Assembly (NCBI RefSeq): GCF_026712205.1
Contig: NZ_JAPPUW010000007.1
Span: forward strand, 62,001 to 126,000
DNA from: Pelomonas aquatica
Lineage (GTDB): Bacteria; Pseudomonadota; Gammaproteobacteria; Burkholderiales; Burkholderiaceae_C
Direction: 5' to 3'
DNA: 64,000 nt
The notes beneath the pieces are model-generated. The model had not been told where the DNA came from and did no database searches. It saw only the letters and a list, made by a program, of their open reading frames with translations. This document shows positions 1 to 64,000 of this stretch, in pieces. The position numbers were made by a program, and so were the translations under genes. How positions within the stretch are numbered: position 1 is the first letter of the stretch; every line of letters begins with the position of its first letter.

Positions 1-853
1 CCGCACCCGCGGCCAGCGACCAGCGCAGATGCTGTTCGACCGGCGCCGCGGCATTGCGCATCAGGCTGTCCAGCAGGCCGGCCAGCGCCGCGTCGCCCGC
101 CCCCATGGTGTCGACCACGTCGACCCGCGGCGGCCGGGCCGAGCATTCCTCGACGCCGTGGTAGAGCGTCGCCCCGGCGTCGCCGCGCGTCAGCAGCAGC
201 CAGGCACCGGGGTTCCAGGCCGCGATCTGGGCCAGGCCGGAGCGGTGGTCGGGCAGGCGGAACAGCCCGCGCAGGCCTTCGTCGGACACCTTGATGACGT
301 CGGCCAGGCGGCACATCTGCTCCAGCGTGTCGTCGTAGCTGGCATCCATGGGCGCGCGGAAATTGGGGTCGTAGCTGATGAGCCGGCCCTCTGCCTTCAA
401 GCCCTCGGCCAGCGCCCGCAGCCGCCCGGCCAGCGGCTCGCGCAGCAGGCCCAGGCTGCCGAAATGGGCCCAGCGCAGCGAGCGCGTCCAGCCCATCGGC
501 AGGCCCTCGGGGCGGAAATGCAGGTCGGCGCTGTCCTGGCCGATGAAGAAATAGCGCGGCGGGTCCAGCTCGTGCACGATGGCCAGCAGCGGCGGGCGGG
601 CCAGCTGCTGGATGAAGCGCATGTCGAGATTGGCCTCCTGGCTGACACGCCAGATCTCGGCACCGAAGACGTCGCGGCTGACCGCGCCGCCGAAGGCGCT
701 CAGCTGCCCCAGCGTCGACATCGCCACCGCCACATTCCAGGGCGAGCCGCCACAGGCACTGCGCCAGCTGTCCGGCCCGGTGCGGATCAGGTCCGTCAGG
801 GCCTCGCCGAAGGCGATGAAGTGCGGCAAGTCGGGGTGAAGGATCCGTGCCAT
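1..853 (-). CDS. PfkB-family carbohydrate kinase (fructokinase-like), C-terminus cut by window edge
   Basis: ATP-dependent sugar kinase of the ribokinase/PfkB superfamily, probably phosphorylating fructose or a related sugar in the cytoplasm. The start is the ATG at 853; the protein begins MARILHPDLPHFIAFGEALT. Family signatures seen are the N-terminal GG region (CGGSPWNVA near residue 35), a central substrate-lid segment, and the C-terminal DTMGAGDAALAG motif holding the catalytic Asp and anion hole. About 284 codons are present and the stop lies beyond position 1, so the full protein is probably about 300 aa. It is divergent from moaA, with a long hairpin between them. Substrate cannot be settled from sequence; fructokinase is the usual call for this motif set. 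Confidence 0.9.
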   Translation of the reverse strand, partial: MARILHPDLPHFIAFGEALTDLIRTGPDSWRSACGGSPWNVAVAMSTLGQLSAFGGAVSRDVFGAEIWRVSQEANLDMRFIQQLARPPLLAIVHELDPPRYFFIGQDSADLHFRPEGLPMGWTRSLRWAHFGSLGLLREPLAGRLRALAEGLKAEGRLISYDPNFRAPMDASYDDTLEQMCRLADVIKVSDEGLRGLFRLPDHRSGLAQIAAWNPGAWLLLTRGDAGATLYHGVEECSARPPRVDVVDTMGAGDAALAGLLDSLMRNAAAPVEQHLRWSLAAGA

Positions 854-902
854 TCGCGGCAATTCAAGCGCGCCTGGGCGGCCACTGCAAGACCCCGGGA
901 TT

Positions 903-957
903 AGGGCCTGTTCACGCTACGGGGATCGGTGCGATCCCCGTAGCGTGAACAGGCCCT
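903..957. repeat. Perfect 26-bp inverted repeat with 3-nt loop
   Basis: Arms 903-928 and 932-957 are exact reverse complements around the loop gtg. The arms begin AGGGCCTGTTCACGCTACGG. It lies between the divergent kinase gene (start 853) and moaA (start 981), so it is not downstream of either gene and is unlikely to be a simple terminator. Perfect arms of this length suggest a small palindromic mobile or REP-like unit, or fused ends of an insertion element, but no transposase gene is present. Confidence 0.9.
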
Positions 958-980
958 GGTACCGCTGACACAATGCCGGC

Positions 981-2084
981 ATGTCCGCCCGCGTGATCCC
1001 CCTGCACGACGCCCGCCCGCTGCGCGTGGCGCCGGCGGCCGTGGCCGGCCTCCCGCTGGGCGACGCGCTGGGCCGGCCGCTGCACGACCTGCGCATCTCG
1101 GTGACGGACCGTTGCAATTTCCGCTGCGGCTACTGCATGCCCAAGCAGGTCTTCGACAAGCACCACGAATTCCTGCCCCATGCCGACCTCCTCAGCTTTG
1201 AGGAGATCACGCGGCTGGCGCATGTCTTCGTCGGCCTGGGCGTCGAGAAGCTGCGCATCACCGGCGGCGAGCCGCTGCTGCGCCGCCACCTCGAAACGCT
1301 GATCGAGATGCTCGCGCAACTGCGCACGCCCGACGGCCGCGAGCTGGACCTGACGCTGACGACCAACGGCTCGCTGCTGGCCCGCAAGGCGGGCGCGCTG
1401 AAGGCCGCCGGCCTCAGGCGCCTGACGGTCAGCCTGGACGGACTGGACGACGCCGTCTTCCAGCGCATGAACGACGTCGGCTTCCCGGTCGCCGACGTGC
1501 TGGACGGCATCCGCGCCGCGCAGGCCGCGGGCCTCGGCCCGATCAAGGTCAACATGGTCGTGCAGCGCGGCGTCAACGACGGCCAGATCCTGGCGATGGC
1601 GCGGCATTTCAGGCACAGCGGCGTCGTGCTGCGCTTCATCGAATACATGGACGTCGGCGCCACCAACGGCTGGCGCATGGACCAGGTGCTGCCCAGCGCC
1701 GAGGTGCAGCGCCGCATTGCTGCCGAATGGCCGCTGGCGCCGCTGTCGCACAGCGCACCGGGCGAGACGGCCGAGCGCTGGGCCTATGCCGACGGCGGCG
1801 GCGAGATCGGCCTCATCTCGTCGGTCACCCAGGCCTTCTGCGGCGACTGCAACCGCGCGCGCCTGTCCACCGAAGGGCGGCTCTACACCTGCCTGTTCGC
1901 GACGCGCGGCCACGACCTGCGCGCGCTGCTGCGCGGCACCGCGCCGGTCGACGACGGCCAGCTCGCGGGCGCCGTCGCCGGCGTCTGGCAGGGCCGCAGC
2001 GACCGCTACTCGCAGCTGCGCGGCCAGGGCCAGTCGACACCTAACGGCGAACGCCGCGTCGAGATGCACTACATCGGCGGATGA
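981..2084 (+). CDS. moaA: GTP 3',8-cyclase MoaA (molybdenum cofactor biosynthesis)
   Basis: Radical-SAM enzyme that converts GTP to 3',8-cyclo-GTP, the first step of molybdopterin synthesis. The N-terminal cluster motif CNFRCGYC places Cys45, Cys49 and Cys52 for the SAM-binding [4Fe-4S] cluster. The C-terminal cluster motif [11 protein letters not shown] with a later Cys (LYTCLF) and the terminal Gly-Gly are both present. The 367-aa length is normal with a modest N-terminal extension. The last codons overlap the mobA start by 4 nt (ATGA), so the two are probably translationally coupled. Its product is needed by the formate dehydrogenase encoded at 23.9-27.0 kb. Confidence 0.97.
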
Positions 2085-2641
2085 CCCTCATCCACGCCAT
2101 CGTCCTCGCCGGCGGCCGCGGCAGCCGCATGGGCGGCGTGGACAAGGGCCTGCAGCTGCTGGACGGCCGCCCGCTGGCCGCCCATGTTATCGCCGGCCTC
2201 TCCCCCCAGGTCGACCGCGTGCGGGTCAGCGCCAATCGCAACCTCGACGCCTACGCCGCCCTCGGCCCCCCGGTGCTGGCCGACCCGCCCGGCCTCGAAT
2301 TCGCGGGGCCGCTGGCCGGCATGCTGGCCGGGCTCCAAGCCATCCCTGGCGATGCCTGGCTGCTGACCGCTCCCTGCGACTGCCCGCGCCTGCCGCCCGA
2401 CCTCGCCGTGCGCCTGCTCGAAGCCGCCGCGCCCCACGGCATCGCCTTTGCGCAGGCGGCGCGCGAGCACCCCACGCATGCGCTGCTGCACGCCCGCCTG
2501 CGCGAACCGCTGAGGGCCCATCTGGAGGCCGGCGGTCGGGCCGTGCTGCGCTGGATGCGCAGCCAGCCGCATGGCGTTGCACACTTCGACGACGAAGCCG
2601 CCTTCGCCAACTTCAACCACCTCGCCGACCTGAATGGCTGA
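2081..2641 (+). CDS. mobA: Molybdenum cofactor guanylyltransferase MobA
   Basis: Transfers GMP from GTP to Mo-molybdopterin, giving the guanine dinucleotide form used by DMSO-reductase-family enzymes such as FdnG. The nucleotide-binding motif [16 protein letters not shown] lies at residues 9-24, followed by the family's GPLAGM segment and an APCDCP motif with the metal-binding Asp. At 186 aa it is close to the usual 190-200 aa. It overlaps moaA by 4 nt and the next gene by 8 nt, forming a short operon. MobA is distinguished from CTP-using MocA by the GPLAG context and its pairing with moaA, though that is inference. Confidence 0.95.
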
Positions 2642-3158
2642 ACCCGACGTCCAGATCCGCGCCATGCTCGAACCCGACCTGCTCGGCTACAAGGCGCTGC
2701 GCGACGCGATGCTGGCCCGCCACCCCGACGCCTTCACATCCGACGCCGAGACCGAGGGCCTGCGCGACATCGCCAGCTACCGCAGCCGGCTCACCGGCGG
2801 CGCCACCCTCTTCACCCTCGTGGCGCTGGACGACGCCCACCTCGTCGGCGCCCTCACCTGCGAGCGCGAACCGCGCCGCAAGGTGCAGCACATCGCCCAC
2901 CTGATCGGCATGATGGTGGCCGACAGCCACCGCGGCCGCGGCATCGGCCGGGCCCTGCTCGTCGCCGGCATCGAGCGCCTGCAGGCCACGCCCGGCCTGG
3001 CCCAGGTCACGCTCAGCGTGACGGCCGGCAACCGCGCCGCCGTCGGCCTCTACGAGAGCCAGGGCTTCGTGCGCTACGGCTGCCTGCCCGACGCCGTACG
3101 CCTGCCCGACGGCCGGCGGCTGGACAAGGCCCTGATGTTCAGGCGCCTGGACGGCTGA
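2634..3158 (+). CDS. GNAT-family N-acetyltransferase
   Basis: A single GNAT domain of 174 aa. The acetyl-CoA pyrophosphate-binding motif A reads HRGRGIGRALL near residue 105, followed by a conserved AVGLYESQGF motif B that closes the fold. It is predicted to acetylate an amine on a small molecule or protein, and the acceptor is unknown. It overlaps mobA by 8 nt on the same strand, so it is probably expressed with moaA-mobA, although no cofactor role is known for it. Its 3' end overlaps the convergent lipoprotein gene by 20 nt. Confidence 0.9.
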   Translation: MAEPDVQIRAMLEPDLLGYKALRDAMLARHPDAFTSDAETEGLRDIASYRSRLTGGATLFTLVALDDAHLVGALTCEREPRRKVQHIAHLIGMMVADSHRGRGIGRALLVAGIERLQATPGLAQVTLSVTAGNRAAVGLYESQGFVRYGCLPDAVRLPDGRRLDKALMFRRLDG

Positions 3159-3750
3159 GTTCGAACTGAACCACCAGCGCGTCCTGCACCGCGAGCAGGC
3201 CGCCCAGCACCGCGAAGGGCTGGATGCCGAAGTCGCTCTGCCGGATGACGACCTCGCCGCGCGCGTGCCGGCCGTCCACGTCGACGACGAACCACTGCCG
3301 GCGCGTGACGCCGTGCAGCGAGATCTCGGCCTCGACCGCGCGCCGCGGCCCCTCGCCGAACTGCTGCAGCGTGCGCACGACGACCTCGGGGTGGGCCGCC
3401 GCGTCCAGCGCCTTCAGCAGGTTGGCGCGCGTGCCGGCGCGGGCCTCGTCGTCCACGGCGCTCGCGAACGCAGGCCCGAGGCCGGCCCGCAGCGCCGGCG
3501 GGTCGATCTCCAGCGCGTCGAGCCGGAAGGCCAGCACCGGGCCGGCCGCCGGCCAGTCCACGCGCAGGCCGGCCGCGCGCAGCACATGGTTGTGGCCCAG
3601 CCGCGCCGCCGTGCCGCCGCGGAACACCAGCACCTGCAGCGCACTGCCGCCTGCCGGCTCGGCCGCCGGTCGCGGTTCAGGCAGCGGGCCGGCACAGCCG
3701 GCCAGCAGGGCCAGGGCCGTCGCCAGCAGGCCGCGTCGCCGGCGCGACAT
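3139..3750 (-). CDS. YceI-like periplasmic lipoprotein
   Basis: The product starts MSRRRRGLLATALALLAGC, with a positively charged start, a hydrophobic stretch and a lipobox (LLAGC), so it is predicted to be a lipid-anchored envelope protein. The mature part resembles YceI/DUF2957-type lipocalin-like barrels: a GHNHVLRA segment near the start, and a VRQSDFGIQPFAVLGG segment near the end that matches the usual YceI finish. YceI proteins bind isoprenoids or other lipids. I chose the ATG at 3750 because it sits directly before the signal peptide; an upstream TTG at 3771 would add seven residues. The gene is convergent with the acetyltransferase gene. Confidence 0.75.
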   Translation of the reverse strand: MSRRRRGLLATALALLAGCAGPLPEPRPAAEPAGGSALQVLVFRGGTAARLGHNHVLRAAGLRVDWPAAGPVLAFRLDALEIDPPALRAGLGPAFASAVDDEARAGTRANLLKALDAAAHPEVVVRTLQQFGEGPRRAVEAEISLHGVTRRQWFVVDVDGRHARGEVVIRQSDFGIQPFAVLGGLLAVQDALVVQFELSRPGA

Positions 3751-3870
3751 CGATGGGGTCTGTACGCTCAAACTGCACGCTCATTCGCGGGTTGGATAGG
3801 AAGTGCACCGCGCCACAGCGCCGGGCTGGTCTAGCATAGCCATCACTCTCCCCCGCACGGAGCCCCGATC

Positions 3871-4410
3871 ATGGCCAGCCTGTTCCGCCCCGCCCTCGAC
3901 CTGATGGCGCAGTACGCCGCCTATCACCGCGACCGCCGCAACATCGCGACCCATTTCGTCGGCATCCCCCTCATCGTCTTCGCCGTCAGCGTGCTGTTCG
4001 CGCGCGCCGAGTTCACGGTCGGCGACACGCCGATGAACGCGGCCATCGTCGTCTGGGCCGTCACGGCCCTCTGGTACCTCACGCGCGGCAGCCTCGCTCT
4101 CGGCGCCGCCACGGCCATCGTCAACGGCGTGCTGACCGCGCTGGCCATGATGGCCGCCCAGGGCTCGACGGCGGGCTGGCTGCTCGTCGGCGTCGGCAGC
4201 TTCGTCGTCGGCTGGGTGTTCCAGTTCGTCGGCCACTACTACGAGGGCCGCAAGCCCGCCTTCGTCGACGACCTCGTCGGCCTGCTGGTCGGCCCGATGT
4301 TCGTCGTCGGCGAGGCCATGTTCATGCTGGGCTGGGGCCGGCGCCTGCTGGAAGAAATCGAGAAGCGCGTCGGACCAACGCATCTGCGTGACCTCGCCCA
4401 CCCCGTTTGA
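3871..4410 (+). CDS. DUF962 / Mpo1-like membrane protein
   Basis: A 179-aa membrane protein with four to five hydrophobic segments. The N-terminal motif YHRDRRNIATHFVGIPL is typical of the DUF962 family; His residues in this family bind iron in yeast Mpo1, an alpha-dioxygenase acting on 2-hydroxy fatty acids. A second family motif, QFVGHYYEGRKPAF, is also present with its His. The bacterial role is not established. The start ATG at 3871 follows a purine-rich stretch. It is 12 nt upstream of the panE-like gene and probably cotranscribed with it. Confidence 0.88.
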   Translation: MASLFRPALDLMAQYAAYHRDRRNIATHFVGIPLIVFAVSVLFARAEFTVGDTPMNAAIVVWAVTALWYLTRGSLALGAATAIVNGVLTALAMMAAQGSTAGWLLVGVGSFVVGWVFQFVGHYYEGRKPAFVDDLVGLLVGPMFVVGEAMFMLGWGRRLLEEIEKRVGPTHLRDLAHPV

Positions 4411-4422
4411 CCCCCTGACACG

Positions 4423-5436
4423 ATGACCGGCGTTCTCGTCATGGGCGCCGGCTCGGTCGGCTGCTTCATTGGCGGGCTGACCCAGTTGGCCGGCGTGCCG
4501 GTGCACTTCGTCGGCCGCCCGCGCGTGCTGGCCGCGCTGCGCAAGCACGGCCTGCGCCTGACCGACCAGGACGGCCTGGACCGCCACATCCCGCCGCTGC
4601 AGCTGCGCCTGCACGACGAGCCGCCCGCCGGCCTCAAGCCGGACCTGGCGCTGCTGTGCGTGAAGTCCGGCGCCACCGCCGAGGCCGCCACGCCCCTGGG
4701 CCTGACGCTGCCCCAGGGCACGCCCGTCGTCAGCCTGCAGAACGGCATCGGCAACACCGACCTCGCGCGCGCCACCGCGCCCCAGCTGCACTGGCATGCC
4801 GGCATGGTGGCCTTCAACATCGCCGAGCTGGCGCCCGGCCACTACCACCGCGGCAGCGGCGGCGCGCTGGCGGCCGAGGCCAGCCCCGACGACACCGCCC
4901 TCGCCGCCTGGCAGACCGCGCTGGCGCGCGTCGGCATGGCGCTGGAGCTGCATGCCAACCTCGCGCCGGTGCAGTGGGGCAAGCTGCTGCTGAACCTGAA
5001 CAACCCGGTCAACGCGCTGTCGGGCCGGCCGCTGCGCGACGAGCTGATGCAGCGCGGCTACCGGCGCGTGCTGGCCGCGCTGCAGCAAGAGGCGCTGGAC
5101 CTGCTGGACGCCGCCCAACGCCCGGCAGCCCGGCTCACGCCGCTGCCGCCGCGCCGGCTGCTGGCCCTGCTGCGCATGCCCAACCTCGTCTTCCGCCTGG
5201 CCGCCGCGCGCATGCTGCGCATCGACGCCAAGGCCCGCTCCAGCATGGCGGACGACCTCGCCCAGGGCCGCGCGACCGAGATCGACGCACTCTGCGGCGA
5301 AGTCGTGCGCCTGGCCGGCAGCCTGCACCGCGGTGCGCCGCTGAACGCGCGCATGCAGGATCTCGTGCAGGCCTGGCCGCAACGCCGCCGGCCCTACACG
5401 CCCGACGAGCTGCTGGAAGCGCTGGGCTTGTCCTGA
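4423..5436 (+). CDS. panE: 2-dehydropantoate 2-reductase (ApbA/PanE family)
   Basis: NADPH-dependent reduction of ketopantoate to pantoate, a step of coenzyme A synthesis. The Rossmann motif GAGSVGCFIGG is at residues 8-18. The family motif with the catalytic Lys appears as QWGKLLLNLNNPVNAL near residue 190, and the C-terminal domain contains SSMADDLAQGRATEID, the usual substrate-side Ser/Asp/Glu segment. The 337-aa length is slightly above the common 300-310 aa. Organisms often carry several paralogues, so this copy may act on another ketoacid. It sits 12 nt after the DUF962 gene. Confidence 0.88.
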   Translation: MTGVLVMGAGSVGCFIGGLTQLAGVPVHFVGRPRVLAALRKHGLRLTDQDGLDRHIPPLQLRLHDEPPAGLKPDLALLCVKSGATAEAATPLGLTLPQGTPVVSLQNGIGNTDLARATAPQLHWHAGMVAFNIAELAPGHYHRGSGGALAAEASPDDTALAAWQTALARVGMALELHANLAPVQWGKLLLNLNNPVNALSGRPLRDELMQRGYRRVLAALQQEALDLLDAAQRPAARLTPLPPRRLLALLRMPNLVFRLAAARMLRIDAKARSSMADDLAQGRATEIDALCGEVVRLAGSLHRGAPLNARMQDLVQAWPQRRRPYTPDELLEALGLS

Positions 5437-5655
5437 AGGGCCCCCCGTCCGCCAACGTTGCAGGGGTGACGAGCCTCATCCCCTAGGTTTCTGGGCTCAG
5501 CAAGTCGCCAGCCAATCCCGTCGCGGCCGGGCCGGCTTCGGCGCCCGTTTTGCCGCGCCGGTCTCAGGCCGCTCGCGGCACGCCGGGCACGCTCCAGACA
5601 CTGCGCGCAGCCGCCGGCCAGCCGCCGGCGGCACCCCACGCAAGGAGCCATCACC

Positions 5656-6093
5656 ATGAGTCTGAAGACAAGCCTGTGCGCCGCCGTCGCGGCGCTGTCC
5701 CTGTCCTTCCCCGCGCTGGCCCAGGAGTCCAGCTACACCCAGGGTTCGGTCTGGTTCTTCTCCAGCATCCAGGTCGAGCCGGGCCAGTTCGAGAACTACA
5801 TGGACTACCTGAGCACGAACTGGAAGAAGGTGCAGGAGCTGGGCAAGAAGGAGGGCGTCGTCGTCTCGTACCACGTGCTGTCGGTGAACGCGCAGCGCAC
5901 CGGCGAGCCCGACCTCATCCTCGCCGTCGAGTCCAAGGACTACCGCACCAAGGCGCAGGCCGAGGCTTTCCAGAAGAAGATCGAGGCCCTGCTCGCCGCG
6001 GACGCGCGCCAGCAGACGACTGCCTCCGGCCAGCGCGGCACGATGCGCAAGCTGCTGGGCAATATGGAGCTGCAGGAGCTGCTGCTGAAGTAG
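5656..6093 (+). CDS. Small exported protein of unknown function
   Basis: The 145-aa product has a clear signal peptide (MSLKTSLCAAVAALSLSFPA, cleavage after ALA-Q near residue 22). The mature part is about 120 aa, rich in charged and aromatic residues. It looks like a dimeric alpha-beta barrel: a beta start (QGSVWFFSSIQV), then a FENYMDYLSTNWKKVQELGKK helix and a later VVSYHVLS strand. I do not recognise a named family. A good ribosome site (AAGGAG at 5642-5647) supports the start. The gene stands alone, with 219 nt upstream and 106 nt before terC. Confidence 0.75.
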   Translation: MSLKTSLCAAVAALSLSFPALAQESSYTQGSVWFFSSIQVEPGQFENYMDYLSTNWKKVQELGKKEGVVVSYHVLSVNAQRTGEPDLILAVESKDYRTKAQAEAFQKKIEALLAADARQQTTASGQRGTMRKLLGNMELQELLLK

Positions 6094-6199
6094 CCCACCG
6101 CGCGAACCCCACGGAAAACCGAAGCGACGTTCAGCCGCAGGCTGTCCGTGGCCGAGCAGGCGCTGGCGACAATGCCCGGCTCGCCACGGACGCCCCGAC

Positions 6200-6961
6200 A
6201 TGCTCGAACTGCTCGCCAACCCGCAGACCTGGATCGCCCTCGCGACGCTGACCGCGCTGGAGCTGGTGCTGGGCATCGACAACATCATCTTCATCAGCAT
6301 CCTGGTGGACAAGCTGCCCAGGGCCCGCCAGGAGCTGGCGCGGCGCGTGGGCCTGTTCGCGGCGATGTTCATGCGCATCGGCCTGCTGCTGGTGCTGGCC
6401 TGGATCGTCGGCATGGTGGAGCCGCTGTTCACGCTGCCGGTCCTCGACCAGGGCATCTCGGGCCGGGACCTCATCCTCATCAGCGGCGGCCTGTTCCTGA
6501 TCTGGAAGAGCACCGGCGAGATCCACGGTTCCCTCGAAGGCGAGGACGAGGCCCACGGCGGCGGCCAGGCCCGCGCGGCCTTCGGCGCCGTCATCCTGCA
6601 GATCATGGTCATCGACCTGGTGTTCTCGCTGGACTCCATCGTCACCGCCGTCGGCATGGTGGAGGACGTGCGCGTGATGATCGGCGCCGTCATCTGCTCG
6701 GTCGCGCTGATGATGCTGTTCGCCGGCCCCATCGGCCGCTTCGTGTCCGAACACCCCACCATCAAGATGCTGGCGCTGAGCTTCCTCGTCGTCGTCGGCG
6801 TCGTGCTGGTGGCCGAGGGCTTCGGCCACCATGTGCCCAAGGGCTATATCTACTTCGCGATGGCCTTCTCTCTGGCCGTCGAGACGATGAACATCAAGAT
6901 GCGCAGGAAGGCCGCGAGCAAGGTCGTGCTGCGCCAGCAGATTCCGGGTGGCGAGGACTAA
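6200..6961 (+). CDS. TerC-family integral membrane protein
   Basis: The 253-aa product has about seven transmembrane segments. The two TerC hallmarks with acidic residues buried in helices are both present: ALELVLGIDNIIFISIL near residue 20 and IDLVFSLDSIVTAVGMV near residue 140. The family is linked to tellurium resistance and, in several bacteria, to manganese or other metal export and metalation of exported proteins. This copy lacks the CBS/CorC extension of longer relatives. No tellurium-resistance neighbours are present, so a metal-homeostasis role is more likely, by inference. The stop overlaps the convergent DUF6445 gene. Confidence 0.92.
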   Translation: MLELLANPQTWIALATLTALELVLGIDNIIFISILVDKLPRARQELARRVGLFAAMFMRIGLLLVLAWIVGMVEPLFTLPVLDQGISGRDLILISGGLFLIWKSTGEIHGSLEGEDEAHGGGQARAAFGAVILQIMVIDLVFSLDSIVTAVGMVEDVRVMIGAVICSVALMMLFAGPIGRFVSEHPTIKMLALSFLVVVGVVLVAEGFGHHVPKGYIYFAMAFSLAVETMNIKMRRKAASKVVLRQQIPGGED

Positions 6962-7647
6962 CGCGCCATCCAGAAGAACACCGCCGTCATGCGGCGCTCG
7001 GCCGGCGCCTCGCCGACATAGGCCGAGGCGCTGTGGATCAGGTCGGCGCGGTAGAGCAGCAGGCGGTTGAAGCGCGCATCCACCGCCACGTCAGGCACGA
7101 ACAGGCCGTTGGGCACGAAGCGCGTGCCGAAGGCTTCCACCAGGTTCGCGAAGCGCGACGGCACGCAGTTACCGCCCGGCTGGCCATCCGGATGAACCAC
7201 GCGGAAGAAGGACGTGCCGGCATGAGCCGGGATATCCGGCGACAGATAGAGCACCGCCGCATAGGTGCACAGCGCGCGCGAATCGGTGTGCGGCTTGACC
7301 CGGCCCTCGCCCAGGCCCACCAGCTGCACGCAGTTGTGGTTGATGCGGTCGGCGACGCCCACCTGGGGCGCATAGACCTTTCTGGTGCCGGTCTGCTTCA
7401 GCATCCAGCGCTCCAGCGGCGCCAGTTCGTCTTCCGTCAGCCCGGGCTGCAGGCGCATGCCCGGCCAGCTCTCGGCCCGATGCGGCGCACCCAGCACCCA
7501 GCCCTCGGCGGCCAGCGCGCGCTCGCGCACGGCCATCGGGTCGGGCAGGGCGTCGTCCAGCACCCAGTAGTCGCGGCCGAGTTGGGGCTCGCGGTAGACG
7601 AGGCGATTCAGCTTCGGGGCCGGCGAGGGATGGGGCGGGTTCATCAT
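6958..7647 (-). CDS. DUF6445 family protein (2-oxoglutarate oxygenase-like)
   Basis: A cytoplasmic 229-aa protein. The motifs suggest a double-stranded beta-helix iron site: KPHTDSRALCTYAAVLYLSP supplies His-x-Asp, and DLIHSASAYVGEAPAERR supplies the distal His with a following Arg, as in prolyl-hydroxylase-like 2-oxoglutarate/Fe(II) enzymes. DUF6445 members are often near tryptophan halogenase or TonB-receptor genes, but neither is adjacent here. Substrate is unknown. The start at 7647 is one of two consecutive ATG codons. It is convergent with terC, overlapping by 4 nt. Confidence 0.72.
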   Translation of the reverse strand: MMNPPHPSPAPKLNRLVYREPQLGRDYWVLDDALPDPMAVRERALAAEGWVLGAPHRAESWPGMRLQPGLTEDELAPLERWMLKQTGTRKVYAPQVGVADRINHNCVQLVGLGEGRVKPHTDSRALCTYAAVLYLSPDIPAHAGTSFFRVVHPDGQPGGNCVPSRFANLVEAFGTRFVPNGLFVPDVAVDARFNRLLLYRADLIHSASAYVGEAPAERRMTAVFFWMAR

Positions 7648-7780
7648 GGGCTGGGAGTCTAGTGAGCGTCCCGACCGGCAGCGAGTGTCCGGGGACGGCC
7701 TGTTTCACTGCCCCGGCGCGGGCCTGCACAAGTTCGGGCCGGTTCGGCAGCCGGTCGCCGGCTGCGCCGGTTACTAGAGG

Positions 7781-7931
7781 TTGAGAGTTTTTCGGCCGTG
7801 CCCGAAAGGCGCGTCAAAACGCCCCCGATCCAGGCGCAAAGCACAGCCATGGCTCGGGCTATGGCGAGCATTTGCAACGACGAGCGGGGGTGTTTTGGCG
7901 GGCAAGACGGCCATGAATGAAAGACTCTCAA
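7781..7931. repeat. About 150-bp imperfect palindromic element
   Basis: The ends TTGAGAGT (7781) and CTCTCAA (to 7931) pair. Further in, TCAAAACGCCCCCG on the left pairs with GGGGGTGTTTTGGCG on the right. The centre holds GCACAGCCATGGCTCGGGCTATGG, itself nearly palindromic. The element fills the gap just downstream of ureE (stop at 7936). It has no coding content and looks like a repeat family or a structured RNA/REP-like unit. From memory, similar sequences occur in other Burkholderiales intergenic regions; this was not checked. Confidence 0.65.
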
Positions 7932-7935
7932 GCTC

Positions 7936-8538
7936 TCAGTGCTTGTGCTCATGGCCGTGGCCGCAGCCAGGGCCGTGCACATGGCCTTCGTCGTGCGCCT
8001 TGACCGGGATGACCAGCGGCTTGCGCGCGGGCGCGGCATGCGCGTGGTGGTCATGGCCATGATCGTGGTGGCCGTGGCCGGCGCCTTCGCCATGGGCCCC
8101 GCCCTCGGGCTCGAAGGCCGCCTGCGCCTCGGTCACGACGAGGTGCTGGCGGCGCAGCATGTCGGCCAGCACGGCGTCGGGCTCGAACTGCAGCAGTTCG
8201 GGCTGCAGCTCCAGCGGCACCTGGCGCCTGCCGAGGTGGTAGGCGGCGCGCAGCAGGTCAAATGGATGGCCGTGCTCGGCACAGATGCGCACCTGCAGCA
8301 CCGGCTGCGCCGCGGCGATGACGCGCAGCAGCGTGCCGTCCTCGGCGATCAGCACGTCGCCGCCGCGCAGCGTCGTGCCGCGCGGCAGCACGACGCCGAT
8401 CTCGCGGCCGCTGGAGTCGGTGGCGGAGAAGCGGCTCTTGCTGCGCGTGTCCCAGTCGAGTTCGAGCGTGGGTGCGCGCCTGACGAGGACGGCGGCGAGG
8501 CCGGCGCCGCCGGCGATGCGTTTGGTGGCGTGGATCAT
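7936..8538 (-). CDS. ureE: Urease accessory protein UreE, His-rich nickel chaperone (orphan)
   Basis: The 200-aa product has the UreE N-terminal domain (LELDWDTRSKSRF, GREIGVVLPRGTTLRGGDVL) and the peptide-binding/nickel domain (CAEHGHPFDLLRAAYHLGRRQVPLEL). It ends in a long His-rich tail (GHGHHDHGHDHHAHA and GHVHGPGCGHGHEHKH) that can bind several nickel ions. UreE delivers nickel to urease through UreG. I chose the ATG at 8538, where the conserved domain starts; a longer reading frame adds 34 unrelated residues. No other urease gene is nearby, so it serves a urease or nickel enzyme encoded elsewhere. The palindromic element lies right after its stop. Confidence 0.9.
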   Translation of the reverse strand: MIHATKRIAGGAGLAAVLVRRAPTLELDWDTRSKSRFSATDSSGREIGVVLPRGTTLRGGDVLIAEDGTLLRVIAAAQPVLQVRICAEHGHPFDLLRAAYHLGRRQVPLELQPELLQFEPDAVLADMLRRQHLVVTEAQAAFEPEGGAHGEGAGHGHHDHGHDHHAHAAPARKPLVIPVKAHDEGHVHGPGCGHGHEHKH

Positions 8539-8614
8539 GGGTTCACAGTGTGCCCGAGGCGCATTTCGCGGGCCGAGCGCCGGGCCGCTCCCAAGCCGGC
8601 CCGCCAGGGCGATG

Positions 8615-8639
8615 TGCTTGCCGGTCGAACCGGCAAGCA
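8615..8639. repeat. Perfect 11-bp hairpin between amidase and ureE
   Basis: TGCTTGCCGGT and ACCGGCAAGCA flank a 3-nt loop. It lies in the 150-nt gap after the amidase stop and before ureE, next to a second GC-rich dyad (CCAAGGCGCGCCTTGG, 8663-8678). There is no U-run, so it may be a processing or attenuation structure rather than a classical terminator. Confidence 0.6.
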
Positions 8640-8688
8640 TCGTCGTCCCCTCGGGGGACCGGCCAAGGCGCGCCTTGGACGAGGGGCT

Positions 8689-10263
8689 TCAAATTGCTGT
8701 GGGCTTGAATTGGGGTTCGCGGCGCAGCCGGGTGCGCTGCTCGTAGTCTGCGGCAAGGGCCAGCAGTGTCGCGTCGGTCCACGCGGTGCCGAAGAAACTC
8801 AGGCCCACCGGCAGCCCGCTGACCTGGCCCATGGGCACGGTCACATGCGGATAGCCGGCCACGGCGGCCGGCGTGGTCGCCGCGGGCGCGGTGTCCTGGT
8901 CGCCCTTGACGTTGTCGGTGAGCCAGGCGGGGCCGGAAGTCGGCGCGACGATGGCGTCCAGCCTGTGCCGCTTCAGCATCGCGTCGATGCCCTGGGCACG
9001 CGCGGCGCGCCGGGCCGCGGCGTGGGCCTTCAGGTATTTGGGCGCCTTGATGCCGCCCGCCTGGACGGACGCGACCGCGGCCTCGAACCATTCCTGGCCG
9101 AACAGGGCCAGGGTCTCGGGGTGGGCCCGGTTGAAGGCGACGAGGTCGGCCAGGGTCTTGAACGGGCCGGCGGGCGCGAAGTCCCGCAGATAGTCGGCCA
9201 TGCCCGGTGCCATCTCGGTGACCAGCACGTCCATCTCGTCCGCGCCCATCGCGGGCAGCTGCGGCAGCGGCGCGCGCACCAGCGTCGCGCCGGCGGCCTC
9301 CAGCACCTGCAGCGCGGCGTCGAACAGCGCGACGGTGGCGCGGCCATGGCCCTCGACGAGGTTGGTGGCCACGCCCAGGCGCCGGCCCTTCAGCGCGCCG
9401 GGCGCCGGCTTCAGCAGCGCGTCACGGTCGAAGCGGCCCTGCTGCGCGCGGGTGGCGGGATCGGCTGGGTCCGCGCCGGCCAGTGCCCACAGCAGCAGCG
9501 CCGCGTCGGCCACGCTGCGGCACATCGGGCCGGCCGTGTCCTGCGAGAACGCGATGGGCACGATGCCGTGGCGCGACACCAGGCCCAGCGTCGGCTTCAC
9601 GCCCACCAGGCCCTGCACCGCGGCGGGCGATGTGACGGAGCCGTCGGTCTCCGTGCCCACGCCCAGCAGCGCGAGGTTGGCGGCCAGCGCGGCGCCGGTG
9701 CCGGAGGAGGAGCCGCTGGGCGAGCGGTCCAGCGCATAGGGGTTGAGCGTCTGGCCGCCGCGCGAGCTCCAGCCGCTGACCGAGGCCTTGCCGCGGGCAT
9801 TGGCCCACTCCGACAGATTGGTCTTGCCGAGGATGACGGCGCCCGCCTCGCGCAGCCGCACCACCAGCGTCGCGTCGCGCGCCACGGGCACGCCGGCCAG
9901 TGCGATGGAGCCGGCCGTGTTGGACATGCGGTCGTGCGTCGCGATGTTGTCCTTCAGCAGCACCGGCAGGCCGTGCAGCGGGCCGCGCAGCCTGCCGGCG
10001 GCGCGCTCGGCATCGCGCTCGGCGGCAAGGCCTTCAGCATCCGGGTTGAGTTCGATGACGCTGTTCAGCTTTGGCCCCGCGCGGTCGACAGCGGCGATGC
10101 GGGCGAGGTAGGCCTGCGTCAGCGCCAGCGACGTGAGCCGCTCCTCGGCCATCTCGCGGCTGGCCTCGGCAGCGCTCAGCTCGGACCAGCGGAAATCCGC
10201 GACGGCCAGTGCTGCGGAGGCCGAGAGCGCCGGCGCGGCGCTGAGGAAGTTGCGGCGTTTCAT
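8689..10263 (-). CDS. Exported amidase (amidase-signature family)
   Basis: Hydrolyses an amide bond; the substrate is unknown. The amidase-signature elements are present: Lys104 in LLKDN, the Ser/Gly-rich loop SPSGSSSGTGAA (181-192) and the nucleophile Ser209 in TDGSVTSPA. The N-terminus MKRRNFLSAAPALSASAALA looks like a Tat-type or Sec signal, so the enzyme is probably periplasmic, unlike GatA. The length of 524 aa is typical of the family. The C-terminal NVKGDQDTAPAATTPAAVAGYPHVTVPMG segment is also characteristic. It lies upstream of ureE on the same strand with hairpins between, so joint transcription is uncertain. Confidence 0.92.
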   Translation of the reverse strand: MKRRNFLSAAPALSASAALAVADFRWSELSAAEASREMAEERLTSLALTQAYLARIAAVDRAGPKLNSVIELNPDAEGLAAERDAERAAGRLRGPLHGLPVLLKDNIATHDRMSNTAGSIALAGVPVARDATLVVRLREAGAVILGKTNLSEWANARGKASVSGWSSRGGQTLNPYALDRSPSGSSSGTGAALAANLALLGVGTETDGSVTSPAAVQGLVGVKPTLGLVSRHGIVPIAFSQDTAGPMCRSVADAALLLWALAGADPADPATRAQQGRFDRDALLKPAPGALKGRRLGVATNLVEGHGRATVALFDAALQVLEAAGATLVRAPLPQLPAMGADEMDVLVTEMAPGMADYLRDFAPAGPFKTLADLVAFNRAHPETLALFGQEWFEAAVASVQAGGIKAPKYLKAHAAARRAARAQGIDAMLKRHRLDAIVAPTSGPAWLTDNVKGDQDTAPAATTPAAVAGYPHVTVPMGQVSGLPVGLSFFGTAWTDATLLALAADYEQRTRLRREPQFKPTAI

Positions 10264-10316
10264 GTCGAGGGCACTCCTGGCTTGTGGTCGGCAAGGGCGG
10301 CAGCTAGTATTACAGA

Positions 10317-10326
10317 CGTTATAACG
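10317..10326. promoter_or_regulatory. Candidate autoregulatory palindrome upstream of the antitoxin gene
   Basis: CGTTATAACG is a perfect 10-bp palindrome 10 nt before the AbrB-like antitoxin start, within an AT-rich patch (GTATTACAGACGTTATAACG). It overlaps a plausible -10 box (TATAAC). AbrB/MazE antitoxins bind such sites in their own promoters; the assignment is inference. Confidence 0.45.
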
Positions 10327-10336
10327 GAATCAACCC

Positions 10337-10561
10337 ATGAGCGCACTCAAACTGACCCAGATCGGCAACTCGGTGGGCGTCATCCTGCCCAAGGAGGTAT
10401 TGGCGCGCTTGAAGGTGGAAAAGGGGGATGTGCTCTACCTCTCCGAAGCCGTCAATGGCGTGCTGCTGACGCCCTACAGCCCCGAATTCGAAGAGCAGAT
10501 GGACGCGGCACGCGACATCATGAAGAAGCGCCGTGCCGTGCTGCACGAGCTGGCCAAGTGA
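10337..10561 (+). CDS. AbrB/MazE-family antitoxin
   Basis: The 74-aa product has an N-terminal swapped-hairpin DNA-binding domain (KLTQIGNSVGVILPKEVLARLKVEKGD, residues 4-30). Its charged C-terminal tail (FEEQMDAARDIMKKRRAVLHELAK) probably wraps the toxin. It is the first gene of a two-gene toxin-antitoxin operon; its stop overlaps the toxin's GTG start by 4 nt (GTGA). The combination of an AbrB-type antitoxin with a Doc toxin, rather than Phd with Doc, is a known alternative pairing. A palindromic operator candidate lies just upstream. Confidence 0.92.
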   Translation: MSALKLTQIGNSVGVILPKEVLARLKVEKGDVLYLSEAVNGVLLTPYSPEFEEQMDAARDIMKKRRAVLHELAK

Positions 10562-10956
10562 GCGGGCCGCCGCGCCAGTGGCGCTGGCTCAATGCCGACG
10601 TGCTGCAGGCCGTGCACCTGGAGCAGCTCGCCGAACACGGCGGCGCGCCCGGTACGCGTGACGAAGGCCTGTTCGAGTCCGCCCTCGCCCGCCCGCAGAA
10701 CCTGGCCTTGTACGGCGAGCCCGACGCCTTCGATCTCGCCGCCGCCTATGCCGTGGGCCTGGCCAAGAACCACCCCTTCATCGACGGCAACAAGCGCACC
10801 GCCTATGTCGCGATGGAACTCTTCCTCGTGCTGAACGGCTTCGAGCTGGCGGCCGACGATGCCAGCGCCACGCTGACCATGCTCTCCGTCGCCGCTGGCG
10901 ACAGCGACGAACTCCGGCTTGCGCAATGGCTGCGCGAGCACACCGCCCCACGCTGA
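10558..10956 (+). CDS. doc: Doc-family toxin (death on curing, Fic fold)
   Basis: The 132-aa product is a compact Fic-fold toxin. The active motif HPFIDGNKRT is at residues 72-81; the Lys where true Fic AMP-transferases have Gly is the Doc form, which phosphorylates elongation factor Tu in phage P1 Doc. I chose the GTG at 10558 because it overlaps the antitoxin stop by 4 nt and begins directly before the conserved WRWLNADVLQAVH start. Both genes are intact, so the module looks functional. It lies 9 nt before a crotonase gene on the same strand, which may be read through. Confidence 0.92.
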   Translation: MSGPPRQWRWLNADVLQAVHLEQLAEHGGAPGTRDEGLFESALARPQNLALYGEPDAFDLAAAYAVGLAKNHPFIDGNKRTAYVAMELFLVLNGFELAADDASATLTMLSVAAGDSDELRLAQWLREHTAPR

Positions 10957-10965
10957 ACCCCCACC

Positions 10966-11775
10966 ATGCAACTCGAAACCCTGAATGTCTCCCTCCAGGA
11001 CCACATCGCCACCGTGCGCCTGAACCGGCCCGACAAGGCCAACGCGATGAACGCGGCCATGTGGCAGGACATCCGCCGCGCCTTCGACTGGGTGGACGCC
11101 CAGCCCGAGGCGCGCGTGGCCGTGCTGGAGGGCGAAGGCAGGCACTTCACCGCCGGCATCGACCTCTCGATGATGATGGGCCTCGCCCCGCAGATCCAGG
11201 ACCCCTGCGACGGCCGCACGCGCGAGGCGCTGCGCCGCGTCATCCTCGACATGCAGGACACGCTGACCAGCCTGGAGCGCTGCCGCAAGCCCGTGCTCGC
11301 GGCCATCCACGGCGCCTGCGTCGGCGGCGGCATCGACCTGATCTGCGCCGCCGACATGCGCTACTGCAGCGCCGACGCCTATTTCTCGATCAAGGAGATC
11401 GACATCGGCATGGTGGCCGACGTCGGCACGCTGCAGCGCCTGCCCAAGATCGTCGGCTCGCAGGGCCTGGTGCGCGAGCTGGCCTACACGGGCCGCCGCG
11501 TCGAGGCCGCCGAGGCGCGCGAGATCGGCCTCGTCAACCGCGTGTTCGACGGCCGCGAGGCGCTGCAGGCCGGCGTGCACGAAGTCGCCGCGGCCATCGC
11601 GGGCAAGTCGCCGCTGTCCATCCGCGGCACCAAGGAGATGCTGAACTACGCCCGCGACCACTCGGTGGCCGATGGCCTCAACTACATCGCGACCTGGAAC
11701 GCGGCGATGCTGATGAGCGAAGACCTGACCCAGGCCATGATGGCGGGCAAGGCGACGCCGAGCTTCCGGGACTGA
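10966..11775 (+). CDS. Crotonase / enoyl-CoA hydratase-isomerase family protein
   Basis: The 269-aa product has the crotonase fold. The oxyanion-hole segments are visible: GRHFTAGIDLSMM near residue 63 and IHGACVGGGIDLICAADMRY near residue 115. The catalytic region reads FSIKEIDIGMVADVGTLQRLPK. Acidic residues at the Glu/Asp/Asp positions resemble dienoyl-CoA isomerases (ECH1-like) rather than a classical two-Glu hydratase. It probably acts on an unsaturated acyl-CoA in fatty acid breakdown. It follows the toxin gene by 9 nt, which looks accidental. Confidence 0.88.
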   Translation: MQLETLNVSLQDHIATVRLNRPDKANAMNAAMWQDIRRAFDWVDAQPEARVAVLEGEGRHFTAGIDLSMMMGLAPQIQDPCDGRTREALRRVILDMQDTLTSLERCRKPVLAAIHGACVGGGIDLICAADMRYCSADAYFSIKEIDIGMVADVGTLQRLPKIVGSQGLVRELAYTGRRVEAAEAREIGLVNRVFDGREALQAGVHEVAAAIAGKSPLSIRGTKEMLNYARDHSVADGLNYIATWNAAMLMSEDLTQAMMAGKATPSFRD

Positions 11776-11934
11776 CGCACGGCCCGGCACCCGGCTGCCC
11801 CACGACGCCGCGCCGACGGTCATCGACCTGCACAGGCCGTGGACGCTCAGCGCCAGGGTAGCGCCGGGCGCGCAGCCTGAAGCGCAAGTGATAACAAGGC
11901 GCGAAGCCGCAGACAGTGCTTCAGACGTTTCATT

Positions 11935-13194
11935 TCAGCGGGCCTGCTGCGCGTCGAAGTAATAGGCCTGGCGCTTGCGGGGCGAGAGGTAGTCGTACAC
12001 CGGCTGGGGCAGTTGCTGGGGCTTCAGCGTGCGGGCAATGCTGACGTCGGGCTCCAGCTCCAGCTCGACCAGCACGGCGCTCTCCTTGGGCACGCTCGGG
12101 TCGTAGACCAGCACGGTGGGCTTGAGCGGCCGGCTGCTGTTGACCGAGGTGACGATGCCCATGGAGTCGTTGGACAGCACGACCAGCGTGCCGGGCGGAT
12201 AGACGCCCATGCAGCGCACGAAGGTGGACAGCGCCGTGGCGTCGTAGCGCGAGCGCTGCTGCGCATACAGCACCGACAGCGCCTCGTGCGGCGTGAGCGC
12301 CTGGGCGAGGTTGTTGGGGTTGCAGAGGTTGTCGTAGGCGTTCACCAGGCCCACCATGCGCGCCAGCATCGAGATGGCCTGGCCCTGCAGGCCCTTGGGG
12401 TAGCCGCTGCCGTCCATATGCTCGTGATGCTGGGCAATGATGCTCGTCGCCTCGCCCGACAGGCCCAGCTTGCGCGCGATGTCCACGCCATAGGCGCAAT
12501 GCTGCTGGAACAGGCTGCGCTCCGGCTTGCTCATCGCGTCCTGCTTGCGCACCAGCGAGTCGGGCAGCTCCAGCTTGCCGATGTCGTGGAACAGCGCGCC
12601 CACGCCCATCACGCGGATCGCCTCGGGCGGCGCCTTCAGCTCCTTGGCCAGCATCATCGCCAGCAGCGTGACGTTCAGCGCGTGGTGATAGGTCTCCTCG
12701 CTGCCGATCTTGTCCTTCATCAGGTTGATGGCGACATCCGCATCCGTGAGCATCGAGTCGGCCATGGCCTTGATCAGGGCCAGCCCCTCCTCGCGCGCCT
12801 GTTCGGGCCGCGCGAACACGTTCTGCGTCATCGCCTTGAGCGCCCGCACCGCCGACAGGAATTCGCGCTCGCAGGCCGCCGCGCGCTGCTGCTGCGCCAG
12901 CAGCCGCTCGATGCGGGCGCGCTTGGCCGCATAGGCCGCGTCGTCGCCCGGCGAGTGCGCCGGTGCCGGCGCCTCGGCCGGCAGCGCCAGCGGCTGCGCG
13001 TCGCTCTTGGCCGGCGAATAGCGGATGCGCTCCAGGCCCAGCGACTGCAGCGTCTCGATCTGCTCCAGGCTCTTGATCTTGAAGCTCGAGAACGTGAACG
13101 GATGCTGCGTCCACGGCAGATCGAGGTGCACATGCAGCCCGATCAGCAGTTGCGCGGGCGAGATAAAGGCGTCGTCGCTCATGACCATCGTCAT
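11935..13194 (-). CDS. HD-GYP cyclic-di-GMP phosphodiesterase with DUF3391
   Basis: Predicted to hydrolyse cyclic-di-GMP. The N-terminal 120 residues match DUF3391 (ISPAQLLIGLHVHLDLPWTQ). The HD-GYP domain follows: HHALNVTLLAMMLAKEL, the HD pair in GALFHDIGKLELP, HHEHMDGSGYPKGLQG containing the GYP signature, and a distal Arg/Asp segment (ARMVGLVNAYDNL). The C-terminal 90 residues resemble the beta-rich tail seen in this subfamily. There is no transmembrane segment. Several in-frame ATGs (13194, 13188, 13182) precede the conserved start and none has a clear ribosome site, so the exact N-terminus is uncertain. Confidence 0.93.
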   Translation of the reverse strand: MTMVMSDDAFISPAQLLIGLHVHLDLPWTQHPFTFSSFKIKSLEQIETLQSLGLERIRYSPAKSDAQPLALPAEAPAPAHSPGDDAAYAAKRARIERLLAQQQRAAACEREFLSAVRALKAMTQNVFARPEQAREEGLALIKAMADSMLTDADVAINLMKDKIGSEETYHHALNVTLLAMMLAKELKAPPEAIRVMGVGALFHDIGKLELPDSLVRKQDAMSKPERSLFQQHCAYGVDIARKLGLSGEATSIIAQHHEHMDGSGYPKGLQGQAISMLARMVGLVNAYDNLCNPNNLAQALTPHEALSVLYAQQRSRYDATALSTFVRCMGVYPPGTLVVLSNDSMGIVTSVNSSRPLKPTVLVYDPSVPKESAVLVELELEPDVSIARTLKPQQLPQPVYDYLSPRKRQAYYFDAQQAR

Positions 13195-13376
13195 CACCAG
13201 GGATGACGGATTCTGACCGCAGCTTCCGCTGCGCGGCCCCTCGCGGCCGAGGTCGGCGCCGCTGGCAAGTCATGGCCCATGCGCCGCGCCGCCAGCGCCA
13301 CCCGCAGTGGCGCAGCATGAGCAGCGGGCGGGGCGCCAAGGCGGCCAAACGTACGGGCGGCGGCTAGCATCGCGCC

Positions 13377-14003
13377 ATGCTCAGCCTGTCACAAGCCCTC
13401 GCCTTCCTCGCCGCCGCCCTCGTGCTGACCGCCACGCCGGGGCCGGACAACCTGATGGTGCTCGGCATGGGCATGTCGCGCGGGCGGCGCGCCGGCATGG
13501 CCTTCGGGTTGGGCTGCGCATTGGGCTGTCTCAGCCACACGCTGCTGGCCGTGGTGGGCGTGAGCGCGCTGGTGGCGGCGTCGCCGCTGGCCTTCGGCCT
13601 GCTCAAGGCCGTGGGCGGGGCCTATCTCGTGTGGATGGGCGTGCAGGCCTGGCGGCATGCGGGCCGGGCCCGGGTGGACGGGGTGGCGGGCAACGGCGCC
13701 TCGCTGCGCCAGCTGTTCGCGAAGGGGCTGGTGGCCAATGCCATCAACCCCAAGGTGGTGCTGTTCTTCCTGGCCTTCCTGCCGCAGTTCGTCATCGCCC
13801 AGCAGGGCGCGGTGCCGGTGCAGCTGGGGCTGCTGGGCCTGATCTTCACCGCGCAGGCGGCCCTGCTGTTCGGGCTGCTGGGCTGGTTCTCGGGCAGCGT
13901 GGGCGCCTGGCTGAACCGCCGGCCGGCGGTCGGTCCCTGGCTGGACCGGCTCGCCGGCACGGTCTTCGTCGGCCTGGGACTGCGCATGATCGTCACGCGC
14001 TGA
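13377..14003 (+). CDS. LysE/RhtB-family amino-acid exporter
   Basis: The 208-aa inner-membrane protein has about six hydrophobic segments. The family hallmarks are ATPGPDNLMVLGMGMSRGRRAG near residue 20, the GGAYLVWMGVQAWR segment, and the mid-protein KGLVANAINPKVVLFFLAFLPQF. Members export lysine, homoserine, threonine or related amino acids; the substrate cannot be read from sequence. It stands alone between the divergent HD-GYP gene and oleate hydratase. Confidence 0.92.
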   Translation: MLSLSQALAFLAAALVLTATPGPDNLMVLGMGMSRGRRAGMAFGLGCALGCLSHTLLAVVGVSALVAASPLAFGLLKAVGGAYLVWMGVQAWRHAGRARVDGVAGNGASLRQLFAKGLVANAINPKVVLFFLAFLPQFVIAQQGAVPVQLGLLGLIFTAQAALLFGLLGWFSGSVGAWLNRRPAVGPWLDRLAGTVFVGLGLRMIVTR

Positions 14004-14090
14004 GCCTTTGACGGGGATCAGGGCCGGCGCGGCCGCCGCGGCCTAGAGTGGCTGCACGACGGACTCCCCGCGGCACCGGCCGCGCTTCCC

Positions 14091-15746
14091 ATGCTCGACC
14101 CCAAGAACGCCGACGTCTGGCTCGTCGGCGGCGGCATCGCCTCGATGGCCGCGGCCAGCTTCCTGATCCGCGACGCCGGCATGCCCGGCGCCCGCATCCA
14201 CATCCTCGAAGAGCTCGGCATCGCCGGTGGCTGCCTGGACGGCGGCGCCTCGCCCACGCAGGCCGGCTACGTCACGCGCGGCGGGCGCATGCTGTGCGAG
14301 GAGGTCTACCAGTGCCTGTGGAACCTGCTGGACGGCATCCCGTCGCTGGAGAAGCCGGGGATGTCGGTGCGGCAGGAGATCGCGGCCTTCAACGAACAGG
14401 TGCGCACCGAGGCCCATGCCCGGCTGATCGGCCAGGGGCCGCGCATCCTCGACGCCCGCCACTACGGCCTGGACGGCCGCGACCGCGCCGAGCTCACGCG
14501 GCTGCTGGCCACGCCCGAAGGCCTGCTGGGCGCGCGCCGCATCGACGAACTCTTCTCGGCGCACTTCTTCCGGAGCAACTTCTGGCAGATGTGGCGCACC
14601 ACCTTCGCCTTCCAGAACTGGCACAGCGCCATCGAGTTGCGGCGCTATTTCCTGCGCTTCCTGCAGGAGTTCCCGCGCATGCACACGCTGGCCGGGGTGC
14701 GCCGCACACCCTACAACCAGTACGACTCCATCGCGGTGCCGCTGCAGCGCTGGCTGCTGGCCCAGGGCGTGGACGTGCGCTTCGGCCACCGCGTGACCGA
14801 CATCGATTTCGACCAGCGCGACCCCGCCCGCCGCCGCGCCACGCAGTTGCATGTGCAGACGGCCCGGGGCCGGCAGACGCTGGCGCTGGCCGCCGGCGAC
14901 GCCTGCTTCGTCACGCTGGGCTCCATCACCGCCGACGCCAGCTATGGCAGCAACAGCCAGGCCCCGGCCCTGATCCGCGACCGCCGCGACGGCGCCTGGT
15001 CGCTGTGGGAGACGCTGGCCCGCAAGGCCGACGACTTCGGCCGCCCGCAGACCTTCTTCAACATGGACGACAACAAATGGGAGTCCTTCACGCTGACGAT
15101 GCACGGCCGCACGCTGCTGGACCGCCTCATCGCCTTCGGCGGCAACCCGCCCGGCACCGGCGCGCTGATGACGCTGGTGGACTCCAGCTGGCTGATGTCC
15201 CTGGTCGTGCCCCACCAGCCGCATTTCCCCGCCATGCCGGCCGACACCTACACGGCCTGGGGCTATGGCCTATTCATCGACGCGCCGGGCAACCATGTGG
15301 CCAAGCCCATGGCCCAGTGCGGCGGCCACGAGATCCTGGACGAGCTGCTGCACCACCTGGGCTTGGCCGACATCCGCGACGCGGCGCTGGCCAGCACCGA
15401 CGTGACGCCGGTGATGCTGCCCTATGGCTCGGCCATGTTCGCGCCGCGCAAGCCGGCCGACCGGCCCAAGGTGCTGCCGGTGGGCACGGCCAACTTCGCC
15501 TTCCTGGGCCAGCATGTGGAGCTGCCGGACGACACGGTCTACACGGTCGAATACTCGGTGCATGGCGCGATGCAAGCGGTGTACCGGCTGTTCGGCGTGG
15601 ACAAGCCCATCCCGCCGATCTACCAGGGCCTGCACGACCCGCGCGTCGGGCTGGAAGCGCTGACCGCGGCCTTCGGCCTCGAAGATCAAGCAGCCGTGCG
15701 AGCGACCCGGCCGGCGCTCCGGCCGGGCATCACCTGCAGCCCCTGA
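14091..15746 (+). CDS. ohyA: Oleate hydratase (myosin-cross-reactive antigen family)
   Basis: FAD-dependent addition of water to the cis-9 double bond of oleate, giving 10-hydroxystearate. The N-terminal dinucleotide motif WLVGGGIASMAAASFLI is at residues 10-26. The flavin/substrate loop reads RGGRMLCEEVYQCLWNLLDGIPSL (from residue 63). This is the GGRM variant rather than the GGREME form of the staphylococcal type, so the catalytic acidic residue is probably Glu70 or Glu71 in a shifted frame. The other family block NWHSAIELRRYFLRF is intact. The 551-aa length is on the short side. Its 3' end overlaps a small convergent ORF by 17 nt. Confidence 0.92.
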   Translation: MLDPKNADVWLVGGGIASMAAASFLIRDAGMPGARIHILEELGIAGGCLDGGASPTQAGYVTRGGRMLCEEVYQCLWNLLDGIPSLEKPGMSVRQEIAAFNEQVRTEAHARLIGQGPRILDARHYGLDGRDRAELTRLLATPEGLLGARRIDELFSAHFFRSNFWQMWRTTFAFQNWHSAIELRRYFLRFLQEFPRMHTLAGVRRTPYNQYDSIAVPLQRWLLAQGVDVRFGHRVTDIDFDQRDPARRRATQLHVQTARGRQTLALAAGDACFVTLGSITADASYGSNSQAPALIRDRRDGAWSLWETLARKADDFGRPQTFFNMDDNKWESFTLTMHGRTLLDRLIAFGGNPPGTGALMTLVDSSWLMSLVVPHQPHFPAMPADTYTAWGYGLFIDAPGNHVAKPMAQCGGHEILDELLHHLGLADIRDAALASTDVTPVMLPYGSAMFAPRKPADRPKVLPVGTANFAFLGQHVELPDDTVYTVEYSVHGAMQAVYRLFGVDKPIPPIYQGLHDPRVGLEALTAAFGLEDQAAVRATRPALRPGITCSP

Positions 15747-15897
15747 GCAGCCACCACAGCGCGATCGCCCCCGCGGCCACCAGGGCCGACAGGCCGGCGC
15801 CGTCCCAGCCGTGCAGGTGCAATGCGGGCGCGCCCTGGCCGTCGTGGGCCAGGGCCGAGGCGCCGATCAGGGGCAGCAGCAAAAGCGTCTTGCGCAT
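15730..15897 (-). CDS. Small exported or membrane protein, 55 aa
   Basis: The short frame encodes a cleavable-looking leader (MRKTLLLLPLIGASALAHDG). A brief His-containing middle follows (GAPALHLHGWDG), then one transmembrane helix (ALVAAGAIALWWLL) and a basic end. The HDG...HLHGWD layout followed by a C-terminal helix resembles small conserved proteins of Burkholderiales that I cannot name. It lies convergent to ohyA and overlaps its last codons. It could be chance, but the leader-plus-anchor pattern in a GC-rich frame argues for a real gene. Confidence 0.55.
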   Translation of the reverse strand: MRKTLLLLPLIGASALAHDGQGAPALHLHGWDGAGLSALVAAGAIALWWLLRGCR

Positions 15898-15969
15898 GAT
15901 GATGAAGGCTCGGGCAATGGGGTTGATGAACGGTGACGAGCCTGCCGCCGTCGGGTAAGGCGGCTTCGG

Positions 15970-16087
15970 TCAGTTCCATCTCGCTTCGCCCGGTATTTTT
16001 CAGCCGGCCCGAACGGCCCATGGAGCCGGGCGAACCCGGAGTGTCAATTCCATCTCGCTTCGCCCGATATTTTTCAGGCGGCCCGCG
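15970..16087. repeat. Direct repeat, two copies of about 42 bp
   Basis: Copies at about 15970-16011 and 16044-16087 share TTCCATCTCGCTTCGCCCG followed by TATTTTTCAG and GGCCCG, with only a few mismatches and about 74 bp between starts. They lie outside genes, upstream of the PEP-CTERM gene. They may be binding sites or the remains of a duplicated repeat unit. Confidence 0.75.
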
Positions 16088-16259
16088 GCCCGCCGAGAAC
16101 GCCTGCCTCCACAGCACTGCACGAACCGCGCCAACCCGGCCGCGGGCGACGAGATCGGCACAGGCGAACGTTTCAAGCTCAGGCCCGGGTGTCGACCGCC
16201 TTGACAGTCCGGCGCCTTCTGCGCGCGGGTCCAGGAAAAGATCCAGCAAATCAGATACT

Positions 16260-16274
16260 TGGTCGACTGGACCA
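16260..16274. promoter_or_regulatory. Candidate operator dyad TGGTC-n5-GACCA
   Basis: TGGTC and GACCA are exact inverted half-sites around GACTG, set in a partly symmetric AT-rich context (ATACT...AGATAT). They lie 60 nt upstream of the PEP-CTERM start. The half-sites resemble those of GntR-family regulators; no regulator gene is adjacent. Confidence 0.35.
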
Positions 16275-16334
16275 GATATTGCTGCAGGCAACGGGCCATT
16301 TGATCATTCGTGCGCAGTCCATCAGGAGGCCACC

Positions 16335-17417
16335 ATGACCCGTCGTTTCCCCCGGCTTCACCTCGCCGGCCTGGGCCTGCTGCTGGCCAGCGGCGGCGCC
16401 GGTGCCGCCGTGACCTTCTCGACCTTCATCCCGTCGAGCGCCATCAACGCCGCGCTGGGCCAGAACAACACCATCGGCATCACCTATGCCGGCGACAAAT
16501 TCGTCGGCAGCGTCTATGTCGGCACCAACAATCTGCAGCTCTACCAGAGCGACCTGGGCGGTGGCAGCGTGCAGAAATTCGGCGCCCCGCTGCCGACGGG
16601 CGGCGGCGAGCCCGTGCTGGCGTCGGGCCTGGGCCAGGCCGGGTTTGCCGCCGGCGCCATCTACGCCTCCGGCGCCGACAGCAGGATCTACCGCTACGCG
16701 TCCGGCGGCGGCGCCCCGGTGCTGTTCGGCAGCACGGACGACGGCTCGGCCGTGCGCCAGATCTTCTTCGACCCCGGCTCCAATTTCGGCGGCAGGATGC
16801 TCGTGACGACGACCACCGGCCACATCCTGAGCTACGACGCCGGCGGCACGCGCACGCTGATCGCCAGCGTCGGCGAAGACACCGAGGGCATGGACATCGC
16901 GTCCAGCCACTACGGCAAGTACGCCGGCCAGTTGCTGGTGGCTTCCGAAGGCTCGGGCCTGATCCGCGCGATCAAGGCCGACGGCACCGTGACGGTGCTG
17001 CAGCTGCGCGACACGAGCGGCAACGCCACCCGGATTTCGCTGGCCGAGACGGTCAGCACCGTGCCGCTGGACCTCGGCCTGTCGGGCAACCCGCTGGAGG
17101 GCTTCTACGTCGCCAACTACGCCACCGACGTGCAGAAGGCCGGCGCGGGCCAGTTCGCCGGCCTGCTGGGCGACACCATCGTGACCAGCGAGTTCGGCGC
17201 CAACTCGCCGCTGTGGGATCTGCACTACAACGGCGACCTGCTGGACACCTTCACCGTCACCCAGGTGGGCACGCTGCCCGGCCAGTCCGAGGACGGCATC
17301 TTCGTGACGGCCCAGCGCATCAAGGACGTGAACAACACCGTGCCCGAGCCGACCGCCCTGGTCGCCGCCGGGCTGCTGGCCCTGGGCTGGGCGAGCCGAC
17401 GCCGGCGCGGCCGCTGA
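16335..17417 (+). CDS. PEP-CTERM-sorted exported protein
   Basis: The 360-aa product has a signal peptide (MTRRFPRLHLAGLGLLLASG) and a C-terminal PEP-CTERM signal: VPEPTALVAAGLLALGWASR followed by an Arg-rich end (residues 336-360). The signal directs processing by exosortase at the inner membrane and release to the cell surface or extracellular matrix. The middle consists of repeated beta-strand units (GDKFVGSVYVGTNN, AGAIYASGADSRIYRY, GGRMLVTTTTGHILSYD, GQLLVASEGSGLIRAI), consistent with a beta-propeller. The start is set by AGGAGG at 16324-16329. No exosortase gene lies in the window. Confidence 0.9.
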   Translation: MTRRFPRLHLAGLGLLLASGGAGAAVTFSTFIPSSAINAALGQNNTIGITYAGDKFVGSVYVGTNNLQLYQSDLGGGSVQKFGAPLPTGGGEPVLASGLGQAGFAAGAIYASGADSRIYRYASGGGAPVLFGSTDDGSAVRQIFFDPGSNFGGRMLVTTTTGHILSYDAGGTRTLIASVGEDTEGMDIASSHYGKYAGQLLVASEGSGLIRAIKADGTVTVLQLRDTSGNATRISLAETVSTVPLDLGLSGNPLEGFYVANYATDVQKAGAGQFAGLLGDTIVTSEFGANSPLWDLHYNGDLLDTFTVTQVGTLPGQSEDGIFVTAQRIKDVNNTVPEPTALVAAGLLALGWASRRRRGR

Positions 17418-17421
17418 ACGC

Positions 17422-18012
17422 TCAGCCGTGCCGGGCGCCCCCGGTCCAGGCCACCAGCACCTCGGCCGGCCCCGGCTTGCGCGCCGGCCCGGCCGGGCGG
17501 CGCGCGGGCGTGCCGAGTGCGATCCAGCCGAGCAGCGTCTCGCCGGGCTCGCAGAAGGCCGCCGCGATGGCCGGGTTGCGCACCTTGGCGCCGCTGAGCA
17601 TCTTGCCGCCAAAGCCCAGCAGATGCGCCGCCGTCAGGAAGTTGCTGATGGCGCCGCCGACGGCCGCCCACTGCTCGTGGGCCGGCACCTGCGGGTGGCC
17701 GGCGTCGATGCGGGCGACGACGGCCACCGTGAGCGGCGGCCGCAGCGCGCGCTCGGCGTCCAGCGCCGCGCCCTCCTCGCCCTTGCCGGCGGCGCGGGCC
17801 GCGTCCGCGAACAGTGCGGCCATGCCCTCTTTTGCGGCGCCGCGTACCAGCTTGAACCGGTAAGGCACTAACTCGGCGTGGTCGGGCGCGCGCAGCGCGG
17901 CCTGAGTCATCAGCGCGAGCTGCTCGTCGCTCGGCCCGGGTTCGACCAGATGCCTGGGGCCGACCGAGTAGCGCCCCAGCAGGGCCTGCAATGCGATGTG
18001 TTCGGGCGTCAT
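17422..18012 (-). CDS. Nitroreductase-family flavoprotein
   Basis: The 196-aa product is a single nitroreductase domain of the YdjA type. The FMN-binding Arg-rich start appears as LLGRYSVGPRHLVEPGPSDEQL, followed by ALRAPDHAELVPYRFKLV (the APDH segment typical of YdjA) and a central AVGGAISNFLTAAHLLGFGGKML helix. The end LLGWIALGTP is also characteristic. The substrate is unknown; relatives reduce nitro compounds or quinones with NAD(P)H. It is the last gene before the selenocysteine tRNA on the same strand and may be incidental to that island. Confidence 0.88.
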   Translation of the reverse strand: MTPEHIALQALLGRYSVGPRHLVEPGPSDEQLALMTQAALRAPDHAELVPYRFKLVRGAAKEGMAALFADAARAAGKGEEGAALDAERALRPPLTVAVVARIDAGHPQVPAHEQWAAVGGAISNFLTAAHLLGFGGKMLSGAKVRNPAIAAAFCEPGETLLGWIALGTPARRPAGPARKPGPAEVLVAWTGGARHG

Positions 18013-18037
18013 GCCGCGAGTGTGCAGCAGCCGTCAG

Positions 18038-18133
18038 TGGCGGAAAGAGGAGGGAGTCGAACCCACCCGGCGGCGCGTGGCGCCACCCACCGGGTTTGAA
18101 GCCCGGCCGACACACCGGTGTCGTTCTCTTTCC
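18038..18133 (-). tRNA. selC: tRNA-Sec (selenocysteine), anticodon UCA
   Basis: The 96-nt RNA includes an encoded CCA end (18038-18040) and begins GGAAAGAG, pairing with CTCTTTCC before the discriminator G. The anticodon arm CCGGGCTTCAAACCCGG carries UCA at 18099-18097. The long variable arm (GGTGGCGCCACGCGCC region) and extended acceptor stem are the marks of bacterial tRNA-Sec. It lies 4 nt downstream of the selB stop, so the RNA could be processed from the selB transcript. Confidence 0.96.
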
Positions 18134-18137
18134 ATCG

Positions 18138-20003
18138 TCAACTCCCTGGCTCGTCGAACAGCGCACTGTCCGCGCGCAGCCGGTGCTCGTCGCCGACGCG
18201 GCGCAGCAGCCCGATGCGGTCGAAGTATTCCATCACCTGGATGGCGCGCTTGCGGCCCAGGCCGGTCGCGTCGCGGAAGGCAGCGGCGGTGACCGATCCG
18301 TCGCCGGCCGCCAGCCGGCGGGTCGTGGCGGCCAGCGCCGTCATCGTCGCGGTGTCGAAGAACAGATCCCTCACGACCTGGTGCAGTTCGCCCTGCTGCG
18401 CCAGGCGGGCCAGCGTCGCACGCAGCAGCGGCTCGGGCTCGGCGCAGTCCCGGGCCAGGTCGCGCGCCCAGGCGCCGTCGGCGCCCGCGGCGGCCAGCAG
18501 CGGCGCGATCTTCTGCGCGATGCGCCGCTCCACGGCCGACAGCTGCACGCCGTGCTCGGGCAGATGGACGAAGGCGCCGCGCTGCGCGACGCGGCCGGCG
18601 GCACGCAGGCCGGCGAGCAGCTCCAGCCACGGCGCCTCGGCCAGGCGCGGCGCGACGAGGCGGCGCAGGCGCGCGCCGTCGGGGCCGAGCTCGTCGGGCG
18701 AGCGGGCGTGGAAATCGGCCAGCGCGGCGAGCAGCCGCTGCGTCAGCGCCTCGCTGGCCGCGTCGCCGAGGGCCCAGCCCTGCTGCGCCTCGGCCAGGCC
18801 CTCGGCGCGCGCGAAGCGGCCCAGGTCCAGGCCGAGCGCGGACAGGGCCAGCAGCCGCTCGCGGCGGCGCGCGACGGTGGGCAGCTCGCAGGCCGCCAGC
18901 TCGGCCAGGCGCTCTGGCGTGCGGCGGTAGCGGGCCGGCGCGAAGGGGTCGAGCACGACGCCGCCGGCAACGGTGCGCGTGGCGCCGGCATCGCGCAGCA
19001 CCAGGCGGTCGCCGCGCCAGGCGCCGACCGCCGCGTGGCAGACCAGCTGCACGCGGGCCGAAGCGCCGGGTTCGATGGCGTCGCCCTCCAGCACGGCGAT
19101 GCTGGCCATCACGCCCTGGGCGCCGAGGTGCAGATGCACCCGCGTGCCCGAGCGCAGCGGCCGCGGTTCGCCGGGCCACAGCCGCAGCCGCGCGTCGACG
19201 CGCTCGGTGGCCAGGGCCGCGGCGGGCGCCGTCAGCCACTGGCCGCGCGCGGCCTGAGCGCGCGCGAGGCCGGCCAGGGCCACGGCGCAGCGCTGGCCCG
19301 CCTGGGCGCGCTGCACCGCGCGGTTCTGCGCGTGCAGGCTGCGCACGCGGGCATGCAGCCCCTGCACGACCAGCTCGTCGCCCACGGCGATCTCGCCCGC
19401 GTGCAGCGTGCCGGTGACGACGGTGCCGACGCCGTCCAGGCTGAAGGCGCGGTCCACGGCCAGCCTGGCCGCGAGGCCGGCAGGGCTGCGCGGCGGCGTG
19501 CGGCGCGCGGCGGCGAAGAGCAGCTCGCGCAGCTCGGCGACGCCCTGCCCCGTCAGCGCCGACACGGCGAGGACGGGCGCGGCGTCCAGGCCCGTGCCGG
19601 CGAGCAGCGCGCGCAGCTCGTCGTCCAGCGCGGCGACGCGGCCCGGCTCGGCGCGGTCGACCTTGGTGACGACGGCGGCGCCGCGCGTCAGGCCCAGCAG
19701 GCTCAGCACGGCCAGATGCTCGCGGGTCTGCGGCATCACGCCGTCGTCCGCGGCCACCAGCAGCAGCGCGAAGTCGATGCCGCTGGCGCCGGCCAGCATG
19801 GTGTGGACCAGCTTTTCGTGGCCGGGCACGTCGATGAAGCCGATGCGTTCATCATGCTCGGGCACGTCGAGGTAGGCATAGCCCAGCTCGATGCTGATGC
19901 CGCGCGCCTTCTCCTCGGGCAGGCGGTCGGTGTCCACGCCGGTCAGCGCGCGGACGAGGGTCGTCTTGCCGTGGTCGATGTGGCCGGCCGTCCCCACAAT
20001 CAT
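18138..20003 (-). CDS. selB: Selenocysteine-specific elongation factor SelB
   Basis: GTPase that carries Sec-tRNA to UGA codons marked by a SECIS hairpin. The G1 loop [13 protein letters not shown] is at residues 4-16, with [16 protein letters not shown] (G3) and the NKVD-like TKVDRAEPG (G4) following. Domains II and III follow, and the last 250 residues form the winged-helix repeats that bind the SECIS RNA. At 621 aa it matches the E. coli protein (614 aa). It lies 10 nt after selA and directly before selC, so the whole Sec-insertion set is contiguous with the enzyme that needs it. Confidence 0.97.
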
Positions 20004-20013
20004 GGCGGGCCCT

Positions 20014-21438
20014 TCACGCCAGCATCTCCTTCAGCAGGCCGAGCTGCGAGCTCAGCAGGGCCGGCTCTTCCAGGCAGCGCAGGTCGAGCAGCAGGCGGTC
20101 GTCGTGGATGCGGCCGATGACCGGGCGCGGCAGGCCGCGCAGCGCGGTGGCCAGGGCTTCCAGCATGCGGCCGCGGCCGTCCAGCGCGGTGACGGCCAGG
20201 CCGGCGGACGGCAGGCGCTCCACGGGCAGGGAGCCGGAGCCGATCTGGCTCTGCAGCGCGACCACCTCGACGCCGAAGCGCGGCGCCACCGCGGCGGCCA
20301 GCTCCGGCTGCAGGCGCGCGGCGAGCGCGGCGATCTGGCCCTGCGGACGCGTCAGCAGGCGCAGCGTGGGCAGGTCGCGGGCCAGGCGCTCGGGCCGCAG
20401 GTAGAGGCGCAGCGTGGCCTCCAGCGCCGCGAAGGGCAGCTTGGACAGGCGCAGCGCCCGCTTCATCGGCGACTTGCGGATGCGACCGACGGCCTCGCGG
20501 CTGCCGACGATGAGGCCGGCCTGCGGGCCGCCGAGCAGCTTGTCGCCGCTGAAGGTGACGACATCGCAGCCGGCCGCGAGCATGGCCTGCGGCAGCGGCT
20601 CGGCCGGCAGGCCGTACTTGGCCAGGTCCACCAGCGCGCCGCTGCCGAGGTCGGTCATCAGCGGCAGGCCGGCCGCGTGCGCGATGGGCGCGAGCGTGGC
20701 CTCGTCCACCGCGGCCGTGAAGCCTTGCACCGCGTAATTGCTGGCGTGGACCTTGACGATCAGCGCGGTGCGCTCTGAAACAGCCTGCTCGTAGTCGCGC
20801 GGGTGGGTGCGGTTGGTCGTGCCCACCTCCACCAGCGTGGCGCCGGCCGCGGCCATCACGTCGGGCAGGCGGAAAGCGCCGCCGATCTCGACCAGCTCGC
20901 CGCGCGACACGATGGCCTCCCGGCCGCGCGCGAGGGCCGCGATGCCCAGCAGCACGGCGGCGGCGTTGTTGTTGACGACGGTGGCCGCCTCGGCGCCGGT
21001 CAGCTCGCACAGCAGGCCCTCGATGAGGTCGTCGCGGTCGCCGCGGCCGCCGGTGTCGAGGTCGAATTCGAGGTTGTTGGGCGAGCCCAGCAGCGCCAGC
21101 ACCTGCTGCAGCGCCGCGTCGGCCAGCAGCGCGCGGCCGAGGTTGGTGTGGATGACCGTGCCGCTCAGGTTGAGCACGGCGCGCATGGCCGGCGCGAGCC
21201 GCGCCTGCACACGCGCGGCCAGCGTCGGCGCCAGCGCGTCCAGTTCGATGCGGGCCAGCTGGCCGGCCACGGCGCGCAGGCGCAGGCCGTCGAGCAGCGC
21301 CCTCGCCTCGCCGGCCACCAGCGTGTGGCCGTGCTCGGCCACGAGCGGCGCGCAGTCGCGCAGCAGCTTGTCCAGCGCCGGCAGGTCTTTGGGACTCGCC
21401 TTGGAACCGTGGACCACGGATTCGTCGGGCGCGGCCAT
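20014..21438 (-). CDS. selA: L-seryl-tRNA(Sec) selenium transferase SelA
   Basis: PLP enzyme that converts Ser-tRNA(Sec) to Sec-tRNA(Sec) with selenophosphate. The N-terminal tRNA-binding domain starts [15 protein letters not shown]. The central [16 protein letters not shown] and the PLP-lysine motif [17 protein letters not shown] (Lys300) are intact. The 474-aa length is normal. I chose the ATG at 21438 because it overlaps the fdhE stop (TGATG); a longer frame runs back through fdhE and is not real. The selenophosphate synthetase selD is not in the window. Confidence 0.96.
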
Positions 21439-22433
21439 CAGTGCTCCCTTCCGGGCGGCGCTGCCTCGTCGGGTGCGCCGAACAGCAGCAGCAGGTTGAG
21501 CCCGTGGCGCTGCAGGCCGCCCTCGCTGACCAGCAGGTCCAGCGTCAGGCTGGCGAGGTCGTCGGCGACGGGCTCCAGGCCGTTGTCGCGCGCCGGGTGC
21601 ATCAGCTTCAGGTAGTGGCCGCATTCGCTGCAGCACTCGGCCTGCACGGCGGCGCCCGTGGTGGTGTCGCAGTCGTCCGTGGCCACCAGGCTTTGCAGCG
21701 AAACGCCCTTGGTGCTCTGGCAGCGCGTGCACTTGATGCGGACGTAATGCCATTGCGTGGCGCACAGGCCGCAGGCCAGGTAGCGCGCGCCCTCGCCGCC
21801 CAGGCGCTCCACGGACGCGACCGGCGGCGAGCCGCAGCAGGGGCAGGCGGTGGGGTCGTCGATGCGGCCGAAGGGGGCGACCGGGCCGCCGGCATGCGCC
21901 GCGGCCGTCTGCTGCACCAGGCGCACCCAGTGCAGCTGCAGGCCGGCGGCGATCAGCGGCGCGCCGGCCAGATCCAGCCCCAGCATGACGCCGGACAGCA
22001 GGCGACCGGCCTGGGCCTCCAGCGGCTCGTCGCCGGCCTGGGCCAGCCGCAGCGCGGTGGCGCGGGCCGGGCCGTCGGCCAGGTGGCAGGCCAGGTCGGC
22101 CAGCAGGCCGCGCAGGGACGCGCGCCAGACGGCCGCGCGCGGGAAGGTTGCGGCCGGCAGCAGGGGTTCGCCGGCATCGGCCGCGGCGGCGATGTCCGCC
22201 GGCGCGGGCAGGGGCACGGCGACGCGGGCCGACAGCGCGCGATGCTGGGCCTCGGCCAGCTCGGCGACGAAGAGCAGGAAGTCGCGCATCGCATGGCCCT
22301 CGGCCAGCGCCCGCAGGCGCCGTGCGCGCTCGGCGAACAGGCCCGGTTCCGGCAGATGCAGGAAGCTCAGCTGCTCGCCGGCGCGGACGGCAATCTCTTC
22401 GGGACTGAGGATCTTCTGGCTGCCAAGGCTCAT
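21438..22433 (-). CDS. fdhE: Formate dehydrogenase accessory protein FdhE
   Basis: The 331-aa product is a rubredoxin-like zinc/iron protein needed for maturation of formate dehydrogenase. Three CxxC-type pairs lie in the second half: ACPCCGSPPVASV, ACGLCATQWHYVRIKCTRC and CCSECGHYLKLM. The N-terminus holds the family start SPEEIAVRAGEQLSFLHLP. The start ATG at 22433 overlaps the fdnI stop by 4 nt. In E. coli fdhE lies after fdoI; here selA, selB and selC continue the same run. Confidence 0.95.
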   Translation of the reverse strand: MSLGSQKILSPEEIAVRAGEQLSFLHLPEPGLFAERARRLRALAEGHAMRDFLLFVAELAEAQHRALSARVAVPLPAPADIAAAADAGEPLLPAATFPRAAVWRASLRGLLADLACHLADGPARATALRLAQAGDEPLEAQAGRLLSGVMLGLDLAGAPLIAAGLQLHWVRLVQQTAAAHAGGPVAPFGRIDDPTACPCCGSPPVASVERLGGEGARYLACGLCATQWHYVRIKCTRCQSTKGVSLQSLVATDDCDTTTGAAVQAECCSECGHYLKLMHPARDNGLEPVADDLASLTLDLLVSEGGLQRHGLNLLLLFGAPDEAAPPGREH

Positions 22434-23053
22434 GGCTTGCCCGTCATCTCGCGGTGCCACAGCGCGTGATTCTGGCGCGCCCAGGCTTCGGACACGTCGC
22501 CGCGCGTCATCGCGCGCAGCGTGCCCTTGACCCAGATGGCCGCGTAGACGTGGACGATGACGGTCAGGATCAGCACGGTGGCTGACAGCGCATGCAGCAC
22601 GACGGCGATGCGCCGCAGCAGAATGGGGAAGGCGTCGGCGAACCAGGGCTGCCAGAACATGAAGCCGGTCAGCACGAGCACGGCCACGCTCCACACCATC
22701 AGCCAGAATACCTGCTTCTGGCCCGCGTTGTAGCGGCCTGCCGGCGGCATGCGGCTCTTGTCGCCGCGCAGCATCTCGCCGCTGTGCTTGAGCCACTCGC
22801 GGTCGGCGTCGTTCATCAGGTTGTGCTGCCTCAGCTTCAGGAACATGAGGAGGAAGCAGGCCGCCATGGCCAGGCCCATGAAGGGGTGCAGGATGCGCGC
22901 CCAGACGCCGCCGCCGAACAGCGCGCTGAGGAAGTACAGGCCCGGGTGGAAGAAGGCCAGGCCCGACAGGCCCGCGCCGAGGAAGAACAGCACGATGAGC
23001 CAGTGGTTGGTGCGCTCGCCCGGGGTGTAGCGCGGCAGGTAGCGGATGCCCAT
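22430..23053 (-). CDS. fdnI: Formate dehydrogenase-N cytochrome b556 gamma subunit
   Basis: The 207-aa inner-membrane subunit has four helices, carries two b hemes and passes electrons from FdnH to quinone. Candidate heme ligands are His17 (PGERTNHWLIV), His56 (ILHPFMGL) and two His in the last helix region (VLHALSATVLILTVIVHVYAA). Length and motif order match E. coli FdnI (217 aa). The start follows a ribosome site (GGAGAC) 8 nt upstream. The gene lies 11 nt after fdnH and overlaps fdhE by 4 nt. Confidence 0.95.
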   Translation of the reverse strand: MGIRYLPRYTPGERTNHWLIVLFFLGAGLSGLAFFHPGLYFLSALFGGGVWARILHPFMGLAMAACFLLMFLKLRQHNLMNDADREWLKHSGEMLRGDKSRMPPAGRYNAGQKQVFWLMVWSVAVLVLTGFMFWQPWFADAFPILLRRIAVVLHALSATVLILTVIVHVYAAIWVKGTLRAMTRGDVSEAWARQNHALWHREMTGKP

Positions 23054-23064
23054 GGTGAGTCTCC

Positions 23065-23946
23065 TCAGAGCTTCTCGGCCGGTTCGTCGTCCCGGGTCTC
23101 GATCGGGCCGACGCGGGTGTAGTGGAAGAAGCCGGCCACGGCCGCGCCGATCATGGCCGCGACGGCGAGCGGCTTGGCCGCGCCCTTCCACAGCGCGACC
23201 AGCGGGCTGATCTTCGGATCGGCCGGCAGGCCGTCGTAGAGCTCGGGCTTGTCGGCATGCTGCAGCACATAGACGACGTGGGTGCCGCCCACACCGGCCG
23301 GGTCGTAGACGCCGGCATTGGCATAGCCGCGCTCCTTCAGGTCGACGACGCGCTCGGCGCCGAAGTCCAGCATGTCCTCCTTGGTGCCGAAGCGGATCGC
23401 GCCGGTCGGGCAGGCCTTGGCGCAGGCCGGCTCCAGGCCGACGCCGACGCGGTCGGAGCACAGGCTGCACTTGTAGGCCTTGGCGTCGACCTTGCTGATG
23501 CGCGGCACGTCGAAGGGGCAGCCGGTCACGCAGTTGCCGCAGCCGATGCAGTGCTCGGAGATGAAGTCGACGATGCCGTTCGTGTACTTCACGATGGCGC
23601 CGGGCGCCGGGCAGCTCTTCAGGCAGCCCGGGTCCTCGCAGTGCATGCAGCCGTCCTTGCGGATCAGCCATTCGAGCCGGCCCTGCTCGACCTCCACCTC
23701 GGAGTAGCGCATCACCGTCCAGCTCTGCGGCGTGAGGTCGCGCGGGTTGTCGTAGCTGCCGTGGTTGTCGCCGACCTCGTCGCGCAGGTCGTTCCACTGC
23801 ATGCAGGCCACCTGGCAGGCCTTGCAGCCGATGCAGGAGGACACGTCGATGAGCTTGGCGACCTCGGCGACGTGGGTGCGCGCCTGGGGCGCCGGGGTCG
23901 TCGTGGCCGAGCGCCTGGCGATGTCGAGGGATTGGAGTGAAGACAT
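23065..23946 (-). CDS. fdnH: Formate dehydrogenase-N iron-sulfur beta subunit
   Basis: The 293-aa subunit carries four [4Fe-4S] clusters. Cys-rich blocks begin at Cys38 ([11 protein letters not shown]) and continue with [30 protein letters not shown] and [23 protein letters not shown]-terminal transmembrane helix ([19 protein letters not shown]) anchors it to the membrane, facing the periplasm as in the E. coli enzyme. It has no signal peptide; such subunits are exported together with the Tat-dependent alpha subunit. It lies 1 nt after fdnG. Confidence 0.96.
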
Positions 23947-23947
23947 G

Positions 23948-26900
23948 TCAGGCCCTCTCGATATTCACCGTGAAGCTCTTGAACTCGGGCGTCTGGGTAT
24001 TGGCGTCTCCCACGAAGGGCGTCAACGTGTTGACCAGATAGCCCGGCTTGGCCACGCCGACGAAGCCCCAGTGGTTGGGCAGGCCCACGGTGTGCACGCG
24101 CCGGCCGTCCACGTCCAGCGAGGCGATGCGCTTGGTCACGACGGCCACGGCCTTGATGAAGCCGCGGTTGCTCGTGACCTTGACCCAGTCGCCGTTGGCG
24201 ATGCCCTTCTCCTTGGCCAGTTCCTCGCCGATCTCGACGAACTGCTGCGGCTGCAGGACGGCCGAGGTGCGCACATTCTTGGTCCAGTAGTGGAAGTGCT
24301 CGGTCAGCCGGTAGCTCGTGGCCACATAGGGGAAGTCCTTGGCCGCGCCGAAGGCCTCCTGGTCGCCCTTGAAGACGCGCGCGGCCGGGTTGGACTTGGC
24401 CCTGGCGTTGCCCGGATGCAGCGGGTTGGCGGCCAGCGGCGATTCGAAGGGCTCGTAGTGCTCGGGCAGCGGGCCGTCCACCATGCCGCTGGGCGCGAAC
24501 AGCCGGGCCACGCCCTCGCCGGTCATGATGAAGGGGCGCACCGCGTCGGCATCGCCCGGGTTGGCGTCGGGACGGATGTCGGGCACGTCGGAGCCGGCCC
24601 ATTTGTCGCCGGTCCAGCCGACGAGCTTGCGCCTGGCGTTCCAGGGCCTGCCGCTCGGGTCGCAGGAGGCGGTGTTGTAGAGCACGCGCCGGTTGGCCGG
24701 CCAGGCCCAGGCCCAGTTCAGCGTCTGGCCGATGCCCCAGGGGTCGGCGTTGTCGCGCCGGGCCATCTGGTTGCCGGCCTGGGTCCAGGCGCCGGCATAG
24801 ATCCAGCAGCCGCTGGACGTGCTGCCGTCGTCGCGCAGCAGGCCGAAGCCGCTGAGCTGCTCGCCCGCCTTGGCCAGCAGCTTGGTCGGGTCCTTGGGGT
24901 CGGGCAGGTCGGCCAGGGCCTTGCCGTTGTACTCCTTGGCCAGCTCCTCGGCGGAAGGGCGGGTGGGCTGCAGATAGGGCCAGGTCAGGTTGACGATGGG
25001 GTCGGGGAAGGCGCCGCCCTCCTTCACATAGGCCGCCTTCATGCGCGTGAACAGCTCCGCGACGATCTCCGCGTCGCCCATGGCTTCGCCGGGGGGCTCG
25101 GCGCCCTTCCAGTGCCATTGCAGCCAGCGGCCGGAGTTGGTCAGCGAGCCGTCCTCCTCGGCGAAGCAGGTGCTGGGGAAGCGGAACACCGTGGTCTGGA
25201 TCTCCTCGCTCTTCACGTCGTGGTGCTCGCCGTGGTTTTTCCAGAACTCGGCGGTCTCGGTGTTGAGCGGGTCGATGATGGCGAGGAACTTCAGCCTGGA
25301 CAGGCCGGCGACGATCTTCTTCTTGTTCGGGAAGCTGCCCACCGGGTTGAAGCCCTGGCAGATGTAGCCGTTGAGCTTGCCCTGGCTCATCATCTCGAAG
25401 GTCTGCAGCACGTCGTAGGCCTTGTCCCACTTGGGCAGGTAGTGGAAGGCCCAGTCGTTCTCGGCCGTCGCGGCCTTGCCCCACCAGGCCTTTTGCTGGC
25501 TGACGAAGAACTTGGGATAGTTCTGCCAGAAGCTCGTCTGGCCGGGCCGCAGCGGCTTGGTCGCGCGGGGCTTGTAGTAGGTCTCGAGATCCTGCTCGCT
25601 GTCGCGGGCCAGGCTCATATAGCCGGTAAGCGACGTGGACAGCAGGCCCAGGTCGGTCAGGCCCTGGATGTTGCTGTGGCCGCGCAGCGCGTTCATGCCG
25701 CCGCCGGGCAGGCCGATATTGCCCAGCAGCAGCTGCACGATGGCGCCGGTGCGGATCATCTGCGAGCCGTAGCTGTGCTGCGTCCAGCCCAGCGCATACA
25801 TGATGGTCATGACCCGGTCGGGCCGGGCCGTCTCCGCGATCATCTCGCAGACCTTCAGGAACTTGTCCTTGGGCGTGCCGGTGATCCTGCTGACCTGCTC
25901 GGGCGTGTAGCGCGCGTAATGCGCCTTCATCACATTGAGCACGCAGCGCGGGTGCTGCAGCGTCGGGTCGACCTTGGCGAAGCCTTTCTCGTCCAGCTCG
26001 TAGCCCCAGCTCTTCGGGTCGTAGCGGCGCTTGGCCTCGTCGTAGCCCGAGAAGATGCCGTCCTCGAACCTGTAGTCCTCGCCGACGATGAAGCTGGCGT
26101 TGGTATAGGTCTTGACGTACTCGTGCTGGATCTTGTCGTGGCTGAGCAGGTAGTTGATGACGCCGCCCAGGAAGGCGATGTCAGACCCGGCCCGGATGGG
26201 CGCGTAGTAATCGCTCATCGCGGCCGAGCGCGTGAAGCGCGGGTCCACAACGACGAGCTTGGCCTTGTTGTGCTGCTTGGCCTCGATGACCCACTTGAAG
26301 CCGCAGGGATGGGCCTCGGCGGCATTGCCGCCCATGATGAGCACGACATCGGCGTTCTTGATGTCCACCCAGTGGTTGGTCATCGCACCGCGCCCAAACG
26401 TCGGGGCCAGACTGGCCACCGTCGGGGCGTGTCAGACGCGCGCCTGGTTGTCGAAGACCAGCATCCCCATCGAGCGCATCGCCTTGTGGGTGATGTAGCC
26501 CGTTTCGTTGGAGGACGCGCTCGCGCACAGCATGCCGGTGGTCAGCCAGCGGTTCACCGTCTTGCCGTCGGCGTTCTGGGCGACGAAGTTGGCGTCGCGG
26601 TCGGCCTTCATCAGCTTGACGAGGCGGCCCAGCGCTTCGTCCCAGCCGACGCGCTTCCATTCGGTGCCGCCCGGCTCGCGGATCTCCGGGTACTTCAGCC
26701 GGTTGGGGCTGTGCACGAAGTCCAGCAGGCCCGCGCCCTTGGGGCAGAGGGTGCCGCGGTTGACCGGGTGGTCCGGGTCGCCCTCGATGTGGATGATGGA
26801 CGACGTGACGTTCTTGGCCTTGTCGCCCAGGCTGTACATGATGATGCCGCAGCCCACCGAGCAGTAGGGGCAGGTGTTGCGGGTCTCGGTCGCCCGGGCG

Positions 26901-27019
26901 AGCTTGAAGTTGCGCGCCTCGGCCAGGGCGGCCGTCGGCGAGAACCCCAGCGCCACGAGGCTGGACGCCGCCAGCCCCGCGCCGCTCACCCGGAAGAATT
27001 GCCTCCGGTTCATGTCCAT
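23948..27019 (-). CDS. fdnG: Formate dehydrogenase-N alpha subunit, selenocysteine-containing (UGA = Sec196)
   Basis: Catalytic subunit that oxidises formate with a Mo-bis(MGD) cofactor. The Tat signal ([13 protein letters not shown]) starts the protein. Cys50, Cys53, Cys57 and Cys92 ([15 protein letters not shown]) bind a [4Fe-4S] cluster. An in-frame TGA at 26434-26432 falls at codon 196 in the context [19 protein letters not shown], the exact Sec position and surroundings of E. coli FdnG; the reading frame continues unbroken to 23948 (1023 residues). A SECIS-like hairpin follows the UGA, and selA, selB, selC and fdhE lie downstream. I chose the ATG at 27019 because GGAG sits 8 nt upstream. 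Gene callers that read UGA as stop will split it. Confidence 0.97.
26396..26434 (-). promoter_or_regulatory. Bacterial SECIS element for UGA recoding in fdnG
   Basis: The 39 nt starting at the UGA codon contain an apical hairpin GGCCA-GTC-TGGCC (26417-26405). It lies about 15 nt downstream of the UGA, where SelB recognises the structure in E. coli fdnG and fdhF. The encoded residues also match the conserved FdnG protein sequence, so the sequence has a double constraint. Confidence 0.8.
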
Positions 27020-27164
27020 TCGGCTGTCTCCTGCGGGCAGGGCCCGCTCTTGTGCAGGAACGAATCTCGCCAGCGGCCGTCGCGGGTCGCCGCAGGGTGA
27101 TTTCTTCACAAAGGAGAGCCCTTGTCCACTGAGGGCATTCCGGGGGTGCTGTCGGGCAAGGGGC

Positions 27165-28259
27165 TCAGGTGGACTTGGAGATCGAGATGCTCGGGAACCT
27201 GGCCGAGTAGTCCTTGCCCTGGGCCGCGATCTTGGCCGCCACGCGGCGCGCCAGCGCCTTGTAGAGGGCGGCCACGTCGCCGTCCGGCTCGGCGGCCACG
27301 GTGGGCGTGCCCGAGTCGGCCTGGGCGCGGATGCTCATCGCCAGCGGCAGCGCGGCCAGCAGCTCGGTGCCGTACTGGGCCGCCATCCTGGCGCCGCCCT
27401 CGGCGCCGAAGATGTGCTCGGCGTGGCCGCAGTTGGAGCAGACGTGCACGGCCATGTTCTCGACGATGCCGAGGATGGGCACGCCGACCTTCTCGAACAT
27501 CTTCAGGCCCTTCTTCGCGTCGATCAGTGCGATGTCCTGCGGCGTGGTCACGATGACGGCGCCGGTGACGGGCACGCGCTGCGACAGCGTCAGCTGGATG
27601 TCGCCGGTGCCCGGGGGCATGTCGACGACGAGGTAGTCCAGCTCCTGCCAGCGGGTCTGGCGCAGCAGCTGCTCCAGCGCCTGCGTGGCCATCGGGCCGC
27701 GCCAGATCATGGCCTGGTCCTCGTCGACCAGGAAGCCGATGGAGTTGACCTGCAGGCCGTGGGCGATGTGCGGCTCCATGTTCTGGCCGTCCAGCGTCTC
27801 GGGCCGGCCGCTGGCGCCCAGCATCAGCGGCTGGCTGGGACCGTAGACGTCGGCATCCAGCACGCCCACGCGGGCACCCTCGGCGGCCAGGGCCAGCGCC
27901 AGGTTGGCGGCCGTCGTGCTCTTGCCGACGCCACCCTTGCCGGAGGCGACGGCGATGATGTTCTTCACGCCCGGCAGCAGCTGCACGCCGCGCTGCACCG
28001 CATGGGCGACGACCCGGGTCGAGATGCCGACGCTGACCTTGCCGACGCCGGCCACGCCCTTGGCGGCCGCCACCAGCGCCGCGCGCAGGGCCGCATGCTG
28101 GCTGGCGGCCGGGTAGCCGAGCTCGACGTCGACGACGACGTCCGCGCCCTCGACCCTGACCGACCGGATCGCCCTGGTCTCGCCCAGCGTGCGGCCGCTG
28201 CAGGGGTCGGTCACGGCTTGCAGCAGGGCTTGAAGCTGGGCTTCGGAGATCGCGGTCAT
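27165..28259 (-). CDS. apbC: Mrp/ApbC-type iron-sulfur cluster carrier ATPase
   Basis: The 364-aa P-loop ATPase carries and transfers [4Fe-4S] clusters. The deviant Walker A motif ASGKGGVGKSTTA is at about residues 105-117. The N-terminal DUF59/MIP18 domain (residues 1-90) is intact, and the CxxC motif CSNCGH near the C-terminus coordinates the shared cluster. It is upstream of fdnG on the same strand with a 145-nt gap, so it may help supply clusters to the formate dehydrogenase, but mrp is a general housekeeping gene and the link is inference. Confidence 0.95.
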   Translation of the reverse strand: MTAISEAQLQALLQAVTDPCSGRTLGETRAIRSVRVEGADVVVDVELGYPAASQHAALRAALVAAAKGVAGVGKVSVGISTRVVAHAVQRGVQLLPGVKNIIAVASGKGGVGKSTTAANLALALAAEGARVGVLDADVYGPSQPLMLGASGRPETLDGQNMEPHIAHGLQVNSIGFLVDEDQAMIWRGPMATQALEQLLRQTRWQELDYLVVDMPPGTGDIQLTLSQRVPVTGAVIVTTPQDIALIDAKKGLKMFEKVGVPILGIVENMAVHVCSNCGHAEHIFGAEGGARMAAQYGTELLAALPLAMSIRAQADSGTPTVAAEPDGDVAALYKALARRVAAKIAAQGKDYSARFPSISISKST

Positions 28260-28377
28260 GGCAGGCAGGAGTTCACGGAAAACGGGGCCAGCAGTCTAGC
28301 CCGCGGCCATTCCTGGTCCTGCCAGCAGGGCATTGCACTTAGAGTGCGGCGATCTTTTGTCGCTGCCGGAGACTGCC

Positions 28378-29283
28378 ATGCGCCGCCCTGCCATTGCGCT
28401 CCTTGCCGGGCTCGCAGCCCTGCTGTTCGGCCCGTCGACCCAGGCGCAGTCCGGCGGCAAGCTGCTGCTGACCGGCGGCGTGTCCAGCATCGACGGCGTG
28501 GCCGGCGGCGGGCTGACGCCCTGGGCCGTGACCGGCAGCTATGCGACGACCGGCGAGATCGGCGCCACCGCCTTCGCCACCCGCGTCCGCACGGGCAGCT
28601 ACGGGCTGTCGGTCTGCGGCGCCGCCCTGTCGGCCTGGGACCGCGTCGAGCTGAGCGCGGCCAGGCAGGACCTCGACACCGGCAACAGCCTGGCCCCGCT
28701 GGGCCTGGCCGGCCTGCACCTGAAGCAGCACATCTTCGGCGCCAAGGTCCGCATCGCCGGCGACGCCGTGCTGGACAGCGACACCTTGATGCCGCAGATC
28801 GCCGTCGGCCTGGAGCACAAGAAGGTCCGTGCCGGGGCGCTCGGCCCCATCCTCTTCGGCCCGCTGGGCGCCAAGGACTCGGGCACCGACGTCTACATCA
28901 GCGCGACCAAGCTCCTGCTCGCCCCCGGCCTGCTCGTGAACCTGACGCTGCGCACCACCCAGGCCAACCAGAATGGCCTGCTGGGCTTTGGCGGTGCGCA
29001 AGGCGGCAGCGCCAGGCTCGAACCCGAGCTGTCGCTGGCCAAGCTGTTGCGCCGGGACCTGGCCGTTGGCTTCGAGTTCCGCGCCAAGCCCGACAACCTG
29101 AACCGGTCGGTGCTGGGCACCGGCGCACTGAAGGAGGACGACTGGAAAGACCTCTTCGTCGCCTGGGCGCCCAGCAAGCACGTCTCGCTGACGGGCGCCT
29201 GGGTCGACCTCGGCAGGATCGCGCCGGCCGCTCAGCCCAGGCGGCAGACGGGCAGCTATCTGTCCCTGCAGTTCGCGCTCTAG
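28378..29283 (+). CDS. DUF3034 outer-membrane family protein
   Basis: The 301-aa product has a signal peptide (MRRPAIALLAGLAALLFGPS, cleavage after AQA). The mature part has alternating beta-strands and the DUF3034 opening GGKLLLTGGVSSIDGVAGGGLTPWAVTG. The repeated strands (VGLEHKKVRAG, VYISATKLLLAPGLLVNLTLR, YLSLQFAL with a terminal hydrophobic residue) suggest an outer-membrane barrel. Function is unknown. I chose the ATG at 28378, directly before the leader. It is 9 nt upstream of the truncated haemoglobin gene. Confidence 0.85.
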   Translation: MRRPAIALLAGLAALLFGPSTQAQSGGKLLLTGGVSSIDGVAGGGLTPWAVTGSYATTGEIGATAFATRVRTGSYGLSVCGAALSAWDRVELSAARQDLDTGNSLAPLGLAGLHLKQHIFGAKVRIAGDAVLDSDTLMPQIAVGLEHKKVRAGALGPILFGPLGAKDSGTDVYISATKLLLAPGLLVNLTLRTTQANQNGLLGFGGAQGGSARLEPELSLAKLLRRDLAVGFEFRAKPDNLNRSVLGTGALKEDDWKDLFVAWAPSKHVSLTGAWVDLGRIAPAAQPRRQTGSYLSLQFAL

Positions 29284-29292
29284 GAGCCAAGC

Positions 29293-29718
29293 ATGCGCCG
29301 CACCGCCATCGCCGGCCTGCTGCTCGCCAGCGCCACCGCCCTCGCGCAGACGCGGCCCGCAGGCGACGCCCTCTACCAGGCCTGGGGCGGCAAGGCCGGC
29401 ATCCGCGCGGTGATGGCCGATTTCGTGCCGCGCCTGTACGCCGACCCGCGCACGGCGCCCTTCTTCAAGGGCGTGGACCGCGAGCAGCTGACGGCCCAGT
29501 TGACCGAGCAGCTTTGCGAGCAGGCCGGCGGCCCCTGCAGATACGGCGGCAAGCCGATGAAGCGGGCGCACGAAGACCTGGGCATCTCCCGGCGCGACTT
29601 CAACGCCCTCGTCGAGATCCTGCAGCAGGCCATGGAGGCCAAGGCCATCCCCTTCGCCGCACAGAACGGCATGCTGGCGCGGCTGGCCCCGATGCACCGC
29701 GACATCGTCAGCGACTGA
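29293..29718 (+). CDS. Exported group 1 truncated haemoglobin
   Basis: The 141-aa product begins with a signal peptide (MRRTAIAGLLLASATALAQ), so the haem protein is predicted to be periplasmic, unlike most truncated globins. The globin core starts LYQAWGGKAGIRAVMADFV. The distal segment and a proximal His (MKRAHEDLGISRRDFNALV) match group 1. Two Cys (EQLCEQAGGPCRY) could form a disulfide in the periplasm. The function could be oxygen, NO or redox chemistry. Cotranscription with the DUF3034 gene suggests a shared envelope role. Confidence 0.88.
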   Translation: MRRTAIAGLLLASATALAQTRPAGDALYQAWGGKAGIRAVMADFVPRLYADPRTAPFFKGVDREQLTAQLTEQLCEQAGGPCRYGGKPMKRAHEDLGISRRDFNALVEILQQAMEAKAIPFAAQNGMLARLAPMHRDIVSD

Positions 29719-29978
29719 ACCCGCGGCAGCGCCGGCAAAGACTTCCTGCGCTCACCGCCCGGCCACAAGGCGGCCAGGACCGCAGGGCAGCCTGCCGGCC
29801 ACGCAACTCATCCCTGTTCCTGCGGCCGCCGCGCGTGAGCACCGGCGGCCGAGCTATACGCTGTGGCAGGTGCAGGTGGCGATGACGCCGTAGGAGGTCG
29901 GTTGCTTTTGCACGCAGCCTTTCGGCTCTCCGCACCGAGTTGCAAAAGCCCCCGGAAAAAACAACCGGACCCGCAAAC
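29719..29978. other. 260-bp gap between convergent genes, with inverted repeat
   Basis: No gene seen. GCTTTTGCA (29904-29912) and TGCAAAAGC (29941-29949) form a 9-bp inverted repeat around a 28-nt GC-rich loop. Next to it lies an A-run (29955-29961) that reads as a U-run for lapD transcripts. This is a plausible but weak termination region for the convergent haemoglobin and lapD genes. Confidence 0.45.
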
Positions 29979-31901
29979 TCACCCCCGCAAACTGGAAGTC
30001 ACCCACGGCCCCGTCAGCCCGTCCAGCTCGCAATCCCACAGCGCCTGCGCATCCATCGCGTCGACGACGCCCTCGCCGTAGACCTTCAGCGCCAGGCTGC
30101 GCAGCATGATGACCATGCCACGCACGAAGGCCGCACGGCCGGCCTCGCCGGCCACGCCCAGCAGCACCGAAGCGTCCAGCTTCACATAGTCCAGGCCGGC
30201 CTGGTAGAGCTTCTCGACCTGGGCCAGCCCCGCGCCGGCATGCTCCAGGCCGAGCTTGACGCCCAGCGGGCGCAGCTGGCGGCCCAGCTCCAGCAGGCGG
30301 TCGAAATGCTCGGTCGCCGCGGCCTCGGCCAGGTCCAGCAGCAGGCCGCGCGCCGCCTGCGGCGAATGGCCGAGCAGTTCGCGCAGCTGCGGCAGGAAGG
30401 CCGCGTCGGCCAGCGAGGCCGGCGCGACATTGATGCAGCGGGCCTGGCCGTCGGCCGCGATGGCCTGCAGCGCCAGGCCGACCGCGAACAAATCGACCTG
30501 CGCGGTCTGCCGCGCGCGCACCGCCAGCGGCAGCCAGGCCGCGGCCGGCAGGAAGTCGGCATCCAGGCGCAGCTGCAGCGGGCATTCCAGGTGCAGCAGC
30601 CGGCCGCCGCGGTCGCGCACCGGGAACTCGACCAGGCGGCCCTGGTGCCGCACCACGGCCTCCTGCAGCTGCGAGCGCCACAGGCCCTCGCCCTGCTCGC
30701 GGCCCACGCCGGGGTCGGCCACGATCTCGACGACGAAGCCGCCGCGCGCCTCGCTCAGGTGCTCGGCGCGGGCCAGCGCGGCATCGGCCTCGCCCAGCCA
30801 GACGCTGCTCGGGCGCTCGCGCGGCAGCTCGATGGCGCCCAGCGCGACCTGCACGCCCGGCCCGAAGGCCGGCAGGCTGGCGCGCAGCGCGTCGGCCAGC
30901 GCATGGGCGGTCTCGGCGGCCACGCCCTCGGCCGGCAGCCACAGCGCGAAGTCGCCGCCGTTGAGCCGGCCGACGCGGCAGCCGGCGACGGACTCGGGAT
31001 AGGCCTGCAGCGCGGTCACGACCGTCAGCAGCACGTCGTCCGCGCCGCCGCGGCCCAGGCGGGCGTTCAGGCCGGGCAGGTCGCGCAGGCGCACGAGCAC
31101 GAGGCCGGCGATGGCCGGGCCGTCGTCGCGCTGCAGGGCCGCGTCCAGCTCGGCCAGGAAGTGCTTGCGCGTGGACACGCCGGTCAGCGGGTCGTGGTGG
31201 GCCTGCTCGCGCAGCACGAGGAGCTGGCCGGCCTGGGCCTCGAAGAGGTCGCGCACGCGCTGCACCATCGCGTTCATCGCGCGGGTCAGGCGCTGCAGCT
31301 CGGGCACGCGCGGCTCGACGACCTGGCCGTAGCTGCCGGCCAGCACGCCCTCGGCCTGGGCCACGGCGGCGTCCAGCGGGCGACGGATGCGCCTCAGCCC
31401 GGCCCAGGCCGCGACGGCCGCGGCCATGCCGACGACGAGCAGCCAGGCCAGCAGCCGGCGCGTGGCCAGCCACAGCGCGTCGTGCGCGTAGCTGGAATGG
31501 CTCTTCAGCTCGACCGAGCCGATCGCGTTCCAGCCGTTGGACAGCTGGGCCACGCCGGGCGCGGCCTCGATGGGCAGCAGGTCGCGGAACCAGGCCGGCG
31601 CCTGGCCCGGCCGGGGCGGCTCGGCGCGCTCGAACAGCGTCGCGCCATCGGCGCCGCGCCAGCGCACGAACTCGTAGGCGCCGGTGTCGAACTGGGCCGA
31701 CACCAGCAGCTGGATGAGCTCGGCATCGCCCTTCTGCTGCGACAGCGCCATGGCCAGCGCCTGCGCGTTGTCGGCGTTCTTCAGTTCGAGCTGGGTGCGC
31801 ATCAGCTGCTGCGCCGACAGCGTGGACAGGCCGACGGCGCCCACCAGCGCCGCCAGCACCACGCCCAGCACCAGCCAGGCGATCTGCCGCATCAAGGACA
31901 T
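29979..31901 (-). CDS. lapD: LapD-like cyclic-di-GMP receptor (degenerate GGDEF/EAL)
   Basis: The 640-aa inner-membrane receptor binds cyclic-di-GMP in the cytoplasm and holds LapG in the periplasm. The N-terminus has TM1 (residues 5-28), a periplasmic LapD/MoxY-type domain, TM2 near 145-168 and a HAMP linker. The GGDEF site is degenerate (GRLNGGDFALWL) and the EAL site reads ECPL, so both enzyme activities are probably lost. The second EAL signature is also altered (LEHAGAGLAQVEKL). The start follows GGGAG 8 nt upstream and lies 10 nt after lapG. This inactive-enzyme pattern is the LapD hallmark. Confidence 0.92.
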   Translation of the reverse strand: MSLMRQIAWLVLGVVLAALVGAVGLSTLSAQQLMRTQLELKNADNAQALAMALSQQKGDAELIQLLVSAQFDTGAYEFVRWRGADGATLFERAEPPRPGQAPAWFRDLLPIEAAPGVAQLSNGWNAIGSVELKSHSSYAHDALWLATRRLLAWLLVVGMAAAVAAWAGLRRIRRPLDAAVAQAEGVLAGSYGQVVEPRVPELQRLTRAMNAMVQRVRDLFEAQAGQLLVLREQAHHDPLTGVSTRKHFLAELDAALQRDDGPAIAGLVLVRLRDLPGLNARLGRGGADDVLLTVVTALQAYPESVAGCRVGRLNGGDFALWLPAEGVAAETAHALADALRASLPAFGPGVQVALGAIELPRERPSSVWLGEADAALARAEHLSEARGGFVVEIVADPGVGREQGEGLWRSQLQEAVVRHQGRLVEFPVRDRGGRLLHLECPLQLRLDADFLPAAAWLPLAVRARQTAQVDLFAVGLALQAIAADGQARCINVAPASLADAAFLPQLRELLGHSPQAARGLLLDLAEAAATEHFDRLLELGRQLRPLGVKLGLEHAGAGLAQVEKLYQAGLDYVKLDASVLLGVAGEAGRAAFVRGMVIMLRSLALKVYGEGVVDAMDAQALWDCELDGLTGPWVTSSLRG

Positions 31902-31911
31902 GTTTTCTCCC

Positions 31912-32562
31912 TCATAAGAATCCCTCCGCCCTGACCTTGGCCACGAGCTCGCGCCACAACGACAACCGCGCCAGCGGGTCGCCCGCCGTCACCTGGCCCA
32001 CGCCCTGCCACAGGCCCTCGGTGTTGAAGCTGAACACCGGCGTCAGGTCGGGCCGCTGCGACGCGGGCAGCACCTCGGGGCGCAGGTTGTCCAGGATCAG
32101 CGGCTCCGCGCCCGGCTGGGCATAGTAGGCCAGCACCATGTGGGCCAGCGACTGGCCGCCCAACCGCGCCCGCACATAGACCATGCGCAGCTTGGCCGTC
32201 GCCACGCCCGAGGCGGCCAGGCTGAAGTATTTGGCGATGGCGTAGTCCTCGCAGTCGCCGGCGCGCTTCTCCAGGCTCTCCAGCGGCGAGGCCCAGTAGT
32301 CGGGCACGCCCCAGACGACCGAGTCCTCCTTGAAGGCCAGCCGGCGGTTGAAGAAGTCGTTGATGTCCTTCAGGCGCTGCGATTCTTCCTGCGTGCTGTC
32401 GCGCTCGATCAGCTGCACCAGCGCCTGGGCCTGCTCGGCCAGCCTGGGGCTGCGCGCGGCGGCCACCTCCAGCACCCGCGCGGCATCGTAGGCCGCCAGC
32501 GCCGGCCAGGAGCAGGCGAGCAGCAGGGCCAGCCACCACCAGCGGCGACGGCGGGAGGCCAT
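31912..32562 (-). CDS. lapG: LapG-like periplasmic cysteine protease
   Basis: The 216-aa product is a bacterial transglutaminase-like cysteine protease with a signal peptide (MASRRRRWWWLALLLACSWP). The catalytic triad is Cys104 (RAGDCEDYAIAKY), His141 (LAHMVLAYY) and Asp158 (LILDNL). The N-terminal WGVPDYWASPLESLEKRAG segment is typical of LapG. LapG cleaves the N-terminus of a giant surface adhesin to release biofilm cells, and LapD with bound cyclic-di-GMP blocks it. No LapA-like adhesin is encoded in the window. Confidence 0.94.
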   Translation of the reverse strand: MASRRRRWWWLALLLACSWPALAAYDAARVLEVAAARSPRLAEQAQALVQLIERDSTQEESQRLKDINDFFNRRLAFKEDSVVWGVPDYWASPLESLEKRAGDCEDYAIAKYFSLAASGVATAKLRMVYVRARLGGQSLAHMVLAYYAQPGAEPLILDNLRPEVLPASQRPDLTPVFSFNTEGLWQGVGQVTAGDPLARLSLWRELVAKVRAEGFL

Positions 32563-32655
32563 GGCGTGACAGGTCGGTGAAGTCGGCAAGATTGACGGCG
32601 GGCAGCGATTGATTTCACTGTACCCGGGCACGGGCTCACCTAAGATTTTCAAACC

Positions 32656-33552
32656 ATGCAGAACCCGGCATCCCCTCACGCCAGCCCCGGCCGCACGCAG
32701 CAGATCCGCGACGACATCGACCAATCGCGCCGCCGCGGGCCGCTGCAGCACATCCAGATCCCGCCCTGCCCCGAGTTGCTGGCCCAGTTGCAGCAGGCCA
32801 TGGGCGAGCCCGAACCCGACCTCAACCTGGTCGCCCGCATCGCCTCCAGCGACGTGGCCATGGCCGCCACGCTGCTGCGCATCGCCAACGGCCCGCTGTT
32901 CAAGCCCGTGGGCCCGCCCTGCACGACGGTGGGCCAGGCCATGACGCGCATCGGCCTGCGCGAGAGCGTGGCCGTGATGACCGGCTTCCTGGTGCAGCAC
33001 GCCATCCCCGTCAACGCGCCCCAGCTCACGCGCTTCTGGCAGCGCAGCACCAAGCGCGCCATCGCGATGGCCACCATCGCCCGCCAGCTGCCGGGCCTGT
33101 CGCCCGACCTCGCCCACAGCTTCGGCCTGTTCCAGCACGTCGGCATGCCGGTGCTGCTGCAGAGCGTGCGCGGCTATGGCGCGACGATGGTCGAGGCCGC
33201 CGCGCGCATCGACCGCCCCTATATCGCCACCGAGAACGCCAACCACAAGACCGACCACGCCGTCGTCGGCGCGCTGGTCGTGCGCGTGTGGAACCTGCCG
33301 CCCACGCTGATGGCTGCCATCCGCCTGCACCACGACCTCAATGCGCTGGGCCATGCGGACATCGAGCCCGAGATCCACACGCTGGTCGCCGCCGGCCTGA
33401 TCGCCGACCAGCTGATGCGCCGCCACGAGGGCCTGCCCGAGGACGCCGACTGGGCCGCCCACCACCCGGCCGCGATGGGCTGGCTGCAGGTCGGCTGGGA
33501 CGAGCTGGCGCAGTGGGAAGAAGCCGTCGCCGCCCAGTTCGATGCCGACTGA
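32656..33552 (+). CDS. HDOD-domain signalling protein
   Basis: The 298-aa cytoplasmic protein has a single HDOD domain starting near residue 35 (IPPCPELLAQLQQAMGEPEPDLNLVARIASSDVAMAATLLRIAN). The HD-superfamily metal residues are mostly replaced, as usual for HDOD. Such proteins act in chemotaxis-like or cyclic-di-GMP signalling without known catalysis. It is divergent from lapG with 93 nt between starts, so the two could share a control region. The next gene overlaps its 3' end by 11 nt. Confidence 0.9.
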   Translation: MQNPASPHASPGRTQQIRDDIDQSRRRGPLQHIQIPPCPELLAQLQQAMGEPEPDLNLVARIASSDVAMAATLLRIANGPLFKPVGPPCTTVGQAMTRIGLRESVAVMTGFLVQHAIPVNAPQLTRFWQRSTKRAIAMATIARQLPGLSPDLAHSFGLFQHVGMPVLLQSVRGYGATMVEAAARIDRPYIATENANHKTDHAVVGALVVRVWNLPPTLMAAIRLHHDLNALGHADIEPEIHTLVAAGLIADQLMRRHEGLPEDADWAAHHPAAMGWLQVGWDELAQWEEAVAAQFDAD

Positions 33553-34123
33553 GCGGCGCCGGCCGCGCCTGCGCGTGCTGGTGCTGGCCGGCATGGTCGT
33601 CGGCTCGCTGGCGACGCTGGGCTGGTGGATCTTCGGCCCGCCCGGCGTCTTCGTCGAATTGACGCAGCGCAGCTGGCGCATGGAGATCGAGATCGAGCGG
33701 CTGCGGCCGGAGACGGGGTCGGACTGGTGCGACGAGCTGCCCGCGGGCGCCTACGACATCAGCCGCCGCACGGTGGAGGTCGACCCGACCGGCCGGCGCG
33801 CCGGGCCCGGCGAGCACTGCCGCTACACCGTGCTGGCCTGGCGCCGCGCCTGGCTCGCGCGCAACGCTGGCGGCCCCGAAACCACGCCCGACTGGCCGCG
33901 CCCGCCGCTGCGCATCACGGCGCCCGGCGAGGCGGGCGGCGAGCGCCTGGGCAAACGCCGGGCCTTCTACGAGATCGAGCTGCGCGACCGCGCCAACCAC
34001 GCATGGACCTGCAGCGTCGACCCGACGCGCTGGAAGGCGCTGCGCACCGGCATGCGCTTTCGCATCCCCGTGAACCGCTGGAGCACGGCGGATTGCGCGC
34101 GCATGTACCCGTCCGACATCTGA
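33542..34123 (+). CDS. Single-pass membrane protein of unknown function
   Basis: The 193-aa product has an N-terminal basic stretch and one transmembrane helix (VLVLAGMVVGSLATLGWWIF, residues 12-31), then a soluble periplasmic domain. That domain holds four Cys (DWCDELP, GEHCRYT, TWTCSVD-like and TADCARMYP), probably two disulfides. I do not recognise the family. It overlaps the HDOD gene by 11 nt and precedes the protease gene by 70 nt, so a shared transcript is likely. Confidence 0.75.
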   Translation: MPTERRRPRLRVLVLAGMVVGSLATLGWWIFGPPGVFVELTQRSWRMEIEIERLRPETGSDWCDELPAGAYDISRRTVEVDPTGRRAGPGEHCRYTVLAWRRAWLARNAGGPETTPDWPRPPLRITAPGEAGGERLGKRRAFYEIELRDRANHAWTCSVDPTRWKALRTGMRFRIPVNRWSTADCARMYPSDI

Positions 34124-34193
34124 CGGGGCCGCTACCATCGCTCGCCCTGGCCGAGGCCTGAACATGGCCCGGACCCAACATCAAGGAGGAACC

Positions 34194-35483
34194 ATGAGCA
34201 TGAACCTGCGCCCCGCACTGATGCTGGTGCTGGCCCTGTCTGCCGGCGTCGCCCTGGCGGCCGACACGCCGCCGCCGCCCGGCGTCGCGCAGAAGCAGGC
34301 CATCGGCGCCCAGGGCGCAGACCTGAAGGTCACGCTGTCCGTCGACAAGCTCAAGATCTCGATGCTGCAAGGCGACGACATGGGCGGCAACAGCTTCGGC
34401 TGGTTCTGCATCAACCGCCAGCCGCTGACGGTGAACGAGAACTACATCAAGAACTACGGCGCCTTCATGACCAGCGTCGCGACGCAGGAGCTCAAGCGCC
34501 TGGGCTACCCGCTGGCCGGCAAGGGCCAGTCCAATGCCTTCGACGTCGACGTGGCCGCCGCGCCGGACTTCCGCATCGGCGGCATCCTGACCGAGGCCAA
34601 GCATGAACTCTGCTGGCTGAACAGCAGCGCCGAGGGCTGGATCTACTACAAGATCGACTGGGCGCTGTTCTCCGAGAAGCAGCAGAAGGTCGTCTACCAG
34701 GCCACGACCGAGGGCCTGGCCGCCAGCAAGGACAAGGTGCCCGACCTGCCCAAGCGCGCGATCATCTCGTCGCTGAGCAATTTCCTGGCCGCGCCCGCCA
34801 TCCTCGACGCACTGAAGGCCACGCCCGACGCGGCAGCGCCGGCCGCTCCCGCGTCCGCGGCCAGCGCTGCCGTGGCCGATGCCGCGACCGCCGCGGCGCT
34901 GACCCTCAAGGGCGTGCCCGCGGCCGGCGGCGGTGCGCTGAAGAACCAGGCTCAGCTGCGCAACGCCGTCGTCACGCTGGAGACCGCGGCCGGCTCGGGC
35001 AGCGGCTTCTTCATCGACAAGGCCGGCCATCTGCTGACCAACGCCCACGTCGTGAAGGGCTCCAAATACGCGCGCATCAAGCTGCAGAACGGCGACAAGG
35101 CCGTGGCCGAGGTCGTCAAGGTCAACGAACAGGCCGACGTGGCCCTGCTGAAGACCGCGCTGACCGACGGTGACGCCCTGGCCATCCGCGGTGGCGTGGC
35201 GCTGGACGTAGGCTCCGACGTCTACGCCATCGGCTCGCCGCTGGGCGTGCTGAACAACTCGATGACGCGCGGCGTGCTCAGCGCCGACCGCATGCTGCAG
35301 GGCCGGCGCGTGCTGCAGAGCGACGCGGCGGTGACCTTCGGCAGCAGCGGCGGCCCGCTGCTGGACGGCGACGGTCGCGTCATCGCGATCACGCAGGGCA
35401 GCGTCGAGGCCGGCAAGGGCTTCAACTTCTTCATCCCGATCGAAGAGGCGCTGAAGGCGCTGCAACTGGCCGTCACGCCCTGA
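34194..35483 (+). CDS. Exported trypsin-like serine protease (S1C/DegP-type) with N-terminal unknown domain
   Basis: The 429-aa product has a signal peptide ending ALA-A. Residues 40-200 form a domain of unknown function (DLKVTLSVDKLKISMLQGDD, SEGWIYYKIDWALFSEKQ), then an Ala-rich linker (about 205-235). The protease domain follows, with His285 (LLTNAHVV), Asp315 (ADVALLK) and Ser385 (FGSSGGPLL). There is no PDZ domain, unlike DegP. The strong ribosome site AAGGAGGA at 34183-34190 sets the start. The C-terminal half resembles periplasmic quality-control proteases; the substrate is unknown. Confidence 0.9.
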   Translation: MSMNLRPALMLVLALSAGVALAADTPPPPGVAQKQAIGAQGADLKVTLSVDKLKISMLQGDDMGGNSFGWFCINRQPLTVNENYIKNYGAFMTSVATQELKRLGYPLAGKGQSNAFDVDVAAAPDFRIGGILTEAKHELCWLNSSAEGWIYYKIDWALFSEKQQKVVYQATTEGLAASKDKVPDLPKRAIISSLSNFLAAPAILDALKATPDAAAPAAPASAASAAVADAATAAALTLKGVPAAGGGALKNQAQLRNAVVTLETAAGSGSGFFIDKAGHLLTNAHVVKGSKYARIKLQNGDKAVAEVVKVNEQADVALLKTALTDGDALAIRGGVALDVGSDVYAIGSPLGVLNNSMTRGVLSADRMLQGRRVLQSDAAVTFGSSGGPLLDGDGRVIAITQGSVEAGKGFNFFIPIEEALKALQLAVTP

Positions 35484-35522
35484 CGGCACGGAGCGCGACG
35501 AAACAGGCCCCGGGGGCGCGCA

Positions 35523-35547
35523 GCAAGCGGCTGGGCCTTGCGTTTTT
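35523..35547 (+). terminator. Probable intrinsic terminator after the serine protease gene
   Basis: GCAAG (35523-35527) pairs with CTTGC (35537-35541) around a GC-rich loop that can extend the stem, followed by GTTTTT. It lies 40 nt after the stop codon. Confidence 0.55.
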
Positions 35548-35558
35548 CGTGCTGCCCG

Positions 35559-35771
35559 TCAGTGCATCAGTTGCCACACGCCAACGAGGACATTGCCCCA
35601 GACCGTGATGTTGAACCCCAGCAGCGTGAAGACGCGCAGGAAGTTCCACATCCGGCGCGCCCGCTGCAGGGCCTCGTCTGCGCCGGTGAAGACGTAGATG
35701 CCCATGTAGAGCGCCGAGGGCAGCAGCGTGGCCACCATCACCGCAGCCATGAGCCAGTAGAAGAAGGTCAT
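35559..35771 (-). CDS. Small membrane protein, 70 aa
   Basis: Two predicted transmembrane segments, MTFFYWLMAAVMVATLLPSA and a C-terminal LLGFNITVWGNVLVGVWQL, flank a basic central helix (QRARRMWNFLRVF). It looks like a conserved small inner-membrane protein of unknown role. The start ATG at 35771 is chosen over a longer frame because the conserved hydrophobic start lies there. It is convergent with the serine protease and upstream of nothing on its strand. Confidence 0.7.
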   Translation of the reverse strand: MTFFYWLMAAVMVATLLPSALYMGIYVFTGADEALQRARRMWNFLRVFTLLGFNITVWGNVLVGVWQLMH

Positions 35772-35917
35772 GCCTGCATTGTGGCCACGGCCGGCGCCCC
35801 CGAGGCTCGGCGTTAGCCCGAAGGCCAGGCGCGCAGCGCCTGCAGCCGGGCGGCTCGGAGCAGGGCCGGGGAGGCCGCGGCGCTGGCCCATTCAGGCGAC
35901 AGGCCGCCCCCGCACGT

Positions 35918-37708
35918 TCAGCGCGTCGCCTTGCGCGCCGGCGGCACGTCAGTGCAGGAGCCGTGCGCGACCTCGGCGGCCATGCCCAGGGATTCGCCCA
36001 ACGTCGGGTGCGGGTGGATGGTCTTGCCGATGTCCACCGCGTCCGCGCCCATCTCGATGGCCAGCGCGATCTCGCCGATCATGTCGCCGGCATGGGTGCC
36101 GACGATGCCGCCGCCGATGATGCGGTGGCTTTCCTCGTCGAAGATCAGCTTGGTGAAGCCCTCGTCGCGGCCGTTGGCGATGGCGCGGCCGGAGGCCGTC
36201 CACGGGAACAGGCCCTTGGTGATCTTGACGCCCTGGGCCTTGGCCTCGTCCTCGGTCATGCCCACCCAGGCGACCTCGGGGTCGGTGTAGGCCACGCTCG
36301 GGATCACGCGGGCGTCGAACCGGCTCTTCGCCAATGCGGCGTCGCCCAGCAGCTCGCCGGCGATGACCTCGGCAGCCACATGGCCCTCGTGCACCGCCTT
36401 GTGGGCCAGCATGGGCTGGCCGACGATGTCGCCGATGGCGAAGATGTTGGCCACGTTGGTGCGCATCTGCACGTCGACCGGGATGAAGCCGCGGTCCGTC
36501 ACGACGACGCCCGCGTTCTCGGCGGCGATCTTCCTGCCGTTGGGCGTGCGGCCCACGGCCTGCAACACGAGGTCGTAGCGCTGCGGCTCCTTGGGTGCGC
36601 CCTCGCCTTCGAAGCTCACCCAGATGCCGTCCGGCTTGGCCTCGGCACCCACCGTCTTCGTGTTCAACATGATGTTGTCGAAGCGGCCCTGGTTGAACTT
36701 CTGCCAGACCTTGACGAGGTCGCGGTCGGCGCCGGTCATCAGCGTGGGCAGCATCTCGACGACGTCCAGGCGGGCGCCCAGCGTCGAGTACACCGTGCCC
36801 ATCTCCAGGCCGATGATGCCGCCGCCGACGATGAGCATCTTCTGCGGCTTCACACTCATCTCCAGCGCGCCGGTCGAGTCGACGATGCGCGGGTCGTTGG
36901 GCAGGAAGGGCAGGCGCACGGCCTGCGAACCGGCCGCGATGATGAGGCGCTTGAAGGCCACCGTCTGCGACTGGCCGGTCTTGGCCTGGCCGACGGCGCC
37001 CTCGGTCGCCTCGACCTTCAGGTGCTGGGCGTCCAGCAGCGCGCCGACACCGCGCAGCACGGTCACCTTGCGCATCTTGGCCATCGCGGCGAGGCCGCCG
37101 GTCAGCTTGCCGGTGACCTTGTTCTTGTGGGCGCGCAGCTTGTCGATGTCGACGGTGGGCTCGCCGAAGACGACGCCCAGGTCGGCCATATGCGAGGCCT
37201 CGTCCATGACGGCCGCGACGTGCAGCAGGGCCTTGGACGGGATGCAGCCCACGTTCAGGCAGACGCCGCCCAGCGTCGCATAGCGCTCGACGATGGCGAC
37301 CTGGAGGCCGAGGTCGGCCGCGCGGAAGGCGGCCGAGTAACCGCCCGGGCCGCCGCCGAGGACGACGACGTCGAAGGCCTGGTCGGCGCTGCCCGAGTAG
37401 GTCGCGGCGACCGGTGCCGGCGCTGCGGCCACGGTTGCGGGCGCCGCAGCGGCCGGGGCCGGTGCAACGGCGGCGGACTCCAGCGTCAGCACGACCGAGC
37501 CCTTGCTGACCTTGTCGCCCAGCTTGACGCGCAGCTCCTTGACCACGCCGGCAGCCGACGACGGGATCTCCATCGAGGCCTTGTCGCTCTCGACGGTGAT
37601 CAGGCTCTGCTCGACCTTGACGCTGTCGCCGGCCTTGACCAGCACCTCGATGACGCCGACTTCGTCGAAGTCGCCGATGTCGGGAACTTGAACTTCAATG
37701 ATTGCCAT
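35918..37708 (-). CDS. lpdA: Dihydrolipoyl dehydrogenase (E3) with N-terminal lipoyl domain
   Basis: Reoxidises the lipoyl groups of the pyruvate dehydrogenase complex with NAD+. Residues 1-78 are a lipoyl domain with the lipoylated Lys43 ([10 protein letters not shown]). An Ala/Pro linker follows, then the E3 body with the FAD motif [20 protein letters not shown], the redox disulfide [13 protein letters not shown] and the C-terminal HPHPTLGES dyad. At 596 aa it is longer than E. coli Lpd because of the added lipoyl domain, a pattern seen in betaproteobacterial PDH loci. It is last of the aceE-aceF-lpdA group, 18 nt after aceF. Confidence 0.97.
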
Positions 37709-37726
37709 GATGAGTTCAGCTCCCGA

Positions 37727-39391
37727 TCACAGGGCAATGCGACGGAAGTCCGCCAGCAGCGACGCGAAATAGACGTTGAAGCGCGCGGCCGCGGCGCCGT
37801 CGATGACGCGGTGGTCCCAGCTCAGCGACAGCGGCAGCATCAGGCGCGGCTGGAAGGCCTTGCCGTCCCAGACCGGCTCCATGGCGCTCTTGCAGACGCC
37901 CATGATGGCCACTTCGGGCGCATTGATGATGGGCGTGAAGTATTTGCCGCCGATGCCGCCCAGCGACGAGATCGAGAAGCAGCCGCCGCTCATGTCGGCC
38001 GGGCCCAGCTTGCCGTCGCGGGCCTTCTTGGCCAGCTCGGACATCTCGGCGCTGATCTGGAAGATGCCCTTCTTGTCGGCGTCCTTGATGACGGGCACGA
38101 CGAGGCCGTTGGGCGTGTCGGCCGCGAAGCCGATGTGGAAGTAGTTCTTCAGCACCAGCGTGTCGCCGTCGAGGCTGCTGTTGAACTCGGGGAACTTCTT
38201 CAGCGCCGCGACGGCCGCCTTGATCATGAAGGCGAGCATCGTGACCTTCACGGCGCCGGCGCCGTTTTCAGATTTCGCGGCTTTCTCGTTCTCCAAGTTC
38301 AGCTGCACGCGGAAGGCTTCGAGCTCGGTGATGTCGGCATCGTCGTGGTTGGTCACGTGCGGGATGACGACCCAGTTGCGGTGCAGGTTGGCGCCCGAGA
38401 TCTTCTTGATGCGGGACAGCTCCTTGCGCTCCACGGCGCCGAACTTCTCGAAGTCCACCTTGGGCCAGGGCAGCAGGCCGGGGAAGGCGCCACCCGTGGC
38501 CGCGGCGGCAGCGGGCGCGGCGGCCTTCTGCGCAGCCGTCTGCACGGCGCCGGACATCACGGCCTTCACGAAGCCCTGAACGTCGCTCTCGACGATGCGG
38601 CCCTTGGCGCCGCTGCCCTTCACCTCGGCCAGCGGCACGCCCAGCTCGCGGGCGAGCTTGCGGATGCTGGGCGAGGCGTGGGGCAGCTGGCCCGTGGGCG
38701 ACGTGGGCTGGTGGGCCGGCAGCGCGACCGCAGGCGCGGCGGCGGCAGCCTGGGCCGGTGCGGCCACCGGTGCCGCAGCAACCAGTGCCGCGGCCGCAGG
38801 CGCCGGCGCCGCGACGGCAGCGCCACCGGCCGCCTTCACGCGCGCCAGCGGCGTGCCCTTGCTGACCTTGTCGCCGATCTTGACGAGCAGTTCCTCGACG
38901 ACGCCGGCCGTGGAGGACGGGATCTCCATCGAGGCCTTGTCGCTTTCGACGGTGATCAGGCTCTGCTCCAGCTTGACCGCGTCGCCCACCTTCACGAGCA
39001 GCTCGATGACGGCCACCTCGTCGAAGTCGCCGATGTCCGGCACCTCGACGGTGACCGAGCCGCCCGAAGCGGCGACCGCGACCGGTGCTGCAACCGGGGC
39101 CGGCGCAGCCGCCACGGGAGCGGGCGCGGCGGCGGGTGCCGGCGCCGCCGCGGCATCGCTCTCGACGACGACGAGCAGGCTGCCCTCGCTGACCTTGTCG
39201 CCCACGGCGACCTTGATCTCCTTGACGACGCCGGCAGACGAGGACGGGATCTCCATCGACGCCTTGTCGCTCTCCACCGTCACGAGGCTTTGCTCGACCT
39301 TGATGCGGTCGCCGACCTTGACCAGCACCTCGATGACGCCGACCTCGTCGAAATCGCCGATGTCGGGAACCTTGACTTCAACCAATGCCAT
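37727..39391 (-). CDS. aceF: Dihydrolipoamide acetyltransferase (E2 of pyruvate dehydrogenase)
   Basis: The 554-aa core protein has two lipoyl domains (lipoyl Lys43 and Lys152, both in [10 protein letters not shown]), separated by Ala/Pro linkers, then a peripheral-subunit-binding domain ([21 protein letters not shown]) and the catalytic domain with [12 protein letters not shown] near its end. It transfers the acetyl group from lipoate to CoA. I chose the ATG at 39391 because [12 protein letters not shown] is the usual start; an in-frame ATG 15 nt upstream is less likely. A 124-nt gap with hairpins separates it from aceE. Confidence 0.97.
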
Positions 39392-39474
39392 AACCCTTGT
39401 CTCCATTCATTCGCAGATGTAGTGCCTTCCCAAGCAGCACCCGTGGAACTGGCTTTGCCAGGCCACCGGGTGCG

Positions 39475-39504
39475 CCCCCTTGAGGGGGAGGCGCGTCAGC
39501 GCCT
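39475..39504. repeat. Double GC-rich hairpin between aceE and aceF
   Basis: CCCCC-TTGA-GGGGG (39475-39488) is followed directly by AGGCGC-GTCA-GCGCCT (39489-39504). They lie in the aceE-aceF gap. Tandem hairpins of this kind are common intergenic units in Burkholderiales and may tune the E1:E2 ratio by stabilising the upstream mRNA; both points are inference. Confidence 0.6.
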
Positions 39505-39515
39505 CGGGGGTGGGC

Positions 39516-42227
39516 CTATGCATACAGGGGGTTGATCTTGTCGGCATCGATGCCGTACCTGGCGATCGCCTCGGCCACGCGCGCCATCGGGATCGCGCCG
39601 TCATCGGCCAGCGCCTTCAGCGCGGCGACGACGATGTAGTGGCGGTTGATCTCGAAGTGCTGGCGCAGCTTGGAGCGGAAGTCGCTGCGGCCGAAGCCGT
39701 CGGTGCCCAGCACCTTGTAGGAGCGGCCCTTGGGGATGAAGCCGCGGATCTGCTCGGCGTAGTTCTTCATGTAGTCGGTCGACGCGATGACCGGGCCGTT
39801 CGTGCGGCCGAGCTGCTGCGTGACGAAGGGCACGCAGGCCAGTTCGGTCGGGTGCAGCAGGTTCCAGCGCTCGGCGTTCTGGCCGTCGCGGGCCAGTTCG
39901 TTGAAGCTCGGGCAGCTCCACACATTGGCGCCCACGCCCCAGTCCTCCTCCAGCAGCATCTTGGCGACCTGGCTCTCGCGCAGGATGGTGCCCGAGCCCA
40001 GCAAGTTGACGCTGACGGGCTTGCCCGCGTCGGCCTCTTCCAGCAGATACATGCCCTTGAGGATCTGCTCCTCGGTGCCGGCCTTCAGGCCCGGCATCGG
40101 GTAGTTCTCGTTCAGCAGCGTGATGTAGTAGAAGACGTTTTCCTGGTCTTCCACCATGCGCTTGAGGCCGCGCTGCATGATGACCGCCACCTCGTGGGCG
40201 AAGGTCGGGTCGTAGGACACGCAGTTGGGGATGGTGCCGGCCAGGATGTGGCTGTGGCCGTCCTCGTGCTGCAGGCCTTCGCCGTTCAGCGTCGTGCGGC
40301 CCGAGGTGCCGCCCAGCAGGAAGCCGCGCGCCTGCATGTCGCCCGCCGCCCAGGCCAGGTCGCCGATGCGCTGGAAGCCGAACATCGAGTAGTAGACGTA
40401 GAACGGGATCATGATCCGGTTGCTCGTCGAATAGCTCGTGGCCGCCGCGATCCAGCTGGCCATGCCGCCGGCCTCGTTGATGCCTTCCTGCAGGATCTGG
40501 CCGGCCTTGTCCTCGCGGTAGTACATCACCTGGTCCTTGTCGACCGGGGTGTAGAGCTGGCCCTTGGGGTTGTAGATGCCGATCTGGCGGAACAGGCCTT
40601 CCATGCCGAAGGTGCGCGCCTCGTCGACCAGGATGGGCACGACGCGCGGGCCGATGTCCTTGTCGCGCAGCAGTTGCGTCAGGAAGCGCACATAGGCCTG
40701 GGTCGTCGAGATCTCGCGGCCCTCGGCCGTCGGGTCCAGCACGGCCTGGAAGGTGGCGAGCTCGGGCGTCTTGAACTGCTCGTCGGCCTTGGCGCGGCGG
40801 TGCGGCAGATAGCCGCCCAGCGCCTGGCGGCGCTCGTGCAGATAGCGCATCTCGGGCGTGTCGTCGGCCGGCTTGTAGTAGGGCAGCTTGGGCAGCTCGC
40901 TGTCGGGCACCGGGATGTTGAAGCGGTCGCGGATGTAGCGGATGTCGTCGTCGGTCAGCTTCTTGGTCTGGTGGACGGTGTTCTTGCCCTCGCCGGCCTT
41001 GCCCATGCCGTAGCCCTTGACGGTCTTGACCAGCAGCACGGTGGGCTGGCCCGTCGTGTTGTGGTGGGCCTGGTGGAAGGCGGCGTAGACCTTCTCGGGC
41101 TCGTGGCCGCCGCGGCGCAGCTCGAAGACCTCTTCGTCCGTCATGTGGGCGACGAGCTTGGCGGTCTCGGGGTATTTGCCGAAGAAGTGCTTGCGGACAT
41201 AGGCGCCGTCGTTGGCCTTCATGGCCTGGTAGTCGCCGTCCAGCGTCTCCATCATCAGCTGCTTCAACTTGCCGCTCTTGTCGCGCGCCAGCAGCTCGTC
41301 CCAGCCCTTGCCCCAGATCAGCTTGATGACGTTCCAGCCGCTGCCGCGGAACTCGCCTTCCAGCTCCTGGATGATCTTGCCGTTGCCGCGCACCGGGCCG
41401 TCCAGGCGCTGCAGATTGCAGTTGACGACGAAGACCAGGTTGTCCAGGCCCTCGCGCGCGGCCAGGCCGATGGCGCCCAGGCTCTCGGGCTCGTCCATCT
41501 CGCCGTCGCCCAGGAAGACCCAGACCTTGCGGTTCTCGGTGTTGGCGATGCCGCGGGCGTGCAGATATCTCAGGAAGCGCGCCTGGTAGATCGCCATCAG
41601 CGGGCCCAGGCCCATGGAGACGGTCGGGAACTGCCAGAACTCCGGCATCAGCTTCGGGTGGGGGTAGCTGGACAGGCCCTTGCCCTGCACTTCCTGGCGG
41701 AAGTTGTCGAGCTGGGCCTCGCTCAGCCGGCCTTCGAGGAAGGCGCGGGCGTAGATGCCGGGCGCGCTGTGGCCCTGGATGTAGAGGCAGTCGCCGCCAT
41801 GACCCTCGCTCTCGGCATGCCAGAAGTGGTTGAAGCCGGCACCGAACATGCTGGCCACCGACGCGAAGGAGCCGATATGCCCGCCCAGGTCGCCGCCGTC
41901 CTCCGGGTTCAGCCGGTTGGCGCGCACGACCATGGCCATCGCGTTCCAGCGCATATAGGCGCGCAGGCGCTTCTCGATCTGGATGTTGCCGGGGCAGCGG
42001 GCTTCCTGGTCGGGGGCGATGGTGTTGACATAGCCCGTCGTCGCCGAGAACGGCAGGTCGACGCTGTGCTGGCGGGCATGCCCGAGCAGTTCCTCGATCA
42101 GGAAGTGCGCACGCTCGGCACCCTCGCGGTCGATGACGGCGGACAGCGCGTCCAGCCACTCCTTGGTTTCCTGCGGATCGTTGTCGTTCGCGGCGGCGCC
42201 GAGAAACGCTTGCGGCTGGGCTGACAT
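39516..42227 (-). CDS. aceE: Pyruvate dehydrogenase E1 component (homodimeric)
   Basis: Thiamine-diphosphate enzyme that decarboxylates pyruvate and acetylates the lipoyl groups of AceF. The 903-aa length fits the homodimeric E1 class. The thiamine motif GDGEMDEPESLGAI is near residue 230. The conserved HSHILAGTIPNCVSYDPTFAHE and C-terminal DGFGRSDFRSKLRQHFEIN segments are present. It is the first gene of the PDH group, and its 5' side faces the sensor kinase gene across a 182-bp region. A 914-aa open frame on the other strand is a GC-driven shadow. Confidence 0.98.
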   Translation of the reverse strand: MSAQPQAFLGAAANDNDPQETKEWLDALSAVIDREGAERAHFLIEELLGHARQHSVDLPFSATTGYVNTIAPDQEARCPGNIQIEKRLRAYMRWNAMAMVVRANRLNPEDGGDLGGHIGSFASVASMFGAGFNHFWHAESEGHGGDCLYIQGHSAPGIYARAFLEGRLSEAQLDNFRQEVQGKGLSSYPHPKLMPEFWQFPTVSMGLGPLMAIYQARFLRYLHARGIANTENRKVWVFLGDGEMDEPESLGAIGLAAREGLDNLVFVVNCNLQRLDGPVRGNGKIIQELEGEFRGSGWNVIKLIWGKGWDELLARDKSGKLKQLMMETLDGDYQAMKANDGAYVRKHFFGKYPETAKLVAHMTDEEVFELRRGGHEPEKVYAAFHQAHHNTTGQPTVLLVKTVKGYGMGKAGEGKNTVHQTKKLTDDDIRYIRDRFNIPVPDSELPKLPYYKPADDTPEMRYLHERRQALGGYLPHRRAKADEQFKTPELATFQAVLDPTAEGREISTTQAYVRFLTQLLRDKDIGPRVVPILVDEARTFGMEGLFRQIGIYNPKGQLYTPVDKDQVMYYREDKAGQILQEGINEAGGMASWIAAATSYSTSNRIMIPFYVYYSMFGFQRIGDLAWAAGDMQARGFLLGGTSGRTTLNGEGLQHEDGHSHILAGTIPNCVSYDPTFAHEVAVIMQRGLKRMVEDQENVFYYITLLNENYPMPGLKAGTEEQILKGMYLLEEADAGKPVSVNLLGSGTILRESQVAKMLLEEDWGVGANVWSCPSFNELARDGQNAERWNLLHPTELACVPFVTQQLGRTNGPVIASTDYMKNYAEQIRGFIPKGRSYKVLGTDGFGRSDFRSKLRQHFEINRHYIVVAALKALADDGAIPMARVAEAIARYGIDADKINPLYA

Positions 42228-42359
42228 GGCCGGTCTCCTAATCAGTCCGCCTCTGGCGGGCGGAAGTGGCTGTTCTAACAGGGTGCAAAACGCGAGCCCA
42301 GGCCCGCGAGCGGGCGCAGTGTCTCACAAGCTTCCGCATTTCCCAAATGGTGCGAAACG

Positions 42360-42376
42360 ATTTCTTAATGTGAAAT
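42360..42376. promoter_or_regulatory. Candidate operator between aceE and the sensor kinase gene
   Basis: ATTTC and GAAAT are exact inverted half-sites around TTAATGT, in an AT-rich island (42340-42382) inside very GC-rich DNA. The 42228-42409 region must hold both divergent promoters. The island lies 34 nt before the kinase start and 133 nt before aceE. Which regulator binds is unknown. Confidence 0.4.
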
Positions 42377-42409
42377 TATCGTGTCGAGGCCGCCCCGGAT
42401 AATTTGCCG

Positions 42410-45004
42410 ATGTCCGTCGACTCCCCCATCCCCGAGATCCGCAGCCGCGGCCAGCGCATGCTGGCGCCGTTGCGCCGCCTGGTCGCCAGCTGGTGGTTCC
42501 GGCAATCGCCGTCGCGCCAGGACCGGCTGGCCACGCTGGGCCCGCTGATCTCGGTGCTGCTCTTCCTGGCCGCCATCGTTTCGGCCTTCTGGTATCTGCG
42601 CAACGAGGAGATCGAGCGCGAGACCGAGAGCGTCAAGCGCGACACCGAGATCGCCCAGCAGCAGATCCGCCTGCGCCTGATCGAGAACCAGGAGCAGCTC
42701 GTGCGCATCGCGCGCGAGGTCGTCACGCGCCAGATCGACGCCCACGAGTTCTCGGCCCAGGCCCAGGCGTTCGCGCGCGAACGCCCCGAGCTGACCCATG
42801 TGACCTGGCTGAGCGCGCGGCGCGAGCGCCGCAGCAGCGTGGGCGCGGCGGGCTTCCAGGCCGACGGGCTGATGACGGCGGACAGCGACGACCCGTCCAT
42901 GCCCATGCCCAACCAGTCCAACGCGGCCGAGATCGCCTTCGAGGCCGCCAAGGAAAGGCGCCAGCCGGTCTACTCGCCGCCCTTCGCCGACGCCAACGGC
43001 ACGACCGTCTTCCAGCTGCACATCCCGCTGATCGACCGCGGCGGCTTCGCCGGCGTGCTGATCGCCGAATACACCGTCGAGGCCCTGCTGCGCTACTACG
43101 TGCCCAGCGAGGTCGCCACGCGCCACAGCATCGCCGTGCTGGATGCGCGCGACCAGGTCGTCAGCAGCACCGTCACGCCGATGCCCGGCCAGGTGCTGCG
43201 CCGCGCCGCGCTGGTGCACGAAGTGCCGCTCGCGCCGGCCCTCAACGGCCTGGTGCTGCGCGGCCAGGGCTGGCGCACCTCCATCGGCCTGATCAGCAAC
43301 GCGCTGTTCTGGCTGGTGCTGGCGCTGGCCGGCCTGACGGTCTGGATGCTGCTAGGCACCTGGCGCCATATGCGCCGGCGCACGCAGATCCAGAACGCGC
43401 TGACGCTGGAGACCAATTTCCGCCGCGCGATGGAGAACTCCATGCTGACCGGCATGCGCGCGATGGACATGGACACACGCATCACCTACGTGAACCCGGC
43501 CTTCTGCGCGATGACGGGCTTCTCCGAGGCCGACCTCGTCGGCCGCACGCCGCCCTACCCCTTCTGGCCGTCGGACCGGCGCGAGGAGAACGCGCGCCTG
43601 CTGCAGCAGGAGCTGCAGGGCCGCAGCCCCTCGGGCGGCGTCGAGGTCAAGATCCAGCGCCGCGACGGCAGCCAGTTCGACGCCCGCGTCTATGTGTCGC
43701 CGCTGGTCGACATCAAGGGCAAGCAGACCGGCTGGATGACCTCGATGACCAACATCACCGAGGCCAAGCGCGTGCGCGATCAGCTCTCGGCCTCGCACGA
43801 GCGCTTCACGACCGTGCTGGAAGGCCTGGACGCGGCCGTGTCCGTGCTGTCCGTGCAGCCGCCCGAGCTGCTGTTCGCCAACCGCAGCTACCGCCTCTGG
43901 TTCGGCGCCGACCCGGCCGGCCACGCGCTGCTGGCCGGCGGCCAGCTCGTCGGCACGACGAGCCGGCGCGGCCTCGGCGACACGGGCGATCATGGCGATG
44001 AGGTCGACGACTATTCCGGCCTGCCCGCCGAGGCGCTGACCGACATCGGCGCCGACCCGCGCGAGGTCTATGTCGAGTCGCTGGCCATGTGGTTCGACGT
44101 GCGCGCGCGCTATCTGCAGTGGACCGACGGGCGGCTGGCGCAGATGCTGATCGCCACCGACATCACGATGCGCCGCCACGCCGAGGCGCAGGCCGCGCTG
44201 CAGGCCGAGAAGGCCCAGGTCACGAGCCGCCTGATGACGATGGGCGAGATGGCCTCCAGCGTGGCCCACGAGCTGAACCAGCCGCTGACCGCCATCACCA
44301 ACTACTGCAACGGCATGGTCAGCCGCGTGCGCAACGACTCGATCGACAGGGACGCGCTGCTCGCCGCGCTGCAGAAGACCGCCAAGCAGGCCGAGCGCGC
44401 CGGCCAGATCATCCACCGCATCCGCGCCTTCGTGAAGCGCAGCGAGCCGCAGCGCCAGCCGGCGCACGCGGCCGACATCGTCGAGGACGCGGTCGAGCTG
44501 GCCGGCATCGAGCTGCGCCGGCGCAGCGTGGCCATTCACACCTATGTGGCCCAGCGCCTGCCGCAGCTGATGGTCGACCCCATCCTCATCGAGCAGGTGC
44601 TGATGAACCTGCTGAAGAACGCCGCCGAGGCCATCGACAACGCGTCGCTGCCGACCTCGCGCCGCCACATCGAGCTGAGGGTCGTGCCCAAGCACAGCGC
44701 CGAGCTGGGCGGCCAGATCGAGTTCTCGGTGACCGACATGGGCCCGGGTTTGCCCGACGAGGTGCTGGCCCGCATGTACGAGGCTTTCTTCTCGACCAAG
44801 ACCGACGGCCTGGGCATCGGATTAGGGTTATGCCGGTCCATCGTCGAGTCCCACCAGGGCCGGATAAAAGCCGAGAACCTCTACAATGGATCCCTTGTCG
44901 TCGGGTGCCGATTCGCCTTCACGATCCCGGTCACCATCACCTCAGAACAGCTGCGCCATGACGGCGCCGGCAGCGCTCAGAGAACCGAACCCACCACACC
45001 ATGA
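42410..45004 (+). CDS. Membrane PAS-domain sensor histidine kinase
   Basis: The 864-aa sensor has TM1 (residues 43-63), a periplasmic region of about 225 residues, TM2 near 293-315, then two PAS domains (first one LETNFRRAMENSMLTGMRAM onward). The kinase core has the H-box MASSVAHELNQPLTAITNY (His620), the N-box NLLKNAAEAI and the G-box LGIGLGLCRSIVESHQG. The overall design resembles FixL/DctB-type kinases. The ATG at 42410 is chosen; an upstream TTG adds two residues. It overlaps the response-regulator gene by 4 nt and is divergent from aceE, which may be its target. Confidence 0.94.
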   Translation: MSVDSPIPEIRSRGQRMLAPLRRLVASWWFRQSPSRQDRLATLGPLISVLLFLAAIVSAFWYLRNEEIERETESVKRDTEIAQQQIRLRLIENQEQLVRIAREVVTRQIDAHEFSAQAQAFARERPELTHVTWLSARRERRSSVGAAGFQADGLMTADSDDPSMPMPNQSNAAEIAFEAAKERRQPVYSPPFADANGTTVFQLHIPLIDRGGFAGVLIAEYTVEALLRYYVPSEVATRHSIAVLDARDQVVSSTVTPMPGQVLRRAALVHEVPLAPALNGLVLRGQGWRTSIGLISNALFWLVLALAGLTVWMLLGTWRHMRRRTQIQNALTLETNFRRAMENSMLTGMRAMDMDTRITYVNPAFCAMTGFSEADLVGRTPPYPFWPSDRREENARLLQQELQGRSPSGGVEVKIQRRDGSQFDARVYVSPLVDIKGKQTGWMTSMTNITEAKRVRDQLSASHERFTTVLEGLDAAVSVLSVQPPELLFANRSYRLWFGADPAGHALLAGGQLVGTTSRRGLGDTGDHGDEVDDYSGLPAEALTDIGADPREVYVESLAMWFDVRARYLQWTDGRLAQMLIATDITMRRHAEAQAALQAEKAQVTSRLMTMGEMASSVAHELNQPLTAITNYCNGMVSRVRNDSIDRDALLAALQKTAKQAERAGQIIHRIRAFVKRSEPQRQPAHAADIVEDAVELAGIELRRRSVAIHTYVAQRLPQLMVDPILIEQVLMNLLKNAAEAIDNASLPTSRRHIELRVVPKHSAELGGQIEFSVTDMGPGLPDEVLARMYEAFFSTKTDGLGIGLGLCRSIVESHQGRIKAENLYNGSLVVGCRFAFTIPVTITSEQLRHDGAGSAQRTEPTTP

Positions 45005-45624
45005 GCTTGATCCCGAAGAAGGGCAACGTCTACGTTGTCGACGACGACGAAGCGGTCCGCGACTCCCTGCAGTGGCTGCTCGAAGGCAAGGATTACCGGG
45101 TCAAGTGCTTTGACTCCGCCGAATCCTTCCTGGCCCGCTACGACCCCCGCGAGGTCGCCTGCCTGATCGCCGACATCCGCATGGACGGCATGACCGGCCT
45201 GGAACTGCAGGACCGCCTCATCGAGCGCAAGAGTCCCCTGCCCGTCGTCTTCATCACCGGCCACGGCGACGTCCCCATGGCCGTGCAGACGATGAAGAAA
45301 GGCGCGATGGACTTCATCGAGAAGCCCTTCAAGGAAGAAGAGCTGCTGGCTCTCGTCGAGCGCATGCTCGACCAGGCCCGCGACGCCTTCTCCAGCCACC
45401 AGGAAGCCGCCAGCCGCGACGCCCTGCTGGCGCGGCTCACGACCCGCGAGGCCCAGGTGCTGGAACGCATCGTCGCCGGCCGCCTGAACAAGCAGATCGC
45501 CGACGACCTCGGCATCAGCATCAAGACGGTCGAGGCCCATCGCGCCAACATCATGGAGAAGCTCAACGCCAACACCGTGGCCGATCTGCTGAAGATCGCG
45601 TTGGGTGCCACGGCGAAGGCCTGA
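45001..45624 (+). CDS. FixJ/LuxR-type response regulator
   Basis: The 207-aa regulator has a receiver domain (acidic pocket Asp14-Asp16, phosphoacceptor Asp58 in LIADIRMDGMTG, Lys in FIEKPFKEEEL) and a C-terminal LuxR-type helix-turn-helix (LTTREAQVLERIVAGRLNKQIADDLGISIKTVEAH). It is partner to the overlapping sensor kinase. Position next to the PDH genes suggests control of pyruvate use, by inference. A strong terminator follows 20 nt after the stop. Confidence 0.96.
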   Translation: MSLIPKKGNVYVVDDDEAVRDSLQWLLEGKDYRVKCFDSAESFLARYDPREVACLIADIRMDGMTGLELQDRLIERKSPLPVVFITGHGDVPMAVQTMKKGAMDFIEKPFKEEELLALVERMLDQARDAFSSHQEAASRDALLARLTTREAQVLERIVAGRLNKQIADDLGISIKTVEAHRANIMEKLNANTVADLLKIALGATAKA

Positions 45625-45643
45625 TTCCGCCGACCACCGAAAG

Positions 45644-45668
45644 GCCGCTGAATCCTCAGCGGCTTTTT
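45644..45668 (+). terminator. Intrinsic terminator after the response regulator
   Basis: GCCGCTGA (45644-45651) pairs perfectly with TCAGCGGC (45656-45663) around ATCC and is followed by TTTTT (45664-45668). Confidence 0.92.
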
Positions 45669-45683
45669 GCTTTCTGACTTTTC

Positions 45684-45765
45684 AAATGCAACCACAGAGG
45701 CACAGAGACACGGAGGAATTCAAAGCTCTTCTTCTCTGTGCCTCGGTGCCTCTGTGGTTGCATTT
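45684..45765. repeat. 82-bp inverted repeat upstream of folD
   Basis: The outer 20 bp of each arm (AAATGCAACCACAGAGGCAC and its complement) match exactly; the full arms of about 32 bp (45684-45715, 45734-45765) differ at a few positions, with an 18-bp centre. The CACAGAG-type repeat looks like a miniature inverted-repeat element. Its right end is 12 nt before the folD start, so it occupies the folD leader. Confidence 0.88.
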
Positions 45766-45777
45766 CTGGAGCCTCAC

Positions 45778-46638
45778 ATGACCGCCCAATTGATCGACGG
45801 CCTCGCCCTTGCCAAGCAACTGCGCGCCGAAGCCGCCACCCGCGCCGCCGCACTGACCGCCCAGGGCAAGCAGCCCGGCCTCGCCGTCGTGCTGGTGGGC
45901 GACAACCCGGCCAGCCAGGTCTATGTGCGCAACAAGGTCAAGGCCTGCGAGGAAGCCGGCATCCGCTCGGTGCTGGAAAAGTACGAGGCGTCCATGACCG
46001 AGGCCGAGCTGCTGGCCCGCGTCGAGGCGCTGAACAACGACCCGACCATCCACGGCATCCTCGTCCAGCTGCCCCTGCCCAAGCACATCGACGACCACAA
46101 GGTCATCGAGTCCATCTCGCCGGCCAAGGACGTCGACGGCTTCCACGTCGCCAGCGCCGGCGCGCTGATGGTCGGCGAGCCGGGCTTCAAGGCCTGCACG
46201 CCCTACGGCTGCATGAAGATGCTGGAGAGCATCGGCATGAAGGACTTGCGCGGCAAGCATGCCGTCGTCATCGGCCGCAGCAACATCGTCGGCAAGCCCA
46301 TGGCGATGATGCTGCTGGCCGCCAACGCGACCGTCACCGTCTGCCACAGCGGCACGGCCGACCTCGGCGCGATGACCCGCCAGGCCGACGTCATCGTCGC
46401 CGCGGTGGGCAAGCGCAATGTGCTGACGGCCGACATGGTCAAGCCCGGCGCCGTTGTCATCGACGTCGGCATGAACCGCAACGACGAGGGCAAGCTCTGC
46501 GGCGACGTGGACTTCGACGGCGTGAAGCAGGTGGCCGGCTGGATCACCCCCGTGCCGGGTGGGGTCGGGCCAATGACCATCGCCATGCTCCTGGTCAACA
46601 CGCTTGAATCTGCCGAACGAGCCGCAAGCTCCGCCTGA
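45778..46638 (+). CDS. folD: Bifunctional methylenetetrahydrofolate dehydrogenase/cyclohydrolase FolD
   Basis: Interconverts methylene-, methenyl- and formyl-tetrahydrofolate with NADP. The 286-aa product carries the active-site Lys region ([17 protein letters not shown]), the [12 protein letters not shown] motif, the [16 protein letters not shown] dinucleotide-binding motif and the terminal [16 protein letters not shown] signature. I chose the ATG at 45778 because the longer frame runs into the inverted repeat. It precedes prlC by 2 nt. It could also serve formate metabolism via formyl-THF, though it is a general gene. Confidence 0.97.
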
Positions 46639-46640
46639 CC

Positions 46641-48629
46641 ATGACCAACCCCCTTCTCTCCACCGCCGCCCTGCCCGACTTCGCGGCCATCCGGCCCGAG
46701 CATGTGCAGCCCGCCATCACCGAGCTGCTGGCCGCGGCCCAGGCGGCCTTGGACGAGGCCGTCAAGCCCGAGACGCCGGCCGACTACGACGTGCTCTCGC
46801 GCATCCTCGACACCGCGACCGAGCGCATGGGTGCGGCCTGGGGCGCCGTGGGCCATCTGAACGCGGTGGCCGACACGCCGGCGCTGCGCGAGGCCTACAA
46901 CGCGATGCTGCCGGCCGTCACCGAGTTCAGCACGGCCATGGGCGCCAACGAGGCGCTGTTCGCGAAGTACAAGGCCGTGATGGCCGCGCAGGGCGGCACG
47001 CTGAGCGCGCCGCGCCGGCAGCTGCTGAAGCACGCCATCCGCGACTTCGTGCTGTCCGGCGCCGAGCTGCAGGGCGCGGCCCGCGAGCGCTATGCCGCCA
47101 TCCAGGAGCGCAGCGCCGAGCTGCAGCAGCAGTTCAGCGAGCATGTGCTGGACGCGACCGACGGCTGGAGCCATGTGGCATCGGCCGAAGAACTGGCCGG
47201 CGTGCCGCAGGACGTGCTCGACGCGACCCGGCTCGACGACGGCGGCCACAAGCTGACGCTGCATTTCCCGGTCTACCTGCCCGTCATCCAGTACGCCGAG
47301 AACCGCGCGCTGCGCGAGAGGCTCTACCGTGCCTACGTGACCCGCGCCAGCGAACAGGGCAAGCCCGAATGGGACAACAGCGCCGCGATGCGCGAGATCG
47401 TCGCGCTGCGCCAGGAAGAGGCGCGGCTGCTGGGCTACGCCAGCTTTGCCGAGGTGTCGCTGGCGCCCAAGATGGCCAGCACGCCCGCCGAGGTGGCGGG
47501 CTTCCTGCGCGACCTCGCCAGCCGCGCCCGCCCCTTCGCCGAGAAGGACCTGGCCGAGCTGCGCGAGTTCGCGAAGGGCGAGCCGCTGGAGGCCTGGGAC
47601 ATCCCCTTCTGGAGCGAGAAGCTCAAGGAAGCGCGCTACGCCTTCAGCGACCAGACCGTGAAGCAGTTCTTCACGGCGCCCAAGGTCGTGGCCGGCCTGT
47701 TCGCCATCATCGAGCGCCTGTTCGACGTGACGATCGCCGAGGCCCGGGCCTCCGTCTGGCACGAGACCGTCAAGTTCTACGAGCTGCGCCGCCAGGGCCG
47801 GGCGATCGCCAGCTTCTACCTCGACCTCTACGCCCGCCCGGGCAAGCGCCCCGGCGCCTGGATGGACGACGTGCGCAGCCGCTGGCTCAAGCCCTCCGGT
47901 GAGCAGCAGTTGCCCGTGGCCCAGCTGGTGTGCAACTTCGCGTCGCCCGTCGGGGAGAAGCCCGCGCTGCTGACCCACGACGACGTCATCACCCTCTTCC
48001 ACGAGTTCGGCCATGGCCTGCACCACATGCTGACGCAGGTGAACGACCTCGGCGTGTCGGGCATCTCCGGCGTGGAATGGGACGCCGTCGAGCTGCCCAG
48101 CCAGTTCATGGAGAACTTCTGCTGGGAGTGGGACGTGCTGGGCCAGCTCAGCGGCCACGTCGACAGCGGCGAGCCGCTGCCGCGCGAGCTCTTCGACAAG
48201 ATGACCGCGGCCAAGAACTTCCAGAGCGGGCTGATGACGCTGCGCCAGATCGAGTTCGCGCTGTTCGACATGCGCCTGCATGGCGAGCCGGGCGCCGAGG
48301 CCGACGTGCAGAAGCTGCTGGACGAGGTCCGCGCCGAAGTCGCCGTGCTGATCCCGCCGGCCTTCAACCGCTTCCAGCACAGCTTCTCGCACATCTTCGC
48401 GGGCGGCTATGCGGCCGGCTACTACAGCTACAAATGGGCCGAGCTGCTCAGCGCCGACGCCTGGAGCGCCTTCGAGGAGGAAGGCGTGTTCAACGCTGCC
48501 ACCGGCCGGCGCTTCCTGCACGAGGTGCTGGAGCAGGGCGGCGCGCGCGACGCCATCGACAGCTTCAAGGCCTTCCGCGGCCGCGAGCCGCGCATCGACG
48601 CGCTGCTGCGTCACCAGGGCATGAGCTGA
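46641..48629 (+). CDS. prlC: Oligopeptidase A (M3 zinc metallopeptidase)
   Basis: Cytoplasmic peptidase that degrades short peptides, including signal-peptide fragments. The 662-aa length is normal. The zinc site HEFGH is at residues 454-458, with the third ligand Glu in the ISGVEWDAVELPSQFMENF segment that follows. The family motif FAGGYAAGYYSYKWAELLSADAW near the C-terminus is intact. It lies 2 nt after folD and overlaps the DUF1697 start by 1 nt (TGATG), so the three form an operon. Confidence 0.96.
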   Translation: MTNPLLSTAALPDFAAIRPEHVQPAITELLAAAQAALDEAVKPETPADYDVLSRILDTATERMGAAWGAVGHLNAVADTPALREAYNAMLPAVTEFSTAMGANEALFAKYKAVMAAQGGTLSAPRRQLLKHAIRDFVLSGAELQGAARERYAAIQERSAELQQQFSEHVLDATDGWSHVASAEELAGVPQDVLDATRLDDGGHKLTLHFPVYLPVIQYAENRALRERLYRAYVTRASEQGKPEWDNSAAMREIVALRQEEARLLGYASFAEVSLAPKMASTPAEVAGFLRDLASRARPFAEKDLAELREFAKGEPLEAWDIPFWSEKLKEARYAFSDQTVKQFFTAPKVVAGLFAIIERLFDVTIAEARASVWHETVKFYELRRQGRAIASFYLDLYARPGKRPGAWMDDVRSRWLKPSGEQQLPVAQLVCNFASPVGEKPALLTHDDVITLFHEFGHGLHHMLTQVNDLGVSGISGVEWDAVELPSQFMENFCWEWDVLGQLSGHVDSGEPLPRELFDKMTAAKNFQSGLMTLRQIEFALFDMRLHGEPGAEADVQKLLDEVRAEVAVLIPPAFNRFQHSFSHIFAGGYAAGYYSYKWAELLSADAWSAFEEEGVFNAATGRRFLHEVLEQGGARDAIDSFKAFRGREPRIDALLRHQGMS

Positions 48630-49144
48630 TGCGCCATGTGGCGCTGTGGCGCGGCATCAATGTCGGCAAGGCCAAGCGCCTCGCGATGGCCGACCTCAAG
48701 GCCCTGCTGGCCGAGCTCGGCGCCACCAACGTCGCGACGTTGCTGAACAGCGGCAACGCCGTCTTCGACACGAAGAAGAAGCTCACGGCCGACAGGATCC
48801 GCGCGGCCGTGCTGGACAAGCTCGGCGTCGACGCCGCCGTCATCCTGAAGACGGCCGACGAATGGGCCGCCATCGCGGCCGAACAGCCCATTGCCGAGGC
48901 CGACGACCCGAGCCGCCTGCTCGTCACCATCACGGCCGATGCCGCCACGCTGCAGGCCGCGGCCGGCATCGCCACGCAGGGCGACGAGCGCTTCGTCGTC
49001 ACCGCGCACGCGGCCTATCTGTGGTGCGCCCACGGCATCCTGGAAAGCAAGGCCGGCGCCGCGCTGCTGAAGAAGCTCGGCGAGGCCGGCACGACGCGCA
49101 ACTGGGCGACGGTCGAGAAGCTCAACGCGCTGGCCCGGGGCTGA
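48629..49144 (+). CDS. DUF1697 family protein
   Basis: The 171-aa cytoplasmic protein has the DUF1697 opening (MRHVALWRGINVGKAKRLAMADLKALLAELG) and the LLNSGNAVFDTKK motif. Function of the family is unknown. The ATG at 48629 overlaps the prlC stop. Its 3' end overlaps the convergent SulP gene by 23 nt. Confidence 0.9.
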   Translation: MRHVALWRGINVGKAKRLAMADLKALLAELGATNVATLLNSGNAVFDTKKKLTADRIRAAVLDKLGVDAAVILKTADEWAAIAAEQPIAEADDPSRLLVTITADAATLQAAAGIATQGDERFVVTAHAAYLWCAHGILESKAGAALLKKLGEAGTTRNWATVEKLNALARG

Positions 49145-50744
49145 GCGCCGCCGCGGCGTCTGCCACGCTCCAGAACTGCCTCTCCTCGCGGCCCAGCCCG
49201 TTGGGCGCGCTCGCATGCAGCAGGGCCCGCACCGGCTCCTTCACGCGCGCCAGCAGCAGGCGCTGCTGGCGGGCCGCGAGGCGCTGGTCCAGCTCCATCA
49301 GGCATTCCAGCGCGGTGCTGTCGAGGTCGCCGCTCTCCTCCAGGCTCAGCACCAGCGTGGCCGCGCCGTTCGCGGCCAGCCGGGCCGCGGCCTCGGCCAT
49401 CACGCGCTCGGCGCTGGCGAAGAACAGCGGCTCCTGCGGGCGCAGGATCAGCGCGCCGGGCACCGGCAGCGCGTCGGGGTGCTCGGGCCGGTTGACGAAG
49501 TTGCGCGTGCCCGGCATCGCGCCGAGCTCATGCAGCACCGGCTGGCTGAAGCGGCGCAGCGCCTCGACGATGGACAGCGCGACCGAGGCCAGCATGCCGT
49601 GCAGCAGGCCTAGCGCCAGCACGGCGACGACGGCGCCGGCGATCAGCAGGCGGTCGCGGCCCAGATGCCAGGTCGCGATCAGGGGCCGCGGCGACAGCGC
49701 ATGCCACAGCGCCGCGATGACGGCCACGGCCAGCACCGGCCGCGGCAGCCACTGCAGCGCGGGCAGCGCGACGGCGATGGCCAGCCCCAGCACGGCGCAG
49801 GCGATGAAGCCCGCGCGGCGGCTCTGCGCGCCGGCGCCGTGGTTGGCCGCGCTGGCCGAGAAGCCCGCGCCCACCGGCATGCCCTGCAGCAGGCCGGCCG
49901 CGAGGTTGGCCGCGCCCAGGGCCATCAGCTCGCGGTTGGCGTCCGGCGTGTCGCCGCGCAGCAGGCCCAGCGAGCGGATGCTGCCCCAGGACTCGGCGAA
50001 CAGCAGCACGACGAGACCGACGGCCAGTTCGGCCACGCGCAGCCAGGCGTCGCGGCCCAGGTCGGGCAGATGCAGCGCGAAGGCCGGCGGGGCCACCGTG
50101 CCGACGACCTCGACGCCCTGGCCCTGCAGGCCCAGCCAACGCGTCGCCGCGATGGCGGCCACCAGCGCGATCAGCGAAGCCGGCCAGGTCGGCCAGCGCC
50201 GCAGCAGCGCGATCAGCGCGCCGGCCGCCAGCGCGACGAGCAGGCTGGGCAGATGCCAGTCGGCCGCATGGGCCAGCACCCAGACGAGCAGATGGGGCGC
50301 GTCCAGGCCCGGCGGCGGGCGCAGGCGGAACACGTCGGGCAGCTGCTTGATGACGATGGTGATGGCCAGCGCGAACGCGAAGCCGCGCAGCACGGGCCGC
50401 GACACGAAGGCCGACAGCTGGCCCTGGCGCGCCGCGGCCAGCGCCAGCAGCACGGTGCCCGCCGCCAGCGTCAGCGCCAGCAGCGCCTCCGCGTGCGCGA
50501 TGCCGGCCAGGCCCGCGGCCGCAGCGGCGGCAAGGCTGGCGCTGGACGAGGTGGGCGCGACGATGGCGTCGCGGCTGCGGCCGAGCAGCGCATAGACGGC
50601 CAGGCCGACGAGGGCCGCCGCGAAGGCATGGGCCACCGGCAGCCCGGCCAGGCCGGCATAGGCCACGCCCTCGGGCAGCAGCAGGCCGGCCACGCACAGG
50701 CCAGCGGTCAGGTCGGCGCGCCAGCGCGGGGCCTCAACCGGCAT
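49122..50744 (-). CDS. SulP-family anion transporter with STAS domain
   Basis: The 540-aa product has about a dozen transmembrane segments, beginning RADLTAGLCVAGLLLPEGVAYAGLAGLP, the SulP signature. The cytoplasmic C-terminus (about residues 430-530) is a STAS domain (TLVLSLEESGDLDSTALECLMELD). Substrates of the family include sulfate, bicarbonate and dicarboxylates; none can be assigned. It ends a run of overlapping genes; its start overlaps the DUF2252 gene by 11 nt. Confidence 0.93.
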   Translation of the reverse strand: MPVEAPRWRADLTAGLCVAGLLLPEGVAYAGLAGLPVAHAFAAALVGLAVYALLGRSRDAIVAPTSSSASLAAAAAAGLAGIAHAEALLALTLAAGTVLLALAAARQGQLSAFVSRPVLRGFAFALAITIVIKQLPDVFRLRPPPGLDAPHLLVWVLAHAADWHLPSLLVALAAGALIALLRRWPTWPASLIALVAAIAATRWLGLQGQGVEVVGTVAPPAFALHLPDLGRDAWLRVAELAVGLVVLLFAESWGSIRSLGLLRGDTPDANRELMALGAANLAAGLLQGMPVGAGFSASAANHGAGAQSRRAGFIACAVLGLAIAVALPALQWLPRPVLAVAVIAALWHALSPRPLIATWHLGRDRLLIAGAVVAVLALGLLHGMLASVALSIVEALRRFSQPVLHELGAMPGTRNFVNRPEHPDALPVPGALILRPQEPLFFASAERVMAEAAARLAANGAATLVLSLEESGDLDSTALECLMELDQRLAARQQRLLLARVKEPVRALLHASAPNGLGREERQFWSVADAAAALSPGPAR

Positions 50745-51969
50745 GGTTCGCGATGTCGAAGCCGCCCTGGTCGAAGGCCTGGCAGTAGACGGCCCAGTCC
50801 TTGTCCACCTGGGCCGCGGTGGCCTGCGACAGCGCCACCAGGCGGTCGCGCCACTTGCCCGCGCCGCTGCCGCGGCGGCCGAAGTCGATCAGCTCGTCCG
50901 CCGCGGCCGAGCCCTGCCGGCCCGACGAGCGCAGCTGCGCCCAGGCCATCAGCCGCCCCATCGTGATGAGGCTGTCGGCCAGCGCGTGGCCGTGGGCCGA
51001 CAGGGCGGCGAGGTCCAGCCTGTCCTCGCTGGGCTGCAGGCCGCGCAGCACATGGGGCCGGCCGTCGAGGCTGACCGCATGCAGGAAGGCCATGGACACG
51101 GCCTGCATGCGGCGCTGCACGGCGACGAGGCGCTGCGCTGCATCGCCGAAGCGCGGCTGCTTGCAGCCGCCGGCCGGCGCGAGCACCGACGGCAGGATCT
51201 GCTTCAGGTCGAGCAGGTATTGGCCGTCGGCCACGCCCTTGCCGCGCACGAGGATGGCATAGCGCTGCAGGCCCAGGCTGCCGGTGCCGGCCACGCGCCG
51301 CGCCACGTCCAGCACCTCGAAGAACTGCGGGTCGTGCTGGGTCTGCGCGAAGCCCTGCATGAAGCCGGCGACCTGCTGCTTCTGCGCGTCGCTGGCCGCC
51401 AGCAGGCGCTGGCCGTCGATCTTGAGGCGGCGGTAGCGGCCGGCCCGCGACGGCGGGCCGCAGCGCTTGGCGAGGAAGTCGGCGCGCCGGCGCAGGCTGA
51501 CCTGGTCCAGCAGCGCGCGCACCGGGCCGGAGGCGGTCTCGCGCTCCAGCCAGTAGGCCTTGCCGGCGGCCAGCGCGTCGGCATAGCCGTCCAGCAGCGC
51601 GCGGCACAGGCGCTGGGTGTGGGCGGCGTCCAGGTGCAGCTCCGGCGCGGCCAGCCACAGGCTGGTCAGCAGCCGCAGCGGATCCCAGGCGGCCGGCGCC
51701 AGCGCGGCCTCGTCGAAGTCGTTGAGGTCGAAATAGGCCAGCCGGTTGTCGCCCTTGTAGCTGCCGAAGTTCTCCAGGTGCATGTCGCCGCAGCACCAGG
51801 CCGGCGGCGCGCTCCTGAGCACGCCGCGGCGCTGCACGCGCTCGTGGAAGAGATGGGCCGTGCCGCGCAGGAAGATGAAGGAGCTCTGGCGCATCTTCGC
51901 GAACTTCATGCGCAGCCGCTCCGGGTCGCGCCCGGCGTTGAAGTCGAGGATGGATCGAACGACGTCCAT
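50734..51969 (-). CDS. DUF2252 family protein (kinase-like fold)
   Basis: The 411-aa cytoplasmic protein carries GDMHLENFGSY (residues 61-71) and FDLNDFDEA (80-88), which resemble the catalytic HGDxHxxN and metal-binding DxD segments of aminoglycoside-phosphotransferase-like kinases. The enzyme reaction of DUF2252 is not established. It lies 1 nt after the patatin gene and overlaps the SulP gene by 11 nt, so the three are probably made together. Confidence 0.88.
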   Translation of the reverse strand: MDVVRSILDFNAGRDPERLRMKFAKMRQSSFIFLRGTAHLFHERVQRRGVLRSAPPAWCCGDMHLENFGSYKGDNRLAYFDLNDFDEAALAPAAWDPLRLLTSLWLAAPELHLDAAHTQRLCRALLDGYADALAAGKAYWLERETASGPVRALLDQVSLRRRADFLAKRCGPPSRAGRYRRLKIDGQRLLAASDAQKQQVAGFMQGFAQTQHDPQFFEVLDVARRVAGTGSLGLQRYAILVRGKGVADGQYLLDLKQILPSVLAPAGGCKQPRFGDAAQRLVAVQRRMQAVSMAFLHAVSLDGRPHVLRGLQPSEDRLDLAALSAHGHALADSLITMGRLMAWAQLRSSGRQGSAAADELIDFGRRGSGAGKWRDRLVALSQATAAQVDKDWAVYCQAFDQGGFDIANHAG

Positions 51970-51970
51970 G

Positions 51971-53074
51971 TCATTGCTCCGGTAGTGAGTGGACCCGCAT
52001 GCCGATGTTGTCGCCCGGCGGCTCGCGCCAGGCCGCGCGCTTCACGACGCGGCGGCCGTCGTGCAGGCCGGCGTCCCAGCGGGCCTGCAGGCGCGCGGCG
52101 GTGAAGTCGATGTCGCGCCAGGAATCCTCGCCCGGCTGGGCCTGCATGACGAGGTGCTCGACGTCGATGCGCGAGTCGCAGCCCAGGGCCAGCAGGGCCT
52201 TCACGGCCGGGTCGGCGGCGGCCTTGGGGCCGAGCTGGCGGCCGACGAGGCGCAGCGCGCGGCGCAGGTTCTGCAGCCGCTCGTGGTCGTCCAGGTGCTC
52301 GCAGATGCGGCTGGCGTACTGGATGTCCTTGTAGCGCGTCAGCGCCTGGGCCATCGTGCGCGGCGCGGCCTCGCTGGCGTCCCAGAGGTCGACCATGAAG
52401 CACAGCGTGTCGCGGCGTTCGCTGTCGTCGAGCACGACATCCAGCGGCGTGTTGGAGTAGATGCCGCCGTCCCAGTAGGCCTCGCGGCCGATGCGCACCG
52501 GCGCGAAGCCCGGCGGCAGCGCGCCGCTGGCCATCACGTGCGCGGCGACTATGCGGGTCTTGCCGTCGCGGTTGTCGAACTGCTCCAGCTCGCCCGAGCG
52601 CACGTTGACGGCGCACAGCGTCAGCCGCGTGTCGCCCGACGCGATGAGGCCGAAGTCGACCAGCTCGTCCAGCGTCGCGGCCAGCGGCGCGGTGTCGTAG
52701 AAGCCGAGTTCGGTCAGCGGCGCGGGGCGGTTCAGGTCCCAGGCCAGCGGGCCGCGCGGCTTGAAGAAGCCGGGCACGCCGGTCAGCAGCGTCTGCCAGG
52801 TCTGCAGACCGGCGGTGAACGGGTTGGCCGGGCTCGGCACGGGCAGGCCCGGCCGCGTCACGCGCGACCAGAACTCGCGCAGCGCGGCCAGGCGGTCGGC
52901 CGGCTTGTTGCCGGCGATCAGCGCCGCGTTGATCGCGCCGATGGAAGTGCCGACCAGCCAGTCCGGTGCAATGCCGCCGGCCTCCAGCGCCTCGGCCACG
53001 CCGGCCTGGTAGGCGCCCAGCGCGCCGCCGCCCTGGAAGACATAGACGGTCTGCGGAGGGCGCCGGGTGGCCAT
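51971..53074 (-). CDS. Patatin-like phospholipase
   Basis: The 367-aa product has the patatin serine hydrolase core: the oxyanion-hole Gly-rich loop FQGGGALGAYQAG (residues 13-25), nucleophile Ser44 in GTSIGAIN, and the dyad Asp in YWDGGIYSNTPLD. The C-terminal 140 residues match the extension typical of the bacterial patatin/DUF3734 type. It should hydrolyse lipid acyl esters. There is no signal peptide. The start ATG at 53074 shares its first base with the stop of the 30-codon frame upstream (TGATG). Confidence 0.92.
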   Translation of the reverse strand: MATRRPPQTVYVFQGGGALGAYQAGVAEALEAGGIAPDWLVGTSIGAINAALIAGNKPADRLAALREFWSRVTRPGLPVPSPANPFTAGLQTWQTLLTGVPGFFKPRGPLAWDLNRPAPLTELGFYDTAPLAATLDELVDFGLIASGDTRLTLCAVNVRSGELEQFDNRDGKTRIVAAHVMASGALPPGFAPVRIGREAYWDGGIYSNTPLDVVLDDSERRDTLCFMVDLWDASEAAPRTMAQALTRYKDIQYASRICEHLDDHERLQNLRRALRLVGRQLGPKAAADPAVKALLALGCDSRIDVEHLVMQAQPGEDSWRDIDFTAARLQARWDAGLHDGRRVVKRAAWREPPGDNIGMRVHSLPEQ

Positions 53075-53166
53075 CAGGCCGCGTGCCCGGAGGGCAGGCC
53101 CAGCAGGCGCATCGCGATCGCGACGCGGCGCACAAAGGGTGAGTCGAGCATGCCGATGAGCTTCAT
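53074..53166 (-). pseudogene. Glutathione S-transferase N-terminal remnant (30 codons)
   Basis: The frame encodes MKLIGMLDSPFVRRVAIAMR then LLGLPSGHAA, which matches the first beta-alpha unit of glutathione S-transferases (family style MKLIG..DSP.VRRVAI...LLGLP). It then ends abruptly where the rest of the roughly 200-aa enzyme should follow. The start overlaps the stop of the upstream gene (ATGA) and the stop overlaps the patatin start (TGATG). It is therefore a truncated gene that may still be translated, linking its neighbours. Confidence 0.75.
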
Positions 53167-53699
53167 GATGCGTTTCCGGCCTTGTCCTGCCTGAGGCTGC
53201 CGTTGTCGAACTCGCGCAGCAGGCGATCCAGGAAGTCCTGGCCGTGGCGGCGCTTGATCTCGGCCTTGACGGCCCAGTTGTAGCCGTCGGCATAGGCCTG
53301 GGATTGCGGCGTGGGCGCTTCGCCGTGGCTGACGCGGACGACGCCGTAGCGCTTCTTCAGACGCTCGGCCCTGACGTGGTCCTCGGCGCTGGGCTCGGCC
53401 GGGCCGAAGCTCAGCAGCTTCAGCACGCCCGACGCGATGTCCGCACGGGCCTGGATCTGGCCCAGCTCGCGGTGGGCGATGCCCATGTCGATCGTGCCGA
53501 TCAGCTGGCGCTCGGGCCTGGCCTCGCTGCGGATGATGCCGAAGCGGTTGAAGAGGCCGAAGACGACGCCGGCGGCCAGCAGGCTGCACAGCAGGGCCAC
53601 GACGCGCACGGCGGTGCGGGGCCGACGCCAGCCCGTGCCGAGTCGTTCATCGGCCAGTGCCACCGAAAGGGCGGGTTTCGCTGAATCCATGGAATGCAT
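53163..53699 (-). CDS. Membrane-anchored protein of unknown function
   Basis: The 178-aa product has a cytoplasmic N-terminus of about 28 residues, one transmembrane helix (VRVVALLCSLLAAGVVFGLFN, about 31-51) and a periplasmic domain rich in charged residues. I do not recognise the family. The start shares one base with the stop of the YkgJ-like gene (TGATG), and an alternative ATG lies nine bases further in. Its stop overlaps the glutathione-transferase stub. Confidence 0.75.
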   Translation of the reverse strand: MHSMDSAKPALSVALADERLGTGWRRPRTAVRVVALLCSLLAAGVVFGLFNRFGIIRSEARPERQLIGTIDMGIAHRELGQIQARADIASGVLKLLSFGPAEPSAEDHVRAERLKKRYGVVRVSHGEAPTPQSQAYADGYNWAVKAEIKRRHGQDFLDRLLREFDNGSLRQDKAGNAS

Positions 53700-54226
53700 C
53701 AGTTGCTCAAGCCGCGATTCTCGGCCAGCGGCGCGAGCGCGGCTCCCACGCGGCTCCGCCACACGTCCCGCTCGGCCGCGCGCCAATCCGGCCAGCGCGG
53801 CGCCTCGGCCTCGAGTTCGGCCGCCAGCACGCGCAGGCCATCCAGGCCGGACACGCGGGCGGCCAGGCTGAGGCGGGCCAGCCACTCCTGGGCCTCGCGC
53901 ACGCCGGGGTAGGCCGCGAACAGCCAGCGCGCGACCTCGGGCCGGCCGCGCCAGTCGGCATCGCCGAAACGCGCGACCGCCAGCGCCGTGAGCCGCTGGC
54001 CGGCGCCGAGGCAGTCGAAGGCGACGCAGCCGGCAAAGCCGCGCCCGACGAGGTCGTCGTGGATGCCACAGCGGTGGTCGGCGCAGAGGTGGCGGCAGGG
54101 CGTCTCGGCCGGCTTGTCGAAGCCGAAGCCCTGTACCGCGTCGAAGGGCGGGATCACGCAGCACAGCGCCACGCAGGCCGAGCAGTCGGCCTTCAGATGC
54201 GCAGGGAGCTGCACCGTCGCGATCAC
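53699..54226 (-). CDS. YkgJ-like cysteine-cluster protein
   Basis: The 175-aa protein has the Cys layout DCSACVALCC (residues 14-23) and CRHLCADHRCGIHDDLVGRG followed by GCVAFDC. This probably binds a metal or Fe-S cluster, as proposed for YkgJ-type proteins. Function is unknown. It overlaps the VOC gene by 4 nt upstream and the membrane-anchored gene by 1 nt downstream. Confidence 0.82.
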   Translation of the reverse strand: MIATVQLPAHLKADCSACVALCCVIPPFDAVQGFGFDKPAETPCRHLCADHRCGIHDDLVGRGFAGCVAFDCLGAGQRLTALAVARFGDADWRGRPEVARWLFAAYPGVREAQEWLARLSLAARVSGLDGLRVLAAELEAEAPRWPDWRAAERDVWRSRVGAALAPLAENRGLSN

Positions 54227-54648
54227 GCCGCCGCCGGCACCGAGACGCTGACCATCCAGCCCACGCCGAAGCGGTCGTTGACCATGCCGAACAGCGGCGA
54301 CCAGAAGGTCTTGGCCAGCGGCATGCCGACCTGGCCGCCATCGGCCAGCGCGTCGAAAAGGCGGCGCGCGCCGGCCTCGTCGGGGCTGCCCAGCGACAGC
54401 GAAAAGCCCTTGAAGACCGTGTCGCCGCCGCAGCGGCCGTCGGACATCATGACCACGGTGGCACCGACGCGCAGCGAGGCATGCATGACCTTGTGCTCCG
54501 AGCCCGGCGGCAGCATGCCGGGCGGCGGCGGCTCGGGGCTGTCGGAGTTGCGCATCATGAACAGCAGCTCGGCGCCCAGCGCGGCCTTGTAGAACTCGAT
54601 GGCCTCCTCACAGCGGCCGTCGAAGAACAGATAGGGCTCGATCTTCAT
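54223..54648 (-). CDS. VOC-superfamily protein (PhnB-like)
   Basis: The 141-aa product has a glyoxalase/VOC fold of the PhnB/DUF1428-type: MKIEPYLFFDGRCEEAIEFY at the start, HASLRVGATVVMMSDG in the middle, and FGMVNDRFGVGWMVSV at the end. These match the 3-demethylubiquinone-methyltransferase-like subgroup without known activity. I chose the ATG at 54648, where the fold starts; a longer frame is spurious. It overlaps the YkgJ-like gene by 4 nt. Confidence 0.92.
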   Translation of the reverse strand: MKIEPYLFFDGRCEEAIEFYKAALGAELLFMMRNSDSPEPPPPGMLPPGSEHKVMHASLRVGATVVMMSDGRCGGDTVFKGFSLSLGSPDEAGARRLFDALADGGQVGMPLAKTFWSPLFGMVNDRFGVGWMVSVSVPAAA

Positions 54649-54676
54649 CGCGGTCTCCCATGGCAAGACGCAGACT

Positions 54677-57436
54677 CTAGAGGTTCTTGAAGTCGCCCGC
54701 CGTCGAGACGACGAAGCGGTCGAGCCTGATGTGCTTGCGCCAGGCCGCATTGGCCTGCTCGACGGTGACGGCGGCCAGCTCGTCGTCGTCCTTCTGCACG
54801 GCGGCCCAGGTCTGGGCGCGCTCGGCCAGGCTGCCGAGCATGCCGGCCAGCGCGCCGATCTCGGCGCGCGCCTGCTTGCGGCTTTCCAGCATGTCCTTCT
54901 TCGCGCGGGCCAGCTCGGCCGCCGTGATGCCGTCGGCCGTCATGCGCGCCAGCTCCTCCTTCACGACGGCGATGACGCGGTCGCGCTTGTCCGGCGCATA
55001 GCTGGCCTGGATGGCGAAGCCACCGTCGTTGCCCCAGAAGCCCGCGCTCAGCGACGCACCGATGCCATAGCTCAGGCCTTCCTTCTGGCGCACGCGCTCC
55101 GACAGCCGGCTCTCCAGCCCGCCACCGCCGAAGACGTGCACGGCCAGCTCCAGCGCCGCGTTGTCGGCGTCCTCGCTGTTCAGCGCCAGGGTCTCGTGCA
55201 GGCGCACGATGGCGTTGGCCTTGTCGCGCGCAATGGCGTCGAAGCGCGCCGGCGGCACGTCCACATGCTGCGGGACGTGGCGCAGGAACTTCGGCGCCGC
55301 GGGCTTCTTCCAGTCGCCGAAGAGCTGGTCCAGCTCGGCGGCGAGGCCCTCCGGCAGCGCGCCGACCACGCTGACCTGGGCGTCGTTGGCGCTCCAGTAG
55401 TCGGCGTAGAAGCGCTTCACCTCGTCCAGCGTCGTGGCCTTCAGGTTGGCGATGCGCTCGTCCAAGCCCATCACATAGTCGGGCTGGCCGAGGTGCACGC
55501 CGCGGGCCTGGTTGTAGTGGCCGCGCGTGGCCTCCTGGCGCAGCACGCCGGGCTCCTGGCGCGAGGCCTCGATGCCGGCGAGGCCGGCCTTGATGTCGCG
55601 GTCGAAGGCGTCCTGCGGCAGCAGCGGGTGGCGCAGCACGTCGGCCACGACGCGCAGGGCCGGCAGCAGCGTGTCGCGCTCGGCGCTGAGGAAGACGGTG
55701 GCGCCCTGGTCGTAGCTGGTGATGCTGAGGCTGGCGCGCAGCTTGATGAGGGCGTCCTGTAGCTGCTGCTTGCCGTAGCCGCTGCTGCCCTCGTTCATCA
55801 GCGCGCCCACCATGCCGGTGCCGTTGCGCGCGAAGGTCGCGTCGCGCTCGCCCCAGCGCAGGCCCAGCATCAGCGCGACGCTGTTGCCGCGCGTCTGCTT
55901 GCGCAGCGTGTGCAGCGCGATGCCGCTGGGCAGCGTCGTGCGGCTCATGCGCGACTCCAGCACGGCGGGCACGGGGTCGAGCTGCTCGCCGGCCTCGACC
56001 TTGGGCGGGCCCTTGAGCCCGGCCAGGCGCTCGTCCAGCGCCGGTGCGGCCGGGATCTCGACGCGCGCCACCGCGCTCGCCGGCAGATAGCGGCCCAGCG
56101 TGCGGTTGGCCGGCTTGAAGTAGGCCTGGCGCACGCGCTCCACGTCGGCCAGCGTGACCTTGGGGATGTCTTCCATCAGCTGGAACAGCAGCCGCCAGTC
56201 GCCGGCCGCGATCAGCCCCGAGATCTGCTGGATCAGCGCCTCGGGGTTCTTCATCTGCTGGCGGTAGCCGTTGACGGCGATGTCGCGCACGCGGGCGAGC
56301 TCGCTCTCCTCGAACGGCCTGGCCGTGCGCCCCTCGACGAGGTCGAGCAGCTGGGTCTCGATCTTGCCCACGTCGGCGTCCGGCGGCAGGGCCGCATAGG
56401 CGCTGACGGTGCCGGGGGCCGCACCGCCGACGCCGGCAAGGCCCGCCGACACGGCCAGCTTGGGCTCGACGAGCTGCCTGTAGAGCTGGCCGCTGGGCTG
56501 CAGGCTCATCAAGAGGCCGTAGACGATGAGGGCCGGCGTGTCCGGGTGGGTGATGGCCGGCACGTGGTAGACCGCCAGCAGGATGGGCTGGCCGCCGACG
56601 CGGCGCACGACGACGGTGCGCTCGCCGTCCTGGGCCGGCTCCACGGTGTAGGGCTGCGGGATGGGCGCGGCGGGCTTGGCGACGGCGCCGAAGCCCTTGC
56701 CGATCAGCGCCAGCGTGGCGGCCTTGTCGAAGGCGCCGGCGATCAGCAGCGTCGCGTTGTCGGGCCGGTAGTAGCGCCTGTAGAAGGCCTGCAGCTTCTC
56801 GATGGGCACGTTCTCGATGTCGCTCCTGGGGCCGATGGTGGCGTGGCCATAGGGATGCCAGGCATAGGCCGCCGCGTTGACGCGCTGGGCCAGCACCGCG
56901 AAGGGCTGGTTCTCGCCGCGCTCGAACTCGTTGCGCACGACCGTCATCTCGGTGTCGAGGTCGGCCCTGGCGACGCGGCTGTTGACCATGCGGTCGGCCT
57001 CCAGGTCGAGCAGGAAGGCCAGCGTGTCGGCATTGGCGTTGAAGGACGCGAAGTAGTTCGTGCGGTCCACCGTCGTCGTGCCGTTGAAGCGCACGCCGCG
57101 CTGGGCCATCGCGCCGGGGATGTCGCGCTGGCGCTCGGTGCCCTTGAACAGCATGTGCTCCAGCAGATGGGCCATGCCGTACTCGCCAGGCGCCTCGTGG
57201 CGGCTGCCGACGCGGTAGGTGATGTTGACGGTGGTGGTGGTCTGCGTCGCGTCCGGGAAGAGCAGCAGCTGCAGGCCGTTGGGCAGGCGGTATTCCTCGA
57301 TGCCGCCGAGCTCGCGCACCGCGCTGGGCTGCACGGCCACGGCCGCGAGCGGAGCCTGGGGCTTCTGCGCCTGCGCCGGCGCCAGGCCCATGGACAGTAC
57401 GCAAGCCAGGGCCAGGCCGATTCGCAACGACTTCAT
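54677..57436 (-). CDS. Periplasmic M16-family zinc metallopeptidase
   Basis: The 919-aa product has a signal peptide (MKSLRIGLALACVLSMGLAP, cleaved after AQA). The inverted zinc motif HLLEH is at residues 90-94 (His90, Glu93, His94), with the third ligand in the later EMTVVRNEFERGEN segment. Four M16 subdomains make up the length, as in pitrilysin-like single-chain enzymes, the second half being inactive. It should cut peptides in the periplasm. It lies 28 nt upstream of the VOC gene and heads the minus-strand run. Confidence 0.94.
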   Translation of the reverse strand: MKSLRIGLALACVLSMGLAPAQAQKPQAPLAAVAVQPSAVRELGGIEEYRLPNGLQLLLFPDATQTTTTVNITYRVGSRHEAPGEYGMAHLLEHMLFKGTERQRDIPGAMAQRGVRFNGTTTVDRTNYFASFNANADTLAFLLDLEADRMVNSRVARADLDTEMTVVRNEFERGENQPFAVLAQRVNAAAYAWHPYGHATIGPRSDIENVPIEKLQAFYRRYYRPDNATLLIAGAFDKAATLALIGKGFGAVAKPAAPIPQPYTVEPAQDGERTVVVRRVGGQPILLAVYHVPAITHPDTPALIVYGLLMSLQPSGQLYRQLVEPKLAVSAGLAGVGGAAPGTVSAYAALPPDADVGKIETQLLDLVEGRTARPFEESELARVRDIAVNGYRQQMKNPEALIQQISGLIAAGDWRLLFQLMEDIPKVTLADVERVRQAYFKPANRTLGRYLPASAVARVEIPAAPALDERLAGLKGPPKVEAGEQLDPVPAVLESRMSRTTLPSGIALHTLRKQTRGNSVALMLGLRWGERDATFARNGTGMVGALMNEGSSGYGKQQLQDALIKLRASLSITSYDQGATVFLSAERDTLLPALRVVADVLRHPLLPQDAFDRDIKAGLAGIEASRQEPGVLRQEATRGHYNQARGVHLGQPDYVMGLDERIANLKATTLDEVKRFYADYWSANDAQVSVVGALPEGLAAELDQLFGDWKKPAAPKFLRHVPQHVDVPPARFDAIARDKANAIVRLHETLALNSEDADNAALELAVHVFGGGGLESRLSERVRQKEGLSYGIGASLSAGFWGNDGGFAIQASYAPDKRDRVIAVVKEELARMTADGITAAELARAKKDMLESRKQARAEIGALAGMLGSLAERAQTWAAVQKDDDELAAVTVEQANAAWRKHIRLDRFVVSTAGDFKNL

Positions 57437-57688
57437 TCAGGTCTCCAGGGTGCCGGCCGCGCCGGTCGCGTCAATGAGGCGCCGATTCTGACCGCAGTGC
57501 GCCTGCCCATCGGCCTCGCATAGGTCACGGCCAGGTAAATCGCGGGTGAATAAGACCTGCCGCCCTCCCTAGGCTTTTCCGGCCGTTAGGGGGGTGGCCG
57601 GGCGAGGTGCCGCCTAGGGTTGGTTCAAGAAGCGCAGCAGCGCCGCCCCTCCCCCTTTTGACGACTGCACCCCGCAAGGAGACAAGCC

Positions 57689-60061
57689 ATGGCCACCCCG
57701 CCCAAACCACCCCGCGCCGCCGCCATCCCCGCCGCGGCCCTGCCCGCCGACGCCGCCGGCGACGATGCCGACGAGCCGCTGGACGACGACTTCCACTTCG
57801 TGCTCGGCGAGCTGCTGGCCGCCTACAAGCCGGTGCTCGCGGCCGACCTGCAGCGCGCCGATTCGCCCGACGCCCTCATCAAGGATGCGCTGGCCAACCC
57901 GCCCAGCTGCGAGGACGAGTTCGCGCAGGCCATGGCGCTGTTCGAGCGCTTCAGCAGCGAGGAGGTCGCGCAGCGCGTGCTGCCCGCGGCCGTGCGCGAG
58001 CAGCTCGGCCCGCTGGAGCGCTGGCGCTGGTGCCTGCTGCATCTGCGCTGCTGCATCGTCTTCGGCTGGCTGATGTGCCGCGGGCCGCGCTCCTTCCGCG
58101 GCTCCAGCTACTACCTCTGGCGCTACTGGCGCTGCGTGCGCGAGGTGCTGGGCGCGCCCGTCGCCAATCCGCCCACGGCCGTCGAGCGGGCCGACTTCAA
58201 CCACCTCGTCAAGGCGCTGGCCGAGGCCTACAAGCCCTATCTGGACGACCAGCTCGCCAACGTCGAGTTCGCGCAGGGCCTGCCCGAGCAGGTGCTGTCC
58301 GGCCAGGTCGACTGCTTCGAGGACGGCGACGTCAACACGCAGATCCTCGAGCGCCTGCTCAGCACCGACACGGCCGCCGCGCTGATGGGCCGCGAGCTCA
58401 TCGCCAAGCACCGCGCCGACCCCTTCTACTGGTTCTGCCGCTGCTGGGCGCTGTGCGCCATCCGCTTCGGCTGCTGCCTGGCACGGGCGCGCAATCTGCG
58501 CGACGTGTTCCGCTGCCTGCGCAGCTACCGCGCCTGCCTGCGCCGCTGCCAGCACCCGCTGCACTGCCGGCTGACCGCGCCCACCGGTTGCGTGCGCGGC
58601 GAGACCGACATCCTGGCCAGCCGCATCCTCGAACCCGTGCGCGGCGATGCCGAGGGCACGGGCTTCGGCCACTACGTCATCGAGGTGCGCAGCCCCGGCG
58701 GCAGCCTGCTGAGCGGCGTCGTCATCTATCCCAGCAACCTGGGCCTGCCCGACGTGGCCGCCACGCAGGGCAACTTCTCGGTCGCGGGCGGCAACCTCGG
58801 CTGGGTGGACACGCGCAAATGCGCAGTGGACGCCGGCATCGAGCTGCTGACGTCGACCACCTTCACGCTGACGCTGCGCGTGTTCTCTTCCACCGGCGCC
58901 GAGCTGCAGCCGCCCTGCACCGGCAGCTTCGCGCTGTCGGTCAACGAGGTCTACATCAAGCGCGTCAGCACGCCCTGGTCGGTGGACTACCCCAACCCGG
59001 CCGAGCCGCTGCGCGCGGCCGACAGCGTGGCGGCGGCCCTGTCCACCGTCGGCGGCGGGCTGCATGTGCGCGGCGCGGCCAACGTGTACGGCTGCACCGG
59101 CGAGAAGATCCGCGAATACACCATCTGGGCCATCCCCGACCCGGGCTTCAGCGAACCCCAGCCGGCGCCGTTCACGAGCATCGTGCCCGGCGGCAGCTGG
59201 CGCCTCGTGACGCACATCGAGTTCAACGCGATGAGCATTGCCCAGCCCAGCGGCCCGCCGATCAACTACACGGCCGACCAGGTGCGCAGCAGCAATGTGC
59301 TGGACGGCAACCCCCTGCCCAGCATCCTGACCAACGTCTGGGGTGCGCGCAGCGAGTGCATCTGCGTGCACATCGACTCGACCAACTTCTGCAACTGCTG
59401 GAACGTGCCCTCTCTGGAGCCCGCGGGCTTCGACAGCAATTCGCTGCCCAAGCAGGATCCGCCCAACCAGTTGGGCGGCACGGGCAAGTTCAGCTTCCTG
59501 CTGCAGGTCATCGACACGGCCGGCAACAGCTACTACGACATCCAGCGCGCCTGGATCGACAACGAGCCCATCCAGGCCGCCATCGTCGGCATCGGCAACC
59601 AGGCACCCTGCTCCGACATGTACACCCAGACCCACGAGGGCATCTTCAAGACCGTGGACATCCGCGGCTACGCCTGGGACCAGTACATCGACCGCGCCGA
59701 CCTCACGGCGCCGACCAGCAACAACTTCGACAGCTACCAGGTGCACTTCAGCAAGCAGGGCGCGGTGTCGCCCCAGGTCATGCTGATCAACTCGACCAAC
59801 ACCGTGCCGGCGCGCGCGCTGGCCCTGCCGGCCGAGAGCCTGGCCACCGGCACGCTGACGCCCTGGAACCTGCAGGTGCTGGACGCCGCCAGCAACCCGC
59901 TGGGCCTGCCGGCCGACCAGCTGCTCGGCCCCGGCGAGGCCTGCGTCTACGTCGTCATCCTCGAAGCCTGGGACAAGACCGTCGTCAACGAGGGCAGCGT
60001 GCACGACTCCGGCTGGAAGCTGTTTCCCATCAAGATCATCAACGGACCGGAACCGCTGTGA
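57689..60061 (+). CDS. Cys/Trp-rich 790-aa protein with duplicated N-terminal domain, unknown function
   Basis: I do not recognise a family. Residues 34-155 and 169-287 look like two copies of one domain: both start with an AYKP segment (45-48, 180-183) and end in a Cys/Trp/Arg-rich helix (RWRWCLLHLRCCIVFGWLMC; PFYWFCRCWALCAIRFGCC). 17 of the 26 Cys lie before residue 302. There is no signal peptide. Residues 300-790 look like a series of beta-sandwich units (FGHYVIEVRSPGGSLLSGVV, KFSFLLQVIDTAGNSYYDIQ). A ribosome site (AAGGAG, 57676-57681) sets the ATG. The gene heads a three-gene operon (4-nt overlap with the DUF1360 gene). Confidence 0.85.
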   Translation: MATPPKPPRAAAIPAAALPADAAGDDADEPLDDDFHFVLGELLAAYKPVLAADLQRADSPDALIKDALANPPSCEDEFAQAMALFERFSSEEVAQRVLPAAVREQLGPLERWRWCLLHLRCCIVFGWLMCRGPRSFRGSSYYLWRYWRCVREVLGAPVANPPTAVERADFNHLVKALAEAYKPYLDDQLANVEFAQGLPEQVLSGQVDCFEDGDVNTQILERLLSTDTAAALMGRELIAKHRADPFYWFCRCWALCAIRFGCCLARARNLRDVFRCLRSYRACLRRCQHPLHCRLTAPTGCVRGETDILASRILEPVRGDAEGTGFGHYVIEVRSPGGSLLSGVVIYPSNLGLPDVAATQGNFSVAGGNLGWVDTRKCAVDAGIELLTSTTFTLTLRVFSSTGAELQPPCTGSFALSVNEVYIKRVSTPWSVDYPNPAEPLRAADSVAAALSTVGGGLHVRGAANVYGCTGEKIREYTIWAIPDPGFSEPQPAPFTSIVPGGSWRLVTHIEFNAMSIAQPSGPPINYTADQVRSSNVLDGNPLPSILTNVWGARSECICVHIDSTNFCNCWNVPSLEPAGFDSNSLPKQDPPNQLGGTGKFSFLLQVIDTAGNSYYDIQRAWIDNEPIQAAIVGIGNQAPCSDMYTQTHEGIFKTVDIRGYAWDQYIDRADLTAPTSNNFDSYQVHFSKQGAVSPQVMLINSTNTVPARALALPAESLATGTLTPWNLQVLDAASNPLGLPADQLLGPGEACVYVVILEAWDKTVVNEGSVHDSGWKLFPIKIINGPEPL

Positions 60062-60375
60062 CCTTGGACGAAATGGGCTTCTGGCCACGCCTGGCACTGG
60101 CCGCGCTCGCGGCCTGGCGGCTCACGCATCTGCTTGCGGCCGAGGACGGGCCCTTCGGTCTCGTGCTGAAGCTGCGCACGCGCCTGGGCAACGGCGCCTG
60201 GGGGCAGCTGATGGATTGCCCCTACTGCGTGTCGCTATGGGTGGCCGCGCCGCTGGCGCTGCTGCTCGCGCGGGACCTGCTCGGCTGGGCCCTGAGCGTG
60301 CTGGCGCTGTCGGGCGCCGTCTGCATCGTCGAGGCCGCGCTGGACACGCTGGCCTCGCCACGCAAGGAGAGATGA
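60058..60375 (+). CDS. DUF1360 small membrane protein
   Basis: The 105-aa product starts at GTG 60058, overlapping the preceding stop by 4 nt (GTGA); an ATG five codons in is possible. Two hydrophobic segments (LALAALAAWRLTHLLA and VAAPLALLLARDLLGWALSVLALSGAV) flank the DUF1360 hallmark DCPYCVSLWVA. The family occurs in some sporulation and phage-like contexts in other phyla, but its function is unknown. Here it sits between two other Cys-containing proteins of unknown function. Confidence 0.88.
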   Translation: MTLDEMGFWPRLALAALAAWRLTHLLAAEDGPFGLVLKLRTRLGNGAWGQLMDCPYCVSLWVAAPLALLLARDLLGWALSVLALSGAVCIVEAALDTLASPRKER

Positions 60376-60376
60376 C

Positions 60377-60622
60377 ATGGGATGTTGCGGACAAGGCCGG
60401 GCGGCGCTGCGCCAGGCCACGAGCCCCACGCCGGAGCGGCCGGCGGCCGGGCCGGCCGAGCGGCGCGTGCTGGTGCACTACCGCGCCGGCGCGCCCGTCG
60501 TCGTGCGCGGCGTGGCCAGCGGCCGGCTCTACGAGTTCGACGCCGCTCGGCCAACGCTCTACGTCGCCGAGGGCGACGCGGCGGCGCTGCTGCGGTCGCG
60601 CTGGTTCGAAAGATCGGACTGA
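60377..60622 (+). CDS. Small Cys-leading protein, 81 aa, unknown function
   Basis: The product begins MGCCGQGR, then a Pro/Ala-rich stretch, then one small beta-rich domain (VLVHYRAGAPVVVRGVASGR followed by LYEFDAARPTLYVAEGDAAAL). The RG(x)nSGRxYxFD pattern resembles small structural proteins of phage-like clusters, but I cannot assign it. It starts 1 nt after the DUF1360 stop, so the three genes are translated together. The convergent yfiN-like gene begins 2 nt beyond its end. Confidence 0.8.
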   Translation: MGCCGQGRAALRQATSPTPERPAAGPAERRVLVHYRAGAPVVVRGVASGRLYEFDAARPTLYVAEGDAAALLRSRWFERSD

Positions 60623-60624
60623 AT

Positions 60625-62436
60625 TCAGCTCGGCCTGAACAGCGCCGGCACCGCCTGCGGCTCGACGGGCCGGCAGAAGCCGAAGCCCTGCATCAGGTCG
60701 CAGCCCATCGCGATCAGCGCCGCCTCGTCGGCGGGCAGTTCCACGCCCTCGGCGACGACGAGCATGTGCATCGCATGCGCCACGTGCACCATCGATGCGA
60801 CCAGGGTGTGCGAGTCGGCGTTCGTCGACAGGCCGTGCACGAACAGGCGGTCGATCTTGAGCTTGCGGCAGCGGATGCGGCGCAGATAGGCCAGCGAGCT
60901 GTAGCCGGTGCCGAAATCGTCGATGGCCAGGCCGTAGCCCAGGCCCTGCAGCGTGAAGACGAAGGAGTCGGGCTTGTCGATGTCCTCGAAGCCGGTGCTC
61001 TCGGTGAGTTCGAACTCGACCTCGTCCGGCCCGAGCTGCAGGGCCTTGAGCTGCTGCAGGAAGCGCTCGCGGTGCTGGGGCTTGCGGCACTGCTCCCAGG
61101 ACAGGTTGATGGACACGGCCGGCGGCTTCAGGCCCAGGGCCTTCCACGCGTCCAGGTCGCGGCGCAGCACGGCCAGCAGGGCCAGGCCGAGCTCGACGAT
61201 ATGGCCCGAACTTTCGGCGACCGGGATGAACTCCGCCGGCGACACCCAGCCGCGCTCGGGATGGCGCCAGCGCGCCAGCGCCTCCAGGCCCTGCACGCGG
61301 CGCTGGGCGTCGTACTGCGGCTGGTAGGCCAGGCAGAACTGGCCCTGCGCGAGGGCCTCGACCATGTCGCGCTCCAGCGCCAGCCGCGAGCGCAGGGCCT
61401 CGCCGATCTGCGGCGTGAACGGCTGGAAGCTGTCGCGCCCGACCTGCTTGGCATGCCGCATCGCGGCGTCGGCACAGCGCATGGCCTCGCTGGCGTCATG
61501 CGCATGCTCGGGCAGGGAGACGGCGCCGACGCAGACATGCAGCGGCAGCCACTGGCCGCCGTGGAAGACCGGCTGCGTCAGCTCGTTCTGCATCTGCGCG
61601 ACATGGGCGCGCAGCGCATCGCCCTCCAGCCCGGGCTGGAGCAGCACGGCGAACTCGTCGGCCGACAGCCGGGCGGCCCGGTCGCCATGGCGGCACAGCA
61701 GCCGAAGCCGCTGGCTGACGGCCTGCAGCACGGCATCGCCCGCGGCGTGGCGGTGCTGGTCGTTGATCTGCTTGAAGTCGTCCAGGTCCAGGATGAGCAG
61801 CGTGGCCGCCTCCTGCTGCTGGAGCGCGCGCTCCAGCAGGCGGCGCATGTGCTCGCGGTTGGGCAGGTCGGTCAGCGCGTCGAAGTGGGCGATGTAGCGC
61901 GTGCGGCGCTCGACCTCCTTGATCTGCACGCGCAGGCGCTTGGACAGCCACCAGGCCAGGCCCGCCGTCGCCAGCAGCGTGCCCAGCGTCGCCGCCAGGA
62001 AGCCGGCCAGGTCCGTCCACATCGGCAGCCGGCTGGCTTCGACGTACAGGCGGCCGACCCGGCGGCCGTCGGCCATCACCGGCACCTCGACATGGGCGAT
62101 GCCGGCCAGCTCGTACAGCCAGAGCCGCTCGACGGGCAGGCGCGAGAACTGCGTGAAGGGCTCGCCGTCGGGCTTGGTCAGCCGGGCGTGGACGATGGCC
62201 GGGTTTTGCTGCAGCGCCAGCAGGCTCTCGCCGGCGTCGGCGCGGCTGTCGAAGACCATGGCGGCGGAGACCGTCTGCGCGACGATGCTGGCCTGGGTGC
62301 GCAGGTCCTCGGCCTGGCGGTCCAGCAGCCGCCAATACTGCAGCAGGCTCAGCACGAGGCCGAAGGCCAGCAGCGCCACCAGCGCGACCAGCAGTTCGCG
62401 CAGGCGGTCGAAGGCGTCGGTGAAGGCCGGCTTCAT
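60625..62436 (-). CDS. YfiN-like membrane GGDEF/EAL protein
   Basis: The 603-aa product has TM1 (residues 17-34), a periplasmic CHASE8-like region (VSAAMVFDSRADAGESLLALQQNP), TM2 near 141-164 and a GGDEF domain from 180. The GGDEF site is altered to SADEF (258-262), so cyclase activity is doubtful. The EAL domain is intact in its main motifs (EALARW, DDFGTGYSSLAYL, VAEGVE), so it should act as a cyclic-di-GMP phosphodiesterase. It overlaps yfiR by 4 nt, consistent with a YfiR-controlled sensor. Confidence 0.93.
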   Translation of the reverse strand: MKPAFTDAFDRLRELLVALVALLAFGLVLSLLQYWRLLDRQAEDLRTQASIVAQTVSAAMVFDSRADAGESLLALQQNPAIVHARLTKPDGEPFTQFSRLPVERLWLYELAGIAHVEVPVMADGRRVGRLYVEASRLPMWTDLAGFLAATLGTLLATAGLAWWLSKRLRVQIKEVERRTRYIAHFDALTDLPNREHMRRLLERALQQQEAATLLILDLDDFKQINDQHRHAAGDAVLQAVSQRLRLLCRHGDRAARLSADEFAVLLQPGLEGDALRAHVAQMQNELTQPVFHGGQWLPLHVCVGAVSLPEHAHDASEAMRCADAAMRHAKQVGRDSFQPFTPQIGEALRSRLALERDMVEALAQGQFCLAYQPQYDAQRRVQGLEALARWRHPERGWVSPAEFIPVAESSGHIVELGLALLAVLRRDLDAWKALGLKPPAVSINLSWEQCRKPQHRERFLQQLKALQLGPDEVEFELTESTGFEDIDKPDSFVFTLQGLGYGLAIDDFGTGYSSLAYLRRIRCRKLKIDRLFVHGLSTNADSHTLVASMVHVAHAMHMLVVAEGVELPADEAALIAMGCDLMQGFGFCRPVEPQAVPALFRPS

Positions 62437-62999
62437 GGCGCAGCGCCCTGGTGCCGCACATAGCGCGCCAGCCGCAGCAGCTTGGCGCTGACGGCCAGGC
62501 CCGCGCGGCGCGCGGCGTCGAGATCCACGTCGAAGACGATGCGCCCGTCCTCGACCTGCAGGTTGATCATGGCGCCCTGGTCGAACATCGCGGCCACGTC
62601 GGAGACGACGAGGACGGGCAGTTCGGCGAGCTGGGCGCGCAGGCCGGCCGGCAGGGCCGGCAGATAGAGCAGATGGCAGCTCGCCAGCGGGTCGCCGCGG
62701 CCCAGGCGGCGCACCTCGACGGTGAGCTGCCGGATCGAGCGCCCGGCCAGGCCCTGCAACGCGCCGTCCATGCGCCCCTCGCCCAGCGTGCACAGCTGCA
62801 GGCCACGGCCCGGCTGCTCGCGCTCGGTGGGCCAGCTGACGAACATCAGCAGGCGGTAGACGACCTCTGCCTTCAGCACCTCTGCGCCAACGGGCTGGGC
62901 GCGGGCCGGCCCGGCGAGGGCCAGCCAGGCCAGCAGCGCGCAGCCGAGCCGGCGCGGCCAGCGCCTGCTGCGGCTCGGGGTGGGCGTCGGCCAGCGCAT
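62433..62999 (-). CDS. yfiR: YfiR-family periplasmic regulator
   Basis: The 188-aa product has a signal peptide (ends ARA-QP near residue 35) and a YfiR/DUF4154 domain: AEVVYRLLMFVSWPTE at the start, and LCTLGEG with SCHLLYL supplying two Cys. The end contains MINLQVEDGRIVFDVDLDAARRAGL and SAKLLRLARYVR, typical of the family. In Pseudomonas, YfiR represses the diguanylate cyclase YfiN from the periplasm. It overlaps its partner gene by 4 nt and follows the TonB receptor by 10 nt. Confidence 0.93.
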   Translation of the reverse strand: MRWPTPTPSRSRRWPRRLGCALLAWLALAGPARAQPVGAEVLKAEVVYRLLMFVSWPTEREQPGRGLQLCTLGEGRMDGALQGLAGRSIRQLTVEVRRLGRGDPLASCHLLYLPALPAGLRAQLAELPVLVVSDVAAMFDQGAMINLQVEDGRIVFDVDLDAARRAGLAVSAKLLRLARYVRHQGAAP

Positions 63000-63009
63000 G
63001 CCGTGATTC

Positions 63010-64000
63010 TCAGAGACTGATGCGCCAGTCCAGGCGCCAGGCGCGCGCCGGTTGCGGGATGGCGCTCAACGGCGTGTCGGGCGTCGAGGGGTCGAGGTTG
63101 CGGTGGTCCAGTGCGTTGTTCACATGCAGCGCGATGCTCTGGCGCGCATCGACCTGGTAGCGCAGATGGGCGTTGACGAGGCTGGACGTCGGTACCTCCA
63201 CGCGACCGAGGCGCGGCCCCACCAGGTTCCACTCCGCGCCCAGCTGCCAGCCCTGCCATTGCGGTGACACGAGATGGCCCTTCAGCATCCAGGTCGGCGC
63301 GTTGCTCAGACGCTCGCCGGCGTCATTGCGGGCATCCATCCACGATGCGCTGCCGCGCCACAGCCAGCCCGCGCCCGCGCGCTGCTCGATGTCCAGGTCC
63401 AGGCCGCGCAGGCTGACCCGCCCGACGTTGCGGTACTGCACGGGCGCGTCGGGCGAGTCGGTCAGCGGCACCGGCTCGATCAGCCGCCTCATCCGCGTCC
63501 AGTAGACGTTGGCACCGAGGGCCTGGCCGCTGCGCAGCAGATACTCCCACGAGGCCTCGGCCGAGTTCAGCCGCTCCGGCTTCAACGCCGCATTGCCGAC
63601 CTGGGAAGCGCCGCCGTCGTCGTAGAAGCGCTCGTACAGATTGGGCGTGCGGAAGGACTGCGCCCACATCAGCTTGAAGGACTCGCGCTCGTCCGGGCGC
63701 AGCGCCAGCACCGCCCGTGGCGACAGGGCCGGCGAGAAGCCGCGCACACGATCCAGGCGCAGGCCGGTCGTCAGCTGCAGCGCCGAGGCCAGGCGCCACT
63801 GGTCCTGCGCATAGAGGGCCGCGGAGTCCTGGCTGGAGCGGGTGTCCAGGATGTTGTTGTAGGGCGAGACGTCGTAGTTGCGCTGCACGCCGACGGGCGA
63901 GCTGCGCAGCTCGGCGCCCAGCATCAGCTGGTGGTTGAGCAGGCCCCGCCACAGCAGCCGGCCTTCCAGCGTCGTCCACTGCGCATAGGCCTCGTCCCGG
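63010..64000 (-). CDS. TonB-dependent receptor, C-terminal part (cut by window edge)
   Basis: About 330 residues of an outer-membrane barrel are present; the plug and N-terminus lie beyond position 64000. Barrel strands alternate (ALYAQDQWRLASALQLTTGLRLD, AFRTPNLYERFYD-like SFRTPNLYERF, SAEASWEYLL), and the protein ends in an aromatic-basic strand WRLDWRISL, the usual barrel end. The mid-barrel NLYERF motif and NNALDHRN near the end are typical of vitamin B12/siderophore-type receptors. Cotranscription with yfiR and the yfiN-like gene links it to cyclic-di-GMP signalling. Substrate unknown. Confidence 0.9.
   Translation of the reverse strand, partial: RDEAYAQWTTLEGRLLWRGLLNHQLMLGAELRSSPVGVQRNYDVSPYNNILDTRSSQDSAALYAQDQWRLASALQLTTGLRLDRVRGFSPALSPRAVLALRPDERESFKLMWAQSFRTPNLYERFYDDGGASQVGNAALKPERLNSAEASWEYLLRSGQALGANVYWTRMRRLIEPVPLTDSPDAPVQYRNVGRVSLRGLDLDIEQRAGAGWLWRGSASWMDARNDAGERLSNAPTWMLKGHLVSPQWQGWQLGAEWNLVGPRLGRVEVPTSSLVNAHLRYQVDARQSIALHVNNALDHRNLDPSTPDTPLSAIPQPARAWRLDWRISL

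Follow-up and report, generated by a model that had tools for sequence, protein, structure and literature searches.

A conserved bacterial three-gene operon for a duplicated Cys/Trp-rich helical protein, a DUF1360 membrane protein and a small MGCC protein

DUF1360 in phages and the operon of the window

The described systems closest to the locus studied here are the DUF1360 family itself (PF07098; phrog_781), the head modules of tailed phages that carry a DUF1360 gene between terminase and portal, and proteins built of tandem Ig/FnIII modules. The open-licence literature searched yielded a single paper with DUF1360, where the family is named in one table row (PMC10551460). In Gordonia phage Sixama and Microbacterium phage Big4 the DUF1360 gene lies immediately upstream of the portal gene, and in Rhodococcus phage ReqiPine5 it is found in the terminase/head region with no named portal adjoining. 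The portal gene was the next large gene in eight of the 12 phage or viral records checked.

We analysed a stretch of 64,000 nucleotides from Pelomonas aquatica (hereafter the window) in which a DUF1360 gene is the middle one of three genes on the + strand. The first gene (57689..60061), called as an open reading frame, encodes a big protein of 790 aa whose repeats were delimited by hhalign and whose sandwiches were taken from a structure model. It is followed by the gene of the DUF1360 membrane protein (60058..60375; 105 aa, GTG start) and by that of a small basic protein of 81 aa that begins with MGCCGQ and is conserved in its C-terminal part (60377..60622). The TGA of the big gene (60059-60061) shares the four nucleotides GTGA with the GTG start of the DUF1360 gene at 60058, and the ATG of the small gene (60377) follows the DUF1360 stop (60375) after a gap of 1 nt; coordinates, reading frames, overlap and gap are all as given in the first-pass annotation. 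Judged by sequence, the trio is a compact operon with all three genes under purifying selection. The dN/dS values obtained with four relatives (six genome pairs) were 0.15-0.28 for the big gene, 0.24-0.42 for the DUF1360 gene and 0.10-0.25 for the small gene, and these low values together with the recurrence of the trio described below argue against a chance arrangement. A search for sigma-70 promoter and terminator consensus sequences of the trio found none.

The big protein starts with two helical Cys/Trp-rich repeats, comprising residues 32-155 (57782..58153, + strand) and 167-289 (58187..58555, + strand). Aligning residues 30-160 with residues 161-300 in hhalign gave E 5.7e-19 over 123 columns, in keeping with the two homologous N-terminal domains read from the sequence in the first-pass annotation. 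Residues 289-787 (58553..60049, + strand) are modelled mainly as beta sandwiches of a generic Ig/FnIII-like fold, as had been expected for about 490 residues. Sixteen of the 26 cysteines fall within residues 1-300 and a 17th is Cys 301; the earlier count for the N-terminal domains was 17. Conservation is strict in both repeats: Cys 74, 115, 121, 122 and 149 of the first and Cys 209, 250, 252, 256, 263, 276, 283 and 287 of the second are kept in 33-34 of the 34 aligned relatives, and four pairs are equivalent between the repeats (74/209, 115/250, 121/256, 149/283). Over the whole protein 15 cysteines are kept in all 34 rows and C74, C209 and C469 in 33, with C74 and C209 being absent from one and the same row. 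Six C-terminal columns (near window residues 596, 650, 704, 735, 751 and 784) hold cysteine in 28-29 of the 34 rows; according to the alignment, the window protein and its four nearest rows have none there. No signal peptide is evident on the window's big protein by hydropathy, the sole basis of this call, which agrees with the earlier reading. In three of the 34 rows the first 45 residues include a decapeptide scoring above 1.8 on the hydropathy scale, several rows beginning at the match and not at the true start.

Neither the big nor the small protein of the window matched anything significant in Pfam, NCBIfam, PHROGs or PADLOC. The PDB sequences matched by the big-protein profile were for the most part antibody heavy chains, none with an E below 0.034; the profiles of the N-terminal domain and of the small protein had no PDB sequence match up to E 10. 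The PDB matches in a fold search with residues 289-787 were generic Ig/FnIII arrangements, those ranked highest including adhesin extender repeats, a Deinococcus S-layer protein and RbmA, and the Cys/Trp-rich helical half was not covered. As far as these sequence searches reach, the duplicated helical domain is without significant relative in Pfam or among PDB sequences; the description of the unit as unrecognised holds, as libraries (Pfam, NCBIfam, PHROGs) and fold search gave no confident match of the big protein to a characterised family. Scattered weak library matches across members were treated as chance, and PilZNR was discarded for the small protein as sub-threshold (E 0.33).

The middle protein is a DUF1360 member, as first proposed: it reached 30.9 bits against PF07098 (gathering cut-off 21; E 2.7e-7; profile positions 52-101 of 102). 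Likewise, phrog_781 was matched by 26 of 27 DUF1360 proteins from trios. The CxxCxS motif, CPYC in the window, is invariant in these proteins, which also share an EDGP motif, and the residues invariant in all 27 rows are W20, R21, H24, E29-P32, R40, G44, C54, C57, S59, S85 and G86. In the structure model (mean pLDDT 85.5) the first helix is long and is followed by a loop that contains short helices; the next helix begins directly at CxxC, and the last one is long again. The helix that follows the CxxC is hydrophobic and predicted to span residues 55-69, the motif being taken from our alignments and not from the Pfam text. Structure searches with this model gave no significant PDB match, exporters included, and the profile gave a single unconvincing match to a fusion protein among PDB sequences (E 0.17). 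The mean number of K+R residues is 3.7 in the CxxC loop, 0.04 in the N-terminal segment and 0.7 in the short turn between the last helices. This weakly suggests that the CxxC faces the cytoplasm; the positive-inside argument is a weak one because the loop, with a mean D+E of 4.0, is as acidic as it is basic.

A CCG at the start is common to all 28 aligned small proteins, in which G45, Y52, F54, D67 and F77 are invariant as well. The CPYC and MGCC motifs picked out in the first-pass annotation are both present and correspond to conserved CxxC and CCG motifs in the relatives. At 21 of 29 loci the start of the small gene runs 38-197 nt into the end of the DUF1360 gene in another frame; six of the eight loci that have no such overlap make up the window's clade. 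As traced by hand in one locus (L017), a 'GMLRTE'-like motif in the tails of DUF1360 proteins arises from reading this overlap in the other frame, and therefore the constrained coding in it is probably the CCGQ of the small protein.

Recurrence and spread of the trio

We surveyed the genome_contigs collection, in which 84,980 species are represented by a single genome each, with two peptide patterns. A total of 220 stretches matched and led to 38 loci encoding a relative of the big protein, a set that therefore consists of the loci reachable by these patterns. The trio is complete and in one order in 30 of them, 29 showing it within the fetched DNA and one (L045) having it divided over two contigs. 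Whether the three genes are regular neighbours had been put forward as one critical point in the first-pass annotation, and in 30 of the 38 loci they are, far beyond Burkholderiales. One further locus (L019) has the big and small genes with DUF1360 alone missing, and seven have the big gene by itself. Many of the loci come from metagenome-assembled genomes, and phylum labels and absences are therefore not fully safe.

When the 35 genomes behind L014-L048 were searched in full, 28 proved to have the small gene and 27 to have DUF1360; in 34 genomes the two are jointly present or jointly absent. The genomes of L031, L034, L035, L037, L040, L043 and L044, some of them incomplete assemblies, have neither. 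The N-terminal domain of the big protein occurs in one copy per genome in all 35. One genome (G827) carries a second, partial trio, and another (G818) has additional DUF1360 matches and no second small gene.

By genome sampling the big gene is rare. It was present in five of 20 genomes of the genus-level sample, the window's own counted, and was confined to the window's own in the samples of 399 genomes from the order and 398 from the phylum. One of the genus carriers (G008) has the full trio in the same order at a site that is different, as judged by flanking genes.

Alignments were made without L036 (a near copy of L017), L011 and L012 (near copies of the window gene) and the partial L040 and L045. 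L011 is the trio locus of Roseateles saccharophilus DSM 654. The rows of the resulting tree bear ten phylum labels, which are taken from the records, many of them metagenome-assembled and some labelled only 'Deltaproteobacteria'. The full trio occurs under eight labels (Pseudomonadota, Acidobacteriota, Gemmatimonadota, Methylomirabilota, Verrucomicrobiota, Rhodothermota, Myxococcota and Actinomycetota) and is not found in the Deferribacterota and Thermodesulfobacteriota rows. Acidobacterial rows are interspersed with burkholderial ones at high support, and the sister of the window's clade is a Solibacteraceae row. Both observations make horizontal transfer likely, and the sequences indicate that the trio has probably spread in this way.

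The big-only state (six rows, L040 being too partial) requires three changes on the tree, forced by well-supported branches; shuffled labels needed 5.6 on average, and two of 500 shuffles were as low as three. Because three changes are needed, the DUF1360 and small genes were probably lost jointly more than once, although a single gain with two losses may account for the three changes as well. Over 27 rows the protein distances of the three genes are correlated (Mantel r 0.31, 0.44 and 0.56; none of 2000 permutations as high) and they remain so when the window's clade is left aside (r 0.31, 0.45 and 0.50). We conclude that the trio is almost certainly one functional unit.

Genomic neighbourhood and phage kinship

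In the window an M16 peptidase gene lies upstream of the trio and a GGDEF-EAL gene downstream, with genes for a YfiR-like protein, a TonB-type receptor and a glyoxalase-like protein further out; five of the six flanking proteins belong to ordinary bacterial Pfam families and one has none. Among the five genus carriers the M16 peptidase gene adjoins the trio in four, G008 being the exception, and the GGDEF-EAL gene only in the window and in G003. Their patchy adjacency means that neither is part of the unit. An all-against-all comparison of up to 8 kb of flanking DNA from the 38 loci revealed no further neighbour common to loci at large, and no recurring phage structural, portal, terminase, capsid, defence, metal-storage or metal-resistance family. 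Genes resembling radical-SAM enzymes were seen at three of the 38 loci (L032, L043 and L044; by eye, L043 by profile search), kinase-like genes at eight, ABC-type ATPase-like genes at six and GGDEF/EAL-like genes at five, the last three classes by eye. None of these was retained as a partner of the trio since none is general across loci. tRNAs lie within two of 14 trio loci tested.

The profile of the trio DUF1360 proteins detected 17 viral contigs, eight of which were judged by eye alone, and the viral copies found share 28-45% identity with those of the trios. Portal (phrog_776, E 2.3e-80 or better) is encoded by the next large gene after DUF1360 in six of the nine contigs subjected to profile search; the genes tried downstream of DUF1360 in L049, L056 and L057 gave no profile match. 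In two contigs DUF1360 follows a capsid-like gene, as judged by eye. On contig L049 DUF1360 and one other gene precede, 435 nt on, a gene for a 67-aa MGCCGDRR protein, which matched the profile of the trio small proteins with E 1.9e-6 (best single stretch 3e-4; open reading frames of 17 loci searched). A second candidate of this kind, on L056 (E 0.0026), was treated as chance. The DUF1360 copy of L049 matched 13 records of named phages and its small protein none, finding among viral contigs only itself; the small protein of trio locus L021 had no match among viral contigs. ReqiPine5 gp13 starts with MGCSCGGKR and is a candidate homologue of the small protein.

Sequence comparison thus leaves the DUF1360 protein certainly, and the small MGCC protein probably, with phage relatives. 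The suggestion that the unit is phage-derived stood in part: it is favoured by the presence of the DUF1360 family in phage head modules and of an MGCC homologue on L049, and it is opposed by the window's DUF1360, which matched no named phage at E 0.1, and by the big protein, which was not found in the viral-contig, named-phage and plasmid collections. That the trio as a whole came from a virus or plasmid was rejected on the latter ground. Plasmid records matched the region in blastn (82 records), and the matches listed (20 of 82) cover only that stretch of the region which lies over the neighbouring EAL gene.

Proposed assembly and comparison with known systems

The metal-, thiol- or membrane-linked assembly suggested in the first-pass annotation would be compatible with the conserved cysteines. 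A reducing compartment is the normal location of proteins without a signal peptide, and such an abundance of invariant cysteines there points to metal or redox use and not to disulphides. On these grounds a cytoplasm-facing, metal-organised assembly is favoured, and we tentatively propose that the three proteins form a membrane-anchored, cysteine/metal-organised assembly on the cytoplasmic side. We infer orientation, metal binding, physical assembly and the role of each part as follows. DUF1360 would be the membrane platform, with its CxxC held at the inner face. The small protein would serve as an adaptor, docking by way of the Cys-Cys at its N-terminus and of its C-terminal part. The main structural or ligand-binding role would fall to the big protein: cysteine-bound metal may hold its duplicated helical head together, with the four equivalent cysteines of each repeat, and its Ig-like modules may extend to a partner. 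Against this stand seven genomes, some of them incomplete assemblies, that keep the big gene and show neither partner, and the big protein may therefore work alone.

The alternative that fares best, though we think it unlikely, is a small export or display system in which DUF1360 and the small protein carry the signal-less big protein to the surface, where its Ig-like modules would act as an adhesin or a layer and its cysteines would form disulphides. The surface proteins among the best-ranked fold matches of the beta part (adhesin extender repeats, Deinococcus S-layer protein, RbmA) speak for it, but Ig-like folds are too common to imply display. The six C-terminal cysteine columns come and go together, as paired disulphides could, and the joint lack of these extra cysteines in the window's clade would also fit disulphides outside the cytoplasm. 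Hydropathy, however, shows no signal peptide, and a DUF1360 protein of 105 aa has no convincing match to a solved structure, exporters included.

Somewhat less probable is a thiol-redox relay, with the CxxC of DUF1360 shuttling electrons or disulphides between the Cys-Cys of the small protein and the big protein. An invariant CxxC at the start of a predicted helix and invariant cysteines in all three proteins would suit such a relay; the Pfam matches, on the other hand, include no thioredoxin-like family, DUF1360 has no significant PDB match, and its homologues in annotated phages sit among terminase and portal genes.

As improbable as the relay, if taken as a whole, is a reading of the trio as a mobile system of a new kind in which two phage-related proteins and a bacterial Cys-rich Ig-like protein make up a membrane-bound machine. 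Such a machine may intercept the assembly of phage heads at the membrane or may alternatively build a phage-like particle of its own; the trio would have been assembled once and then spread through many phyla, and the pair with phage kin would have been lost en bloc more than once.

Still more doubtful is a metal store or metal-resistance module. By analogy with copper-storage proteins, which bind Cu(I) in a Cys-lined helical bundle, the two Cys-rich helical repeats of the big protein could hold metal and the small protein with its Cys pair could act as a carrier. The weak match of one of 17 N-terminal members to Metal_resist (E 0.04) is at chance level for 17 members, however, no metal-type gene family recurs next to the trio in the all-against-all comparison, and the Ig-like half would be left unexplained. 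An anti-phage module, in which proteins related to those of phage head modules would disrupt the assembly of portals or heads, is just as doubtful, for although DUF1360 homologues adjoin the portal gene in phages and the big protein has a patchy spread with one head domain per genome, PADLOC found no family among six proteins tested, no defence family recurs beside the trio in the all-against-all comparison, and the trio DUF1360 proteins are far from the viral copies found.

A conserved trio in which two of three proteins are without significant library match is a clear target for function finding. It supplies co-selected partners for DUF1360, a membrane family that phages carry beside the portal, and work on the trio would bear on the phage gene too.

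A printed description of the trio was not found in our literature search, which covered open-licence papers. The family libraries and fold searches did not name the unit either, and we regard the operon and its family of helical domains as new, while a later functional assignment could make the trio a variant of something known. With the proteins of tandem Ig/FnIII modules (RTX adhesin repeats, S-layer proteins, FnIII modules of CbhA) the big protein has only a generic fold in common; there is no significant sequence match, and its Cys/Trp-rich helical half lies outside the fold matches. The head modules of tailed phages (terminase - DUF1360 - portal) share DUF1360 and, on L049, a homologue of the MGCC protein, whereas the all-against-all comparison of flanks showed no phage structural family recurring at trio loci and the trio of the window is flanked by ordinary bacterial genes. 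The DUF1360/phrog_781 family itself includes the 105-aa protein of the window by the Pfam cut-off; trio members differ in having EDGP and, in many cases, a C-terminal tail whose coding sequence runs into the following gene.

Overlap of the DUF1360 and small genes, and additional copies

The 3' end of the gene for the DUF1360 membrane protein and the start of the small gene following it overlap in different frames by 38–197 nt at 21 of the 29 loci compared (L017, L020, L029, L039 and others). At L017, where the frames were worked out by hand, the sequence encoding the GMLRTE tail motif of the DUF1360 protein is read in another frame as the MGCCGQKR stretch of the small protein. One acidobacterial genome carries a second, partial trio (L092, G827:C12), in which the matched stretch of the small gene contains an in-frame stop. 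In a different genome, the small gene is missing from an additional locus (L094, G818:C149) that has a DUF1360 gene.

Genes neighbouring the trio and the big-only loci

Two trio loci with different phylum labels, L021 and L038, share a nearby gene pair similar to NAL1/trypsin-like proteins (L021:2328-3650; L038:11065-12529), which lies on different sides of the trio; its Pfam matches to Trypsin_2 are above the cut-off and those to NAL1_N weak and below it.

At L043 and L044, which have the big gene and lack the other two, a radical-SAM gene and a subtilase gene are located on the strand opposite the big gene (L043:7442-11149; L044:4400-8031), together with a short gene similar to the N-terminus of the subtilase. 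Pfam searches of the L043 genes identified the subtilase, in which CYRAPIC-like motifs are repeated, and gave a SPASM match and a weak PqqD match for the radical-SAM gene. Perhaps these genes constitute a peptide-modification locus.

DUF1360 and small cysteine proteins in phage records

PurZ-like proteins make the modified base 2-aminoadenine. On the 102-kb viral contig L049 (1630-2952 and 5986-6927), a profile search matched one gene to phrog_1211 (PurZ-like); the contig also encodes DUF1360 and a small MGCCGDRR protein. In viral contigs L063 (5881-6210) and L065 (5860-6201), the DUF1360 gene is directly 3' of a gene judged by eye to be capsid-like and not 5' of a portal gene. In Rhodococcus phage ReqiPine5 the gene for gp13, a small protein with the N-terminus MGCSCGGKR (L069:10872-11096), comes after the head-morphogenesis gene, and small proteins with a cysteine-rich N-terminus may be common in modules resembling this head-morphogenesis region.
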